From: Globisporangium splendens
Lineage: Eukaryota; Oomycota; Peronosporomycetes; Pythiales; Pythiaceae
NCBI GenBank assembly: GCA_006386115.1
Contig: VFIW01000048.1
Location: 186,001-250,000, forward strand
Length of the DNA stretch: 64,000 bases
Direction: 5' to 3'
Shown: one piece after another, positions 1-64,000 of the stretch
Layout: every line of letters begins with the position of its first letter
Numbering within the stretch: position 1 is the first letter of the stretch
Position numbers and translations under genes: made by a program
Notes under the pieces: generated by a model
Seen by the model: the letters and a program-made list of their open reading frames with translations, nothing else
Told to the model about the DNA's origin: nothing
Databases searched by the model: none

Positions 1-846
1 CGTCTTGAGAACGAGAACCAAATGGAGCGTCTTCTTCGTCGTGGCAATTCTCGTGCCCAAAGAAGAACTCCTGCTGACGACAGAGCGAATCCCAGCTCTG
101 GTCGTCGTAGTGTCGCTCCTCGCGACGCTACAAGCAGTTCTCGTAGCGGCAGACCACGTCGGGAACATCAGACTCCATCGTCTGCCGTGGCTCCCACGTG
201 TCCGAGCTCGGTGGATATCCACGCCACCGAACTCTGTAGAAGCGTTGAGGACTCAACCGCTTCTTCCCACGAGTCGGTCGATCCTCATGATCAACAATCG
301 ACTCAACCACCCAGCGATGATCTCCCTGAGAGTCTATCAATGGGGGTGGGGCTGAACGCGAAAACGATTGAGCGACTCTGGAAGTGGAAGAGTGCTCATC
401 GGGCTCAGATTGAGACACTGGAAGTTCGCGATGCGATCCTTTCGGATCGGTGCGAGAGCCTCGAGGACCAAGTGAAGGAGCAGGAGTCGCGGATCGACTC
501 GCTGACCTTTGGTCTCGCTCAGTATCTGGCTTTGGAGTCCCGTTTCGAGCAACGGTTCGAGCAAGTCCAGGGCGAACTTGAGCGACTCCGAAAGGCTGAG
601 AAGGCTCGTGAAATGCATCACGAACGTCTATTGCGCTCTGTGGAAGAGGCAGGGACGGCTCTTGAGGTACTCCGCAAGGAGTATAACTCGCGCCTTCTCG
701 TGCTGGAAGCTGTGAAGGAGGAGTCCTTCGATGTGCTTCAGCGCCTTTACGCCGAGAAGAATCTCCAAAGCGATGAGATGTTTGCTCTTCGCAATCAAGT
801 GGAGAGTCTTCAAGATCAGCTTGATCGTTTGCGGAAGATCTCGTAG
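1..846 (+). CDS. Antisense coiled-coil protein of chromovirus A (5' end outside window)
   Basis: Open from the window edge (codon 1 at base 1) to a TAG at 844-846, on the strand opposite pol. The product has a Ser/Arg/Pro-rich N-terminal part and a long heptad-rich coiled coil (roughly bases 350-840) rich in E, K, R, L and Q. It is clearly homologous to the antisense ORF of copy B; the first residues (RLEN...ERLL) align with an internal stretch of the B product, so the start lies upstream of this window. It overlaps the linker and chromodomain part of pol. Copy A pol carries frameshifts while this frame is intact. Function is unknown. A non-coding shadow of pol is the alternative, but see the conservation argument in the findings. 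Confidence 0.6.
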   Translation, partial: RLENENQMERLLRRGNSRAQRRTPADDRANPSSGRRSVAPRDATSSSRSGRPRREHQTPSSAVAPTCPSSVDIHATELCRSVEDSTASSHESVDPHDQQSTQPPSDDLPESLSMGVGLNAKTIERLWKWKSAHRAQIETLEVRDAILSDRCESLEDQVKEQESRIDSLTFGLAQYLALESRFEQRFEQVQGELERLRKAEKAREMHHERLLRSVEEAGTALEVLRKEYNSRLLVLEAVKEESFDVLQRLYAEKNLQSDEMFALRNQVESLQDQLDRLRKIS

Positions 847-2080
847 GATCAGCTGATCCGCTTGGAAGGTAAGGCTTTAGTCTACCCACATAAAATGTAG
901 GGTGTAGACGCATGCGTGTAGGTATGTCTAGCGTGTAGGCATCACCATTGCATTTCACTACCTTGAACGGTCCAATGAACCTTGGCAGAAGCTTCGAACT
1001 TCCCAAGTTGGACACTGCATGTTCAGGCAGGTTCGCCGTGCTAAGTAATACAAGATCATTGATCTTATAAAACTTGCTTGTTCTTCCTTCCGCTCTTGTC
1101 TGCTTGTTCCTTTTGCAGATCCTGAGCCTTCGTGATTGCGTCTCGAACAAACCTCACAACGGCTTGTCTCCTCACAACAAAGTCATCGACTTGCTGTTCC
1201 TCACGACTTGTCATGTCGCCGAGGGGTTTCATCGAGTCAAAGTTGGCTTTTAACTCGGCAACAGCATTCAGGTCATACGACGACTTGGCTTATTTCCTTT
1301 AGCCGTAGTCCCTCCCCCACTTAAGGTAGAGACCTCACCCATTATGGAAGCAGGCACTCGAGGATGAATGCCATAGTTCACATAAAATGGAGAGTGACCC
1401 GTCGAGACATGCGTGGAGTTGTTCAACGCGAACTCGGCAAGAGGGAGAAACTCACTCCACTCTTTGAAAGACGTCGCATAACTGCGCAACACGTCTTCGA
1501 GGACACGATTCACTCGTTCAGTTTGACCATCCGTTTCTGGATGTGCCGCTGTTGACATGGACAACTTGGTGTCCAGAAGTCCGAACAGTGCACGCCAAAA
1601 CTTGGATGTAAACCGAGTGTCACGGTCAGACACGATCTCAACGGGCAGGCCATGCAGACGGAATACGACGTCTACAAAGACCTTGGCCGTCATTTCGGCT
1701 GAGATCTTGTCCGAAACCGGCGCAAGATGGACCATCTTGCTGAATCGGTCCACAAACACAAGGATGCCATTGCGTCCGTGTTTGTCACGTGGAAGTCCGA
1801 ATATGAAATCCATACTCACAGACTTCCAACTGTCCGATGGGACAGCCAATGAACGAAGTGGGGCCTGAGTGGAACCAGAAGGTTTCACTCGTTGGCAGAT
1901 CTCGCAAGTCCTCACATACTTGCGAACCCACTTGTACATGTGTGGCCAGTAGTAATCCCGGGAAAGACTGAGAAATGTTTTCTCACGTCCGAGATGGCCA
2001 CCCGAAGGACTGTCATGGTACTCATACAAGAGTCGATGACGCAGACCTTCGTCGTTGGGAACAACAACCCTTGCTGTATC
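128..2080 (-). pseudogene. Broken pol of copy A (integrase and chromodomain)
   Basis: Reading on the minus strand, 2080 to about 1268 encodes the integrase HHCC zinc finger and the DDE core, closely matching copy B. The frame then breaks near 1300, where copy B reads on through its post-integrase segment. A second shift near 1070-1080 is caused by an extra T before the KINDL motif. Frame resumes at about 1070 and stays open to 128 through the linker and the C-terminal chromodomain (RFYRVRWRGYPPSSDTWEP). With two frameshifts and no RT this copy cannot make a working polyprotein. By contrast, the antisense frame over 1-846 is uninterrupted. Confidence 0.85.
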
Positions 2081-2688
2081 TGTAATGGGCTAAGGCTGCC
2101 ATTACATGCAAGGTGGCTCTTTGTGTGTGTCACACACCACCTTGTGGAAGTGCATTGTGGGTGCGAAGATATTGGGTGAAACACATAAAAGTGATCCCCA
2201 CATGCACTTGTGACGTCATCGTCTGACGTCAGAGCAATCTATGTCTGAGTCGAGTGTTGGTCGCTCGCAATCATTGAGATTCGGCGTGATTACGCACAAC
2301 AGTACTCTAGACACGTGAGTGATGGTTCCCACTTGGGAAGCTGCACTGGTGATGAGACCGACGTGTCTCTGCCACCTAAAGTGAGTGGCTGTAGCCAATC
2401 ACTTTGCAGGGAATTTTCCACGGGACTTCAAGTTCAAGTTTCTCGAAGATCCCCTGGGTTCAACCTCAGTGTACTCAAGGTTTTATATATCCGATTCATA
2501 GGTTTTATTGTGTATGTTTAGGTTTTAGTTATAAACCTCTAGGAGCCCTAGTGGTGTTTTACATGTAGTGTCAGGAACCACAAGCTCATTTCAATTCAGT
2601 TGCATTTTTGCCAAGTTCCCCTCAAGTCTTCCTCTTCACGCGCAAGCGTGCGTGCCGTGTTTGAGGCTGTCTCGGATAGCCTCTTACA
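2081..2688 (+). repeat. 5' LTR of copy B
   Basis: 608 bp, starting TGTAATGG and ending TTACA; the first 26 bases form an imperfect inverted repeat (TGTAATGG...CCATTACA). It contains two perfect TGACGTCA palindromes at 2211-2218 and 2224-2231, which resemble CRE/bZIP sites, and AT-rich segments near 2480-2540. It matches the 3' LTR well over about its first 480 bases with scattered substitutions, then differs near its 3' end. Confidence 0.9.
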
Positions 2689-2690
2689 CC

Positions 2691-2703
2691 TGGTAGCACT
2701 TCG
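2691..2703 (+). other. Putative tRNA primer-binding site
   Basis: TGGTAGCACTTCG, two bases after the 5' LTR. It starts with TGG as expected for pairing to a tRNA CCA end, and its first eight bases resemble initiator-Met primer sites of other elements. The same bases occur next to the LTR of copy C (minus strand, near 11300-11311). The tRNA identity is not established. Confidence 0.6.
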
Positions 2704-2795
2704 TAGTCCTTCCAACGACCAAGTCAAGAGTCTGCATAGGCCGCTTGTGCAGCGTGCGCGGACATTCCAAGACCCCTGTCCGATTGTGAGAAACA

Positions 2796-3839
2796 ATGGA
2801 AGGGATTGAGACGCCGATGGGCTCGATGCCTGGAGAGACCGTGGAGCTGACGAATGAGCATTTTCCTCATTTGTCGAGCCACGAGTGGGCAGCCCTCGAG
2901 CGTATGCGAGCGGTCATCGGTGAGGCGGCTGTGATCAGTTTGCTGAGATCAGCGTCACCGGATGAGCAGAGGAACGCGGCTACGAGCTTCATGCATCACG
3001 AGATCATGAACTCTCATCGACAGCCCGCAACTCCTGTCACGACGATGAGAGTGGCACCTCTGAAGCTCGATGTATCTCCGTACCGTGGCGGAGAGAACGA
3101 ACCTCTAGCGAGATGGTTCGTTGAGTTGGATGCAGCGATCACTGCAAGACAACTACGGGACCCAATGCAGCAAGTGTTGTTTGCGATGTCAAACCTTGCG
3201 GGTCGAGCGAAGAGTTGGGCGTATGGGAAGCGATTGGCGGAGCCACATTGCTTCTACGACCTGGACGACTTCAAGCGAGAGCTGAAGAAGGCTTTTGAAC
3301 CTCCGCAGAGCGAATTTCGGGCTCGCGCTGAGTTCTTAAAGCTTCGTCAGGGTAAATACGACCTACACTCGTACGCTCAACGAGCACGATACCTCGTGTC
3401 AAGTATCGTGAATGAGCCGATTGATGCCTCAACGCAAGTTGTGACATTCATGGCAGGGCTCAGTGATGGTCCAATTCGGAACCAGCTGTTCCGCGAGTAC
3501 CCCAAGACGCTGGATGAAGCCATCGAGCGAGCGATGCAAGAAGAATTCAGCATCAAGCAAGCCAAGTTCAACGGTTTCGGCCCTCGCCCTGTTCGACAAC
3601 ACGCAGTCACACACGACGGTCCAGAACCGATGGACATCTCGTATGCCGATGCGACCGCTAACAGACAGCCATGCAATGACGGGAAGTGTTTCCGTTGTGG
3701 CAAGCCCGGTCACATCGCAAGAAATTGCAAGGTGTCCTTGCCAAGCCAGCAAGCGACACACGGTTCGCGATCGAATCGACCAGGCAGAGGCCGGCGATTC
3801 GAGCGTTCCCAACAGCCAAAAAACGGGAACGACCAGTAG
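2796..3839 (+). CDS. Gag polyprotein of copy B
   Basis: 347-residue capsid/nucleocapsid protein starting at the first ATG after the leader. The middle (about residues 85-240) is a retrotransposon gag capsid region with the conserved W/F-rich core (ARWFVELD, AKSWAYG, EFLKLRQG, LFREYPKTLDEA). A single CCHC zinc knuckle (CFRCGKPGHIARNC, residue 298 on) binds the RNA genome. The 3' end overlaps pol by 154 bases in the -1 frame, with a slippery heptamer 13 codon positions or fewer from the stop. The copy C gag has the same length and architecture. Confidence 0.93.
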   Translation: MEGIETPMGSMPGETVELTNEHFPHLSSHEWAALERMRAVIGEAAVISLLRSASPDEQRNAATSFMHHEIMNSHRQPATPVTTMRVAPLKLDVSPYRGGENEPLARWFVELDAAITARQLRDPMQQVLFAMSNLAGRAKSWAYGKRLAEPHCFYDLDDFKRELKKAFEPPQSEFRARAEFLKLRQGKYDLHSYAQRARYLVSSIVNEPIDASTQVVTFMAGLSDGPIRNQLFREYPKTLDEAIERAMQEEFSIKQAKFNGFGPRPVRQHAVTHDGPEPMDISYADATANRQPCNDGKCFRCGKPGHIARNCKVSLPSQQATHGSRSNRPGRGRRFERSQQPKNGNDQ

Positions 3840-6800
3840 GAGCGGGGCTCCCTACTGGGCGAACAAAGAGTTCTGTGAATGTCGTGGAAGCGCAGAACTC
3901 TTGCCCCGGTGTGCGCAATGCACATGAAGTTTCCGCGAACAGATGTGAGCGTGTCGAGCAAGAGCCAGCCTTGATAGTCCACAAGGTTAAGGTAGATGGT
4001 TACTCAGAACCTCTACGGGCTCTTGTAGACACTGGTGCGTCGAACAATTTTGTCCGCACACAAGTGGTGAGAAGGCAAGGTTTGGACCTGCCTATCTCGA
4101 ACAAGGAAATGATCGTTCGCTTGGCGAATGGATCGAAAGTGACGATGCCTAAGCGCGTGTTGCGTATGGCAATCGAATGTGATGATTTCCGAGGCGAAGA
4201 CGAGTTTATAGCACTCGACCTCGATGACAAGTTTGATCTGATTCTGGGAATGCCCTGGCTGAGAAGGTACCAACCGAGCATTGACTGGAAGAAGAAGAAG
4301 ATCAGCGTCGACAAGCAAGTCGACGAAGACCTCAGCTGCCAGGCAGCAAGAGAGGTGATTTGGGCATATACATCTGTTGAAGATGTGTCTAATGAGAGTC
4401 AGGCGTGCGATGGCCCCTCACACTCAAATGACAAGCCCGTGAAGACCACTGGAGGTGGAGTAGTCAGGCGCCAGAAAAAGACTACTCCTGTAGCCAAGAG
4501 CGATGAAGAGTTCCGCTCTGGCAGGGTTAAAGAAGACAAGAAGACCGACGAAGAAGAACGAAGATCTGCAAGCGTCCCTGATCAAGACACAAGAAAGGCA
4601 GAAGATGAAGTGAAGCGACAAGAACAAGCCACTTCAAGCGAATATGTGAACGTCGCAGTCTACAATGAAGAAGGTGACAGCCAGATAGTGCGTCACGTAC
4701 AAGTGGAAAATCCTCCAAGTCTGGCTCAAGAATTGATTTCCTTGCCGTTGATGAGCAAGAAGACGCTTAAGCGTAGCCTGGCGAAAGGCGAAATTTCGCA
4801 AATTTGTGCGATCGTCGATGAAGTTGCCGACGATGTCATCAACACTGCGGAAGTGTTAGATGAGAGGACACGGAAGGAGAGGTTTGATGAGCAGTCGTGG
4901 GACGCTCTAAAGACAAACCCCGTGTATGGACTTGCCAAGGAATATGCGGACATATTTCCAGACAAAGTGCCGGACGAATTGCCGCAGGACAGAGGCATTC
5001 GTCACGAGATAGATGTACTTCCGGGAACGAAGTACTGTATCACGAGGCAATGGCCGCTACCGAAGGAACAAGTCGATGCGATCGACGAGTTCTTCGCGCA
5101 GCGACAGAAGGCTGGCCATGTGCGCGAGAGCAAGTCTCCGCACTGTAGTCCCACCTTCTGTGTGAAGAAGGCCACAGGCGGTTGGCGCATTGTTCATGCA
5201 TTCAACAAATTGAATGATGCGACCATACCTGCTCAGACCCCAGTTCCACGCAAGGATATGATCCTTGATGGAATGGTTGGCAGCACTGTCTTTAGCGCGA
5301 TCGATCTGAAAGACGGGTTCTATCAGATTCGAATGCGCGAGAGCGATGTACCATTTACAGCAGTTAGCACCCCGAGTGGTATGCTGTGGGAGTGGATGGT
5401 GATGCCACAAGGTCTGAAGAACGCACCAGCAACTTTCAACAGAATGGTCACGAATGTACTTCATCCATTGAGAGAGTTTGCACCGAGCTACTTTGACGAC
5501 ATATTCGTTCATAGTAAGGCCTCGGAAGGGAAGAAAGATGTCGATGTTCATCTTGAACATCTTCGTCAAGTCTTTCAAGTTATGCGTGAGAACAAACTGT
5601 ACGCTAACTTGAAGAAATGCATCTTCTTCGCCCCCGAGATCCCTATACTCGGTTGCTTTGTTGGCAAGAATGGCGTTCGGGTCGATCCTGAGAAGGTCAA
5701 GTCTATCGACGATTGGCCTATTCCTCAGAACGTCAAACAGCTACGTCAGTGGCTGGGTTTGGCCAACTATTTGCAAAAATACACGCGCAACTATGCAGCG
5801 TTAGTGCAACCCCTCACGAGTCTTTTGAAGAAAGATAATGAGTGGGAATGGTCAGAGGAACATCAGGCAGCGTTTGCCGAAGTAAAGAAGAGCTTAAGAG
5901 AAGCTCCTGTCCTAGCTCTCGCAGACCATGAGAAGCCGTTCCATGTAGTCTGCGATGCGAGCGACTATGCCATCGGGTGTGCACTGATGCAACACGATGA
6001 TGAGGGCAAAGAAAGAGTTGTGTCGTATCAGTCACGACAACTCCGACCCGCAGAACGGAACTATCCGGTCCATGACAAGGAACTATTGGCCATGAAGTAT
6101 GCATTGGCAAAGTTCCGAGTCTATTTGCTTGGTGAAAAGCAGTTCGCTATTTACACTGATCACGCATCACTGCGGACAGCTGTAAAGACGCCTCACCTAT
6201 CGCAAAGAATGGCAAGATGGTTTTCCTTCTTCGCTGAGTACAACTTTGTTGTACATTATAAGCCCGGCAAGTCAAACATTCTTGCCGATGCGCTGTCAAG
6301 ACGTCCGGATTATGATCCGAAGAACAAGAGTGACGACACGAACGGAGCGTGCCGACTCTGTGAAGACGTCAACGCGATTGCTACGGGAGTGACAAGCACA
6401 GTCCAAGAAGAGATCACTGAGGGATACAAGCAAGACGAAGCATGCCAAGAACTGATCAAGTATTTCAAGAATCCCTCAGAGAAGGCACTCCAAAACCTCC
6501 CACCAAGAGCAAGATCGCGTGTTCACCGTTACAGCATGCACAGTGGGCTGCTGTACTATACGGTTGACGAAGGGGATCCAGCGAGGATCGTTGTCCCCAA
6601 CGACGAAGGTCTGCGTCATCGACTCTTGTACGAGTATCATGACGGTCCTTCGAGTGGCCATCTCGGACGTGAGAAAACGTTTCTCAACTTGTCTCGAGAT
6701 TACTACTGGCCTCACATGTACAAGTGGGTTCGCAAGTATGTGCGTACTTGCGAAGTGTGCCAAAGAGTTAAGCCATCCGGCTCTACTCGGGCCCCACTTC

Positions 6801-8521
6801 GTTCATTGGCTGTCCCTCAGGACAGTTGGAAGTCTGTGAGTATGGACTTCATATTCGGACTTCCAAGAGACAAACACGGACGCAATGGCATCCTTGTGTT
6901 TGTGGACCGATTCAGCAAGATGGTCCATCTTGCGCCGGTCTCGGATAAGATCTCGGCAGAGATGACTGCGAAAGTCTTTGTAGACGTGGTGTTCCGTCTA
7001 CATGGTCTGCCCTCGGAGATCGTATCAGACCGTGACACTCGGTTTACGTCTAGGTTCTGGCGAACTCTGCTTGGCATTTTGGATACAAAACTATCCATGT
7101 CAACAGCAGCACACCCAGAGACAGACGGCCAAACTGAACGAGTGAATCGTGTCCTTGAAGACGTGTTGCGCAGTTATGCGACGTCTTTCGGAGAGTGGAG
7201 TGAGTCTCTCCCTCTCGCAGAGTTTGCGTTGAACAACTCCACGCATGTCTCGACAGGTCATACCCCGTTCTATGTGAACTACGGACTCCACCCGAGAGTG
7301 CCAGCGTCACTAGTGGGAGAGGTTTCTACCTTAAGTGGGGGAGAGACTATGGCTAAGGAGCCACAGTCGGATCTGAATGCTGTCACAGAGTTAAAAGCGA
7401 ATTTTGACTCGATGAAACCTCTAGACGACATGACAAGTCGTGAGGAACAGCAAGTCGATGACTTTATTGTGAGGAGACAAGCCGTTGTGAGGTTTGTTCG
7501 AGACGCAATTGCAAAGGCTCAGGATCTGCAAAAGGAACAAGCAGATAGGAGCGGAAGGAAGAACAAGCAAGTGTATAAGATCAATGATCTTGTATTACTT
7601 AGCACGGCTAATCTACCTGAACACGCAGTGTCTAACTTGGGGAGTTCGAAACTTCTGCCAAGATATATTGGACCGTTCAGGGTAGTTAAATGCAATGGTG
7701 ATGCCTACACGCTAGACATTCCTAAACGCATGCGACTACACCCTACGTTCTACGTAGGTAGACTAAAGCCTTACCTTCCAAGTGGGTCAGCGAACCCTAC
7801 AGAGCCTTTGGCAGACGATCAAGTCGATCCTGAAGTCGCTCCACCAGCTCGCGAAGAGTCTGTAACTCATCGCCATGGAGCTTCTTCTCGGCATAAAGGT
7901 GCTGAAGCACATCAAAGGACTCGTCCTTTATTGTCTCCAACGCGAGAAGGCGACCATGATACTCCTTCCGAAGTATCTCAAGAGAAGCCCCTGCCTCTTC
8001 CACAGAGCGCAGTAGACGTTCGTGATACGCATCACGAGCTTTCTCAGCCTTCTGGAGTCGTTCAAGCTCGGCTTGAATCTTCTCGAACCTTTGTTCGAAA
8101 TGTGACTCCATTGCCGAACGCTGGGCAAGACCATCGAAGAGCAAGTCGATCTTCGACTCCTGCTCCTTCAACCAGTCTTCGAGGCTTTCGCACCGGTCTT
8201 CGAGTACCGCGTTGCGAACTTCAAGAGCCTCGATCTGAGCGCGGTGAGCACTCTCCCACTTCCAGAGTCGCTCAATCGTTTTCGCGTTCAGCCCCACCTC
8301 CTCTGATCGATCATCAGGGAGAGCGTCGTTGGATCGTTGAGTCGATAGTCGATCACGAGGATCGATCGACTCGTCGTCGAGGAGAGAAGTCGTTGAACCG
8401 TCAACGCTTCTACAGAGTACGGTGGCTTGGCTGTCCGCCGGACTCGGACACGTGGGAACCTCGAGAGACTCTTCAGTCTGATGTTCCCGACGTGGTTCAC
8501 AGTTACGAACAGAGCTTGTAG
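3686..8521 (+). CDS. Pol polyprotein of copy B (PR-RT-RNase H-IN-chromodomain)
   Basis: Made as Gag-Pol by -1 frameshifting, so the functional part begins near 3821; no start codon of its own is needed. Domains in order: aspartic protease (LVDTGASNNF, about 4020), a charged linker, reverse transcriptase with the catalytic YFDDIF motif near 5490, RNase H (CDASDYAIG near 5950; TDHASL near 6160), integrase HHCC finger near 6630-6770, and the D,D35E core (MDFIFGLP; SDRDTRF; DGQTERVNRVLED) to about 7160. A low-complexity linker and a C-terminal chromodomain follow (RFYRVRWLG...DSDTWEP, 8408-8460), which usually directs integration to particular chromatin. The frame is uninterrupted. From 7797 on it shares its DNA with the antisense coiled-coil ORF. 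Confidence 0.95.
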   Translation: MFPLWQARSHRKKLQGVLAKPASDTRFAIESTRQRPAIRAFPTAKKRERPVGAGLPTGRTKSSVNVVEAQNSCPGVRNAHEVSANRCERVEQEPALIVHKVKVDGYSEPLRALVDTGASNNFVRTQVVRRQGLDLPISNKEMIVRLANGSKVTMPKRVLRMAIECDDFRGEDEFIALDLDDKFDLILGMPWLRRYQPSIDWKKKKISVDKQVDEDLSCQAAREVIWAYTSVEDVSNESQACDGPSHSNDKPVKTTGGGVVRRQKKTTPVAKSDEEFRSGRVKEDKKTDEEERRSASVPDQDTRKAEDEVKRQEQATSSEYVNVAVYNEEGDSQIVRHVQVENPPSLAQELISLPLMSKKTLKRSLAKGEISQICAIVDEVADDVINTAEVLDERTRKERFDEQSWDALKTNPVYGLAKEYADIFPDKVPDELPQDRGIRHEIDVLPGTKYCITRQWPLPKEQVDAIDEFFAQRQKAGHVRESKSPHCSPTFCVKKATGGWRIVHAFNKLNDATIPAQTPVPRKDMILDGMVGSTVFSAIDLKDGFYQIRMRESDVPFTAVSTPSGMLWEWMVMPQGLKNAPATFNRMVTNVLHPLREFAPSYFDDIFVHSKASEGKKDVDVHLEHLRQVFQVMRENKLYANLKKCIFFAPEIPILGCFVGKNGVRVDPEKVKSIDDWPIPQNVKQLRQWLGLANYLQKYTRNYAALVQPLTSLLKKDNEWEWSEEHQAAFAEVKKSLREAPVLALADHEKPFHVVCDASDYAIGCALMQHDDEGKERVVSYQSRQLRPAERNYPVHDKELLAMKYALAKFRVYLLGEKQFAIYTDHASLRTAVKTPHLSQRMARWFSFFAEYNFVVHYKPGKSNILADALSRRPDYDPKNKSDDTNGACRLCEDVNAIATGVTSTVQEEITEGYKQDEACQELIKYFKNPSEKALQNLPPRARSRVHRYSMHSGLLYYTVDEGDPARIVVPNDEGLRHRLLYEYHDGPSSGHLGREKTFLNLSRDYYWPHMYKWVRKYVRTCEVCQRVKPSGSTRAPLRSLAVPQDSWKSVSMDFIFGLPRDKHGRNGILVFVDRFSKMVHLAPVSDKISAEMTAKVFVDVVFRLHGLPSEIVSDRDTRFTSRFWRTLLGILDTKLSMSTAAHPETDGQTERVNRVLEDVLRSYATSFGEWSESLPLAEFALNNSTHVSTGHTPFYVNYGLHPRVPASLVGEVSTLSGGETMAKEPQSDLNAVTELKANFDSMKPLDDMTSREEQQVDDFIVRRQAVVRFVRDAIAKAQDLQKEQADRSGRKNKQVYKINDLVLLSTANLPEHAVSNLGSSKLLPRYIGPFRVVKCNGDAYTLDIPKRMRLHPTFYVGRLKPYLPSGSANPTEPLADDQVDPEVAPPAREESVTHRHGASSRHKGAEAHQRTRPLLSPTREGDHDTPSEVSQEKPLPLPQSAVDVRDTHHELSQPSGVVQARLESSRTFVRNVTPLPNAGQDHRRASRSSTPAPSTSLRGFRTGLRVPRCELQEPRSERGEHSPTSRVAQSFSRSAPPPLIDHQGERRWIVESIVDHEDRSTRRRGEKSLNRQRFYRVRWLGCPPDSDTWEPRETLQSDVPDVVHSYEQSL
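3818..3824 (+). promoter_or_regulatory. -1 ribosomal frameshift slippery site, gag to pol
   Basis: A_AAA_AAC in the gag frame (CCA AAA AAC), matching the X_XXY_YYZ rule exactly, 12 bases before the gag stop codon. Slipping back one base puts ribosomes into the pol frame, which is open from there to 8521. Copy C has the same heptamer at 10159-10165 on the minus strand. A downstream structure was not worked out. Confidence 0.85.
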
Positions 8522-8846
8522 TGCTCTCGCGAGCACTAGAACGACTAGAGCCAAGCTCTTTATGGTCGTTCTCGAGCGTGCCTCCTAGGTTCCCTAGCAA
8601 ACGCTCGACAAGACTCTCGTTCTCGAGTCGGACAAACGTCTTCCACGACTCGAGCTTCGCTGTGCTGGACTGGCCAGGATCGTCGCTGCCGGACATCTTG
8701 CGCCAGAGGAAGAACAACTCCTTGTAGAACCGACGTCCTCCACGCTTCTTGCGAATAGCGGAGATGTCGTACAAGCCGGGAGTCGTCCGCTGCCGCTTTG
8801 GCTCGGGCCGTTCTTCGCGCTTCACTTGGTCGCTTGATCGCTTCAT
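7797..8846 (-). CDS. Antisense basic/coiled-coil protein of copy B
   Basis: 349-residue ORF on the strand opposite pol. I chose the ATG at 8846, which opens a basic, NLS-like start (MKRSSDQVKREERPEPKRQR) between pol and the 3' LTR; the frame is open further upstream into the LTR to 9116. After the basic N-terminus come a Ser/Thr-rich middle and a C-terminal coiled coil of about 150 residues (from LNAKTIERLWKW to the stop) with regular Leu/Ile heptads. About 725 bases overlap the pol linker and chromodomain. Copy A keeps the homologous ORF intact. Transcription would have to start in or near the 3' LTR, reading leftwards. Function unknown; the layout recalls antisense genes of some retroviruses, but no homology is claimed. 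Confidence 0.65.
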   Translation of the reverse strand: MKRSSDQVKREERPEPKRQRTTPGLYDISAIRKKRGGRRFYKELFFLWRKMSGSDDPGQSSTAKLESWKTFVRLENESLVERLLGNLGGTLENDHKELGSSRSSARESTTSSVRNCEPRREHQTEESLEVPTCPSPADSQATVLCRSVDGSTTSLLDDESIDPRDRLSTQRSNDALPDDRSEEVGLNAKTIERLWKWESAHRAQIEALEVRNAVLEDRCESLEDWLKEQESKIDLLFDGLAQRSAMESHFEQRFEKIQAELERLQKAEKARDAYHERLLRSVEEAGASLEILRKEYHGRLLALETIKDESFDVLQHLYAEKKLHGDELQTLRELVERLQDRLDRLPKAL

Positions 8847-8922
8847 GGTCAATTGGAAAGTGAGAGCGGGTGCCTCTTCCGAAAGAAGTAAAGTCCGTGA
8901 TGGAACTTTAAGGGAGGGATGA

Positions 8923-9562
8923 TGTAATGGGCTAAGGCTGCCATTACATGCAAGGTGGCTCTTTGTGTGTGTCACACACCACCTTGTGGAAGTGCATTGT
9001 GGGTGCGAAGATATTGGGTGAAACACATAATAGTGATCCCCACATGCACAGGTGACGTCATCGTCTGACGTCAGAGCAATCTGTGTCTGAGTTGAGTGTT
9101 GGTCGCTCGCAATCATTGAGATTCGGCGTGATTACGCACAACAGTACTCTAGACATGTGAATGATGGTTCCTACTTGGGAAACTGCACTGGTGATGAGAC
9201 CGACGTGTCTCTGCCACCTAAAGTGAGTGGCTGTAGCCAATCACTTTGCAGGGAATTTTCCACGGGACTTCAAGTTCAAGCTTCTCGAAGATCCCCTGGG
9301 TTCAACCTCAGTGTACCCAAGGTTTTATATATCAGATTCATAGGTTTTATTGTGCATGTTTAGGTTTTAGTTATAAAACCTCTAGGAGCCCTAGTGGTGT
9401 TTTACAAGTAGTGTCAGGAACCATAAGCTCATTTCAATTCAGTTGCAATTTTACCACCAAGCCCTCAAGTCTTCCTTCCTCCCTCCAAGTCGGGAGACGC
9501 TTCCTCTGGCACAAGCGTGTGTGCCGTGTTTGAGGGACTGTTTGGAATAGCGCCCTCTTACA
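8923..9562 (+). repeat. 3' LTR of copy B, chimeric
   Basis: 640 bp, TGTAATGG...TTACA, preceded by the purine tract AAGGGAGGGAT. The first three quarters match the 5' LTR. The last ~125 bases instead match the LTR of copy C almost perfectly, including a segment with GGGAGACGCTTCCTCTGGCA that the 5' LTR lacks. TGACGTCA palindromes lie at 9053-9060 and 9066-9073. Confidence 0.9.
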
Positions 9563-10165
9563 ATCGCACACCGCAATATCACGAGGGTCATCTGTGATCT
9601 CTTCCACAGATGTGTAAACCCACATCACTTCATCCGTTGTCACACAGCTCAAGTCAGCATCGTGTGACTTGTCAACGGAGATCTTCATCTTCATCCAGTC
9701 AATGCTAGGTTGATAACGCTTCAACCACGGCATTCCCAGAATCAGATCAAACTTGTCATCGAGGTCGAGTAAAATGAACTCGTCTTCACCTCGGAAATCT
9801 TCACACTTCATTGCCAAGCGCACCGCGCGCTTTGGCATCTTCACAGTTGACCCGTTGGCCAACCGAATAACCATCGTCTTGTCTTCATTCGCATCAGGCA
9901 TTGGTACTTTATGCCTGACGATCACTTCATTTCGAACAAAATTGTTCGACGCACCAGTGTCAACCAAAGCACGCAGAGGCGTTGCAATACCGTCTACTTG
10001 AACTTTGAGAACGATCAAACTTGACGTTTGACTGACACTGTTCTCCCTCGTGGAAACTGCATGTGCATCATGCACATTGGGGCCAGAGTCCTGTGTATCC
10101 ACAAACACAGTCCTCTTTTCGAGCCCAGTAGGAGGCCCCGCCCCTACTGGTCGTTCCCGTTTTTT
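9563..10165 (-). pseudogene. Protease fragment of pol, copy C
   Basis: Continues from the frameshift site of copy C gag (10159-10165) in the -1 frame. It encodes the segment after the zinc knuckle and a complete retropepsin core with LVDTGASNNF and the following LILGMPWL strand, both also present in copy B. The frame then runs without a stop into the tail of the neighbouring LTR, giving a meaningless C-terminus. A truncated remnant, not a functional pol. Confidence 0.88.
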
Positions 10166-11187
10166 GAACGTTGGGAGCGATCGAACCCACGGCCGCGACC
10201 GTAGTTGTTCGAGCGCGAACCCTGTGTCGTTTGCCGGTCAGGCAAAGACACTTTGCAGTTCCGAGCGAAGTGACCCGACTTCCCACAACGGAAACATTTT
10301 CCATCGTTGCGAGGACGTTCATTTCCAGGCGTGGAAATGTACGAGATGTCCATCGGCTCTGGACCATCGTGCGCAACATTCGCTTGTCTTGGTGGCCTTG
10401 ACGGAAACCCTTGGAACTTGGCTTGCTTGATGCTGAACTCTTCTTGCATCGCACGGCTGATGGCTTCGTCCAGCGTCTTGGGATACTCACGGAACAATTG
10501 GTTCCGGATTGGCCCGTCGTTCAGACCCGTCATGAACGTCACAACTTGCGTTGGAACGTCAATCGGCTCGTCCACGATGCTTGAGACCAGGAAGCGCGCT
10601 CGTTGTGCATACGAATGCAGATCGAAACGGCCTTGGCGAAGCTTGAGGAACTCGGCACGCGCACGGAACTCACTCTGCGGTGGTTCAAACGCTGCCTTGA
10701 GCTCTGCCTTGAAGTCTTCGTAGCTGTAGAAGCAGTTTGGATCTGACAAACGCTTCCCATAAGCCCAGCTCTTTGCACGACCCGCAAGGTTGGACATCGC
10801 GAACAACACTCGCTGCAAAGGGTCTCGCAGTTGTCTTGCAGTGATGGCTGCATCCAACTCGACGAACCATCTCGAAAGAGGCTCGTTCTCTCCGCCGCGA
10901 TACGGAGAGACGTCCAGCTTCAATGGCACCGTCCTAAATGAGGAAACAGGGGTTGCGACCTGCTTCCGGGAGGACATGATCTCGTGGTGCATGAAACTGA
11001 CCACCGCGCTCTTCTGGTCTTCCGGAGACGCCGATCGAAGCAGACTGACCACAGCAGCCTCTCCGATGACATCTCGCATGCGCTCAAGCGCCATCCACTC
11101 ATGAGAAGACAAGTGAGGGAAACCCTCAATAGTCAACTCGACAGTTTCCGGTACTGCTGGACCGAGTGGGGTTCCTGTAGCATCCAT
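10144..11187 (-). CDS. Gag of copy C
   Basis: 347 residues, exactly the length of copy B gag and aligning end to end, with the same capsid core motifs (SHEWMALERMRDVIGEAA, YRGGENEPL, EFLKLRQG) and one CCHC knuckle (CFRCGKSGHFARNC). Start ATG at 11187. Its 3' end carries the same A_AAA_AAC heptamer. The intact frame despite loss of most of pol suggests that the truncation is recent or that the copy is mobilised in trans. Confidence 0.9.
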   Translation of the reverse strand: MDATGTPLGPAVPETVELTIEGFPHLSSHEWMALERMRDVIGEAAVVSLLRSASPEDQKSAVVSFMHHEIMSSRKQVATPVSSFRTVPLKLDVSPYRGGENEPLSRWFVELDAAITARQLRDPLQRVLFAMSNLAGRAKSWAYGKRLSDPNCFYSYEDFKAELKAAFEPPQSEFRARAEFLKLRQGRFDLHSYAQRARFLVSSIVDEPIDVPTQVVTFMTGLNDGPIRNQLFREYPKTLDEAISRAMQEEFSIKQAKFQGFPSRPPRQANVAHDGPEPMDISYISTPGNERPRNDGKCFRCGKSGHFARNCKVSLPDRQTTQGSRSNNYGRGRGFDRSQRSKNGNDQ

Positions 11188-11313
11188 GTCCCAGACAAGG
11201 ATGCTCGCAGGGTCTTCGGTCTTGGACAGGAATGCGCGACGTGCTCAAAGCCGCGTCGTCAAACCTTTTCGCTTCACTGGGTCGCTGGAAGGACCGCTCG
11301 AAGTGCTACCAGG

Positions 11314-11965
11314 TGTAAGAGGGCGCTGTTCCAAACAGTCCCTCAAACACGGCACACACGCTTGTGCCAGAGGAAGCGTCTCCCGACTTGGAGGGAGGAA
11401 GGAAGACTTGAGGGCTTGGTGGTAAAATTGCAACTGAATTAAAACGTGCTTATGATTCCTGTCGCTACTTGTAAATGAACCCCAAGGGCTCCCACACGTT
11501 TTATAACTAAAACCTAAACATACACAATAAAACCTATGAATCTGATATATAAAACCTTGGGTACACTGAGGTTGAACCCAGGGGATCTTCGAGAAACTTG
11601 AACTTGAAGTCCCGTGGAAAATTCCCTGCAAAGTGATTGGCTACAGCCACTCACTTTAGGTGGCAGACACACGTCGGTCTCATCACCAGCGCAGTTTCCC
11701 AAGTAGGAATCATCACTCAGTACTTGATTAGTACATGGATGTCATCACTCTGTACTGATTAGTACATGTGAACAACATTCTGCACTGATCAGCACAGAGA
11801 GCGCTCGTGACGTCATGGGATGACGTCACATGTGCATGTGGGGACTGTCGTACTGTAATCCCTTTGTTATTTGTCTCTCCACAATGCACACTGAAGGTGG
11901 TGTGTGGCACACTAGATCTGGGAACAGATCCACCTTCATGTAATGGCTGGTTTTAACCCATTACA
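11314..11965 (-). repeat. 5' LTR of copy C
   Basis: 652 bp in minus orientation with TGTAATGG...TTACA ends. It carries paired TGACGTCA palindromes (11808-11815 and 11821-11828) at the same 13-bp spacing as in copy B. It also has a unique block of three imperfect palindromes (11719-11736, 11751-11766, 11781-11796) of the form TGTACTGATTAGTACA, each preceded by a similar short motif, absent from the copy B LTRs. Confidence 0.88.
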
Positions 11966-11984
11966 ACGGAGAATCTTCCAGAAT

Positions 11985-12248
11985 TTTCTCTTCAAGACTC
12001 TCGACCGTCGTCTGATTTAACCTCACCAAGTGTACCCAAGTTTAAAATGTGTATATCGTAGGTTTATTTTGCATGTGTAGGTTTTATGCACAAAACGTCT
12101 AGGAGCCCAAGTGGTGTTTTACACGTAGTGTCAGGAACCACAAGCTCACTTCAATTCAGTTGTAATTTTGCCAAGTTCCTCTCAAGTCTTCCTCATCTAG
12201 CGCCAGCGTGCGTGCCGTGTTTGAAGCTGTCTCGGATAGCCTCTTACA
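11985..12248 (+). repeat. Old LTR fragment D
   Basis: Plus-strand sequence similar to the 3' half of the other LTRs: a segment like TGTACCCAAG...GTAGGTTT, then CTAGGAGCCC, GTGGTGTTTTACA, GTAGTGTCAGGAACCACAAGCTCA, and a final GCCTCTTACA. It is more diverged than the LTRs of B and C and is not followed by a primer site or gag. It abuts the outer end of the copy C LTR, so C probably inserted into it. The left limit is approximate. Confidence 0.75.
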
Positions 12249-13346
12249 CAAGTCTGCTGTCATTCAAAATGCGGGAACGACGACTTCAGACTCTAGACCA
12301 CGCTCTTTTCGCCTCGTTTTGCTGCCTACGTTGCATCACCGGCGCCTATTGATGTAAAAGACTCGAGGTGCTATCTCTTTATGTGCCTTGTTGCTTATTT
12401 TGGTCAAGACCGCGACTTACTCCTGCAGTTGTGTCACGGTACTCGACTAACTTGCACTCGGTGTGAGCAAATTGTGCTCAGGTTCTGCATGCAGGAAGGC
12501 CGACCCTCGTAAGCGCGTGTAAGGACTGACCATGCATGGTAGACCTTCATGTGTGTGCACCGCTGAAATCCAGGATAAAACCCGCACAGCAGTAATTGGT
12601 CCGTTGTAAAAAGATGACCGTTACGACATATCATTGCAAGTACTTTATGTTAATTACGCAACCGTATTTAACATTTATCTTCCGAAAGGAAAAAAACCAT
12701 TGAACCACTTCAACCTCCAAAACAGCCTCGCAGATTTTGGATCTGGAAATGCAGCAGGAAATACGTCGCTTCAGATTTTAGTCATTTCCAGATTATGGAG
12801 CTGATAACTCTTCCTTCCCTATAAGTCATTGTGTTTTCTGTGTCAATCGAGTGCCAGGCGCTGAAGAAAGTGCAAGATCGGTCGCGAAAGCGCTTCTTCA
12901 CCTGCGATCGCGAATGTTGAGATCAAGACCGTGTCTTCCTCCTACAGTCGACAAAGAAAATCGTCACGTAGCCGCCGTGTTCGAGCTTGCTGTGGCACAT
13001 CAGAGAAACCATGACGCACATCGGTCTTGTCTATTGTAGTGGCCGCGTTTCTATTTCGATCATGTCTTTGCAACCAGTCACAAGTGCCATCCATCATCCG
13101 ATCCGATCCACCCGCCTTAAAAAGATACTTTGCCTTATATTTTCACATACAATTTCATTATAAAGAAGTTCGTATCTAAAGCTAAAAGGTTTCTAGCACC
13201 ACACTTTCCAGGCTTTTTCGCCGTGTTCAACACCGTGTGCTGTTTTTTGGTTGTTTCTTCAGTTTTTCGATCCAATCCATTCGCGCATTTCTCAAGTATC
13301 GACCCAAGCACCAAGAGACGAAGACCTCCTTGCAATAAGAAAAAAG
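12249..13346. other. Intergenic, no gene seen
   Basis: About 1.1 kb between the retroelement nest and the kinase-fusion gene. No convincing coding frame or RNA gene was recognised. The stretch from 13130 to 13250 is AT-rich and probably holds the promoter of the downstream gene. Confidence 0.6.
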
Positions 13347-15293
13347 ATGGAGCCGCGGCGTCCGAAGCACAAGCAGCAGCCGCCGCTGGTGGTTCGCGCG
13401 GACGAGATCGAGAGCGCGCTGCAGCAGCCCGAGACCTACGCCTACGCGCCTTTGTGCAATGCGGACAAGAGCCAAGTTGAAGATGACGACGACGATCCGG
13501 TGTTCCCACGCGGCTCGCTGCGCGACAAGATCGGTGTGATCCACACGCACATGTCCATGGTGTTTCTGCTGCCGCACCGCGTGTACAAGATCAAGAAGCA
13601 AGTGGACTTCGGGTTCGCGGACTTTTCGACGCTCTACAAGCGCTTCCAGGCGTGTTTCGCCGAAGTGCAGCTCAACAAGCGGCTCGCGCCAGACGTGTAT
13701 GTGGGTGTTGTACCCATCTCGATGCACCGCGAGACGCGCAAGATCACGGTGCGCTGTGACGACTTTTGGACGCCCGAGAAGAGCGCGAACCTCGACTACT
13801 GGCTCAGCGACGAGTACGGCGAGATCATCGAGTGGGCTGTGCACATGGTGCGGCTGCCGGACGAGCAGACGTTGGAGCATGCGATGCAGCACGGCAAGTT
13901 AAACGAGGGAATGCTCGCTGACGTCGCACAGACGCTTGTGGATTTCCACAAGAATGCGCGTCGCGGCGCGAAGATCGACCCGTTTGGCTGCGAAGATGTG
14001 ATCCGCACCAACATTGTGCAGAATTTCGACCAGACGCAGACCCACGTCGGCGTGACGGTCAGCGGACCTGTGTACCGACGGGTCAAGGAGCTCACGTTTC
14101 AATGGCTTGAAGCGCTCGAGAGCACGATCGCGTCGCGAGTCTCGAGTGGGTACATTTGCGATAGCCATGGCGATCTACGGCTCGAACATGTGTACATGGT
14201 CCCAACTGCGCCATCAACAGCAGCAGCGAGAAGCCCACGAGCGAGTTCCAGCATCGGCAGCGCCAAGGTTAACGAAGCGCACGCGTTTGTGATCCTGGAT
14301 TGCATCGAGTTCAACGAGCAATTCCGGTACGGCGATCCGCTCTCGGACGTCGCGTTCCTGACGATGGATATCTGGCGCAGTGGACGTCCCGACCTCGCGC
14401 GGTATCTGCAGCAGCAGTATTTGCTCAAAGCCGTCCAGGATACACCCGAGAACAGAAAGCTGTTCACTTTCTATGCGGCCTACCGCGCGGTTGTGCGTGC
14501 CAAAGTCGCCGGCTTTTGCGTCGAAGCCCCCAACCTATCCGCTGAGCAGCGAGAGAGAGAAATCCAACGCGCACGGTGCTTCTGGCTCGTAGCGCTCAGT
14601 TTCCTCGCGCCACCAGCGGAGCGACCGTGCCTGTTGCTGGTCGGCGGTTTACCGGCGAGTGGCAAATCGAGTCTCGCAAAGATGCTCGCGGGTGGTGAGC
14701 GCAACATGGCGTGGCTGCGCGCCGATGCGATTCGCAAAGAACTGGTGAGCAAACCGACTGCGGCACGTGAAGAACAGGCACTGACAGCTGCAGCCAATGA
14801 CAGTAGTAGCTCCAATACTGCTGGGTGCAACGACGACCGACCAGTGAGTAAAGAGGACGAAGAAGCCGCGTTGGCGAAAGCCGGCAGCTTCGAGGAAGGT
14901 ATCTACTCGCCCGCGGTCACCAAGCGGACGTACGACGAGATTCTCGTTCGCAGCGTCATGCGCTTACGTCAAGGCGAGCGCGTTGTGGTCGATGCGACGT
15001 TCCGGGATCGCACCTTGCGCGAACGGTTCATCGAGGCTGCACACGAAGAAGGCGCGATGTTTGCATTCACCATCTGCGAATGCGACCGCGAGACCATCCG
15101 CGGCCGCCTGCTCGCGCGGAAAAACGATCTGTCGGACGCGACCTGGGAGGTTTACGAGCAAATGGAGAAGGTGTGGGATGTCACGAAAGAGAGTGCGCAA
15201 ATGGTCGAGTGCTTTGTCGTGAACACGGAGAAGGAAAAAGAGCTCACGCTGCGGAGAACGCAGGGCTTTCTGCGCAGCATTGGACTGATGTAA
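13347..15293 (+). CDS. Aminoglycoside-phosphotransferase-like / P-loop kinase fusion protein
   Basis: 648 residues from the ATG at 13347; the frame is open upstream but only from a non-ATG codon. The N-terminal half is a kinase-like fold of the aminoglycoside phosphotransferase type: catalytic-loop-like HGDLRLEH (about residues 274-281), then DCIEFNEQFRYGDPLSDVAFL (318 on). The C-terminal half is a P-loop kinase with Walker A GLPASGKSS (434 on) and a VVDATFRDRTLRERF motif. An uncharacterised bacterial family with this two-domain layout is known. No intron. The substrate is unknown. A bacterial origin by transfer is possible but untested. Confidence 0.8.
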   Translation: MEPRRPKHKQQPPLVVRADEIESALQQPETYAYAPLCNADKSQVEDDDDDPVFPRGSLRDKIGVIHTHMSMVFLLPHRVYKIKKQVDFGFADFSTLYKRFQACFAEVQLNKRLAPDVYVGVVPISMHRETRKITVRCDDFWTPEKSANLDYWLSDEYGEIIEWAVHMVRLPDEQTLEHAMQHGKLNEGMLADVAQTLVDFHKNARRGAKIDPFGCEDVIRTNIVQNFDQTQTHVGVTVSGPVYRRVKELTFQWLEALESTIASRVSSGYICDSHGDLRLEHVYMVPTAPSTAAARSPRASSSIGSAKVNEAHAFVILDCIEFNEQFRYGDPLSDVAFLTMDIWRSGRPDLARYLQQQYLLKAVQDTPENRKLFTFYAAYRAVVRAKVAGFCVEAPNLSAEQREREIQRARCFWLVALSFLAPPAERPCLLLVGGLPASGKSSLAKMLAGGERNMAWLRADAIRKELVSKPTAAREEQALTAAANDSSSSNTAGCNDDRPVSKEDEEAALAKAGSFEEGIYSPAVTKRTYDEILVRSVMRLRQGERVVVDATFRDRTLRERFIEAAHEEGAMFAFTICECDRETIRGRLLARKNDLSDATWEVYEQMEKVWDVTKESAQMVECFVVNTEKEKELTLRRTQGFLRSIGLM

Positions 15294-15559
15294 AGAAGGT
15301 GTTTACACGATGGTCGTCGTGTACGGACGGATGAAAGTCCAAAATGCCTGGACTCGTAGCTTAGTGACGCATATATGTGTGTTTGGAAGAAAAGAAAAAA
15401 GAATAAACAACAACAAGGTGCTGTTTTCATAACGACGGAACGCAAAAACAAAATAAACACAATGAATTTACAACGGCTAGACCAACATGATTGTCCCCAC
15501 AAACTACTCCATTTCTCTCCTTCTGCACGTCGACCATCACGCTGCTACTCTCGAACGAG

Positions 15560-16655
15560 CTACGACGAGGATTTCGGAGACGCCGCGCCATCGCAGGATG
15601 TCGGTGGCTGCTGGTCACATGCGCAGGTGGCGCTGTCGGAGCAGTAGAAGCACTTGGTGAGCACTTTGGAGCCGAATGTGGTCTTCCAGTGCGGCGGCCA
15701 CGTCTTCTCGACCGACGCGCGCGCGCAGAGTCGCACGTAGAACATCGCGAGCCGCGGGTAGAGTCCGTCGAGCTGCAGACCGCAGCGCACGGCGTACGCG
15801 ACGTTCGTGAACAGCGTGAAGTCGCATAAATAAGCCACGTCCGCGTCGACCAGAAACGCGCGGCTGTCGAGGTATTGCTCCCAGAGACTCAGCTCGGCCT
15901 CGACGCACGCCCATTTCGCCGCGACGATGCTCGGATTGCGCTTGTCCGGCGGGAACCGACGCAGGTACACGACGAGGTCGCCGACCACCGAGAGGATCTC
16001 GTTGGCTTCGTGGAGTCGCAACTGCGCGATCGCGTACTGCGCTGGGGACGCCGGAACGCACGGCACTTTGGGGAATTTTTTCTCCAGAAACTCCAGGATC
16101 GCCATCGATTCGTACACGATCGTGCGCTGTTGGGAAAACGACAGCAAGTGCGACATGCCCTGCGAAATCGCCGCGACGCCGGCATTCTCTGTTGTTGCAG
16201 TGCTTCCACTGGTGGTTTCATCATCCGTCGCAGTGTGGCCATTGGCTGTGTGCGCTTGCTCTGCTGGATCAACAGCTCCTTCCACAGGTTCCACGAGCAC
16301 AGGCACGCGCATGCGCGGATTCAACGCGCGGAAGAACGGCGTCTTCAGCACGCCGCTCGAGAAGCTCACGCACACGCTGCGGTACGGCACGCCCTTCTCC
16401 TCCAGCGCGATCAACACGCGCCACGCTACCAAACAATGCGAGAAAACAGGAGCGTCATTTTCAAACCATTACCAAATGAGTCGTTCGTTCGTCTACATGG
16501 AGCACACTCTCCTTCGTACCTTGCGGACTGCCCGAGCCCCAGTAGACGACGCGCTCGTGCGGTAACGGAGCCGTGCGCAGTAGCTCCTCCTCCGTGCTCA
16601 CGAGATGCTCGTCGGCGTCTCCACAGGCGGCGCCGTTGGTCATCGCAGGCGGCAT
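15560..16655 (-). CDS. Glutathione S-transferase-like protein
   Basis: Two exons: 16655-16520 and 16425-15560, with a 94-bp GT-AG intron (16519-16426). The splice restores the GST N-terminal motif: VYWGSGSPQ joins AWRVLIALEEKGVPYRSV. The 333-residue product has a thioredoxin-like domain with the NPRMRVPVL turn and ESMAILEFLEKKFP glutathione-site segment, then an all-alpha C-domain. An acidic Ala/Thr insert separates strands in the N-domain, and the tail is Cys-rich and unusual (CFYCSDSATCAC). The start could also be the ATG at 16643. Likely role: conjugation or detoxification; class not assigned. Convergent with the upstream kinase-fusion gene. Confidence 0.85.
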
Positions 16656-17052
16656 TCTCTTTATGGCTCTCGTCTTTGGTTGGCTTCTTCTCTTGGATGG
16701 CGGAATTGACACACTGATATGGGGAGAAGGACAGGCGGTGAAAAAGACACCACTTTGAATGGAAAAGAACCAACGCCTAGAAGAGGTGGCGTTCATAAAA
16801 CCTTTATAAATAGATATATGTGCGTGATCAGAGTCACGCGTAACGACATCAAATAGTGTCATTATGTTTGTAAGGCTGCTTTAAATCCATACCCTTCAAT
16901 AATTGTTCTCTCTTCTCTTTGCAGGGTTGTTGGCAATGAGTTAACAGACAACCTGATAGTCTTATCTATGATCGTACACGTTATTTACGTGAGTACGGAT
17001 GCTGTTCTATTCTGGAAGGCAAAGCCAAAAAGCACACAAAGGAAGAGTGGGA
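16656..17052. other. Divergent intergenic region
   Basis: About 400 bp between the starts of the GST gene (-) and the 27K splicing-protein gene (+), presumably containing both promoters. No clear core-promoter match was found. Confidence 0.5.
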
Positions 17053-17828
17053 ATGAACGGCCGCAGTCGCAGCGGCTCCGTCGACAGCCTCGGCCGCCAC
17101 AAGCGCAAGCGCGAGTCCAAGCACAGCGGTGGTAGTCGCAGGGCATCCTCGCGTTCTTTCTCCCGCTCGCGCTCCCGATCTTTCTCGCGGTCGGCGTCAC
17201 GCTCGCCGTCGCGACGCAGATCCTCCTCCCGCCGCGAGCGCGGACGCGACCGAGATCGCCGACGAAGCCGCGACCGACGCTCCAGGAGCAGGAGCCGCAG
17301 CAGAAGCCGCAGTCGCAGTAGAGACCGTGAACGCGGCGGGAGAAGCCGCGAGTACCAGCGCAGCGACCGCGCGACGGGGTCTCACCGCTCCCGTTCGCGT
17401 TCGTTGTCCCGTTCTCGACGCGACTCGGATGGCCGCCTCCGCAAGTGCGTGTCATTGCTATCTGTGCATTGTTTGCTGTACGACCTTTTGTCTAATGCGC
17501 TGTTGCTGTGTGTGTGTGTGTGTGTGAATTGTATAGTGATGGTGCTGCGGTGACGCACGACAAGAACGCGGACAAGCAGAGCAATCACGCAGACGCCAAG
17601 GAACTTGAGGTGGCGTCCGAGACCGCGAACCTGCTCGCGCACCTGACGGAGGAAGAGCAGATGCAGGCGCTCATGGGCTTCGGCGACTTCGACTCGACCA
17701 AGGGCAAGGTCGTCGAGGACAACGCGAAAGGCGCGTCCGCGGGTGGCGTCCGCAAGGAGAGCAAGCGCGCCTACCGCCAGTACATGAACCGCCGCGGAGG
17801 CTTCAACCGCCCACTAGACCAAAAGTAA
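17053..17828 (+). CDS. SNRNP27: U4/U6.U5 tri-snRNP 27 kDa protein
   Basis: Two exons, 17053-17444 and 17537-17828, with a 92-bp intron ending in a (GT)n tract. The 227-residue product has a long RS/RD-rich N-terminal domain and the diagnostic C-terminus of the family (MGFGDFDSTKGK, then YRQYMNRRGGFNRPLD). In other eukaryotes this tri-snRNP protein acts in the nucleus during spliceosome activation and 5' splice-site choice. Start chosen at 17053; the frame extends upstream to 16999. The gene tail is only about 100 bp from the tail of the convergent LRR gene. Confidence 0.9.
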
Positions 17829-17928
17829 ACAGGGAAGGAAGGTCCTGTAGTATGTGAGTCACACACAACATACTGGAACCTTGTATGCATGTTAATGAAG
17901 ATACTTACCTCTTAGTGTCCATGTGCAT

Positions 17929-20847
17929 CTACTTCCTGTTCACCTCACGCGACTCTGGTGGTAGTCGCTGGGTCGCTGGCGTCGATGCCGCAGAACTTCT
18001 GTTGAAAGACGGCGACGACGATGACGTTGGATTCCGACTGGATCCGCGCGTGCCGCTGCTGCTGTTGCCTGTCCCACGTTGCAGCGCACCTTGTTGGCGA
18101 CGGCCGCCACGGCGCGCCAACCGAGTTGCATACGCTGCTTTGGCCTCCGCCTTGTGCTGCGCTTCCTCCAGCCGCCACTGTCTTTCTCGCTCGAGCCGCA
18201 ACTCTTCCGCGATGAGCCATTGCATCAACTCATCCTCGTACTTCATGTACAGCCGCTCGTTGAACTCGCGCTCGAGCTCGAGTCTCGTCAGTTCGGCGCG
18301 GCGCGCCAGCTCGGACTCGACCGCACGCTGCTGCGCTTCTTCCATCTCGAGCTGCAGGTTTTCTCGGATCCCGCGCTTGAAATCACGCGTGCGCGTCAAC
18401 ACTTGCTGCTTGGCAGCATACTTACCTTCAATGTGCGCGCGTTCGCCGGCACGTTTCGTGTGCATATCGATTGAGATCCGTTGCACCTCGGCGGCAAAGC
18501 GCTGAGCAGGTCGAAGCTTGGCCGTATTGCTCGCTTGGTTTGCGTCTGCTCGCTTCATCTTCGCCTCCTCTGTTGTCGCCGGGATGCGATGCAGATCGAC
18601 CACTTCTGGACGCCGCGCAAGTCCCGAGCGACTGGCGACATCGAACGCACGGAACAGCGTTTCCTGGTCCACCAAGTACTCGCGTTGCAGAACTTCCCAC
18701 TCATGTGCATACTTTTTCTCAGCGTCTTCCACCGCTTGCATGGCCATCGGCTGGTGCGCGAGCACGTGGCGAACATCGGTGAGCGCGGCAGGCAGCTGTC
18801 CGACAAGGCGATACGCCTCCGCACGCTTGAGAAGGATGTGAACTGCACCCGCCGGGACAGATTGTCGCAAAAGGTACTTTGCGTGGCGATCTCGATGCGC
18901 GTAATTGTTGTCCTTTTCGTCGTCGGTCTGCTCACGTGGGATCACCAACTTCAATGCTTCCGTGAAACTCGCGATCGCGTCAACATGCTCCATGCGCACC
19001 ATGTGGGTGAGTCCGACCATGTAATGGGCTGTGGGGAGCTCGGCTGCGCCATGTTGGATGGCCACTTGGAAGTCGACGAGAGTCCCCGCAGCGTACTCTT
19101 GGCGCTTGTCTCGCGCTACCTTGAGCTCCTCAGCGGCTTCTACCAAGCTCAAATCTGCAAGTGCAACATCAACTTCGTGCAAATTTACCGGAATGGCGTT
19201 GTTGTTTGCAGGAACACTTTTTGTCCCACTGAATGGTGCAGCAGCACTGGGTTGACGCAGTTGCGCTGTCTTACTTTCAGCTTCAATAGCGCTCTGATTG
19301 CCGCTCTTGTGATCTCGGTCTTGCAATCGTTGTTGCTGTTCTTCTTGCTGCTGTTTCTTGTGCTGCCATCGCGCATGCAACAACTGTGCGCCATGGGTAT
19401 CCCGCTCAGACTCATTCACAGTCCATGACGACGTCTCGATTTCGTGCCCATGCGTCTTCATCATCATCATGAAACGGCACACGCCGCGTGCAAAGTGAAG
19501 CTCTGGTCGCTGCATCTTCTGTTCTTCATGACGTAGCGTGTCCACATCGCGCAATAACTCTGTGAAAAGTGCTTCGGACTCGGCAAATTGCTTCTCGTGT
19601 AGGAGCCGCATGGCGTTCGCGTACAAAGCTCGTCGAGCAATCACCTGCTTCTTGTCGTCGTTAAACGGATTGTTGGAGTAATCACAGAAGCACGAGGAAT
19701 ACTGCATTGCAGGAGGATGCTGCTTGAGTGCGTTGTCGTTTGCGTACAGTGAAGCAAGCGCCTTGAGCTCCATCATGGATGCTGGCAGCGTCTCCAGAGC
19801 ATTAAACGGGACGTCGAGGTGCAAGAGCTCCGTCAAGTGACCGATTGCGAGTGGTAGTGATTGCAGACGATTGTGATCACATTTCAGATCTCGCAACCTG
19901 GAAAGCTGCGTGAGTTCGTTCGGTAGTTCTTGCAACTCGTTTTGACTGAGATACACCACCTCCAAACTCCGGAGCTCTCCGATTTCGCGTGGGAGTTTGC
20001 GTAGCTTGTTGAAAGAGACGTCCAGATGCACCAGCTGATGGCAATAACGCGCCACCTCCATGGGGAACTGAGCTAGCGTGTTGTGAGTGAGTCCCAGTTC
20101 TTGAAGCGTAGTCTTCATGATTGAGCGGGAGAAGATCACCGGAAACTCAGACAATGCATTATGACGCAAGCGAAGAGACTGCACTGGCGCGTCTTTCAAG
20201 AACTCCACAGTCTCGAAGCGAACGATGCCGCACGAGTTTGCCGAAAAGGTTCGGATGCCCGAGAGCCGCCGAAACAATACGTCACACGTAACCAAGCTGG
20301 GGTTCTCATCCAAAGTAAGCAGGTTCAGCTGGCTTAGTGCGCCAAATTCTTCTGGCAGATACTTCAGTTGGTTCTGCGACAGCACTATCTGCTGGAGATT
20401 CTGAAGGTTCCCAGTACTTGATGGGACGCTTTCCAATCGATTCTGCGCAAGCTCGAGGATCTCAAGCTTTGCCAGATTTCCAATGGAATCGGGGAGAGCT
20501 GCGATCGCATTCTTCCGCAGGTAGAGTTGCTTGAGCGATTCCAGCTCGCCCAGCTCTTCGCCCAGTTCTTGGATACAATTGTGAGAGAGGTTCAAATATT
20601 GCAATGACGAACACTTCTCAATGGACTTGGGCAGTGAAGAGAGGTTGTTGTGGCTCACGGTCAGCGAGATGAGACTTGTGAGCAGCCCGACTCCAACCTG
20701 CCACTCGCGCGTCTCTCGCAACAGCTTGAGATCTCCTTCGACATAGGGCAGCTCCTGCAGTGCGTTATGGCTGAGGTTCAGAACGCGCATGGCACGCAGT
20801 TTCCATAGCTTTGGAGAGAGTGTATGGATGCGGTTGTCGAAGAAGAT
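17929..20847 (-). CDS. LRR-TPR-coiled-coil protein, 5' end disrupted
   Basis: One long open frame. It begins inside leucine-rich repeats (DNRIHTLSPKLWKL...) with no proper start: the first in-frame ATG (20790) lies within a repeat. About sixteen 23-residue LRRs (LxxLxLxxNxLxxLP) are followed by a region with two TPR-like helical pairs (about 19700-18700), then a charged coiled coil and a Ser/Arg/Pro-rich tail. Such architecture is common in stramenopile scaffold proteins. The N-terminal LRRs appear to be those encoded on the opposite strand at 20824-21213, and the gene may originally have continued from the WW/IQ gene upstream. Cellular role not known. Confidence 0.75.
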   Translation of the reverse strand: MFFDNRIHTLSPKLWKLRAMRVLNLSHNALQELPYVEGDLKLLRETREWQVGVGLLTSLISLTVSHNNLSSLPKSIEKCSSLQYLNLSHNCIQELGEELGELESLKQLYLRKNAIAALPDSIGNLAKLEILELAQNRLESVPSSTGNLQNLQQIVLSQNQLKYLPEEFGALSQLNLLTLDENPSLVTCDVLFRRLSGIRTFSANSCGIVRFETVEFLKDAPVQSLRLRHNALSEFPVIFSRSIMKTTLQELGLTHNTLAQFPMEVARYCHQLVHLDVSFNKLRKLPREIGELRSLEVVYLSQNELQELPNELTQLSRLRDLKCDHNRLQSLPLAIGHLTELLHLDVPFNALETLPASMMELKALASLYANDNALKQHPPAMQYSSCFCDYSNNPFNDDKKQVIARRALYANAMRLLHEKQFAESEALFTELLRDVDTLRHEEQKMQRPELHFARGVCRFMMMMKTHGHEIETSSWTVNESERDTHGAQLLHARWQHKKQQQEEQQQRLQDRDHKSGNQSAIEAESKTAQLRQPSAAAPFSGTKSVPANNNAIPVNLHEVDVALADLSLVEAAEELKVARDKRQEYAAGTLVDFQVAIQHGAAELPTAHYMVGLTHMVRMEHVDAIASFTEALKLVIPREQTDDEKDNNYAHRDRHAKYLLRQSVPAGAVHILLKRAEAYRLVGQLPAALTDVRHVLAHQPMAMQAVEDAEKKYAHEWEVLQREYLVDQETLFRAFDVASRSGLARRPEVVDLHRIPATTEEAKMKRADANQASNTAKLRPAQRFAAEVQRISIDMHTKRAGERAHIEGKYAAKQQVLTRTRDFKRGIRENLQLEMEEAQQRAVESELARRAELTRLELEREFNERLYMKYEDELMQWLIAEELRLERERQWRLEEAQHKAEAKAAYATRLARRGGRRQQGALQRGTGNSSSGTRGSSRNPTSSSSPSFNRSSAASTPATQRLPPESREVNRK

Positions 20848-21213
20848 CCAGGTAACAACGACGATGAAAGTGGAGAAGGACGTGGGAAGGATGTAAAAAG
20901 TCGCCGAATGTATCCACGGTCCAAAGCTCAGCAACGAGTGGATGCTGTCGAGAACGAAGGCAAAGAAGGGACGGAGCTCGACTTTAGCGGTCTCAATGCC
21001 TGGAAGTTGTCATCACGAATCTGGAATCTGCGGTACCTGAAAGTGCTGATTCTCTCCAAGAATCAACTCCAGCGAATCCCGTCGGGCATCCAAGACCTGG
21101 TGAATCTAGAAGAGCTGGATGTGAGCTATAACCACCTCACTCGCCTTCCGTCATGTCTCCATACGACTACGACCCTGACAACACTCAATGCTTCCTCATC
21201 GTCTTCGTCAACG
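20824..21213 (+). pseudogene. Inverted N-terminal LRR segment
   Basis: Plus-strand frame encoding an acidic stretch (VVEEDPGNNDDESGEG), then an LRR cap and three repeats (LDFSGLNAWKL, LKVLILSKNQLQRIP, LEELDVSYNHLTRLP, LTTLNAS). After that the frame enters polyserine that is only the antisense of an acidic tract of the WW gene. It is flanked on both sides by minus-strand coding sequence that lacks exactly these parts. An imperfect 15-bp inverted repeat (20833-20847 and 21198-21212, 13 of 15 matching) marks the edges. Best read as an inverted piece of a single WW-LRR gene; a separate plus-strand gene is unlikely. Confidence 0.6.
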
Positions 21214-21804
21214 CTTTGTTCGGTATCCATATGGAAACCCTCAAAATTGGCATCGTCATCTTCTTCATCATCCTCTGCGTCATCATCAACACCCAAGCCA
21301 TTGAAAAGGACCGGCTTTGTCCAAGATGACGTGTTGGTTTTGAGATTTGTGTACAACGTTTGACCACTCACGGGATCTTTCGTCGTCTGATACTGCGTTT
21401 TCACGAGTTGGACCGCTCGTCTTCGGTCTCGAGCGCCACGGAATATCGACTGCAAGCGAACCACAGCAAACACAAGATACGAGAGATCTTCTTCGGTCTC
21501 CGCTTCCGGAAGAGTCCACGATGTTTCTCCCGTATCCGCATTGTAGTAGTACGCAGTCTGCGAGGCTTCATCAAACGCTTGCTGCCACCCATGCTGGATG
21601 GTGCTATCAGCTGATTCGCTAGTGGCTTCACCTGGTGGCGTCCATGAAGTCTCGCCCGTGCTGCGGTGGAAACAACAAAGTTAGTATCTCCAAGTACACA
21701 CCCCAAACACAGCCACATGATCAAAATGAGTAGTCAACTTACAGACGGTTGAAGAAGTAGGAGCGCTGCAAGGCTTCATTGAATGCTTCCTCCCACGCTG
21801 ACAT
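21126..21804 (-). CDS. WW/IQ-domain protein, probably 5' part of the LRR gene
   Basis: Exons 21804-21743 and 21660-21126, intron 82 bp; the splice completes the first WW domain (YFFNRLTGETSWTPP). As it stands the 198-residue product has WW1 (residues 4-30), WW2 (46-72), an IQ motif (VVRLQSIFRGARDRR), WW3 (about 116-136) and an acidic tract. The last ~25 residues (VRVVVVWRHDGRRVRWL) are low-quality sequence antisense to the plus-strand LRR piece. WW domains bind Pro-rich ligands and IQ motifs bind calmodulin-like proteins. Probably truncated by the neighbouring inversion. Confidence 0.7.
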
Positions 21805-22037
21805 ACTTTGGATCTATTGACGCAAGCTAACAGCAGAGGAGCGAGAACCTGTGAGAAAGAAGAAGAAATAGACCGACCATTCATCGACTCTTCTGCGCTT
21901 GAGCGGCTCTTCGCAGTCTCGTCAAGTGTCGCTCTATTGAATTCCCCACGAAGCCAAATCGTTAAATACTGAAAGAGAAAAAGAAGCTCCATGTGTCCAA
22001 TGTGAGTCACACTCGAGTTCATGATGCTCTTCTTCTT

Positions 22038-23582
22038 CTAATCTTCATGGTAGTCGTACGATTTTCGGACATGCTGCTGCCGTTGGCGTTGCAACAGTTC
22101 TTTTTGCATCTTCGTGACATCGGCGATGCGATCTTCATTGAGGGAAATACGCTCCTCGAGGACTGACAGTGTGCGCGTGATGATCTCTAACTGGCCCACG
22201 ATATGCTGGAGCGTCGCTACTGTGCTATCAGAACCTTGGAGTGCCGCATCGCCTCCTGTTTCATTGCCATTGACAAAATTGCTGTGAGGAGGAGCTGATT
22301 TCGCCGATGGTGACGGACCAGATGATGCAGACGGTCGAACTTCATAGTAGGATGCAGCAGTAGAGTGCTGGGGCTTCTGCGTAGGTGTTGGGGCTTGGAT
22401 CGGTGTGGGAGGCGGGGACAGCACGATTGGCTTGCGCGGACTAGAAGCGGATGGGATAGCGGGATAACTCCCATTCCGTGTGGGCGACCGGGCTCTTGCA
22501 GATGTGGTAGACCCAGATGCAACCGAGCGTGGCGGAGACGTCGAAATCGGCGCGGGTGCCTTGACGTTGCTATTGACGCCTGTACGACGCTCACTGCTGT
22601 TACTATTGCTGGATGCACTTGCATGAAAACTCGATTTCAATCCTGATGGCACGACTTTCGGGGCATCCACGTGCAGGTACTTGTCCAGATCTGCCTCCCA
22701 GACCATCACGAACGAGTCGACGGATCCGGACGCGATGAACTTGCTGTCGTGCGAGAATTCCGCACAATTCACGGCACCGTCGTGGCCGTGAAGCGTGTAC
22801 AGCACTTGACCTTCGCGTACATCCCAGATCTTGATCGTGTTGTCGTGACTCGTCGACACCAAATAGTTGCCAGACGGGTGGAAGTGGATGCTCGTCACGT
22901 TCGCGTCATGCGCCTTGTAGTGCTGCACTAATTTCGCCGATCGCGTGTCCCACATATTGATACTGCGGTCGTAGCTGCAGGACGCGAGCGTGTTGTTCCC
23001 GTCGTTCGGGTGGAATTGCACGGCGTTCACGATCCCGGCGTGCTCGTAGAACGTCTGGATGCACATGCGCTTCTCTTTATCCCAGAACTTCACCGTCTTA
23101 TCATCACTCGCAGACGCGATGCGACTCGCATCGGGACTAAACCTTGCACAGCGTACCCAGTTGCTATGGCCCGTGAGCGAGCACTGGAACCTTCTCGTTG
23201 GCAGTGCCCAGATCTTGATGGACATGTCGTCCGAAGCCGTGAGCAGCTCCTTCGAGCAGTACGAGAAGCTCACACTGCGGATCGCGCCGGCGTGGGCCTT
23301 GATGGCCACAGACTCGCCCTTGACCGTCGGCGTCCAGAGCCGCACCGTGCGGTCCTGCGACGCCGATGCGAGCAGATCGCCCTGCGGCGAGAAGTTGACG
23401 TCGTAGACTGGTCCCTTGTGACCCACAAAGCGGAACGCGCGCAGCTGTGGGCGGAAGTTCCAGATCATCACGGAACAGTCGAGCGACGCCGACGCCAGCT
23501 GCTGCATGCTCGGGTGGAAGCTCACGCTCGTGACCGCCGACTTGTGGCCGCGGAACGTGCGCTCGAGCGTCGGCGTCTCCAT
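22038..23582 (-). CDS. POC1: POC1-type centriolar WD40 protein
   Basis: 514 residues, single exon, ATG at 23582. Seven WD40 repeats fill the first ~300 residues in the POC1 pattern (FRGHKSAVTSVSFHP, FVGHKGPVYDVNFSPQG, HSNWVRCARFSPDASRI, YTLHGHDGAVNCAEF). A Pro/Ser-rich linker and the conserved C-terminal POC1 helix (LQHIVGQLEIITRTLSVLEE) follow. POC1 stabilises centriole and basal-body triplet microtubules, in keeping with an organism that makes flagellate zoospores. Confidence 0.9.
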   Translation of the reverse strand: METPTLERTFRGHKSAVTSVSFHPSMQQLASASLDCSVMIWNFRPQLRAFRFVGHKGPVYDVNFSPQGDLLASASQDRTVRLWTPTVKGESVAIKAHAGAIRSVSFSYCSKELLTASDDMSIKIWALPTRRFQCSLTGHSNWVRCARFSPDASRIASASDDKTVKFWDKEKRMCIQTFYEHAGIVNAVQFHPNDGNNTLASCSYDRSINMWDTRSAKLVQHYKAHDANVTSIHFHPSGNYLVSTSHDNTIKIWDVREGQVLYTLHGHDGAVNCAEFSHDSKFIASGSVDSFVMVWEADLDKYLHVDAPKVVPSGLKSSFHASASSNSNSSERRTGVNSNVKAPAPISTSPPRSVASGSTTSARARSPTRNGSYPAIPSASSPRKPIVLSPPPTPIQAPTPTQKPQHSTAASYYEVRPSASSGPSPSAKSAPPHSNFVNGNETGGDAALQGSDSTVATLQHIVGQLEIITRTLSVLEERISLNEDRIADVTKMQKELLQRQRQQHVRKSYDYHED

Positions 23583-24031
23583 TTTGCCTGTGTGAGTTTC
23601 CCTCGAGCCGTCAGTTCAAAATGGGCGACGAATGCGCACACAGAGTTCAATGAAGGAATGCAAATGTGGCACGAAGGTTTCTTGAATGCGTGGCTTGAAG
23701 AATGAAGACAAGGTTGTAAGAACGTTGCGTGAGTGCAGTGTGTTGCTTGAAGAATGACGATCAGATGGAAATCAGGTGGCGCGAAGGTCGTCTGAACGGT
23801 GAACAGCTCAAACAGTGAGCGCGATGGAAGACTCGACAACAGCAAATGAGCAAACGGCATGGAACATGTTTCTTTTGTTTGTTATTTCTTTTGAGAATGC
23901 GACTCGAGGATCTTAACAAGAGGTTCACGCTATCATCACGCTTGAGTCAGGCAACTGGTTGCAATAGCAACAACGAGGCACATCACGCTTGCTTGTTGCT
24001 CACATCGATTGAGGAAAAGTCATGGCTGCGC
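23583..24031. other. Intergenic between POC1 and SOD
   Basis: About 450 bp: the POC1 upstream region and the SOD 3' side. It contains two similar tandem pieces around 23655-23790 (GGCACGAAGGTTTCTTGAA and GGCGCGAAGGTCGTCTGAA), probably a decayed local duplication. No gene recognised. Confidence 0.5.
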
Positions 24032-24804
24032 TTAGTTCTTGGCGGCGAGGAAACGCTCTTCGACGTTCTTCCAGTTCACGACCTTCCAGATCGCGCTCAA
24101 GTAGTCTGGACGCACGTTCTTGTATTGCAAGTAGTACGCGTGCTCCCACACATCCACACTGTTATTATCAGCACAGAGAGAACACGCAAACGTTAGTTAT
24201 CACAGAATACGACAGCAGACACAACGCACGCGCAAATAATGCAAACATACCCAAGCAATGGGATCAAGCCCGTCGTGGACAATGGGTCCTGGTTGGCGAG
24301 CGTCGCGATCTGCACGCGCTTGTTCTCCTTCGAGTATCCGAGCCAGCCCCAGCCAGAGCCCTGTACGGCGGCGGTCTTGGCCGAGAACGTCTTCTTGAAC
24401 GCCTCAAAGTCGCCGAACTCGACCTCAATCGCGGCGCGGAGCTCGCCGTCCGGTTCGCCGCCGCCGCCCTGCTGTGGTGGCGCCAAGTTGGTCCAGAAGA
24501 TCGAGTGGTTGATGTGACCACCGCCGTTGAAGCGCAGCGCCGGCTGCAGCGCGATCAGCTTGGCGTGGTCATCCTTGTGCTCGGCCTCGGCGTACTGCTC
24601 GAGCGCCAAGTTGTAGTTGGTCACGTACGCCTGGTGGTGCTTCTGGTGGTGGAGCTGCATGATCTCGCCCGAGATCACGGGCTCGAGCGCGCCAAAGTCG
24701 TACGGGAGGTCCGGGAGCTTGACCGTGGCGATCCCGCGCGACGCGGTGGTGGTCATAGTGGCCTGGCGGACGCCAGTGGCGAACGCGCGCGTCATCATCA
24801 TCAT
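24032..24804 (-). CDS. SOD2: Mn superoxide dismutase, mitochondrial type
   Basis: Exons 24804-24251 and 24158-24032 with a 92-bp intron; the splice rebuilds [17 protein letters not shown]. The 226-residue product converts superoxide to peroxide and oxygen. Metal ligands by family alignment are His52 (LHHQKHH), His100 ([11 protein letters not shown]), Asp187 and His191 (DVWEH). Gln in NQDPLS favours the Mn over the Fe type. The N-terminus ([20 protein letters not shown]) looks like a mitochondrial presequence. Four consecutive Met codons at 24804-24793 leave the exact start open. Confidence 0.93.
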
Positions 24805-25720
24805 CACGTCTGCTGGAAAAAAGGAGGAAGAGGCTCGAGGGCTTCGGTGCAGGTTCGAGAGTGAGAATGTCCGACCAATTGCGATCCACACGTCAAACGA
24901 GTTCAACCGTCAGTTGGCCAAACAGAGCAGGTAAGTAAGGGAATGGATTAACGGGAAAGCAGGTTGAGAGAATGTATTGTAGAGTTTATGAGGATGATAT
25001 CCTGATTTGCGGGTGAGAAGATCGGGATTTGAAATGGAGAGGACGATTGAAGGGTCTTGAATGTGGAAAGGCATTCCACCCACTGTCCCTATCACCCAAT
25101 ATTGGGTGACTGATTGAACGAATCGCTGATTTTGTGATTATGACCCACATTTTATCGCTATTATCCAGACAATAACCCTCCATCAGGGTTCAATGAATAA
25201 CTTCTTTGTTTCAAGGATTGCTGCACAAATTCTTGTTTGATCCGGATAAGGCTGGTAATAGCCTTCAAAAAGGTCACATTTGTCTGTTCATTAGGATTTC
25301 TTCAAAATGGATTGTGTAAAAGATCTCAGTTATGTGGAGTTGAAAAGCGTTTTCTTCTCAATGTTGCTCTCAGCAGTTTCTTGATTTTACGCTTTTCTCT
25401 TGCTGGATGCCAAAACTCGGTCTTTTGAAAACAGAGTTCCCCACGACAATGCTGTTGCGCATGGACTGCATTTGTGTCCGCACATGCAATGTCGGCACCG
25501 AGCCCGCGGGGAGCTAGTAGGTCGACGTGCTAAACTCTGCAATGGAGCATCAATGCATTGCTCAATGGTTCAGAAAGGAGCGTCCTATGCCCAAGGCTTT
25601 GAGACTTGACGATGGCAAAATGATCCGAGTGCTCAACAAGACAGAGTGCTCAAACACTATTACTGGTACCTGATCACACTGACGACCTAAATCTCAATTA
25701 CATCAAGTTCAGAGCGGCGT
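24805..25720. other. Intergenic, AT-richer
   Basis: About 0.9 kb upstream of SOD and downstream of lipase copy 1. It contains a perfect 18-bp palindrome at 25092-25109 (TCACCCAATATTGGGTGA). No gene recognised. Confidence 0.5.
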
Positions 25721-27190
25721 TTATCCTCTCAGACGGCGACTGCTGCTTTGGATCATCTCTCTGCAGTAGCTTGCTGCGTACTCATTGATCGGATTGGCGC
25801 ACAACGCCTTCAGGTCTTCGGTTGACTTCAACTTGTCGGTCGCCGCCGTCAGTGCCGAGAACGCGGCTTCCACTTGCGCATTTAGCATTGCGGCAGTGAG
25901 AACAGCAGTGCTGTCTACCGTAGTGGACTCAGTCGTGACTGAGTTGATCGAAGCGACAGCGCTGCCGTCGGCGGGCAAACTTCGGAGCACGGCGGCGTGG
26001 GCTGAGTAGATGTCTTTCACTTGCGTGTGCAGCGTCACACCAATGACAGCCAAGTGGTCGAGTTTGTTCAGCTGGCGCATGAAGTTCCACTTGCCCTTCT
26101 GCGAGTTGCCGTTGAAAAACACGAGCTGGCCCTTCGAGTCCTTGGTCATCGAGAACGTGGGCACGACGCCGTCGTTTTCCTGCCAGTCCGTCGACAAGCC
26201 ATTGTTCGGCGCATAGCGGCCACCGATAAACGCAGCGATGGGCTGAAGCGGCAGAATCATCGTCAGCAAATTCGGCAAGTGGATCTTGCGCAGGAAGAAA
26301 TCGCGTGCCCCAAACGTGTCCGACGTCGAGTAACTGAAGTAGTACACATTGGGCAGCGTCTGCACCCACGTGCTTTCTTCCGCAGCACCCTGGGTAGACA
26401 GACTCCACAAGCACACGTCCTTGAAACCGGGGTTGAAGATCGGGCTGCTGAAGACGCGCTTGATGTAGTTGCCCAATGACTCGGACTTTGCCTTTGGAGT
26501 AATCCCCCACTGGTCAAGCTTGGCATCATAGATCATCTCCGTGGCGGAACCGCCGATGTTAAGCACGGACACCACAGTGGCAAGTAGTCCCTTCACGGTA
26601 TCGCCAATCTCCGCGAACCCATTTGCGAGTGTCGTCCCTTGGTTAGGCGTCGAGATGGTCGTGATCGAGTGGATCCAGTCCTTGCCACCAGCAAACAGAG
26701 GGTGTGAGGACGCATCTTCCACAATGGGAGCACCAGCACTGCCCTTGGCAAGCAATTGTGCGAGCATACGCACAGTCTGACCACCCATGCTGTGACCGAT
26801 CAAGTGGATCTTGTTCACCTTGCCGTTGACGACATTGCCCCATTCGGGATACAAACCAGGGTATGTGCGTCCCTTGCGAGTGTGGCCATGGGTGGTGGAG
26901 TGCTTGGCGCCATAGTCGGCTTGACCTCCCTTGATTTGAGTGTACAACTCGATGGCGCGATCCCAGTTGCTGGAGAACGGTCCGACGGACGCAGTGTAGA
27001 CAGTGTAGCCCTGCGCCTTGAGCTGTTCCTGGAGGTCGCCTTGGATGCCGCCCCAGTACTTGAGTCCGAGGAGCTCGTCTCGTCCCCACCCAGAGAAGCC
27101 GTGCACCAGGACGATGGGGTACTTGTTCTGTGCGAGCACGAGTACGGGTGCGAGTACGAGAAAGAGCAGCGTCGAGAGCAGTTTGTGCAT
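25721..27190 (-). CDS. Secreted family I.5-type lipase, copy 1
   Basis: 489 residues, single exon. Signal peptide at residues 1-20 (hydrophobic LLSTLLFLVLAPVLVLA). An alpha/beta-hydrolase fold follows that resembles Bacillus/Staphylococcus lipases: oxyanion loop VHGFSGWGRDELLGLKYWGG, nucleophile elbow GHSMGG (Ser134), NDGVV with Asp330, DHLAVIG with His369, and a His-rich loop HSTTHGH typical of the metal site in that family. The C-terminal ~90 residues are an extra Ala/Ser/Thr-rich region with two Cys and a final RRLRG. Expected to hydrolyse triglycerides outside the cell. Its first 458 bases are identical to copies 2 and 3; the rest is diverged. Confidence 0.9.
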   Translation of the reverse strand: MHKLLSTLLFLVLAPVLVLAQNKYPIVLVHGFSGWGRDELLGLKYWGGIQGDLQEQLKAQGYTVYTASVGPFSSNWDRAIELYTQIKGGQADYGAKHSTTHGHTRKGRTYPGLYPEWGNVVNGKVNKIHLIGHSMGGQTVRMLAQLLAKGSAGAPIVEDASSHPLFAGGKDWIHSITTISTPNQGTTLANGFAEIGDTVKGLLATVVSVLNIGGSATEMIYDAKLDQWGITPKAKSESLGNYIKRVFSSPIFNPGFKDVCLWSLSTQGAAEESTWVQTLPNVYYFSYSTSDTFGARDFFLRKIHLPNLLTMILPLQPIAAFIGGRYAPNNGLSTDWQENDGVVPTFSMTKDSKGQLVFFNGNSQKGKWNFMRQLNKLDHLAVIGVTLHTQVKDIYSAHAAVLRSLPADGSAVASINSVTTESTTVDSTAVLTAAMLNAQVEAAFSALTAATDKLKSTEDLKALCANPINEYAASYCREMIQSSSRRLRG

Positions 27191-27230
27191 TGATTTGCTT
27201 CTTTGCTTGAGACGGACGGTGTTGGCTCGA

Positions 27231-27250
27231 GGGCAAATTGGAAAGTGAGG
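27231..27250 (-). promoter_or_regulatory. Oomycete-type core promoter of lipase 1
   Basis: On the minus strand CCTCACTTTCCAATTTGCCC, matching the initiator (TCAYTTY) and flanking element (CAATTTGCC) known from Phytophthora genes, 41-60 bases upstream of the ATG. Confidence 0.75.
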
Positions 27251-30226
27251 TCTCGTTCTTGATGGCGAGTTGTCTCTGCTCTACTAATTTTAATTTTCTG
27301 GCACGCATGGTGGTGCTGTGGTCACCTGTTCACCTTCAAAGCAAAAAGAACCATCCATTCCAAGGTTCGTACCACTAGCAAACTGGAAATTCGTGTGTAT
27401 GGTGGTGGAGAGAGCATTGTAGGTGTGTTTTTGAAATGGTCGTTCTCTCTGCCTCACCTTCTGGAGTGGATCCTGCGGTGTGTTTCAGCCAGTGTCTTGT
27501 CTGTCGGCGCATGTAATCCTGTCATCCACATTGATGGTCTCTCAAGACTCAGCAGCCGCAATAAGCCTTCAAATCGCGGTTCTAGATTTTGGTTTCATCT
27601 GCACAGGCATCAACCGAGTGATGGTCACGGTGATGTATTGAAACGGTTTGTAGTTGAAGTTGGGGAGGACAAAAACGGCTGTCAACATAGTGAAATCAAG
27701 TCAAGCGTCAACATGATCCTGTCCGTTCCATGTCGCTGAGACGCAGCTGGTGAGGAGGAGGAGCTCTGATCACTTCGCCAGTGATGGATTGCTGCCGTGT
27801 GTCGATGATTACCAGGAGCAAGTGCACACGACGAGTACTTTCTCTCTGGCAGAATGAACATCATCCTTCGACGGGCGAAAGTTGGTGCAAGAAAGCTCAT
27901 GTTTCTTTTCTCGTTGCCGCGCATTACTTAGTGAAGGGACGAGCACGGAACTCTCACAAACGATGTGGTTGTCGTTCGATAAAAAAAAGAAGTTCGTCGA
28001 AGCCATCCTTCACTGAAGAGTTCTGTACCAGAGCGACTGTGTCTTGGACGACGGTTTGGCAGCCATGGCTCCATCTTCGGTTTTTCTTTTCCTCTTTCAC
28101 GATCGCACTGGAGATTAAAGCGCACTCACTTTGTGTACTGCATGCTTTATTGCATTTGCAATCGGATTATGCATTGGCACACAGCCGCCACAGTCGACAT
28201 GCGACTGGTGCATTGCAGTTGTGAATATGAGGCGAGTGACTTGACGCTTGTCCCAAATCTTTCCGCTGTGATTCAACTGCAACAGCGCATAAATGATCCC
28301 AGCGAGCGCCAGACAGCAAGCGCCGAGGAAAGTCTACAAAGGGCAACAGTGCCACACACCAAAGCAAGCGGAGTCGCCCATTCTGGTGCATGCCACAAAT
28401 GGAGAAAACATGTGGGATATTGTTTGGAAATGCACACCAAAAATCCTTTCTCGTCCCACTTCTGGACACTTTTGAAAGGGTCAATCTCGCTAGAGTACCG
28501 TCATGCTCCGGTAATATTCGCACCAAGATGTGGACATATACAAAACGCGTATATAATGAACACATTCCGTCATCACTGGTTCAAAGAAACGCAGCGTAAA
28601 AAATGTCAACCCGAGAATAACGGATACAAATGATCGAACTTCTCGTGCGTATCCGCGCGCCGAAACAATACCACAGTCTGGGCAGATGCGCTGCTCCTCC
28701 CTCGCTTGATCTCCTTCTTCCATTAGCATTCGTTCTCTAGCGAAAATGCTAAAGAGCGAGAGCACCAGAACCGCTGTGCGTGTGCAATCCACTGCGCCTC
28801 TAGCCATGGATTCCTTGGAACGTGAAGCCAAAGTGTGCCTCTCGGAAGGCAAGACGAGCCATTCGAGAGCGGTTCCTCGCCAAGTGCAATCGCGAAAGGT
28901 GACGCTCGTCGCGTAGCTGGTGCAAGGGCATTTACAACCTTATTGACGATGGTAGACACCGGACGCAAATAGCACGACCTTGAAGCGTCATTCGGACAGC
29001 GAAAGTTGCACGAGACCAATTATATCATAGGAAACGTTGACCTCCAGATCCCACGCGGGTGCAGGCGAATAGAGTAGGAGGGTGTCTGGGTCCACTTTGT
29101 CAAACATGGGGAAGCAAGACACCGAGGAAGGCAAAGCGACCGTATGAGGTGTCGCAGGTAAAGTACTCGCTTTTGTACCGCGCAAGGTTGTCTAAGTGAC
29201 CTGTCTGCCAACGGAATCAAGTGGTTCGAACCTTGTCGCTGGTTCCATTTTGCACGACGAGGACGCGATTCTACAGTACTTATCTGGTACTTTGAAGTAC
29301 ACTCGGTTGGTCCGACATGCGCGCGCGGGTGACTGACTGATTGACACCCTACTTCGTTGTATACTGTACGTACTCGGTAAGCAGAAGATTACGCCTTGAC
29401 TTGGGTTGCTGAACTTTTTCGTTCTGTAATAGATTGCCTCTCAACCTAGAAATTTCCTTCAGGATTCACACTGAAACTCGCTTCGAAAGCGTGAATCAAA
29501 GACTCCAGCTTGCGCTTCACACAAACTTCAACTCGTGAAGGTGACGAGCAAGACGTACTCTTGAAATGCCTCATCACTAACGCTGAGACTGCCATCTTGG
29601 TTCAGACATGGCCATTCGAGTGCAATCCGCCAAGTCATGTTTCTGCTGCGCCGTCTCGCCGACTGTCGAGCCGCGACAGTGTTGTGTCAAATAATGTCTC
29701 TTTGATTATGCGTAGTTGCGTTTGATACGCTACATGAACGACATACTCATCACGTGAGTCTCGTGTGCCGAACTATTATGCACATTTCGTGTCGAGCGAT
29801 GGCAATGAGCACGGGATGAGATGGGCATGTAGTGTCCTGGCTGAGATTAGGCACATGAACACGAGAGAAAGAGTGCACCCGATCCCCCATCACTCAATCA
29901 GTTCGTGACGGCATGTACATCCAATGTACCCGAGTGTTCATGTTTGCTTGGTAGAGAGCCTCTGTGCCGGTTCATTCGCATGATTTCTCATGATCCTGGC
30001 TACATGTGCGTTCGCCTCATTCCATGCGCAATAACAGATGGCGAGAATGTGTCTTTCTCTAACAGATCTGAATGATAAGATCAACCTAGACGGAGATGCC
30101 TGGTTTCTCGACACTTCAATATGGAATACGATATTGAAAGATGCATGAGCCCACATTCGCACCGCAAACAGACTTCCATCTGTAGAGACAACCCAGGATC
30201 GTCGAGCATTTCGCCTCCACTTAAGC
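27251..30226. other. Gene-poor spacer between lipases 1 and 2
   Basis: About 3 kb between head-to-head lipase genes. Several frames of 60-170 codons exist, but none shows a recognisable domain or coding-like composition. Short stretches near 29515-29560 resemble 32855-32895 (the GGTGACGAGCAAGACGTAC motif), which suggests an old duplication of the spacer along with the lipases. Confidence 0.5.
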
Positions 30227-30245
30227 GCTCACTTTGCAATTTGCT
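30227..30245 (+). promoter_or_regulatory. Oomycete-type core promoter of lipase 2
   Basis: GCTCACTTTGCAATTTGCT: initiator plus flanking promoter element, about 36 bases before the ATG. Sequence identity with lipase copy 3 begins exactly here. Confidence 0.8.
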
Positions 30246-30280
30246 CTCTCAGCAACACAAGCTTCGCATCCAAAACCACG

Positions 30281-31747
30281 ATGCACAAACTGCTCTCGAC
30301 GCTGCTCTTTCTCGTACTCGCACCCGTACTCGTGCTCGCACAGAACAAGTACCCCATCGTCCTGGTGCACGGCTTCTCTGGGTGGGGACGAGACGAGCTC
30401 CTCGGACTCAAGTACTGGGGCGGCATCCAAGGCGACCTCCAGGAACAGCTCAAGGCGCAGGGCTACACTGTCTACACTGCGTCCGTCGGACCGTTCTCCA
30501 GCAACTGGGATCGCGCCATCGAGTTGTACACTCAAATCAAGGGAGGTCAAGCCGACTATGGCGCCAAGCACTCCACCACCCATGGCCACACTCGCAAGGG
30601 ACGCACATACCCTGGTTTGTATCCCGAATGGGGCAATGTCGTCAACGGCAAGGTGAACAAGATCCACTTGATCGGTCACAGCATGGGTGGTCAGACTGTG
30701 CGTATGCTCGCACAATTGCTTGCCAAGGGCAGTGCTGGCTCTCCAACGGGTACCGAGGATCCAACGTCGAACTCGCTGTTCGCCGGTGGCAAGGACTGGA
30801 TCCACTCGATCACGACCATCTCGACGCCTAACCAAGGGACGACGCTCGCAAACGGATTCTCAGAAATCGGCGATGCTGTGAAAGACCTGCTCGCCGGCGT
30901 CTTCTCAGTTCTCAACATCGGCGGTTCCACCACGGAGATGATCTACGACGCCAAGCTCGACCAGTGGGGTCTCTCGGCCAAGCAAAGTGGGGAGTCACTC
31001 GGAGACTACATCAAGCGCATCTTCAAGAGTCCGATCTTTAACCCTGGCTTCAAGGACGTGTGCTTGTGGAGTCTGTCGACCCAAGGTGCTGCGGAGGAAA
31101 GCACGTGGGTGCAGACTTTGCCAAACATTTACTACTACAGTTATGCTACCGTGGACACCCATGCTGGAGTAGATCTTCTGCTGCGTACGATCCAGAGCCC
31201 CAACTTGCTGACTATGTTGCTGCCATTGCAACCACTGGGAACGTTCATCGGTGGTCGGTACGCGCCAAACAATGGTTTTAGTACGAGCTGGCAGGCGAAC
31301 GACGGCGTTGTGCCGCTAATCTCGCAGAACAAGGACTCGACAGGTTCGCTTGTCGTATTCGGTGGCTCATCGCAAATTGGGAAGTGGAACCAGATGCCAC
31401 AACTCGACCGCATGGACCACTTGGCTGTCGTCGGCATCACACTGCACACGCAGATCAAGGACTTGTACGTGGCTCATGCCCAGTTGTTGGCCAGCTTGCC
31501 TGAAGCTGCTGCGACATCATCTGCCCGTTCGTTGGTCGCGACAGATGCGAACACAACTGCGCTTTCAAACGCAGCAGCGCTGAGTGTGATCTCTGCCGCC
31601 GCCGCATTGAAAAACGCTGCTGCAGAAGTGACTACCAAGGCGGACCTTGAGAAGCTGTGTGCGAATCCGATCAACACGTACGCGAAGAACTACTGCTCGA
31701 CCATGATCAACAATGCGGGCACGGCCACCCGTCGTCTCCGTGGTTAG
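30281..31747 (+). CDS. Secreted family I.5-type lipase, copy 2
   Basis: 488 residues with the same layout as copy 1: signal peptide, HGFSGWG oxyanion loop, GHSMGG nucleophile (Ser134), NDGVV and DHLAVVG motifs, an Ala/Ser/Thr-rich C-terminal region with two Cys, and RRLRG at the end. From 30228 to 31500 the DNA is identical to copy 3. From 31501 the last ~82 codons differ strongly until the conserved tail. Likely an active secreted lipase. Confidence 0.9.
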   Translation: MHKLLSTLLFLVLAPVLVLAQNKYPIVLVHGFSGWGRDELLGLKYWGGIQGDLQEQLKAQGYTVYTASVGPFSSNWDRAIELYTQIKGGQADYGAKHSTTHGHTRKGRTYPGLYPEWGNVVNGKVNKIHLIGHSMGGQTVRMLAQLLAKGSAGSPTGTEDPTSNSLFAGGKDWIHSITTISTPNQGTTLANGFSEIGDAVKDLLAGVFSVLNIGGSTTEMIYDAKLDQWGLSAKQSGESLGDYIKRIFKSPIFNPGFKDVCLWSLSTQGAAEESTWVQTLPNIYYYSYATVDTHAGVDLLLRTIQSPNLLTMLLPLQPLGTFIGGRYAPNNGFSTSWQANDGVVPLISQNKDSTGSLVVFGGSSQIGKWNQMPQLDRMDHLAVVGITLHTQIKDLYVAHAQLLASLPEAAATSSARSLVATDANTTALSNAAALSVISAAAALKNAAAEVTTKADLEKLCANPINTYAKNYCSTMINNAGTATRRLRG

Positions 31748-33826
31748 ATCACTTTGATAGCTGCTGCTTAATGCAACGCCGAGTGTACTCGTGCTTATTC
31801 CCTTTGTCGGATAAGGAAATGCAGGACAGCACAGTCGCCGAGCTCAAAGAAGCAATTCTGCTGGCGTGGAATGCGGTTCTTATATCTCGACCTAAAACGC
31901 TCGTTGATTCGATGAATGATCGCTGTGTGGATATCCTTGAAAAAAGAGGCGATAAGATAGTTTGCTGATAAAATAATGCAGCGGGTTTTGTTTGTCTGAA
32001 ACGCTTCTTTTTAGCTTGAAACTGCGTTTTCTTGAGTGTCCTCACAGCAGTGTCCCCCTCTCAAAACAGATGCAAGCGTCTATCTCTGCAAAATCTTCAT
32101 TGTTTAATTGGACCATTCTGACCAATTTTCAGTTTCCAGAGTTAACTATTGGCTGAAATTCTGCAAAATAGTGGCTGTCCTCACAGTGCTGACTGGGACT
32201 GCACACGATTGCGACTTCAACTTGCACAAATGTCACCCAGAAGGAGACACAATCAAAACAGCTGTTTTTGCCGAGTTGATGTACATTCTTTGAACGCAAG
32301 CGTGCATTTTCGTGCCAAAAAGTCTCGACTTGTAAGTTTCAGTCTGGTGACCCTCGGCACGTATTCTACAGGGTCGATCCCAGCTTCTGCACAAGTTCCA
32401 AGTTTTCGTGGTTTGAGTGGCAGATTTCGAAACTCATCCAACCGCAATAGTACAACAATCGGAGACTTCCCAGTGCGATACCTTTTGGTTGTGGTGTGCG
32501 AAGCCATGTTTGGGTATTGTTTGGAGGTAAACTAAAGGAGGCGTTGGACTGCTGAGCCGCGGATACAAGCAGCACACATTATCGATCCGTACAATTTGAC
32601 AGCATGGGCTCGTTTTTTGGAGACCAGTCGTCTTGACCGTCATCACAGAGATCATATCGATGCTTCGAGAATGCACCCTAAGCGAGAGTGGTGGGTCCTC
32701 CCATTGGATGTGTAGGGCGATGCGAGTGCGTTCGGTCCGACTCGAGTCAGAGCTGTGTGCTCGGACGGCTACCCATCCGCCAATCGGTCCGATTACAGTA
32801 CATCCTTGTCCTTTGGGTGACTTTCACCGCAAGATGACTGAGTCTCGCTTCAAACTTCAACTCACGACGGTGACGAGCAAGACGTACTTGTGACATTCGT
32901 CCACTGCAGCTTCAAATGCGGCGCTGGATTCAATTCCAGTGCCGAATCTAGTGTCCAATGCCGCAAAATAACGCGTAGTGGCTTGGGCACCGGAACCACT
33001 CGTCAATGGACAGTCTAGAGCGCTGTGAAACACAGGAGCTGCAGACGGTCCTCTCGAACAGATTCACGGAGAGCAAGAAACCCGTGGCAGTTTATCGTTC
33101 AATCCAATCGCACCGATCCAGTGCCTCAGCCATATTGCGGAACGTGGCGCTGAAATGGAAAACGAGAGAGGGGGCTGATGCAGTTGCTTGGATTTGCGAA
33201 TGGATACCGAACAGACATGAGGCACACGAGCAGAATCGAAAAACGACGCTATGACCCCGTGACTCTCGCCACGAAAGCGCACAAACACATCCTCAGTCTG
33301 TATTCCAACTGGGTGTGTGCATCGTTTTCGTGCCGACGATTGTGTGGTCAGCAAGCTGCATCCGTGTGGACAAAGTGCATCGCGTGATCTTTCGGTTTCT
33401 TTGTCGCTGTGTGCTGATGATTGTGCGACTTGGAACCAGGTGAGGGGGGCTAAATCATCACCCATGCCGGTGCGCTTTCCGTGGGAGATGAGCTCCTCGT
33501 TCGGCGCAAAGCCGAGGCAGACAGGCATGGCTGCCCTGTCTCTCGTTCCACATCATGTGGATAGGATCAATTTGAGAAAGGCAACCTGCATTATCGGCTC
33601 CAGTTGTTGATGTCCAAAGGACGCAAAAAGGTGAAGAAGGAGGAGAAGATCGAGGTCTCTCAACACTTCAACGTGGATGAGACGCCGGCGCATAAGCTGA
33701 GCCGTCAGCAGGGACTCATCCGCTCCTCCTTGTATCCAGATGAGTTGACTGCCATCATCAGCATTCTCACACAATTCAGGCATCAAGGCATCACAGGCTG
33801 CCAGAACAAATGTGAGAGCTGAGCAA
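31748..33826. other. Spacer between lipases 2 and 3
   Basis: About 2.1 kb. No gene with recognisable features. A Lys-rich 72-codon frame at 33604-33822 (MSKGRKKVKKEEKIEV...) has somewhat coding-like composition but no known domain, and lies directly against the lipase promoter; it may be a fragment carried by the duplication. Confidence 0.45.
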
Positions 33827-33845
33827 TCTCACTTTGCAATTTGCT
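33827..33845 (+). promoter_or_regulatory. Oomycete-type core promoter of lipase 3
   Basis: TCTCACTTTGCAATTTGCT, identical to that of lipase 2 from the CTCAC onward, about 36 bases before the ATG. Confidence 0.8.
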
Positions 33846-33880
33846 CTCTCAGCAACACAAGCTTCGCATCCAAAACCACG

Positions 33881-35347
33881 ATGCACAAACTGCTCTCGAC
33901 GCTGCTCTTTCTCGTACTCGCACCCGTACTCGTGCTCGCACAGAACAAGTACCCCATCGTCCTGGTGCACGGCTTCTCTGGGTGGGGACGAGACGAGCTC
34001 CTCGGACTCAAGTACTGGGGCGGCATCCAAGGCGACCTCCAGGAACAGCTCAAGGCGCAGGGCTACACTGTCTACACTGCGTCCGTCGGACCGTTCTCCA
34101 GCAACTGGGATCGCGCCATCGAGTTGTACACTCAAATCAAGGGAGGTCAAGCCGACTATGGCGCCAAGCACTCCACCACCCATGGCCACACTCGCAAGGG
34201 ACGCACATACCCTGGTTTGTATCCCGAATGGGGCAATGTCGTCAACGGCAAGGTGAACAAGATCCACTTGATCGGTCACAGCATGGGTGGTCAGACTGTG
34301 CGTATGCTCGCACAATTGCTTGCCAAGGGCAGTGCTGGCTCTCCAACGGGTACCGAGGATCCAACGTCGAACTCGCTGTTCGCCGGTGGCAAGGACTGGA
34401 TCCACTCGATCACGACCATCTCGACGCCTAACCAAGGGACGACGCTCGCAAACGGATTCTCAGAAATCGGCGATGCTGTGAAAGACCTGCTCGCCGGCGT
34501 CTTCTCAGTTCTCAACATCGGCGGTTCCACCACGGAGATGATCTACGACGCCAAGCTCGACCAGTGGGGTCTCTCGGCCAAGCAAAGTGGGGAGTCACTC
34601 GGAGACTACATCAAGCGCATCTTCAAGAGTCCGATCTTTAACCCTGGCTTCAAGGACGTGTGCTTGTGGAGTCTGTCGACCCAAGGTGCTGCGGAGGAAA
34701 GCACGTGGGTGCAGACTTTGCCAAACATTTACTACTACAGTTATGCTACCGTGGACACCCATGCTGGAGTAGATCTTCTGCTGCGTACGATCCAGAGCCC
34801 CAACTTGCTGACTATGTTGCTGCCATTGCAACCACTGGGAACGTTCATCGGTGGTCGGTACGCGCCAAACAATGGTTTTAGTACGAGCTGGCAGGCGAAC
34901 GACGGCGTTGTGCCGCTAATCTCGCAGAACAAGGACTCGACAGGTTCGCTTGTCGTATTCGGTGGCTCATCGCAAATTGGGAAGTGGAACCAGATGCCAC
35001 AACTCGACCGCATGGACCACTTGGCTGTCGTCGGCATCACACTGCACACGCAGATCAAGGACTTGTACGTGGCTCATGCCCAGTTGTTGGCCAGCTTGCC
35101 AGTAGCGTCCACAACGTCCTCTGTGAGCACGCTGGAAACGACCGAGTCGACGACGACCGCTGTTTCAGAGACCGCGACCCTGAGTGTTGTTGCCGCTGCG
35201 ACCGCGCTGAAAAACGCCGCTGCGTCCATCAACACGAAGGCGGATCTTGAGAAACTCTGCGCGAGTCCGATCAACACGTACGCGAAGAACTATTGCACGA
35301 GCATGATCAACAACGCGAATGCGACCGCGCGCCGTCTTCGTGGCTGA
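33881..35347 (+). CDS. Secreted family I.5-type lipase, copy 3
   Basis: 488 residues, start at the MHKLL Met as in the other copies; the frame opens earlier at 33812 but that would bury the signal peptide. It is identical in DNA to copy 2 through 35100. The C-terminal linker differs (STTSSVSTLETTESTTTAVS against ATSSARSLVATDANTT in copy 2), followed by the shared LEKLC...NTYAKNYC segment and RRLRG. Catalytic Ser134, the Asp of NDGVV and the His of DHLAVVG are all present. Confidence 0.9.
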   Translation: MHKLLSTLLFLVLAPVLVLAQNKYPIVLVHGFSGWGRDELLGLKYWGGIQGDLQEQLKAQGYTVYTASVGPFSSNWDRAIELYTQIKGGQADYGAKHSTTHGHTRKGRTYPGLYPEWGNVVNGKVNKIHLIGHSMGGQTVRMLAQLLAKGSAGSPTGTEDPTSNSLFAGGKDWIHSITTISTPNQGTTLANGFSEIGDAVKDLLAGVFSVLNIGGSTTEMIYDAKLDQWGLSAKQSGESLGDYIKRIFKSPIFNPGFKDVCLWSLSTQGAAEESTWVQTLPNIYYYSYATVDTHAGVDLLLRTIQSPNLLTMLLPLQPLGTFIGGRYAPNNGFSTSWQANDGVVPLISQNKDSTGSLVVFGGSSQIGKWNQMPQLDRMDHLAVVGITLHTQIKDLYVAHAQLLASLPVASTTSSVSTLETTESTTTAVSETATLSVVAAATALKNAAASINTKADLEKLCASPINTYAKNYCTSMINNANATARRLRG

Positions 35348-35998
35348 GTTTTGTGTGTGTTTAGTCTTCAGCGTGATCTGCGGTTCTGGTGAATATATGT
35401 ACATGTATCGCGTTCTATTGCGTGCTTTCACTCAATCCAGCATTTTGCTTTCGTATCAAGCGACCCCACTCGCTTGCGATTTCTCAGTAGAGCTGATCGT
35501 AGCGACGATTTTCTCCCGAATTGGGTGTTCATGAGAGGGCTTTAGAATCAGCCAGAAGCACCTTGCATTCTCTAAGCACAAGCTGCAACCGCTCACCGAT
35601 ATGCCGCGGGTCCCAGCACAGCATCTACCCGTGCGTCATTCGTTCACGAGCCTTCGCCTCTTCCACCATTTGCACTTGCGCACGCACTCATTGATTTCCA
35701 GTCGCCGCAGCACCAGATGCTGCTGCCGAGTGCACGTTCACTTCTGCACATGCAAACGCAACTTCAACTTGGTAACAGTCACTCGTACATCCTAACCGGT
35801 TAGTCGTCATTCAACTGACCGTTAACTGCATGATGATGCTGAAAGAAAGTCAGTGACAAAAAGATCAGAGTGATGGTCGTATCTGTTTGCGACAATAGAA
35901 ACGACATCGTGTCTATCGCTTCTATTTCCATTCACTTCAATCGCATAGTCAAGAACAGACAGAAGAAATCCCCCTGTGTTCAGCAAAGCGCGACCAAT
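35348..35998. other. Intergenic, lipase 3 to FAM21
   Basis: About 650 bp without a recognisable gene. An initiator-like TTCACTTCAATCGC at about 35933-35946, some 55-65 bases before the FAM21 ATG, may be its transcription start. Confidence 0.45.
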
Positions 35999-38900
35999 AT
36001 GGCGGACATGAGCACGAGTCTCGTGGTCGCTGCGCCGTACGACGCAATGGACGCCAACGGCTACGACAGCAGTGGCGTCGTCCCTTCCCCTCCTGTGGCG
36101 TCGCCACCGCCGCCGCCCGCAGATCCAAAGCCGCCAGCCGCCTCGAACGATGCGAAGACGCTCGCAGACCTCGCCAAGGAGGTCTCCAACTGGACGCTGC
36201 ACTCGGACCGCGAGCTCCACGGCTTCCTCAAGCAGTACTCGAGCGAGCTCTTCTCGCGCACCAAGCAGCTCGAGGACACGGTGCGCGACATCGCGATGGA
36301 CGCCGACTCGGCCAGCGTGCGGCTCATGAACACGTTCAATCAGTTCCTCATGCTCTCGAACAGCCAGTTTATCGAGAACCGCGTGTACGACGAAGAGCAG
36401 GAGGAGTTCATTGGCGCCGAGAATTCGGTCGCGAACCCGAGCGCGTCGACGGCGACGACAGGGAAACCCGAGGAAGGAGGTGATGCGAATGGCGGTGAAA
36501 GCGCGACTGCAAAAGCAGAAGCAGCGAATGGCGGGAATGCGAATACTGCTAAGAGCGCGGAATCGGTTGTGACGAAATACCGCACGGCGCTGGAGATGGG
36601 GCTCGAAGCGATGAAGTTGTTTGCGATGCTCGATGATGATGATGACACGAGCGACACGTCGTCGCAGTTCGACACCGTGCTCGATATCTACAATGAACGC
36701 CCGTTGCCGTTTATTATCGGCACGCGCGAGTTCCTCGAAGACGAGACGCTCGGTCTTGGCGCCGCACCCGATTCGGACGATTCTGAGAGCTCGAGTGACG
36801 AAAGCGACTCGGATTACGGTTCGTCGTACAGCAGTTCAGACGAATCGGTCTCGTCGGCATCGACTGCGCCGCGAAAGAAGCGCGCGTCACGTACAGCAGC
36901 AGCCGGAGCAGGACACGCGAGCTCGGACGAAGACTCGGACGATTCGTCGCTGGCGCCACGACGACGATCGAATTCCCAAGAGAGCGATACAAGCGGGTTG
37001 TTTGGACGTCCGCCGTCGTCCGAGCCATCGCCAGCGGCTCGACGCCCCAGTCTACCTCCAGTGGCTCGACAACAATCCGCTTCTGGGTCGCGACGAAAGC
37101 CAGCATTTGCATCCGACGCGGACGAAAGCGAAAGCGACGACAGCGACTGGTCCAGTGACAGTGACAGCGACGATGACGCACAAGCGAAGCGGAAACAGAA
37201 AGCGAAACCTGCTGCCGCGTCAGTGCCGATTCCCCAAGCGCCAGTGCCAGAGCTGCCACCGCGAGCGCAGCAACCAGCCAAGAAAAACCAATTCTTTGAC
37301 AGCTCGGATGACGACGACAGCGACGGTGGATTGTTCGGTGCACCGCCAAAGTCCAAGCCGACGAACGCATTCTTCCCTGCAGAAGAGGAGACCAAGCAGA
37401 ATGCACCAACGTCGCTTTTTGCCGAGCAATCCAGCAGCGACCTTTTCGGCGCCGCGCCTACTGCTCCTGCTGCTACGCCTGCGATCAAGCGCCAACCATC
37501 TCGTCGTACCGATTCCTTTGACTCTTCTTCAGATGATGATGAAGGCAATGCGCTATTTGGGAGCAGTAAACCGAAGGCAAATGCGCCGCCACAGCAACCT
37601 CAAGGCTTCCGCCTTCCTGCTCTCGGGAGTAAACCACAAGAACAGCAATCTGCTGCGCCTGCCGCATCCGCGGAAGCCAAGAGAGTATACTTTTCTGATG
37701 ACAGCGACGCCGAGTCGACAGTCAGTGGCTTATTTGGAAGAAGCTCGAGCAGGAAAGCGCCTGCAGGTGCTACTCCAATTCTTCCACCACAGCAGCGACC
37801 TCGAATGGATCTGTCTGACGACAGCAGTGATGATGACGACGATGGTGGTCTCTTTGGTGCAGCACCTAAAAAAGCATCAGCTCCTCCAGTATCTGCGCAA
37901 GCCAAACCTATTGTTCCTCCAACTGCTGCTCCAGCAGTTGTTCCTCCTCGACGTCCGATGTACTCGGATGATAGCAGCGACGATGATGACGACGATGGCG
38001 GTTTGTTTGGCTCCAAGCCTGCTCCCAAGTCGGAAGCTAAACCAACACCGCAGCCCGCACAGCCTACGCCAGCAAGCAACCCAGCTTCAGTGCAACGAGC
38101 TCCAAAGAGTTCGCTGTTCGACGAAGAAGACAGCGATGAAAGCGATGCAGGTGGCCTGTTTGGCGTCAGGAAACCGACTAGTGCTGCGCCACCATTGAGA
38201 GCTCCTGCAACGCTTCCGACGACTGTACCTGCTCGAACCGCACCAGTGTTGACGCGCACTGTCAGTGATAGCGACGACGATAGCGATTCCGATGGAGGAT
38301 TGTTTGGTGCACCAAGAGCTGGAGTGAGTGCACCTCAGGCGGCACGTCCAATGCCAGTTGTCGCTGCGCCACCACTGCAATCGAGACAATCACGGGTGCT
38401 CAGTGACTCGAGTGACGCCGAATCGGATGCAGGCGGCTTGTTTGGTGCACCACCAGCACGAGCGCCTCCAGTGAGCGCACCGCGTCCGGCACCAACTCCA
38501 GCGCCTGCGCCAGCACCAACCACTGCATCAGTACTTCGTCAAGCGCCAGCTCCAGTGCTTACACCTGCTCCAGCACCGACTCCAGCACCGGTATCTGCAC
38601 CACCTCCACTTGCAAATCCGCTCATGAACCGTCAGGTCTCTGAAGATTCTGATGACAGCGACTGGAGTGACGATGGCGGACTTTTCGGCACGGCTCCATC
38701 GAAGCCGGCAGCAGCGGCACCAGCACGAGTGGCAACGGCACCACCCGCAGCTCCAGTATTGTCAACTCCAGCGCCTGCTCCAAAGTTACAAGCAGCAGCG
38801 CCAGTGTTGTCAGCCCCAGCGCAAGCGCCAACACTGCAACCAGCAGCACCAGCACCGTCGCTCTTTGGAGGTGAACCGTCCTCTTCAAACTCTCTCTTTG

Positions 38901-39061
38901 GTCCTCCTGTGACGACAGGTTCTTCAGCTGCTGCAACGGTCCATCCACCAATCCCCAATGCAGCCGCGCGATTCCGAGCTGTGGACTCGGACAATGATTC
39001 CGATTCCTCCGACGACGATTGGGATGCAAGTGGTAGCCTTTTCGGTCCGCCAAAGAAGTAA
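35999..39061 (+). CDS. WASHC2: WASH complex subunit FAM21 homologue
   Basis: 1020 residues, single exon, ATG at 35999. The N-terminal head (about residues 50-140) matches FAM21: [20 protein letters not shown], then [21 protein letters not shown]. The remaining ~850 residues are disordered, with 14 acidic LFG motifs (mostly DDDGGLFG with Pro/Ala spacers), corresponding to the LFa repeats through which FAM21 binds retromer VPS35 in animals and amoebae. The WASH complex nucleates actin on endosomes for cargo sorting. Identification rests on the head domain plus repeats. Confidence 0.88.
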   Translation: [1020 protein letters not shown]

Positions 39062-39645
39062 TAAAGAAGAATATCAAGCAGAAAAAGCTCCACGTCCAGA
39101 CGCTGATGTAAATCCCCAAGAAAAGAATAAAGACGATGCGTTTATTCCTCCCACTCTCTCCAACGACCGGTAAGGTTGTGCAGTTTGCAAGATGTGTTGC
39201 TGATGTTGTATGCACAGAGACAGGATTTTGATCACAAGAGCACAAGAAAGAGCAAGGGCATGCACGATTGCATTCCACTCAAGAATAAGGATATCGCAAT
39301 CACGCTGGCGTAGGTACGCAGAAGTATTTTGCCATTGACACTATGGGACTGCTGGTTAATCTGATGAACATTGTTCCATTCGAGCCGATTTAATAGGAAA
39401 CCTCACCAAGAAAACCAAGGATTTGTGGGTTTCCGAAGTCAATGGCGGTGATGATGGTAGAAGACTAAAGAAGAAAAAAATCAAATCTAGTGGGGTAATA
39501 TTGATAAAGACTCCTCCATAGCTTCCTGGAGTTTGCTGGGTCGATGAGACAGTCATATGGCTGTTTTGATGTCATCCTAGGAGTCAAGACGACAACGGCT
39601 TTGTTTCGGTCGTTCGCTATGTACAAATCGTCTGCGCGCTTGTCC
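39062..39645. other. Convergent intergenic region
   Basis: About 580 bp between the 3' ends of FAM21 (+) and the FYVE gene (-). No gene recognised. Confidence 0.5.
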
Positions 39646-41727
39646 CTACTCGCCCGAGCTCTGTAGACCTGCATGCTGCGCGTTGGTCTGCGACTGGAGG
39701 TTGACCTGATCGCGCACCTGGGACGCCTTGTGCAGCAACTGGATCATTTGCTCCTTCAGCACCGGGTCTTCGCGCGGCGCCTCGCGCGGTTTTGCCTGCA
39801 CGATCATCGACGATTCACCCGAGTAGCTGCTCAGTGGCACCATATCCGAGGACGAGACGCTAATCTTGTGACCGTCATTGAGCCCATGTTGAGGTCCCAC
39901 GTTGTAGTTCGGATGGAAGTGCTGAGGCTGCTGGTGGTAAGGATTCTGATTGTAGTTGAGTGGATGCATCTGGTGGGAACGCGGCACGAGCTGCGACGTC
40001 AGCGCTGCGCGCGCGAACTTGTTCTGTGCCTCGCGCCGCTCCTGCACCATGACCATGGCCAAGTGCGCGAGGTTCTGCATCGTCGCGACCTGGTTCTCCG
40101 GCAGTGTGTGGCGCGGCTCTGTGTCGAGCACGCACACGGCGCCGACGCACTCGTTGTCGACCGTGAACAGCGGCGCGCCGGCCAAGAACCGCACAGCCAG
40201 CGGACCCGTGACGAATGGGTTGCTCATGAACCGCGGATCGCGCAGCGCGTCCATGACCACAAGCGGTCGCTGGTCGCGCACGGGGTACTCGCAGAAGCTG
40301 AAATCGCGCGGCACGTCGGACTCGCGCACATTCACGGCGCTCTTGAACCACTGGCGGTTCTCGTCGATCAGACTCACGACCGCGTACTTGCACGACAGCG
40401 CCTGCGCCGCGAGGTCGCACAGCGTGTCGTAGATGTCGACCTGTTCCTCCTTCTCGTCTTGCACGGCGTACTTGTCCTGGGACTCGAGACGCAGCCGCTC
40501 CATCAGGTCCGCGACCATGTCTTTCTTGGACGGGTCTCGCGCCGCGATCTGCCGTAACCACGCCATGCCGACGAGGTCCGGCACCGTCGACACCTGGGAC
40601 TGCTGACTCGGTAGCGCAAGCGCGTACTCCTCGACAGCATCGCGCAGCTTCTCGTCGTCGACGCCCTTGGGCAGTACGAGTTCTTTGTCCACGGACGACG
40701 ACGACACGGAATTGGGCGTCGTCGCGGCCTGCGAGTCCTTGTCGGTCTTGGTGCCGTCCATGCACGCCTTGCACACGCGCAGCGTCGTGAGCCCGACAGA
40801 CTGCAGGTCCACGGACTTGTACAGCGAGCAGCTCCGACAGATGATCTCGCCGCACGCGCGGCAGTGGTGCTTGCGGCGCGTGTTCGTGAACGTCTTGAGG
40901 CAGAGGTGGCAGCACTGGCGGTCCTTGTCGTTGACCCACGTGGGCTGGCGCCGCAGCGTGAGCTCGCGACTGATGCGCTTGCGGCTGATGCTCTCCTCGA
41001 TCACGCCGACCGACTCGGCCCAGTTGAGCAGCAGACTGCGGTTCATGCGGCGCTTAGAGCTCTTGTTGGGCGGCTGGCGCACCGAGCACACGAACTGCGC
41101 CTCCACCACGCCCTCCTCGCGCGGCCGGAAGAGGTACCCGCACTTGGAGAGCGAGCCGCGCTCCAACTTATGCGACTCGTAGAGCGGCGGACACTCCATC
41201 TGCTCGATCGACTCGTACATGCAGACGCCGATGGGCTTGTCCGGGTCGCCACCGATCGCGTCGGCGCCGATCACGCCCGTGTACTCCATGACGCAGAAGT
41301 CGTGCAGATGCACCATCGGGTTGATCGCGCTCTTCTTGTTGCGCATGGCGAGCCACTTGATCGCGAGCGTCTCGGACTCGTTCTGCTCGCTCTGGAAGAG
41401 CACAGCGGCGTCCGCGAAGCACTCGCGCAGCTGGAGCTGCATGAGCGTCCGGAACGCCGCCGTGGTGGGCGCCGCGAAGAGCTCCATGATGTCGTCCAGC
41501 GACGCCTTGACCGTGGCCACGCTCTTGATGGAGTACGTGAGCCCACCCTTCTGCCGGTCCTCCATCACCTGCACGCCCTTCTTCTCCTGCAGCAGCGTCC
41601 ACTCGGCCTCCGGGTGGTGCAGGTCGGGCACGAGCGCGCGCGCCCACAGCAGCAGGTCGTTCTCGTCCGAGAGCGTCACCTGCGGCGTCGCGAAGAAGCC
41701 GCTCCGCAGCGGCAGTGACCGCACCAT
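39646..41727 (-). CDS. START-like/FYVE/GAF protein
   Basis: 693 residues, single exon, ATG at 41727. The N-terminal ~230 residues resemble the START/SRPBCC lipid-binding regions found before FYVE fingers in oomycete proteins. The FYVE zinc finger (residues about 264-325) has WVNDKD, CHLC, RRKHHCRACGEIIC and RVCKAC, all the features needed for PI3P binding on endosomes. A GAF domain follows (about 433-560: VDIYDTLCDLAAQAL...VCVLDTEPR), then a Gln/His/Pro-rich tail. Probably an endosomal or signalling protein. The combination is characteristic of stramenopiles. Confidence 0.88.
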   Translation of the reverse strand: MVRSLPLRSGFFATPQVTLSDENDLLLWARALVPDLHHPEAEWTLLQEKKGVQVMEDRQKGGLTYSIKSVATVKASLDDIMELFAAPTTAAFRTLMQLQLRECFADAAVLFQSEQNESETLAIKWLAMRNKKSAINPMVHLHDFCVMEYTGVIGADAIGGDPDKPIGVCMYESIEQMECPPLYESHKLERGSLSKCGYLFRPREEGVVEAQFVCSVRQPPNKSSKRRMNRSLLLNWAESVGVIEESISRKRISRELTLRRQPTWVNDKDRQCCHLCLKTFTNTRRKHHCRACGEIICRSCSLYKSVDLQSVGLTTLRVCKACMDGTKTDKDSQAATTPNSVSSSSVDKELVLPKGVDDEKLRDAVEEYALALPSQQSQVSTVPDLVGMAWLRQIAARDPSKKDMVADLMERLRLESQDKYAVQDEKEEQVDIYDTLCDLAAQALSCKYAVVSLIDENRQWFKSAVNVRESDVPRDFSFCEYPVRDQRPLVVMDALRDPRFMSNPFVTGPLAVRFLAGAPLFTVDNECVGAVCVLDTEPRHTLPENQVATMQNLAHLAMVMVQERREAQNKFARAALTSQLVPRSHQMHPLNYNQNPYHQQPQHFHPNYNVGPQHGLNDGHKISVSSSDMVPLSSYSGESSMIVQAKPREAPREDPVLKEQMIQLLHKASQVRDQVNLQSQTNAQHAGLQSSGE

Positions 41728-44700
41728 TTTGTAAATCGGATTCGCGTTGCGGCGCTAAATCGGGGTGCGCTTGTTGATGTTGTCGAGGTTGTTCGGGGCT
41801 GTCTTGCTTGTCGACAAGAAGCTGGTCTGCAGACAAACAGCACGGGGGTGGGGGGACTTTTTGCTTGGTTATGTGGCCGGAAGGCTAGTCGAGGAAGGTA
41901 CGCACAGCACGTTCGCACACGCAAAGAGGACCTGCGAATCAGGTGACTTTGCTGTGCTCTGTGTGTGGGTTGTTGGGGAGTGGCCGCAGGAAGAACCAAG
42001 GTAGTCGGTCCTTCCTTGTCTTTTTGCGAGTTGGAGTTGCGGCGAATACGGCGCGCTGATTGGCGGACGAGGATGTCCCTACTGCGCTGTTGTGCGCTCG
42101 TCAAGCAAGCACACTGCGTGCAGAGAGGACCGACCTTTGATAAGGAGCACTCGCTTGTCAAAACAACCAAAGCTCCTATCTAGCGAGCAAAGCAAAGCAA
42201 AGCAAAGCACATAGCAAGCACACGACAACAAAGCAACAAACAAATGCTGCAGCAAGCGGGATGGTGCTGGCATACAAACTCCAAGACAATTGCTGCAACT
42301 TGCTGTGCAGCTCTTGTAAGCAGAGCTTCGGCAAGGGGTTCGGGGTTTGCACTGTAAAAGATGCTGCTGGAAGAAAGGGCAGACCAACCAATGAGCAGGT
42401 AGGACGGAAACAGCAGCACAATTACACACGGAGAGGGATGACTCGTCCGTGGCAGGATGTGACCCATTGGCGAAACCCAGCTGATGAGAGGAGGGGCGAC
42501 GTCCTCAGGCGCGACAAGATGGATAGGGGTTCAGATGCACGGAATGCCTCTTACCCGAAAGCAGAGGTCGAAAAGATTCTTCGGTCGGCAAAAGACCTCT
42601 TTATCACGCGTATCCTCCTCAGCGTGATTATCAGCACACAATTGCAGCAGACAACTCGACTCGGATATTTTACGCAAGTGATAGAGTGGCGGTGGTCATT
42701 ATGCGAGGCGACGCAGGTGGAATGGAGAAAAGCCACTCGATCTTTGTTGCCTGCTCTTTTGGCCACATCGGCGCGAATGCGACCTTGATTGAATGCAGAG
42801 GTCTGTCCCCCACAGCCGAGAGCATGAGATACACCAACTGGCACAGGTTAGAAGCATACGAGTGACTGAAAGTGAGAGGAAATAAAGACGCCACCAATTC
42901 AGTGCGCCTGGTCGTAGATGAGTCGTTTTCAAAAGGGTATCAAGTTGCATGCACTGTTATAGAGGGGACTCGGACAATTCGATATTCGATCCAGCGCAGA
43001 ACATCAGCTTCTGCTCCCCCACAGTGCAGTAGCTAGCCAGCCCAGCTGCCACGCATTTGCCACACTCAATTTGTGTCGCTGGTGCCACTGACTGTCGAGC
43101 GGACAGATTGGCAAGCTGACCATGGTGCCAACGCACGCATTACTGGCGATTTGCAGCTCAGCTGGCATGAAAGAGTAGCCATTGTGTATCCAAAACCGAA
43201 CGTGCTGAGCCAATTTCACAGCAGTAATAGCGTGGCGTGGGTCCAGGTCAGCTCCGAAGCTGGAGTCTGTCATTCTTCGTCTGTGTGGCACTGCAATATG
43301 GGCATTGCAGGCGTGGTGGAAATGGCTCAGTCTGCACTTCATTCGGACGCATTCCTCGGTGTTCTAGCGACCACAGAAACATGCACAATGCAAGGCGCTC
43401 TATTGGACCCGAAACACGAAAAGAGGCAATTCGTCAGCAGAGAGCGTGAGGGCATTCGCAGACAGTGTGGACACAGTGCTGTGATTTGGAGCCACGTGTC
43501 AAAGTGGCACCGCAATTCAAAAGCACTGACTTGTAACAAGTGGTCCACGGTAGGCGAGGATCTATGCATTTGGCAAGATGCTGAGCGCAATGGGTGATGT
43601 TGTCCTTTCTGAATTGGTGCGCTAGTCTGTAAAGTAGGTTCGCTTATCGGTGACTCTTCGATTGCTACTGCCACCAAATCTGCGTTTTAAATTTGAACAT
43701 GCAAGGCGTTTCGTACTGTACGATGGATGTGTCTTATGATCCCAAACTCTGTGTCGCTAGCCACATTTGGTGCAATCAATGCGCCACTGGATCGCACCCG
43801 CCACCGACTGGCAAGTGAAGCACACCCCATGTATGTTTACGCTTGGCGCACGAGTGTATTTTGAACTTGCGGTTGGTGTGGTGTTTTCGTAATTGTTGCG
43901 TCTGCTACGGTACTTGTGTTGTTTTTCGTGGTGCATGACAGCTCATCAATTTGGGGTTTTACCCAACCGTCCGTCCGTCCGTCCGCTCGACCGTTCGTTC
44001 CCCATCCCCAGTCGCCAGGTTTGTTCCCCCATTTGAAAAACCGCAAAGTAGGTACCGACGTTGCCATCTGGATCCTCAATTCGGGACGCATCTGTTCTCC
44101 AATTCGGGATTCTCGCTTGCACTCGGGACGTCAGTCGTTTATTCACCGCTCGATTCGGGAACGTGGGACGGTCAGACCCCTACACTTGACGGTCGTCCTC
44201 CCCCCTCCCCCTCTCTCCCCCCCTCTCTCTCTCTCTCACGCTCCACCGTCCACACGGTTTTTTGAATTTCTCAATCCACACGAGATCGACCATCACTCTG
44301 CCGCTCCTCCCCTCTTCCCAGACCAATTCTGTTGTCGCCCCCCACACGCGCCACAGCCGCGCCGTCCCCCACTCGCCTGCCCTCACTCACACACTCTCTC
44401 GCAGACAGGAAAGCACCGAGAGAAGACGACGACACAAGAAGAAAGGAAGGAAGAAAGGAGACCACTTTACGCAGTAGAGTGCGCGTTCCCCCCCCCTCTG
44501 TCCCCTTCTCTCTCCCCCCCTCATCAGTCCCCTCCTACCTGCTCTGGAGCGGCCATCGACTGGAGCCACTCGCAGGTGAGGTCTTGGTGTGCGATTACTA
44601 TGCGTGTGGGTGAATGGATGTGCGTGTGGGTGAATGGATGTGTGTAGGAGCAGAAGAGATCACCTGACGAGATTGACGTCTTGATTTTGATTGCCGCGAT

Positions 44701-44976
44701 TCATACGCGCATGTGTGTGAATTGTTTGCATGAGAGAATGGGAGACAGATAGTGTTGAGTGTCCCGTTTATTTGTTTCTTTCTGTGTGATATGGGTTCGA
44801 TGTGTGCATGAGAGAGACAGAAAGAAGCATTCAGGGAGTTGAATCTGACGTGCGTGCTTCTGTTTCTCTTTCTTGTTGTTTTCCATTGCAATGTGAACAG
44901 TGAGTTTGCGTGTGTCCTGACAACACCGCCCCCGCCCTCTTCCTTCCGACAGTCGAGTCGTTGAAACAAGAGAACC
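41728..44976. other. Long non-coding region and Tup1 leader
   Basis: About 3.2 kb between divergent genes. It holds a (GCAAA)4 tandem at 42186-42207, a (CCGT)n run at about 43967-43985, and a strongly pyrimidine-rich stretch at about 44195-44560, probably promoter and leader of the Tup1 gene. A likely 5'-UTR intron runs 44576-44952 (CGCAG/GTGAGG ... CCGACAG). A frame of 174 codons at 43073-43597 shows no known domain. Confidence 0.5.
44601..44640. repeat. 20-bp perfect tandem duplication
   Basis: TGCGTGTGGGTGAATGGATG occurs twice back to back, inside the inferred leader intron of the Tup1 gene. Confidence 0.9.
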
Positions 44977-47230
44977 ATGTACTCGTCGGCAGGATCCGGT
45001 CCAGCGCGACGTGGTGGAAACCCGCCAGTGAACGTGGCGCCACCACAAATTCGTGGTCCTCCGAACCCTCCCAACATGCCCCCAATGGCGAACGCTGCTG
45101 GTGCGGGTTCGAGCCGTATCAGCGATATGCTCGACCAAGTGAAAGCTGAATACGAAGCGGCGATCCAACAGCTGAACATCTCGAAGATGGAGCAATTGGA
45201 GATGGAGCGTAAGATCCAATCTCAAGTCGTGGAAATGGACCAGATTCAACAGACTCTGAAGACGTTGGAGGCCAACCACCGTCGCATTCGTCAACAATAC
45301 GAAGAGGACATGATGCGTATGCGCCGCCAATTGGAAGGACAAGCGGCTCCAGGCGTCAAGATCAGCAGCAACAAGCGTATTCGCACCCAGAGTAGCTCGG
45401 GTTCTGGCGCACCAATGCAGCCTGAAGATGGCTTGATGTCTGTGGTGAACGTTGCTACGGGTGGTGCTTCGAACCGATCGAGCAACCCGCGATCGAACTC
45501 GCCAGTTCGTGTTGTGCCGGTCCAGCCAGCGTCTCGCTCGCTTCAGCAGCTTGGACAGCAACCAATCACACAAGGTCAACCACCTCAATCCCAGCAACAG
45601 CCACAGCAGCCGCCACCTCAGCTCAGCCCTTTGGAAGGTCAGTCGACTACTCCAACGAACCGCAGAGGTCCAATTCCAGGCTTGAACCGTGAGGGTTCTC
45701 AAGAGGCGAATGGTAAGGTGGAAGGCCGCAGCATCCCACCAGTGTCGCAGTCTGGTCCATCGTCGCCAGTTTCGAAGAAGTCCAAGTCGAACGGGAGCGG
45801 CGAATCCAACAGCATTCCGTCGCTCTCGAACGGCAAAGGTGCGCTCCCGTCGGTCAGTGCGTCGACTGGCTCGGCTTCATCTGGTGCGTTGATCCCTTCG
45901 GTTCCAAAAATCCACAGAGAGCACCACGCATCGGCGGAATCAAGCCCGTCGTCGTCGAGCAACAACTCTGGGCAAACGCAAGCTGTGCCTGCTTCCACCC
46001 CGACCACTAGCAGTACGTCTGTTGCTGGCAAACAATCCCCTCCAGAATCGAACCAAGCTGCTAACTCTTCGGGTGCATCTGGATCCAATGCCACGCAAAA
46101 GACCTCGAACTCGAAGGCTAGTCGGCTTAACTGGAGCTGTGTGTACTCGTCCAAGTCGACTATGGCGTACCAAGAATCTGAGCGCCCGGTTGCCGAGATG
46201 CATCAGTCGATGGACCACCAGAGCGTGGTGTGTGTTGTTCGTTTCTCGAACGATGGTACGATGATGGCTTCAGGTTGCCACAAGACTGCTCAGGTGTTCG
46301 ATGTCAAGACCGGTGACCGCAAATTCTTTGTGTCGCGTCCTGGTTCGAATGGTGGAAACGCTAACAACGCTGCTGCTGCCACGAATGAAGCTGACGATGC
46401 GTATGTCCGTGCCGTGTGCTTCTCGCCTGACTGCACGAAGCTTGTGGCTGGTATGCCACACAACACGATCCGCATTTGGGATATTGCTTCCAACGAAGAA
46501 GGTCCAGCCATGACTGGCCACGAGTCTGAGATTTACTCTTTGGACTACGTGAACGACTTTATTGTGTCTGGATCTGGCGACCGCAAGGTTCGACTCTGGG
46601 ATGCGCGCTCTGGGCAGTGCAAGAAGATTTTCGGCAGCGAGACTGGCGGTCCATCGGACGGTGTCACCTCGGTTGCGTTGTCTCCTGATGGTCGTTTGCT
46701 TGCTGCGGGTTCGTTGGACAAGGTCGTGCGAATTTGGGACACGGAGACTGCGCAGCTGTTGGACCGCTTGGAAGGTCACAGTGACTCGGTGTACTCGATT
46801 GCGTTCTCCCCTGATGGGAAGAATTTGATTTCGGGTTCGTTGGACAGAAACATCATGCTTTGGGATGTGTGTGCTCAAGGCCGAACCACGACTCGCCCGC
46901 GCATGTTGTTCCAAGGCCACAAAGATTTTGTTCTCTCTGTTGCGTACACTCCGGATGGAAGGTATGTTGTTCTTGTGCTTGGTGTTTGCTGCTGATTAGA
47001 GATTGCGCTAAACGTATTTGGTTTCTGATTTGCGTAGATGGCTCATGTCCGGGTCCAAGGATCGCTCGGTTGTGTTCTGGGACCCTCGATCGTCTCGCTC
47101 CGTATTAACTCTCACCGGTTACAGAAATTCGGTGATCAGCGTGGCCTCGTCACCTGCTTCGCCATACTTCGCGACGGGCAGCGGGGACTGTTTTGCTGTT
47201 GTTTGGAAATACCAGTGCCAAACTTTTTAA
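44977..47230 (+). CDS. TUP1: Tup1-type WD40 transcriptional corepressor
   Basis: Exons 44977-46961 and 47038-47230 (76-bp intron, GAAG/GTATGT...GCGTAG/ATGG), 725 residues. After a Gly/Pro-rich start, a coiled coil ([20 protein letters not shown] ... [20 protein letters not shown]) matches the Tup1 tetramerisation domain. A long Ser/Pro/Gln-rich linker precedes a C-terminal seven-bladed WD40 propeller ([34 protein letters not shown] and others). Tup1 proteins repress transcription in the nucleus when recruited by DNA-binding factors. The last propeller blade lies in exon 2. Confidence 0.9.
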
Positions 47231-48620
47231 ATATACGACAGAGTGGTAAATAGTCGAGGAGCTAGTGAACAAGAAAACAAGACACAAAAAACAAGGAGCA
47301 GAAAAACGGAATGTGGCGACGGATGGAAGATCGAATACCAAGTGGATGCCTGTCAACCCACGACCGAAGCGAGAACGAAGAAGATCGAGACGGTGTGATG
47401 TGAGTGTGTTCGGAAACGATGAATATCTTCAAGACTCCCTGATGTCGCCCCATTGCTGTCTGGTTGAAATTGGTTTGCATGTGGGGTGATGATTGTACGG
47501 TTCGGTTTGGTTGGTGAATGGGTGATTTGTCGGACAAGAAAATGGTGCAAGCGAAGCCAGAAAGAGCCGCAGTCAGCAGCCTTTGGGATCGGAAGATCGT
47601 CTCTTCTTCGTCGGAGAGAAAAGAAAGAAACATTAGTGCATTTTTTATCGTCTTTTTTAACCTCCAAGCCAATGAAAGCCGCCATCATGTGTATATGCAT
47701 TTTCGTGTGTGTGTGTGTGTGTGTGTGTGCGTGGCATTCATGACGTGTTGGTGGTGGTCGATTGTCTGTCCATCGTTGACGGCATTGGTCAAGACTTTGG
47801 TGATGATCGATCTCGTGCGATCTTTCAAAGCCAGCAGCAAATCCTGAAGAAGAGTTTGGATGATAGCGTAGTTAAGACTGAATGCAGACTTTGAATCGAT
47901 TTTGATCGACAAGTCAGAGAAGACATATTCGAGACTGCTGTTGACGTCCACCTGATTTCGGATTTAAGATTTAGGAAGGTAACCGAACTTTTACTGTACC
48001 TCACCGCTGCATGTTTTTGCTGCGAGATGTTGATGCGTAATTACGCTATTTGTCCGTTTTTGGCAGTGACTGACACTCACCGTGGAGTCAGAATGATGGT
48101 GATTAATCACTTTGGACGGTCGTAGGTTGCCTGCTCTTCTGCACTTGAATCGTTGCGCAAGCTTTGCGCCTTTGGGGCTCTTTATCTAGCTTGTTTATTG
48201 AGAACCTTCAACACTCTCCGCTCTCTGGATCGCATCCTCCCAACGTGATCGAAAGCGTTCAGACGATCGTGGTGTGGCTTTCTCGGATCCGTTTCACGCG
48301 GCAATGGTCTCATCAGTTACAAATGAAGTCAAGGAGAATGGCCACCACCTCGATCGCATCCTTACGCTACCAAGCCCTTCCTGTGAATTTCTTCTTCACT
48401 GCAGCTATGAAAAGGCACGCAGCACCTTGAGGACGGAGAGCAGAAATTGACATGCTCACTTCCACAATCGTACTTCATTGGACACTCGTTAGGTTCGACT
48501 TGTCTGCTCCACTAAGTACGCGCTGCTCGTGAAAAGCGTACTTTACCGGAGCCCCTCGTCACCCACCCAACCGAATCGCCGAGCTCCAAACGGCATCATC
48601 GTCCCATTAGCAGCAGCACG
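47231..48620. other. Intergenic with GT microsatellite
   Basis: About 1.4 kb without a recognisable gene. A (GT)12 run lies at 47705-47729. Confidence 0.5.
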
Positions 48621-51164
48621 ATGGGCAACAAGCGCAGCGGCAAGCGCAAGGCAGGCTTCATCGGCTTCGAGTCCAATGAGATCGCGTTCATCGAGGATGA
48701 GATGGCGGCCATCGCTGCCGAGTACGGGCTCGAGATCGATCAGGACGTCGCCAAGCACGTGCACCAGCGCAACGACGCCAAGAAGGCGCGCCACCGCAAG
48801 AAGCAGCCCGCGCCACCGAGCAAGTACGGTCCGAGCGCCTCCACGACAGAGACTACGTCCAAGCGCAAGCGCATCGTGTTGCACTCGCTCCCCTTAAAGT
48901 ACAAGCAGAGCACGCCGATGCAAGAAGTGAACGAGCACACCGCGATCTACGAGATGCTCCGCGATGTGCTCCCGGATGGCGGCACGCTATCGAGCTGCGG
49001 CGTGCCAGGCTGCAATTGCCACCACGGCGGCCGCGAGATGGTGCTCGATTCGCGCACGAAGAAGGAGCACCAGACGCTCGAGAACGTGGATTTGCTGCGT
49101 GCGGGGCAGTGCAAACGCTGCCAGCACGGTGTGCTCCAGCACGCGATTGTGGTGCGCGACGACGGCGACAATGCGAGCAAACCGAGCGGCGGACAGCGGC
49201 TGTTCAGTGCGTTCTACCAGCTGATCCGCTTGGCGCGCGTCGCTGGCACGATCTACATGTCGCGCGTGTGGTCCAAGTCGGCCACGGAGCTGTTGAACGC
49301 GTTGCTCGTGCACGTGAAGACCCAGTTTTCGACTGGTGGCACGCAGAACGGACAGAAGACGATCACAGAGCTGCAGCACGAGCAGGAGGTGCTCGTGGAA
49401 CTGCAGATGCAGATGAAGAAAGCCGAGCAGGCCGCGGGCAAGAGCACGCGCGACGAAGCACCCATCCACTTGGCGTGCATCTTCGACCAGATGTACTTCC
49501 AGTGCTACTACGCGTCGATCGTGCTCTATGGACGCGCGTGTGGCGCTGTGCCAGCGCCAGACGTCTACTTTACCGATCTGGAGAACTTTGCACCGCAAGC
49601 GCAATCGCAGTTGGAGACGTTCCTCAACAACGAGCTCCAGGATACCGACATCCCGACCCACTTGGTCGATTCCTTGGTGCTCCCAAGTAGAGAAAACAAG
49701 CGACCAACGGCGCAGCAGTCCGTCACGCTGCTGGACATTTACCACGCGCGACTACGCGAGGGCATCCGACTGTTCTATGAGCAGGGCGTGGGCATGCATG
49801 GCGAAATGGACGCACTGCTCGTGAACCCGCACCTGATCGCATCGGCGCAGGCCACTGTCGCCAACAAGAGCAAGAAGAAACCGCAGAAGAAACACTACCG
49901 ACGAGAACGCAGCAAGCCAGCAGCTGCAACTGCTGAGAGCGACAAGCCTGGCACCACCAACAACGGACTCCTGGACGTGCCGGCGTACCCGTTGCTGGCG
50001 CAATGGCGCAACAACTGCCGAGACTGGTGCTGTCACCTGTACGCGTACGCGACGCCAACACCCGAGGCGCTGGGTGTGGTCTCGAAGTACGCGCCGCTCG
50101 TGGAAATGGGTGCCGGTACGGGGTACTGGAGTTCGTTGCTGCAAGTCCAGAAGACTGACATTGTCGCGTACGACAAGTGTCCACCATCGACGGACGGAGG
50201 CAGTGAGACCACTGAGCAAACTGGTGGCCGCGCGCGCAAGCAGGAGCGGAATGCGTACCACGGCCAAGTGCCACCGTTCTGCGCGATCGGCAAGGGCGGC
50301 CCCGAAGTGCTCAAGCAGGACGACATGAAGGCGCGCAACCTGTTTCTCTGCTACCCGCCGCCACACGATGACATGGCGTTCAACTGCCTGCGTTTCTTCC
50401 AGGGCGAGTATGTGATCCACGTCGGCGAATGGCAGGGGGATACGGGAGATCGCCGCTTTGAGAAAGAGTTGGAGACGCGATTCAACCTCGTGAACGAGCA
50501 CTTGCTGCCGAACTGGGGCAACTCGGCGTACAGCCTCACTGTGTGGAAGCGCAAGGCTGCTGATAAGCAGTCTACGTCTTCTGGTGCTCTCTGCACGACT
50601 TTATCGTGTTTCAAGTGCCAGAAGACCATTGCTGATGCGGCCGAGGAAGGCGAGGAGCTCAAGCGCTGCGTGTTCTGCAAGACGAACGTGTACTGCTCGA
50701 GTTTCTGCGAGGAAAGCGACCGGAAAGCGCACAGCGCCGAGCACGCCAAGCGGTTGATCTTCTTTGAGAACGAGGACGAGTTGGAGTTTGAGAACGATCT
50801 GCACTATGCGCCACTGGTGGTTGTCGCCGAGCTCGACACCGAGGACGCCGACAAGGTCGCACAGGTCTCGCGCAGCTGGAAAGAGATCACGGGCGGTACT
50901 GCAAATGATGCTGACGATGTTGATGAGGATGATATTAGCGAATATGATGAAGATGAAGACAATGACGACGATGAGGATATGAAAGATAGCGACGCGAATA
51001 GTGAAGACGACAGCGACGAGGATGGCAGTCAGGATGAGGATGAAGATGACGAGAACGACGAGAAAGAAGCACCGCGTCCTGTTGTGACCAAGAAGCCGCG
51101 CAAGGAGGTCGCCGTGCGAAAGCCCAAGCAGACTGCGTTTGCCTTCAATTTTGACACCAAGTAG
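48621..51164 (+). CDS. MYND-finger protein with methyltransferase-like domain
   Basis: 847 residues, single exon. The N-terminus is basic (GNKRSGKRKAGF). Two Cys clusters near residues 120-190 (CGVPGCNCHH; CKRCQH) may bind zinc. A domain with an AdoMet-binding-like start (VEMGAGTGYWSSLL, about residue 494) continues with LFLCYPPP and VIHVGEWQGDTGD, then LPNWGNSAYSLTVW, a pattern seen in uncharacterised protist methyltransferase-like proteins. A MYND finger follows (about 663-705: CFKC...CVFCKTNVYCSSFC...H). The last ~100 residues are very acidic and end in a basic stretch. Probably nuclear; substrate unknown. Confidence 0.75.
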   Translation: MGNKRSGKRKAGFIGFESNEIAFIEDEMAAIAAEYGLEIDQDVAKHVHQRNDAKKARHRKKQPAPPSKYGPSASTTETTSKRKRIVLHSLPLKYKQSTPMQEVNEHTAIYEMLRDVLPDGGTLSSCGVPGCNCHHGGREMVLDSRTKKEHQTLENVDLLRAGQCKRCQHGVLQHAIVVRDDGDNASKPSGGQRLFSAFYQLIRLARVAGTIYMSRVWSKSATELLNALLVHVKTQFSTGGTQNGQKTITELQHEQEVLVELQMQMKKAEQAAGKSTRDEAPIHLACIFDQMYFQCYYASIVLYGRACGAVPAPDVYFTDLENFAPQAQSQLETFLNNELQDTDIPTHLVDSLVLPSRENKRPTAQQSVTLLDIYHARLREGIRLFYEQGVGMHGEMDALLVNPHLIASAQATVANKSKKKPQKKHYRRERSKPAAATAESDKPGTTNNGLLDVPAYPLLAQWRNNCRDWCCHLYAYATPTPEALGVVSKYAPLVEMGAGTGYWSSLLQVQKTDIVAYDKCPPSTDGGSETTEQTGGRARKQERNAYHGQVPPFCAIGKGGPEVLKQDDMKARNLFLCYPPPHDDMAFNCLRFFQGEYVIHVGEWQGDTGDRRFEKELETRFNLVNEHLLPNWGNSAYSLTVWKRKAADKQSTSSGALCTTLSCFKCQKTIADAAEEGEELKRCVFCKTNVYCSSFCEESDRKAHSAEHAKRLIFFENEDELEFENDLHYAPLVVVAELDTEDADKVAQVSRSWKEITGGTANDADDVDEDDISEYDEDEDNDDDEDMKDSDANSEDDSDEDGSQDEDEDDENDEKEAPRPVVTKKPRKEVAVRKPKQTAFAFNFDTK

Positions 51165-51378
51165 TCTAAATTGCTACTACCTTTGAAATACATAGACGCA
51201 TGGTGAGTTTCGAGCCTTTCTTTACAGTGCAGCGATTGATTTTGTATCGGAGTCGAGTGAAAAAAGCGCAAATGGTCGATTCTACCTCAACCGAAACGAC
51301 TTTTTGCTCGTTTTCGTTTTGAAATAGGCACACTCGACTCCTACCTTGCCCCTTCGAAGGCTTTTAGAGCGCATAATA

Positions 51379-53001
51379 ATGACGGAGAACGACGTGAATG
51401 AGGATTCCAATGGCGTCGTCGTGACGCTCAAGCGCAAAGTGCGCAGCCTCGAGACGAATCTCCTCGAGCGGCGGCGCTGCGCGTGCACTTTGACGCGCGA
51501 TGGCCAGTTGGTGCTGGAGCTAAGTGACGACGATGTCGACGACGTCGTGCTCGACGACGAAGAGGGCAATGGCGATGCGGGACACCAGTCTTCAGCAGAG
51601 CAGCATCGAGACGCTGTTGCGATGGCTCAAGTTGACGAGAGTTGTCGTGGCAAATGCCGTGTGGTGATCGACCTGGGCGTACAGCTTCGCAGCCTTGAAC
51701 AAAAACGGAAACACAAGACACGTTGCGAACTCGCGTATGCTTTACGACCATCAAACACTTCAACCTCGTCAAGTGGAGGATTGGTTGTGCGCACGGAAGA
51801 GCTCATGGCGTCGTCGGCCAAGCACTGCCAGCAGTTCATCGACAGCGTCCGCGAAGCCGAACGACACGCTAAGCGGAAGCACAGCATGCGGATCGGCGCG
51901 TTGCTCGCTGCGTCTGCATCAAGTGGCGGCGGTGCGAGCCAAAGAATTTGCATGATAGAAGAGGAAACGCGTATCCCACTGAAGAATGCGGTCACGCAAC
52001 GTCGAGTCCAGTCTTCGCATGCCAGCAGCAGCTGTGGTGACAAACAGGACAAAGTGAGTCAGCCGAGTGCGACAGGAATGACGCCACAGCATGGCGACTC
52101 GCAAGTTCCCAACACGTTTGCGGCTGCTGCGCCATTTTCGTCCTCCACAGGTAGTGAGTATGCTGCTGGGTATCCACAACAGCAGTCCTCCTCCGACCAG
52201 GATCCAAAATACTGGCCATCTGTGGCGGACAGAGCGTGTGAGGTACGTAATGTCCTCCGGAGAAGGACAATTCGATGGACACAAACGCTCGACTAACGCC
52301 ATGCTCTTTGTGGCTGTTGTGTGGTTTAGTCGGATACGTTGGACACAAGCAACACATCCGAGCCGCTCGCCCTCATCGCTGCCAATCCTACTTTGAGCGC
52401 AAACAGCAGTCGCGTCATCGCCAGCAGCAGCCCCATGAACAACACCTTCAGCAACAGCACCGGCATGCGCAGCCATAGCGACAGCGTTGTATTGCCCACG
52501 AAGCCGCTGCCTGCAGATCTCTTCGCAAAACGACTCGCAGCAATTCGCCTGGAGGCTCGAGATGGAATTGGAGGAGCAAACGACAGCTACGACCGCTTGA
52601 ACCAACGAGACTTGGCGAGTGATGACGATGACGAAGAGGACGATGATGGAGTCACGGATCGATTTGGACGTCGGCGAGTGCGCATGGCGGCGTCTCCGAG
52701 GATACGAGCAACTCGAGGCACAACGCCACGAATTGCGCTTCCGCGACGTGCTCACACAGGATCAACTGCTCGACACCCAAGTATCAGCAACAATCGAACG
52801 GCGAGCAGCAAGTTCGTCGCTCCGACGCGAGGGGCAGCGAGCAGTAGACGACGGACTAGTTGCTCATCCTCGACGACGACTTCGGCAGCAGCGACGCTTG
52901 CGGCAAACCTGCATCGACTGCAGCGTCGTGACGATGCGTTTCCAACGGCTGCATATGACGATGCTGACGACGACAATGGGATCGACTCGAACCGCATCTA
53001 A
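51379..53001 (+). CDS. Uncharacterised coiled-coil/disordered protein
   Basis: Exons 51379-52242 and 52330-53001 (87-bp intron, GAG/GTACGT...TTTAG/TCG), 511 residues. I do not recognise a family. The N-terminus has a short predicted coiled coil (VTLKRKVRSLETNLLERRRC), an acidic run (LSDDDVDDVVLDDEEG) and a helical part with EAERHAKRKHSM. The C-terminal half is Ser/Arg/Thr-rich with another acidic run (SDDDDEEDDDG). Composition suggests a disordered nuclear protein; no function is proposed. Confidence 0.65.
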
Positions 53002-53082
53002 CACATAAAACACATTCGTCATCAATTCCAATAGGCTCTTCAAAACATAACACACGTTAGAGAAATCACTCCATTTCTGTGT

Positions 53083-54604
53083 CTATAGGAAACCGCTTCC
53101 AGTGCCATTCCAATGGCGTTGTTCATACTCCTCACTGAATTCCTTCGATGCCGACTCGGTCTTGGGCTCCTCGGTCGGTTTCTTGCTGGTCTGTCGACGC
53201 GGCATCGAACGCTGCGGCTGCTTCGTCGGCGTTCGCTTTATCCGCGATTTGTTCTTTCCATTGCCGCCATCATTTCCTGCTTCTGCCGTCTTCTCTTTGC
53301 TCTTTTCAGTCGTTGCGGACGGCACATTTCGCGACACGATGACCACGTCATCGCCAGTTTTCTTGATGATTTTGTCATCCTTTGACGCCGCAGTATCGCT
53401 CTCGAGAGTGACGACTTTGTCAATCGGAGCCTTCGATCCCGTCTCAGCGGTTGCTGCTTCGTCACTGCGCCAGATCCATGAGAGCCACCCTGGCGTGACT
53501 GCGTACATGAACGTGCTCCAGATCGCATCGCCGCTCTGCGCCTGGACGGTCTGGTCCTTGACGACAGTGCTGACAAAGTGTTTGGCGTGGTTCTGGATAT
53601 CCGCGCGACTGAGCACGTCGTGGACGGACTCACCGAGCGTCCGCGTCACATTTTGCTTGACGGGATCCTGCACGAACGTGTGCGCGAGCAGCTGCGCCAG
53701 GTTGCGCCGCGTTTGCTCGTCCTTCATGAGCTGGTCGATCAGCTGTAGGATGCTCTCCTTCGCCTTCGGGTCGAGCACCGTCACGCGCAGCAGCTCGACG
53801 ACCTGGCGCCGCATGTTGGCATCTTCCAACAGCAGCGACACCGTGTGCTTGGCAAGATTCGACACGTGCTTGAGCGTCACGGGGTCGTTCAGCGTGTGGA
53901 TGATCAGCCCGCGGAGCGCGTCGCGCGTCGTGTCCATCACGACCAGCTATAAGGGAAATAAGGAAGAGGTGGTAAGCATAGAGAAGCAGACCAATGTATA
54001 GATGCAGACACGTACTCGTTGAAGGAATTGCGAGGCTTGGTCGAGCACTTTCGGGTCATTAAGCACCGTTTGCACGATCTGCGATGCCAATTCCTACAAT
54101 GTACGCAGCATCACAAGCACGAAACCATTAGCTTTAGCGCACATATACACATAAAGCATCCGTAACATGACTCAAACGCACCCTGGTGTGGCTCTGGAGC
54201 GTCTCATCCTGGAGCGACTTGGACGCGACGTCGGCCGTGTGTTTGCTCACGCCGAGCTTGAGTTCAGGCGCGAACGCCATGAGCGCCACGCCCACGAAGA
54301 GCGTGCCGCCGAGCCAGAGCCACACGCGCTGCGGACGCAACAGGTGGCGGATCAGCTCGCGGTCCGGGACGGCGTCCATGTTGACGTTGCCGGTGGTGGT
54401 GCGCGGCGATGCAGCTGGTGCTGCTTCAGGCGGTGCGACCTGCTTGGGGAGTCCGCCGACACTAGGAGGACCACCGCTGCCGCTGCTGCTGGTGGTGGCG
54501 GATCGTCGCGACTGCTGCACGCACCGATAGACAACACGGCGGTGGGTGCCATTCGCTGCATGGAGCTGCCGCGCGGCCAACGCAGCGACGCGAGGAAGCA
54601 GCAT
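53083..54604 (-). CDS. Putative mitochondrial membrane protein with helical repeats
   Basis: Three exons: 54604-54182, 54093-54016 and 53946-53083 (introns 88 and 69 bp, all phase 0), 454 residues. The N-terminus (MLLPRVAALAARQLHAANGT) has the Arg/Ala character of a mitochondrial presequence. One membrane segment at about residues 94-113 (WLWLGGTLFVGVALMAF) is followed by ~200 residues of regular amphipathic helices containing repeated units (VQTVLNDPKVLDQASQFLQR, HTLNDPVTLKHVSNLAKHTV, VTVLDPKAKESILQLIDQLM). The tail is basic and Ser/Lys-rich. No named family recognised; likely stramenopile-specific. Confidence 0.75.
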
Positions 54605-55114
54605 GGGCAGATGGACTTCGAGTCGAAAAGTGCAAGGGTTGGAACACACACTGGCCTGTCGTAACGACTACGCTCAACAAAGAGGCTTTTATGATTGCAG
54701 TGACTAATATATAGCTTGTGTTATGCAAATTACACGCATGATACGCTTGATAAGTAGGGTATGAAAGAGGTTTTTGTTTCGGACACAGTGTGCATCCCTA
54801 TAAGTACGATGCGATGTTGAAAATGCTACCGTGACAGAAAAGTTCACCCATCTGACGCCATTTCAAAGTCGCAATGAGGGCTCCTGATGCACATGGCGGA
54901 AGGGGTACGAGACCATTTTTGTATTATTATTTATTGATCAGTGCTGCTGTTACACAGCACGGCTATGAGGATTGTCTGCATGAACACTACGATCACAGCG
55001 TCGTCGATGCCGTCACTCCTGGTCCGCTGCTCATGCTGCAGTGCATCCCCAGCGGCATCAAAAAATGACGACGTCCAACTACACCGTTGCCAAATTGTGC
55101 GCATTCAGGTCGAT
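54605..55114. other. Intergenic
   Basis: About 500 bp between two minus-strand genes; presumably 3' region of the RNase gene and promoter of the mitochondrial gene. Nothing else recognised. Confidence 0.5.
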
Positions 55115-55984
55115 TTACTCGTGCTCCGAAAACGCCGGGATGTAGATCGACGATTGCAAGCACGTGTCCTCCTTGAGGACGTGCTCTGGACACGCGCGAC
55201 GCTGGATGGGTACGTTCTTGCGGTCCTTGAGCCAGCACGTGAACACCTGCGAGAGCGTGCCGCCGCCGTGCATGCACTTGAGCACTGCCGCGGGTTGTGA
55301 GGACCCGCTGCCGAATGCGGCGCGCAAGTCGGCGATCGGCACGTACTCGCCCACGTTCTCTTGGACAAGCGTCGGCGTGTCCACGGTGCCGTTGCGGATC
55401 AGGTTGACTGCATGCGAGAAGTACTCGATCTGCGCAAGCCCTGAGCACGTGCCATGGCGCGTCCATTCGTGTTCCCAGAAACTCGGGTACTCCGGCGACG
55501 CGACACTGAACTTGACGTCCGGCCAGTACTGCGTGAGCGTCTCAAAGCCGATCTCGTCCTCGACTTGCTGGGCATCAAATGGCTCACCATCACAGAAGCT
55601 CGGCGGCGCGCTAGTCTCGCGTTCCGGCCAGAGTCCATGCAGCGTCAAGTGCGTCTTCCAGAACTCCTGTGGCTTCTGGCAGCCGGGATACACCTTCTCC
55701 TTGCCATGGCAGAACTCTGGCTGCCAGCTCTGCGCGAGCACGTATAGATCGAACTTGGTGTGTGCGTTCAATGGTGGTGAGGGGGATCCTTCTTCTCGTG
55801 GCGATACGAGGTCGACGATGTTGGCATCGTACACGAGCGCATGCAGGCGCTCCATGATGCTCGCTTCCAGCTCCGGTTGGATGGGTGCATTAAGCGGCAT
55901 GGCGTCGTCTGCAGCCACTGCGAGGGACGACGCGGCCAGCAGCGCCATGGACACGGAGGGCGTCATAGAGAGAAGGAGCTTCAT
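55115..55984 (-). CDS. Secreted ribonuclease T2
   Basis: 289 residues, single exon, ATG at 55984. Signal peptide at about residues 1-24 (VSMALLAASSLAVAA). Both catalytic signatures are present: CAS I LTLHGLWPE (His116) and CAS II FWEHEWTRHGTC (Glu173, His177). There are several Cys for disulphides. It cleaves RNA through 2',3'-cyclic phosphates outside the cell or in lysosome-like compartments. For an oomycete, roles in nutrient scavenging or interaction with a host are conceivable, but the sequence does not show which. Confidence 0.93.
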   Translation of the reverse strand: MKLLLSMTPSVSMALLAASSLAVAADDAMPLNAPIQPELEASIMERLHALVYDANIVDLVSPREEGSPSPPLNAHTKFDLYVLAQSWQPEFCHGKEKVYPGCQKPQEFWKTHLTLHGLWPERETSAPPSFCDGEPFDAQQVEDEIGFETLTQYWPDVKFSVASPEYPSFWEHEWTRHGTCSGLAQIEYFSHAVNLIRNGTVDTPTLVQENVGEYVPIADLRAAFGSGSSQPAAVLKCMHGGGTLSQVFTCWLKDRKNVPIQRRACPEHVLKEDTCLQSSIYIPAFSEHE

Positions 55985-56595
55985 GCGGAAACGGGTGTGC
56001 AGGCAGGCGGGCGGATTCGGATCTGCTTCTCTGCGGCTTCTTCTGTCGTGCGCATGTGCGAGGGGTTGTTTCTCTTGCGTCTCTGAACTCCGTTAGACAA
56101 TATCCATCATTCATAAAAGACGGTGGTAAGTTGTTCAAAGTAGCATTGGAAGGTGTGGTGGATAGATGAAGTTTGGATGGGTTGTGTCAGAAAATGGTAG
56201 ACTTCAACAAGGATCCTCATGGGTAGATCGGTGATCCCTTTAATACAACTGCTTCTTTTAGTAATAAGCTTTAAAAGTATTTGTGTGGCATCGCGCGTCA
56301 CACCACAATAACCTCACTGCGCGTACATTTGCAAATAATCAATTAACAACATACTAGAAAGTGGGAAAATCAACATTGTCACAGTCCAGTTAGATAATTC
56401 TCGTAAATTCGAGAGAGTTCCGCAGCAGTACTGTCGATCGTCGACTGAGTCCGCAGTGTGCGCCATTTGCACCCCCTTTCCCCACACAAAAAGGCAACCA
56501 ACGACACCACCAAAGGGGAGAAAGGATCGGCTGTGCGTCCTCCGTCGCTTTCTCTCACGCCCCCAATCGGCCGTTAGTTCTGAGTATTGGAGCAC
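55985..56595. other. Divergent intergenic region
   Basis: About 600 bp between the RNase T2 (-) and deubiquitinase (+) starts; AT-rich from 56100 to 56400. No gene recognised. Confidence 0.5.
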
Positions 56596-59500
56596 ATGGA
56601 CGACTCGACGCGCCATGGCGACTCTGCACACAAGAAGCGCGCAAAGCTGCACGACGAGCTGGCGCGGCTCATGCGCGACGAGCGCATGGAGGAAGGCGAC
56701 TCGTGGTTCCTCGTCGCGATGCCGTGGTGGGACCAGAAGCTGCACTTGGGACAGAATGGAGCGGTGAATGGTCATGCTTCTGCTGCTGTGGAAGACGAGG
56801 ATCATGCAGAGCATGGTGATGGCGATGAAGCGATGGATGGGGAAACGAGACGCGATGATGGTGATACAGACAGCAGCGAAGTTACGAATGAAGGACTCGT
56901 GGATCTGGAGTTTAGCTCGAAGAAGCGCAAATGCGTCGTGTTGAAGCCCATGCTGGTGCAGTGCCTCGTTTCTAGCTGGTAGTGTGCTGACGTCGGTGGT
57001 TGACGGCTGAACTGTGTGACTGTGTGTGGTTGCCATTGGGTTAGGCGGAAGGACGCGATTATCGTTTGGTCAGTGAGAGCGTGTGGAATCGCTTGTCGCA
57101 TGAGTTTGGCTGCGATTGGGAGATCCCGCGTGAAGTGGTCGCTCGCGGTCCAACTCGAAAGTTGGTCGTTGAAGTGTACCCCGTCATGTTCCAGGTACGA
57201 TTGCCACTGCTTTCATTGTGAATACGTTTGTTACACTTTGCATTGACGGGAAAGCTCACGCCGTTCTGTAGGTTTTCTATTGGCGAAGTGGCATGGACAC
57301 ACCTGAAGAAGCGCTTGACAAGCGAGAAAAGCCGATTGTGATCGCCGCGAGCGAATCGTCTCGCATTCAGGAAGTCAAGGAGCAGATCCGAGACGCGATG
57401 AAAGAGAAAGCACAGCACTTTTTCCCGCAGATTGCGCCGAAAGATCTAGAGCGCAGGGTGCAAATCTGCTATAGAGAATCCGAGACAGCGCCGTGGACAA
57501 TGCTGAACGATGCGATCACTCCTGCGGAGACCCCGAAGCAAGGTTTCCAATCGGCGTCGTCGTATACGAATCGGAATGCACAACCGAAAGCATCTTGCGT
57601 CTCAGATCTAGAGCTAGAACAACGCGATTACCGCTCGGGCAAGGAGAGATTTCATCATTTGCTCGTCGAAGCGCGTTACAGGAACGCAGGAGACCCTGCA
57701 GATTGGCGCAATGGGAAGTTCTACAGCGAGATCAAAGCCAACGAGTGGCGATACGAGCTAGTACTGGATCAGGTCATCGACGGACTGGATAGTGACAACA
57801 AATGGTGCGTTTGCCATTGCATGTTCGTTCTGGAGCGATCTAGTGACGCATTGATTGCTGACACGGTGCTATTCTGTTGTATGAATTGACCAGGTATGAG
57901 TCGAGAGTCATCGCTTTGAACGACAGAAGCGTGCGAATTCACTACCGCGGATGGACAGCGAAGTGGGATGAGTGGCTACCGCGAACCTCGGAGCGTCTCG
58001 CGCCGTTGCATACGAAAGTGCGCAACTGGCGAGCATTTGAAGTGGGCGACGAAGTTCAAGTGGGATTTCCTATCCCGGGTAAAAACTTTCCTGAATGGAA
58101 AAACGCGACTGTCACCGAGTTGGAGCGGTTCGAACTAACGGGGGCGCTGAAAATCAAAGTCAGGATTGATGACGAAGAGACGTGGATGGACGCGCAAGAC
58201 GAGATGCTGTGTGCTCCTGGGACTCATAAAGCAGTGAATGCTGTGACACTGGCCACGACAAGCCTGTACCCTCGCGCGACTCCCTCGCCATCGTACAACT
58301 CGTATGGACGATATGGAGACCGTGGACGTGACCATAGCTACGAATACGGACGCGGCAAGCCTGAGTTCAAGGGTGTAGTGGGACTGCAGAACCTTGGTAA
58401 CACGTGCTTTATGAACAGTATGCTGCAGTGTTTGATCAACGCGCCTCCTCTCAAGGAATACTTTCTGAAGGTGGACGAAGGAACAAAGAAAGCAACCTTC
58501 CAGAAAGATATCAATACCGACAACCCGCTGGGCATGAAGGGAATGATCGCAATGGAGTTTGCGAGTCTAGTTCGAAAGATGTGGGGTGGAGAGTACTCTG
58601 TTGTTTCTCCGACGGGATTGAAATCGGTCATCGGCCAATATGCTCCACAATTTGCCGGGTACCAGCAGCAAGATAGTCAAGAAGTGATGAACTTCCTGCT
58701 CGATGGGCTGCATGAAGACTTGAACCGAGTGAAGAAGAAGCCGTATACCGAGGCTGTCGAAGGCAATGGTCGCGATGACGTTGAGGTGGCGCGGGAAGAG
58801 TGGGAGGTATACCTTCGCCGTAACGACAGTGTGATTGTTGAAAACTTTATGGGTCAGCTTCGGAGTCATCTAACGTGCTCAAACCTGGACTGCGGTAATG
58901 AGTCGGTGACGTTTGATCCTTTCATGAGCCTTTCAGTGCCCATTCCAAACGAAGAGAGTTTGATCGTTCAAGTGCAGCTCTTTTGGGCGGACGGTCGCAT
59001 TCCAATGAAGTATGCCATTCGTTTGTCGAAGGATTCGAGCACGCTTCGCGATGTGAAAGATAAACTGAGCGAGTTGGCTGGCATTCCGTTCCAACGCCTG
59101 TTTTTTGTTGAGGTTTGGAAGCACCGCATTTTGAAAGCACTGAATGATGCGATGCTAGTCGAAGATCTTCGAGAAGAAACACTTCATGCCTACGAGCTGG
59201 AGTTGCCTGTAAGCGAGTACGAGTTTAGTTCGAAGAGCATCCAGCCTCCGGCTGCAGCAAAGATGGCGCTGAAGAGCATCGACAGCTCAAATGGGTCGGA
59301 CAAGCCCATGCGGTTGGTGGCTTTGCTGCACCAAGCGCCATCTGCTTCACCTATGGATGACCGATACAACGGTGGTGAAGATTTGGCAGAGGAAGAAGGG
59401 ATCCATGGGTCGAAGCAGCGACGAGTGGAAGTGGAACTTTTCAATACTCCGCTGTTAGTCTCCATTGATCGGGAGTGCACGAAAGCTGATGTGCACAAGA

Positions 59501-60353
59501 AAGTGTGGCAGATAGTGAAGCGGCTCGTGTCTTCAAGCGAGTCATCAGCAGATTCCTTTGGCTGTGAGGATAACCAAACGCTGCCTTACCGCCTTCACGT
59601 GAGTCAGCCGAATGGCACAGTGTCCATTATTCGAGACTTTGCGCGCTCAGACGAGCCAGCAGACTTGCCAGACCCCAACGAACGAACGCACTGCTTCACT
59701 GTGGAGTGGAGTAGACACAGGTATGCTATCGTCGTGTGATTTGTAGATGGGATCTAGTGTTTGGCTTTGACTTGATTGTTTTTGTGCTTTGCAGATACCA
59801 AAGGGGCTATGACGAAAGCTCTGCAAAGCGTATTGCGCTTCATGAATCTATGAAGAATCTGCGCATCTCCAGCAGTCCAAACAACGAGATCACCCTGCTG
59901 AACTGTTTGGCCAAGTTTACTGAGCGCGAACAGCTTGGAGAGACTGACACTTGGTACTGCCCCAAGTGTAAGGACCATGTGCGCGCGTTCAAGAAGTTCG
60001 ACCTCTTTTCGCTGCCGAAGATCATGATTTTCCAGCTGAAACGCTTTCGCTATGCGCAGAGCTCGTTCTACATGCACCGCGACAAGATTTCCACGCAAGT
60101 GACCTTCCCAATCGCGAGCTTGGACCTCTCCCAATACGTGATTGGGCCGCAAAGAAGTACTCCACTCATTTATGACCTGTTCGCAGTGTCTGAACACTCG
60201 GGTGGTCTCGGTGGTGGCCACTACACCGCAGTGGCAAAGAATCCCGAAAACCAGCGCTGGTTCAGCTTCAACGACAGCTTCACGAACGAGACAACGGCCC
60301 AGAAGGCTGTGACACCGCGTGCATACGTTTTGTTTTACATGCGTCGAGAGTAG
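56596..60353 (+). CDS. Ubiquitin-specific protease with DUSP and Tudor-knot domains
   Basis: Five exons: 56596-56955, 57045-57194, 57272-57804, 57894-59720 and 59795-60353; 1142 residues, every junction in frame. An N-terminal DUSP domain is completed by splicing (VVLKPML|AEGRDYRLVSESVWNRL...). A second globular region is followed by chromo-barrel/Tudor-knot-like sequence (VRIHYRGWTAKWDEWLP) and then the USP catalytic domain: Cys box GLQNLGNTCFMNS (Cys519), QQDSQEVMNFLLDGLHEDL, two CxxC pairs for zinc, and His box GGGHYTAVAKN (His1099) with FNDS (Asp1117). It removes ubiquitin from proteins. Exon 1 donor choice (CTG/GTGCAG) is by fit to the DUSP domain. Confidence 0.9.
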
Positions 60354-60495
60354 GTGCATCGGAAGACTAGAGGAAGAAGAAAGAGGAAAGCAACGCTCGA
60401 GGTATTTGTACTCTAGAGAGAAAATCGACAGCCAGAATGCAGATGAATACACGTGGCGAGTCCTTCTTCTTTCCTTCTGCACCTATTAATTGTTG

Positions 60496-61300
60496 TCAAG
60501 TGTTGAGCGTGGGGTTTATTGTTGCGAAATGGAATTGCGTCGCGTGAGCGTGCTTCACAGAAAGTTTGTCTGCGGAATGAGCCGGTACCAGAATCATCTC
60601 GACGTCCTGCGCTTGGAGGCGGCGAAGTCCCTGGAGGAGCGCTTGCGTTTTCGCTTCGACACGCTGTTCATCTTTGGTTCTTCCTGCCTGCTGACGTTTT
60701 TGAGAGCGCTGTGGTCGCTGTTGTTGTTGCTGTCGAGTCCATGCTCGCTGCTGCTCCTCGAAAGACACGAACTGAAGCTGTTCCCGGAGCGCCAGGATGT
60801 TGCCATGCGACAGTGCGTGATGCAGAAACGCGTCTTGCCGTTCGCCACAGGATGCTGGAGCCGTTTGTGCTCGCTGCTGCTGCCATGGTCCGTCAATCTT
60901 ACTGGCAGCAACACTGTTGGAGTTGGCGGGCGTTGTCAACGAGTTCTCGGCCACAACTTTGCAGGTTTGCCTTCGCGCTGCCGCAGGTGCTCGGGAGCTT
61001 TGTCCGCCTCGGAGTGCCACGGGTGACTTGTCTGTAGACGCAACCACGTGCTCGCCCTTCATGAGTACCTTGGGGAACGTGATCTGGGAGCTTGATCATT
61101 GCTGTTTCTGCTGCTGCCCTGCTGCAGCGCCGTCTGCACCTTTTGTATCAAGGACAAGCAGCTTTCTCGTCGAGGACAAGAGTTGCAGATACGACGCTTG
61201 CTTGTGCGCTAAGGACGTCTGATGGCGCACAGCATCCTGCTGTTGCTGGTGGTGCTGAGCGAATCGCCGTTTGAAGTCCTCTACGCGGTGCGAGGAGGAT
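60496..61300 (-). pseudogene. Shifted 3' continuation of the cNMP-binding gene
   Basis: From about 61300 the minus-strand frame one base off exon 2 reads as a helical, Gln/Arg-rich protein (VEDFKRRFAQHHQQQQD...). It meets a single TGA at 61098-61096, then continues open to 60496 with more Gln/Arg-rich helix (LREQLQFVSFEEQQRAWTRQ...). Composition is coding-like, and it directly follows the cNMP domain. A one-base error or frameshift near 61290-61320 plus one stop would explain it; a separate short gene starting at the ATG at 61062 is the alternative. Confidence 0.45.
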
Positions 61301-63167
61301 CGAGATCGTGTCTGTGCGCAGACACACGATGGTGCACGTGTCGATGGCGTCGATGTCCCATGGCGCGGGTTCGGGCGTGTTGCTTAGACAGCCTTCTTGC
61401 CCAAACACGGCCGGCGCATGAACGACGCTCACGATCGGCTACAGAAACGCAGTGAATAAAATAAGCAACGTGAGCGCAATGCTTGCAAGGAGACGGATCG
61501 GAAATTTCGTCGACAAGTCTCAAACATACAAAGTGAGGCTCGCTGGCCGCTTGGTTGAGACTCGACTCGAACTTGGACGAGCCGCGCGCGTAGCCTCTCG
61601 CCGTCGATGGCAACGTGTGGCTCGCATCCGTCGTCGCCGTCGTTGCTGCCGCGACAGTACTCTGCTTTCTGGACTGTGGTGTCGCGACTTTGACTTCACC
61701 TGAGATGAGCAGCACGAGCACATTGAGTTCGTCGCCATGGCGAATGAGTCGCTTGCCCATTTTCGCATTCAGCGTCTTACTCGCGTACGCGATGTGGGTC
61801 AGCACGTTGTCAGGCAGCGACCGCAGCTGCGGGATCGAGTACACGGCTTTCTCCGTGTTGTGCAGCACGGCTTGCTTGAACGGATTGATCGCGCGGCGGT
61901 ACACTTCTCCCGGGAGCACGGCGAGTTCAGCGTACGGGGCTGCGAAGTTGACGTTGGCGCTCGCGGTGCGCACACCCTTGACCTCAAAGAGACTGATCTC
62001 GCCAAAACACGTACCCGGCGTCATCGTCGCGAAGAAGCCGTTGCCGTAGGCTGCGAGCGAGATGCAGCCGCTGATCACGATGTAGAAGAACTCGCCGACG
62101 TCGCCCTGGCGGAAAATGTAGTCGCCCGATTTGTAGCGCGCGTACACGCTGTGCTTGGCGATGTCGTGGTACGCGGCGTCCGGGAGACTTGCGTTCGCAA
62201 AGTATTTGATGCTCGAGAGCCATTTGCGGATATGGCGCACGTCGGCTCCCGATCGAGACTCGGGCGGCAGCTGGAGCCGTTCGTGAACGTTGTGCGCGTG
62301 CGCGAGCGCCATAAGGTGCGAGACGCGCTCAGGGTAGCGTCTCCGCATCACAAACGATGCGTTTGTATCGTTTGTTGCCTGTGCGGTCGAGGCTGCTGCG
62401 AGCGTTGTGAGCGTGTTGGCGCTCAACTGGGAGTTTCTTCGCAGTGCGTTAGCAGTAGGACTGGTTGTGGCGAAGGCGTTCGCATGCGCGGCCACAGCTA
62501 CGACGGAGGACCGCGGTTCGTCCCAAAAGCTGACGTGCTCCTTCCACACGCGCCGGTTGGTCTTCGTGAACTGCATGCGATCGAGCATCGTGATGTATGT
62601 AATGATGATCGTGAGGCGGCGAAACACGATACGCAGCGGCGGAAGAGCTGCGACGACTTCGACGAGCTCAAAGTCCTCCGGGTGGGTCTTGGCAATGAAC
62701 TGCACGGTCTTGATCTTCGTGAAGATGTCACCGATGCTGCGGTATCGCTTGCGACTGCGCACGGCGATCACGCTTTGGTCATGGATCTCGTAGAACGCTA
62801 AGTCCTCGTCGCCCTCGAGCAAGTCGCCGTGCAGGTACAGCCGCTGGTCTTCGAACGGGATGCCGAACTCGCGCTGCAGCATTGCCTGAAGTGCGATCAG
62901 CGAGACCGAGCGGTGCACTCGAAGTCGCTGGAGCTCGGTGAGGTTGGGCAGCTGGAAGAATACGTCAAAGCGGAGGTCCTGCTCACTTCGCCTGTTTGAG
63001 AGCGAGCGGCGCAGGTGGTGCGGTACAAACGCAGTCGAGGTCTTGCGAGGAGGAGAAGACGAAGAGTGTCCAGCACCAGGGAACATTGAGGCTAAAGTGG
63101 ACGCACGCCTCACGAGCGGAGGTTGCGGCATGACCACGGACGGTGTGAACGCTTCCGTACTGTCCAT
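61148..63167 (-). CDS. Ubiquitin-like / cyclic-nucleotide-binding protein, 3' end uncertain
   Basis: Exon 1 is 63167-61530 and exon 2 starts at 61439 after a 90-bp intron (CACTTT/GTATGT...CTGTAG/CCGATC). A ubiquitin-like domain (about residues 65-139) precedes a long linker and a cyclic-nucleotide-binding domain (YKSGDYIFRQGDVGEFFYIVISG ... CFGEISLFEVKGVRTAS). A second such domain is completed across the splice (KRLIRHGDELNVLVLLISGEVKV ... PAVFGQEGCLS, DIDAIDTCTIVCL). In exon 2 the frame that carries this domain ends at 61148, whereas the next frame is the more coding-like from about 61300 on. Probably a cNMP-regulated signalling protein. Confidence 0.75.
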
Positions 63168-64000
63168 GGTGAAATGTTGGCTTCTCAAGCGCTTCAACAA
63201 GTGGAGTTCGAGCTTGTTTGGACGATCGCAAGTACGAAATCGCCAACGAACAAAGGCTTAAAAATACCTCGACTGCGCGAGCTAAACAGCAATCATTGCG
63301 AAGAAACAAATAGGAGATCTGCTGTCTTGCGCTGGCGGACTTATAAGGATTGACATTTGTTCGCCTGCTGAGGAACGCGGATCTGCCAATGTCGAGACCC
63401 CCAACCTTGTCGTGCACAGTCTGCTTCCGTGCGGATGCGCGTCTGGGATTTCGACTGTGAAAACCGAGTCGGAACGACGGGTTTGCCGCAGAAGAAGTTG
63501 CAAGACAGCGCGAGTCGAGGCTCGTAGGTAGTAAGAATCCGGCAACTCCAGAGGTGAAGCGATCCTTCGAAGCAAGCCTGTTCGAACCTCGTCCTGAAAG
63601 TCGAGGGTCTGTAGAACTGAGTCGTGGAAGCTGTTCATTGAAAGTGGCGCGAAGCTAAGCAATCAGCAAAAAACAAAACTTGCACGGTCTACAACAGGTC
63701 ATATTGTTGCGTTGGTTTGGACTTAACACCAAATGGTCTGGCAAATGAGAGGTCGTACTATTTGGGTCTGATCTCGATTCTACACGGTCTCAAATTGGCT
63801 GCAGCAACGAGGGCTAGGGTGATGATGAACTTTGAGGATAGGTCAATGAACTTTAGATCTGGTCGAGCTTTTGTGTGGTCTGAAAATGGTCAAAAGGGGA
63901 AGGGTTGGTGATTTCTTGTTGGTCAACTTCGGATCTGTTTCTGGAGTTGATCTGTCCTTTGGACGGACCTGGCTCACATTCACTGGTTTTTGATTTGCCA
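63168..64000. other. Intergenic to window end
   Basis: Upstream region of the cNMP gene. About 830 bp, no recognisable gene or repeat. The last 300 bases are rich in the words GGTC and TTTG, with imperfect repetition of motifs such as TTTGGGTCTG and TTTGTGTGGTCTG. Confidence 0.45.

Follow-up and report, generated by a model that had tools for sequence, protein, structure and literature searches.

Antisense genes of LTR retroelements

Open reading frames antisense to gag-pol and located between pol and the 3' LTR (aORF-3R) are described for several plant Ty3/gypsy retrotransposons, among them gene23 of maize Grande, RIRE2 of rice and Retand of Silene (PMC7264820 and PMC11963269, both cited from excerpts); for Grande, a promoter upstream of the antisense ORF and a nuclear product are reported (PMC7264820). 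The retrotransposon studied here, element B, lies in a window of 64,000 nucleotides (the whole stretch of DNA that was analysed) from contig VFIW01000048.1 of Globisporangium splendens. With the plant aORF-3R, as they are characterised in the same excerpts, its antisense gene shares the orientation against gag-pol, the position close to the 3' LTR and the presence in a majority of copies (PMC7264820, PMC11963269). However, whereas the plant frames occupy the spacer between pol and the LTR, the gene of element B lies for about two thirds of its length opposite pol, namely its linker and chromodomain. The Retand-type products carry a TRP28 domain (PF04195), whereas the element B protein has no such match, none appearing in Pfam for any of six antisense proteins at E values up to 0.1. 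Retand is placed outside the chromoviruses and has a plant host, whereas element B has a chromodomain and an oomycete host. The assignment to oomycetes is supported by 71 matches to the elicitin family, which consists of oomycete proteins, in the host genome; no match turned up in 14 control genomes, prokaryotic where their names are given. Outside plants, an extra antisense gene, brtn, is reported for the Boty-like LTR retrotransposons of Botrytis cinerea (PMC8365987, PMC7264820, from excerpts). The Chronos elements, oomycete Ty3/gypsy elements that gained their chromodomain separately, resemble element B in bearing this domain after the integrase of the polyprotein, but they carry an extra plant-type RNase H (PMC5348765, from excerpts), whereas no PF00075 match was found in the pol of element B; the word 'antisense' is absent from the main text of that paper. 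Judged by titles and the openings of abstracts, the papers listed in our literature searches include no recognisable description of an antisense retrotransposon gene in oomycetes.

Two retroviral genes were compared as well. HBZ of HTLV-1 is a bZIP protein encoded near the 3' LTR, and asp of HIV-1 lies opposite env. HBZ is, like the gene of element B, an antisense gene, and its product is nuclear (PMC11963269), whereas that of element B is predicted to be nuclear; Pfam gave no bZIP match up to E 0.1 in the antisense proteins of our elements, the predicted structure consists of a long helix only, and a retrovirus is being set against a retrotransposon. The asp gene likewise encodes an antisense protein and overlaps an older gene, but it is described as confined to one virus group (PMC10846101), whereas the type found in element B has pol as its overlap partner and is shared by several families of elements. 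By these comparisons, the antisense gene of element B is an oomycete variant of the known antisense extra ORFs (Retand/Grande, Boty), one that overlaps pol deeply.

Organization of element B and its antisense gene

Element B is bounded by a 5' LTR (2081-2688) and a 3' LTR (8923-9562), both on the plus strand with ends set by eye, and encodes on the same strand, as delimited by ORFs and Pfam, a gag with Retrotrans_gag domain and CCHC knuckle (2796-3839) and a pol comprising protease, RT, RNase H, integrase, an SH3-like domain and a chromodomain (3686-8521). Pfam placed the SH3_Tf2-1-like domain at 7586-7774 and the chromodomain at 8330-8512 (plus strand; PF00385, pol aa 1549-1609, E 4e-11), C-terminal to the integrase as in chromoviruses. 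Together, the ORF listing, the comparison of copies, and the dN/dS and codon-position tests show that element B has, opposite gag-pol, another protein gene, its third, which reads leftward through the chromodomain and the linker that joins this domain to the integrase. This gene of 349 aa (7797-8846, minus strand) starts with an ATG at 8846 and ends with a TAG at 7797-7799, 22 nt from the SH3_Tf2-1-like domain of pol; the mechanically defined ORF is longer at its 5' end and begins with an ATG at 9116, within the LTR. The part opposite pol (7797-8521, minus strand), to which the selection and randomisation tests were applied, is preceded in the antisense reading direction by 325 nt past the pol stop (8522-8846, minus strand), so that 108 of the 349 codons (aa 1-108) lie between pol and the 3' LTR. 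The ATG stands inward of the 3' LTR, 76 nt from its edge, and the gene thus has the antisense, LTR-adjacent position of an aORF-3R.

The initial annotation had reported a long ORF opposite the pol linker and chromodomain in two copies. This was confirmed for copy B (7797-8846), and for copy A inside the window, where the C-terminal part of its antisense gene is open (1-846, plus strand). Beyond the left edge the frame of copy A is broken: in the contig this gene consists of two parts in different frames, with the switch outside the window, roughly 15-45 nt to the left of its first position, and the earlier description of it as intact is true within the window only. The differences between the two copies were recounted, with the same result for the 13 amino-acid differences in the antisense product over 60 codons from LNAKTIERLWKW and for the 7, 2 and 13 differences at antisense codon positions 1, 2 and 3 in the first 44 codons, while the figure for pol needed a slight correction, from about 22 differences to 25 in 59 codons.

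Selection on the two strands

Over the 108 pol-free codons, dN/dS ranged from 0.21 to 0.39 in nine pairs of copies, the bootstrap interval lying below 1 in seven of them. Inside the overlap the two frames were separated by a ratio, NN/NS, in which the rate of substitutions affecting both proteins is divided by that of substitutions synonymous in the antisense frame. Opposite the linker this ratio was 0.36-0.66, with bootstrap intervals below 1 in 5/5 pairs, which is purifying selection on the antisense frame within an overprinted region. There, sense position 2 evolved fastest (19, 59 and 31 differences at sense positions 1, 2 and 3 for the pair L009/L075). In the integrase control, for which eight loci were loaded and pairs counted among four (two others, L041 and L043, have stops in every frame), sense position 3 was the fastest in all five pairs (51/23/148 for L009/L051). 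The corresponding measure for pol over the whole overlap, NN/SN, was 0.57-1.47 in nine pairs, and opposite the pol chromodomain pairwise comparison of copies made no antisense constraint visible. The constraint is split by region, and these comparisons show that opposite the linker the DNA is held more by the antisense frame than by pol, whereas opposite the chromodomain pol dominates. They likewise show, at the level of aligned copies, that purifying selection acts on the protein which the antisense gene encodes, and its frame is almost certainly a real protein-coding gene.

Conservation of the antisense frame among copies

A genome search with the antisense protein gave 475 candidate places; the 116 of these that were scored match at 61-100% identity, some of them partially, and 98 have no internal stop. 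Among 67 near-full-length copies, 61 have no premature stop. The frame is therefore present and conserved in most copies, as for the aORF-3R, although the sampling is tilted towards intact copies: loci L009-L038 were picked for their antisense-protein similarity, a choice that selects for unbroken frames, and L069-L080 were hand-picked for diversity among the scored antisense-protein matches. The 30 loci picked by DNA similarity (L039-L068) include a near-full match in 25 and no premature stop in 24, L060, which lacks the ATG, being counted among the latter. Frequent stops and a dN/dS near 1 over many copies, the pattern that the initial annotation had set against an extra gene on the opposite strand, did not occur, and its proposal of such a gene is strongly supported by the low dN/dS outside pol together with the stop-free matches.

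One nonsense change, CGA to TGA at codon 73, is common to 4 of 30 B-type copies, and some transposed copies may therefore have lacked the antisense product. Its carriers have no clean common haplotype (columns to about +1330, the misaligned columns beyond being left out), and a CpG hotspot is a possible source of the recurrence.

Antisense genes in other chromodomain families

The antisense gene is not confined to element B and, by ORF and protein comparison, recurs in several chromodomain families of the same genome. The family sample comprised four loci hand-picked from 150 scored chromodomain matches (697 candidates), plus F4, which was picked for its match to the F3 antisense protein. A search with PF00075, the RNase H family used here as a sign of Chronos elements, showed no match near the F2a, F2b, F3 and F4 loci among the 150 of 283 candidates scored. 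F2 and F3, both with chromodomain, have antisense ORFs of 511-536+ aa in the same place and phase as element B. Outside pol, dN/dS was 0.29 [0.15-0.42] in F2 (307 non-overlapping codons), and 0.25 [0.14-0.40] and 0.21 [0.13-0.34] in F3. About 317 of the 511 antisense codons of F2a lie outside pol, and in the F2a/F2b overlap (188 codons) there were 13, 20 and 26 differences at sense positions 1, 2 and 3, so that sense position 2 is not dominant there. The antisense proteins of F3 and F4 are homologous (27%, E 6e-24). That of element B, by its pol-free part, matches the F3/F4 profile weakly (hhalign E 5e-4, probability 32%, 44 columns), and for that of F2 no homology to those of the other families was found.

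Candidate promoters of the antisense gene

The antisense gene likely has its own leftward promoter, as judged from motifs around its start. An oomycete initiator-type motif, TCACTTTCCAATT (8851-8863, minus strand), as defined in the excerpted PMC3599244, has its first base 17 nt before the antisense ATG. The shorter pattern YCAYTYY is found at most 40 nt from this ATG in 62 of 67 copies, and at exactly 17 nt in 61 of them; the longer pattern occurs five times in the window against 0.19 expected, but in only 31 of the 67 copies. In F2, the two copies examined gave no YCAYTYY match upstream of the antisense ATG. Since the conserved motif sits between the 3' LTR and the ATG, antisense transcription need not begin inside the LTR. 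If transcription began at this motif, the leader would be about 15 nt long, shorter than those in the high-confidence set from P. infestans (32-144 nt; PMC3599244).

Each LTR of element B also holds a TGACGTCA-N5-TGACGTCA pair by sequence match (2211-2231 in the 5' LTR and 9053-9073 in the 3' LTR, without strand assignment). We take these paired sites to be CRE-like. They were noted beside the comparison with HBZ. By eye, an initiator-like TCATTTC was also seen at 9429 in the 3' LTR, for the sense transcript.

Predicted protein and its putative role

The predicted layout of the antisense protein comprises a basic N-terminus, a helical N-terminal region, a low-confidence Ser-rich middle and a long helix or coiled coil at aa 188-321 (7884-8285, minus strand; AlphaFold2 model from two sequences), with pLDDT of about 91-98 across aa 191-310. 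By eye, aa 1-108 show a basic, NLS-like start and a FYKELFF/SWKTFVRLENE motif. No match naming a function was obtained in Pfam, PDB sequences or PDB folds, where only matches below the cut-off appeared (best E 0.013 for PDB sequences; none at E 0.001 for folds). Lys/Arg-rich, NLS-like clusters, again by eye, recur in the antisense proteins of the families examined, and the protein is probably nuclear.

The best explanation overall, and one that we think rather probable, is a real antisense gene with its own promoter that would encode a nuclear coiled-coil regulator of the element. Leftward transcription would start at the conserved initiator-type motif just upstream of the ATG, with sites in the 3' LTR possibly assisting, and the product would be a self-associating nuclear protein with an accessory regulatory role while the element is in the nucleus. 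The simplest target would be transcription from the LTR, a role that has been put forward for antisense proteins of other retroelements. That the protein regulates the element's own transcription or integration is a plausible reading of these predictions, though short of an even chance.

A less likely but substantial alternative is a real protein acting in the cytoplasm or particle, where its coiled coil would bind Gag or Pol in trans and limit or assist assembly, as copy-number control with no transcriptional role. The long helix predicted at high confidence suits protein-protein binding and Pfam recognises no DNA-binding domain above cut-off, but the NLS-like clusters, and the nuclear location of the maize Grande antisense protein (excerpted in PMC7264820), point away from the cytoplasm. 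It is quite improbable that the antisense transcript acts purely as RNA, through dsRNA, small-RNA silencing or transcriptional interference, with the open frame incidental: antisense RNAs that may have a regulatory role have been described for retroelements (PMC7264820), and small RNAs of both orientations lie along Gypsy elements of P. infestans (PMC3522703, from excerpts), but protein-level selection outside the pol overlap in three families, measured as dN/dS, and the antisense codon-position pattern within the overlap of element B, disfavour it. An RNA role alongside the protein may exist.

It is equally improbable that the element took up a coiled-coil gene from its host. Retroelements are known to capture genes, and the libraries searched (Pfam, PDB sequences) held no convincing relatives of the antisense protein, but the pol C-terminus lies on the opposite strand in 72/72 non-duplicate loci compared, and the antisense versions are diverged or unrelated between families, which points to an old association with the elements. 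With 116 of the 475 candidate places scored, a host copy may nevertheless exist. Finally, that chance or composition opened a frame opposite the pol linker, low-complexity by eye, is barely conceivable and is rejected by randomisations: although the F3 overlap alone, stop-free in 1,513 of 10,000, is not improbable, synonymous-codon randomisation of element B pol gave a mean of 7.8 antisense stops and a stop-free frame in 1 of 20,000 trials, codon-order shuffles gave 0/20,000, randomisation of the linker alone 8/20,000, and the F2 overlaps 50 and 76 of 10,000, and dN/dS is well below 1 outside pol.

Returning to the antisense regulator, we offer one wider and rather doubtful proposal: that an ancient third gene, written opposite gag-pol and coding for a nuclear coiled-coil protein of about 350-540 aa, is common to the chromodomain retrotransposons of oomycetes, the pol linker being mainly its back side and the 3' LTR, together with the paired TGACGTCA sites where a subfamily has them, a two-way promoter. 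The protein would feed back on the element's transcription, in an HBZ-like circuit independent of retroviruses.

Implications for oomycete retrotransposons

Extra antisense genes of LTR retrotransposons have, in the sources excerpted here, been discussed mainly in plants and a single group of fungi. In the genome analysed here, several families of oomycete elements have such a gene, partly overprinted on pol, and the many copies make selection measurable on both strands. With three diverged families and an initiator-type motif, transcription and function are open to direct testing. A retroelement gene family of this kind would escape annotation pipelines in which repeats are masked and antisense ORFs that overlap other genes are discarded. 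In element B, the opposite strand appears to have had more influence on the pol linker than pol itself has.

Structure of element B and its antisense gene

The retrotransposon element B is bounded by a 5' LTR (2081-2688, plus strand) and a 3' LTR (8923-9562, plus strand), repeats found by computation with ends placed by eye; of 608 positions aligned between the two LTRs, 30 differ. It comprises the plus-strand ORFs gag (2796-3839) and pol (3686-8521), the latter encoding protease, RT, RNase H and integrase, together with an SH3-like domain (pol aa 1301-1363) and a chromodomain (pol aa 1549-1609), both placed by domain matches. The antisense gene, a minus-strand ORF of 349 aa, has its ATG at 8846, 76 nt from the edge of the 3' LTR, and ends at 7797; it runs for 325 nt beyond pol, then faces the chromodomain and the linker separating it from the integrase, and stops 22 nt from the SH3-like domain. 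Element B seems to be flanked by the two parts of a related minus-strand element, at 1-2080 and from 9563 to about 11,700 (11719), which lacks its RT/RNase H part; by eye, no target-site duplication was evident. Elicitins are oomycete proteins, and 71 matches to their family in the host genome mark the host as an oomycete; none were found in 14 control genomes, of which the named ones are prokaryotes.

Copies in the host genome

Searching the host genome with the antisense protein gave 475 candidates, 116 of which were scored as matches of 61-100% identity, some of them partial; by manual count, 98 of the 116 had no internal stop. Seventy-two non-duplicate loci were fetched (L009-L080; L001-L008 duplicate eight of them). 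Near-full matches were found in 67, 61 of these being free of premature stops; L039, L040, L044, L050 and L056 had no near-full single match, and L060 lacks the ATG. Premature stops occur in six copies (L019, L024, L034, L037, L064 and L072), the first four of which, among 30 B-type copies, have the same CGA to TGA change at codon 73. No clean shared haplotype was found for these carriers; either a CpG hotspot or a lineage lacking the antisense product may account for the change. Copy A (L039), whose antisense frame the initial annotation had described as intact, has an intact frame only because the window cuts it; in the full contig, the antisense protein matches this copy in two pieces that lie in different frames, and the frame switches about 15-45 nt to the left of window position 1.

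The copies divide into diverged, partly mosaic subfamilies, and the antisense proteins of 15 representatives are 53-98% identical. Compared with L009 and L051, the antisense genes and pol ends of L069-L080 resemble mosaics of a few diverged modules. L072 is 76% identical to element B in the antisense protein and 93% in the pol C-terminus; this suggests that the subfamilies have recombined with each other.

Chance and selection

The open frame was compared with randomisations in which the pol protein was kept and synonymous codons were drawn from pol's own usage (20,000 draws). Recoded pol carried on average 7.8 antisense stops in the overlap and was stop-free once in 20,000; shuffling the codon order of pol never gave a stop-free frame (0/20,000). 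For the linker alone the figure was 8 of 20,000.

In the stretch past the end of pol, where the antisense frame codes alone (108 codons), dN/dS was 0.21-0.39 in nine pairs of copies, with dS near saturation (1.4-2.0) in the three L009 pairs and 0.05-0.80 in the rest. Bootstrap intervals stayed below 1 in seven pairs and included 1 in the two closest, L051/L079 and L080/L066.

Within the overlap, antisense positions 1, 2 and 3 face sense positions 1, 3 and 2, respectively. Changes at sense position 2 were the commonest in all six linker pairs (177 codons), with counts at positions 1, 2 and 3 of 19, 59 and 31 for L009/L075, 28, 66 and 33 for L051/L075, and 37, 51 and 28 for L009/L051; equality was rejected at p = 0.02 for the last pair and p <= 1.4e-4 for the other four tested. 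The integrase of the same elements, used as control, gave the normal order (51, 23 and 148 for L009/L051, 493 codons), position 3 being fastest in five of five pairs and position 2 slowest in four, with the nearly identical L009/L036 as the exception (2, 5, 8). When changes were classed by their effect in both frames, those altering pol and silent in the antisense frame had the highest rate in the linker. Relative to this class, changes altering both frames occurred at 0.36-0.66 and pol-silent, antisense-altering changes at 0.38-0.56; for each of the five pairs, all bootstrap intervals lay below 1.

In the part facing the chromodomain, changes were fastest at sense position 3 in 6/6 pairs (for example 12, 10, 19 at positions 1, 2 and 3); pol constraint therefore dominates there, and antisense constraint is not visible. 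Taken across the full overlap, nine pairs had values of 0.42-0.70 for NN/NS, the antisense measure, and 0.57-1.47 for NN/SN, the measure for pol. The pairs are not independent, because of sequences common to several of them and recombination among subfamilies. For copies A and B, our recount agrees with the counts first reported, namely 13 amino-acid differences over 60 antisense codons and 7, 2 and 13 differences by antisense codon position in 44 codons; the pol differences, put at about 22, came to 25 in 59 codons.

Upstream region and candidate promoter

The block TCACTTTCCAAT upstream of the ATG is exact in 8 of 12 aligned copies and one or two bases off in the other four; the upstream sequence is otherwise diverged among subfamilies. 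The oomycete initiator, defined as YCAYTYY in PMC3599244, lies at most 40 nt upstream of the ATG in 62 of 67 copies, and at exactly 17 nt in 61. Start sites in the high-confidence P. infestans set of that source fall 32-144 nt upstream of the ATG, so a start at the candidate initiator of the antisense gene would be unusually close. The longer initiator pattern TCAYTYYNCAWTT is found in 31/67 copies; the 64-kb window has five matches to it, where 0.19 would be expected. Its further exact matches (1385-1397, 27236-27248, 30229-30241 and 33829-33841) may in some cases be host gene promoters. A motif search located the pair TGACGTCA-N5-TGACGTCA in the 5' LTR (2211-2231), in the 3' LTR (9053-9073) and at a third place (11808-11828), with no match in 100 shuffles. 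Among 66 copies with enough upstream sequence, 56 have the pair and 64 at least one site; L075 has none. These pairs are possibly bZIP-type control sites and, conjecturally, shared or two-way ones.

Other element families

Further families were sought by a chromodomain search (150 scored of 697 candidates), and four loci fetched from it (L081-L084) have a long antisense frame in the same place. In all, the chromodomain families other than that of element B, on contigs C121, C140, C32 and C115 (L081-L088), have antisense ORFs of roughly 350-540 aa that face the linker between integrase and chromodomain. On contigs C123 and C131, long ORFs with RNase H follow one another at intervals of about 6-8 kb and are perhaps clustered retroelements.

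In family F2, the antisense proteins of F2a and F2b, 511 aa and 514 aa long, share 60% identity, with a dN/dS of 0.29 (0.15-0.42) over 307 codons outside pol. Their overlap (188 codons) gave 13, 20 and 26 changes at sense positions 1, 2 and 3, without the marked excess at position 2 seen in element B. F2a as query had 120 matches in the host genome, 22 with internal stops by manual count. Counted from the earliest ATG in the piece retrieved, the F3 ORF measures 536 aa, and its frame is still open at the edge of that piece; against two relatives of about 80% identity, the first with one stop, dN/dS was 0.25 (0.14-0.40) and 0.21 (0.13-0.34) over 168 and 167 codons outside pol. F3 as query had 97 matches, some only 25-39% identical. 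On randomisation, the F3 overlap was stop-free in 1,513/10,000 draws and by itself not improbable by chance, in contrast with the F2 overlaps (50/10,000 and 76/10,000). The F4 copy L088, which has one in-frame stop upstream, encodes opposite its chromodomain an antisense protein related to that of F3 (27% identity, E 6e-24).

The phase relative to pol is identical in F2 and F3 and, by arithmetic, in F4. Since the match between element B and F3/F4 is weak (E 5e-4, probability 32%) and spans 44 columns around FYxxLFF...SWxxF, and no similarity was found between the F2 protein and the others, a common origin of all antisense genes, as judged by sequence, is only possible.

Predicted protein and proposed role

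AlphaFold2, run on two window sequences (mean pLDDT 67.4, pTM 0.30), predicted a long helix at aa 188-321, with pLDDT of about 91-98 over aa 191-310, and, with less certainty, a helical region at the N-terminus (aa 28-86), confidence being low between the two. PDB sequence and fold searches found no meaningful match among solved structures. Basic NLS-like clusters were recognised by eye only.

No prior description of an oomycete antisense retrotransposon gene was recognised among titles and abstract openings. The word 'antisense' is absent from the main text of the oomycete retrotransposon paper PMC5348765, and 'overlap' from that of the plant papers PMC7264820 and PMC11963269. The main rival to a nuclear role is that the antisense protein acts in the cytoplasm, as a partner to Gag or Pol. 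An RNA effect alongside the protein is possible; small RNAs of both orientations map along P. infestans Gypsy elements (PMC3522703). In the mechanism that we propose, which follows suggestions on regulation for plant antisense ORFs in PMC7264820 and PMC11963269, a leftward mRNA would arise from the candidate promoter region between the ATG and the 3' LTR, and its product would be a nuclear coiled-coil protein that regulates the element.
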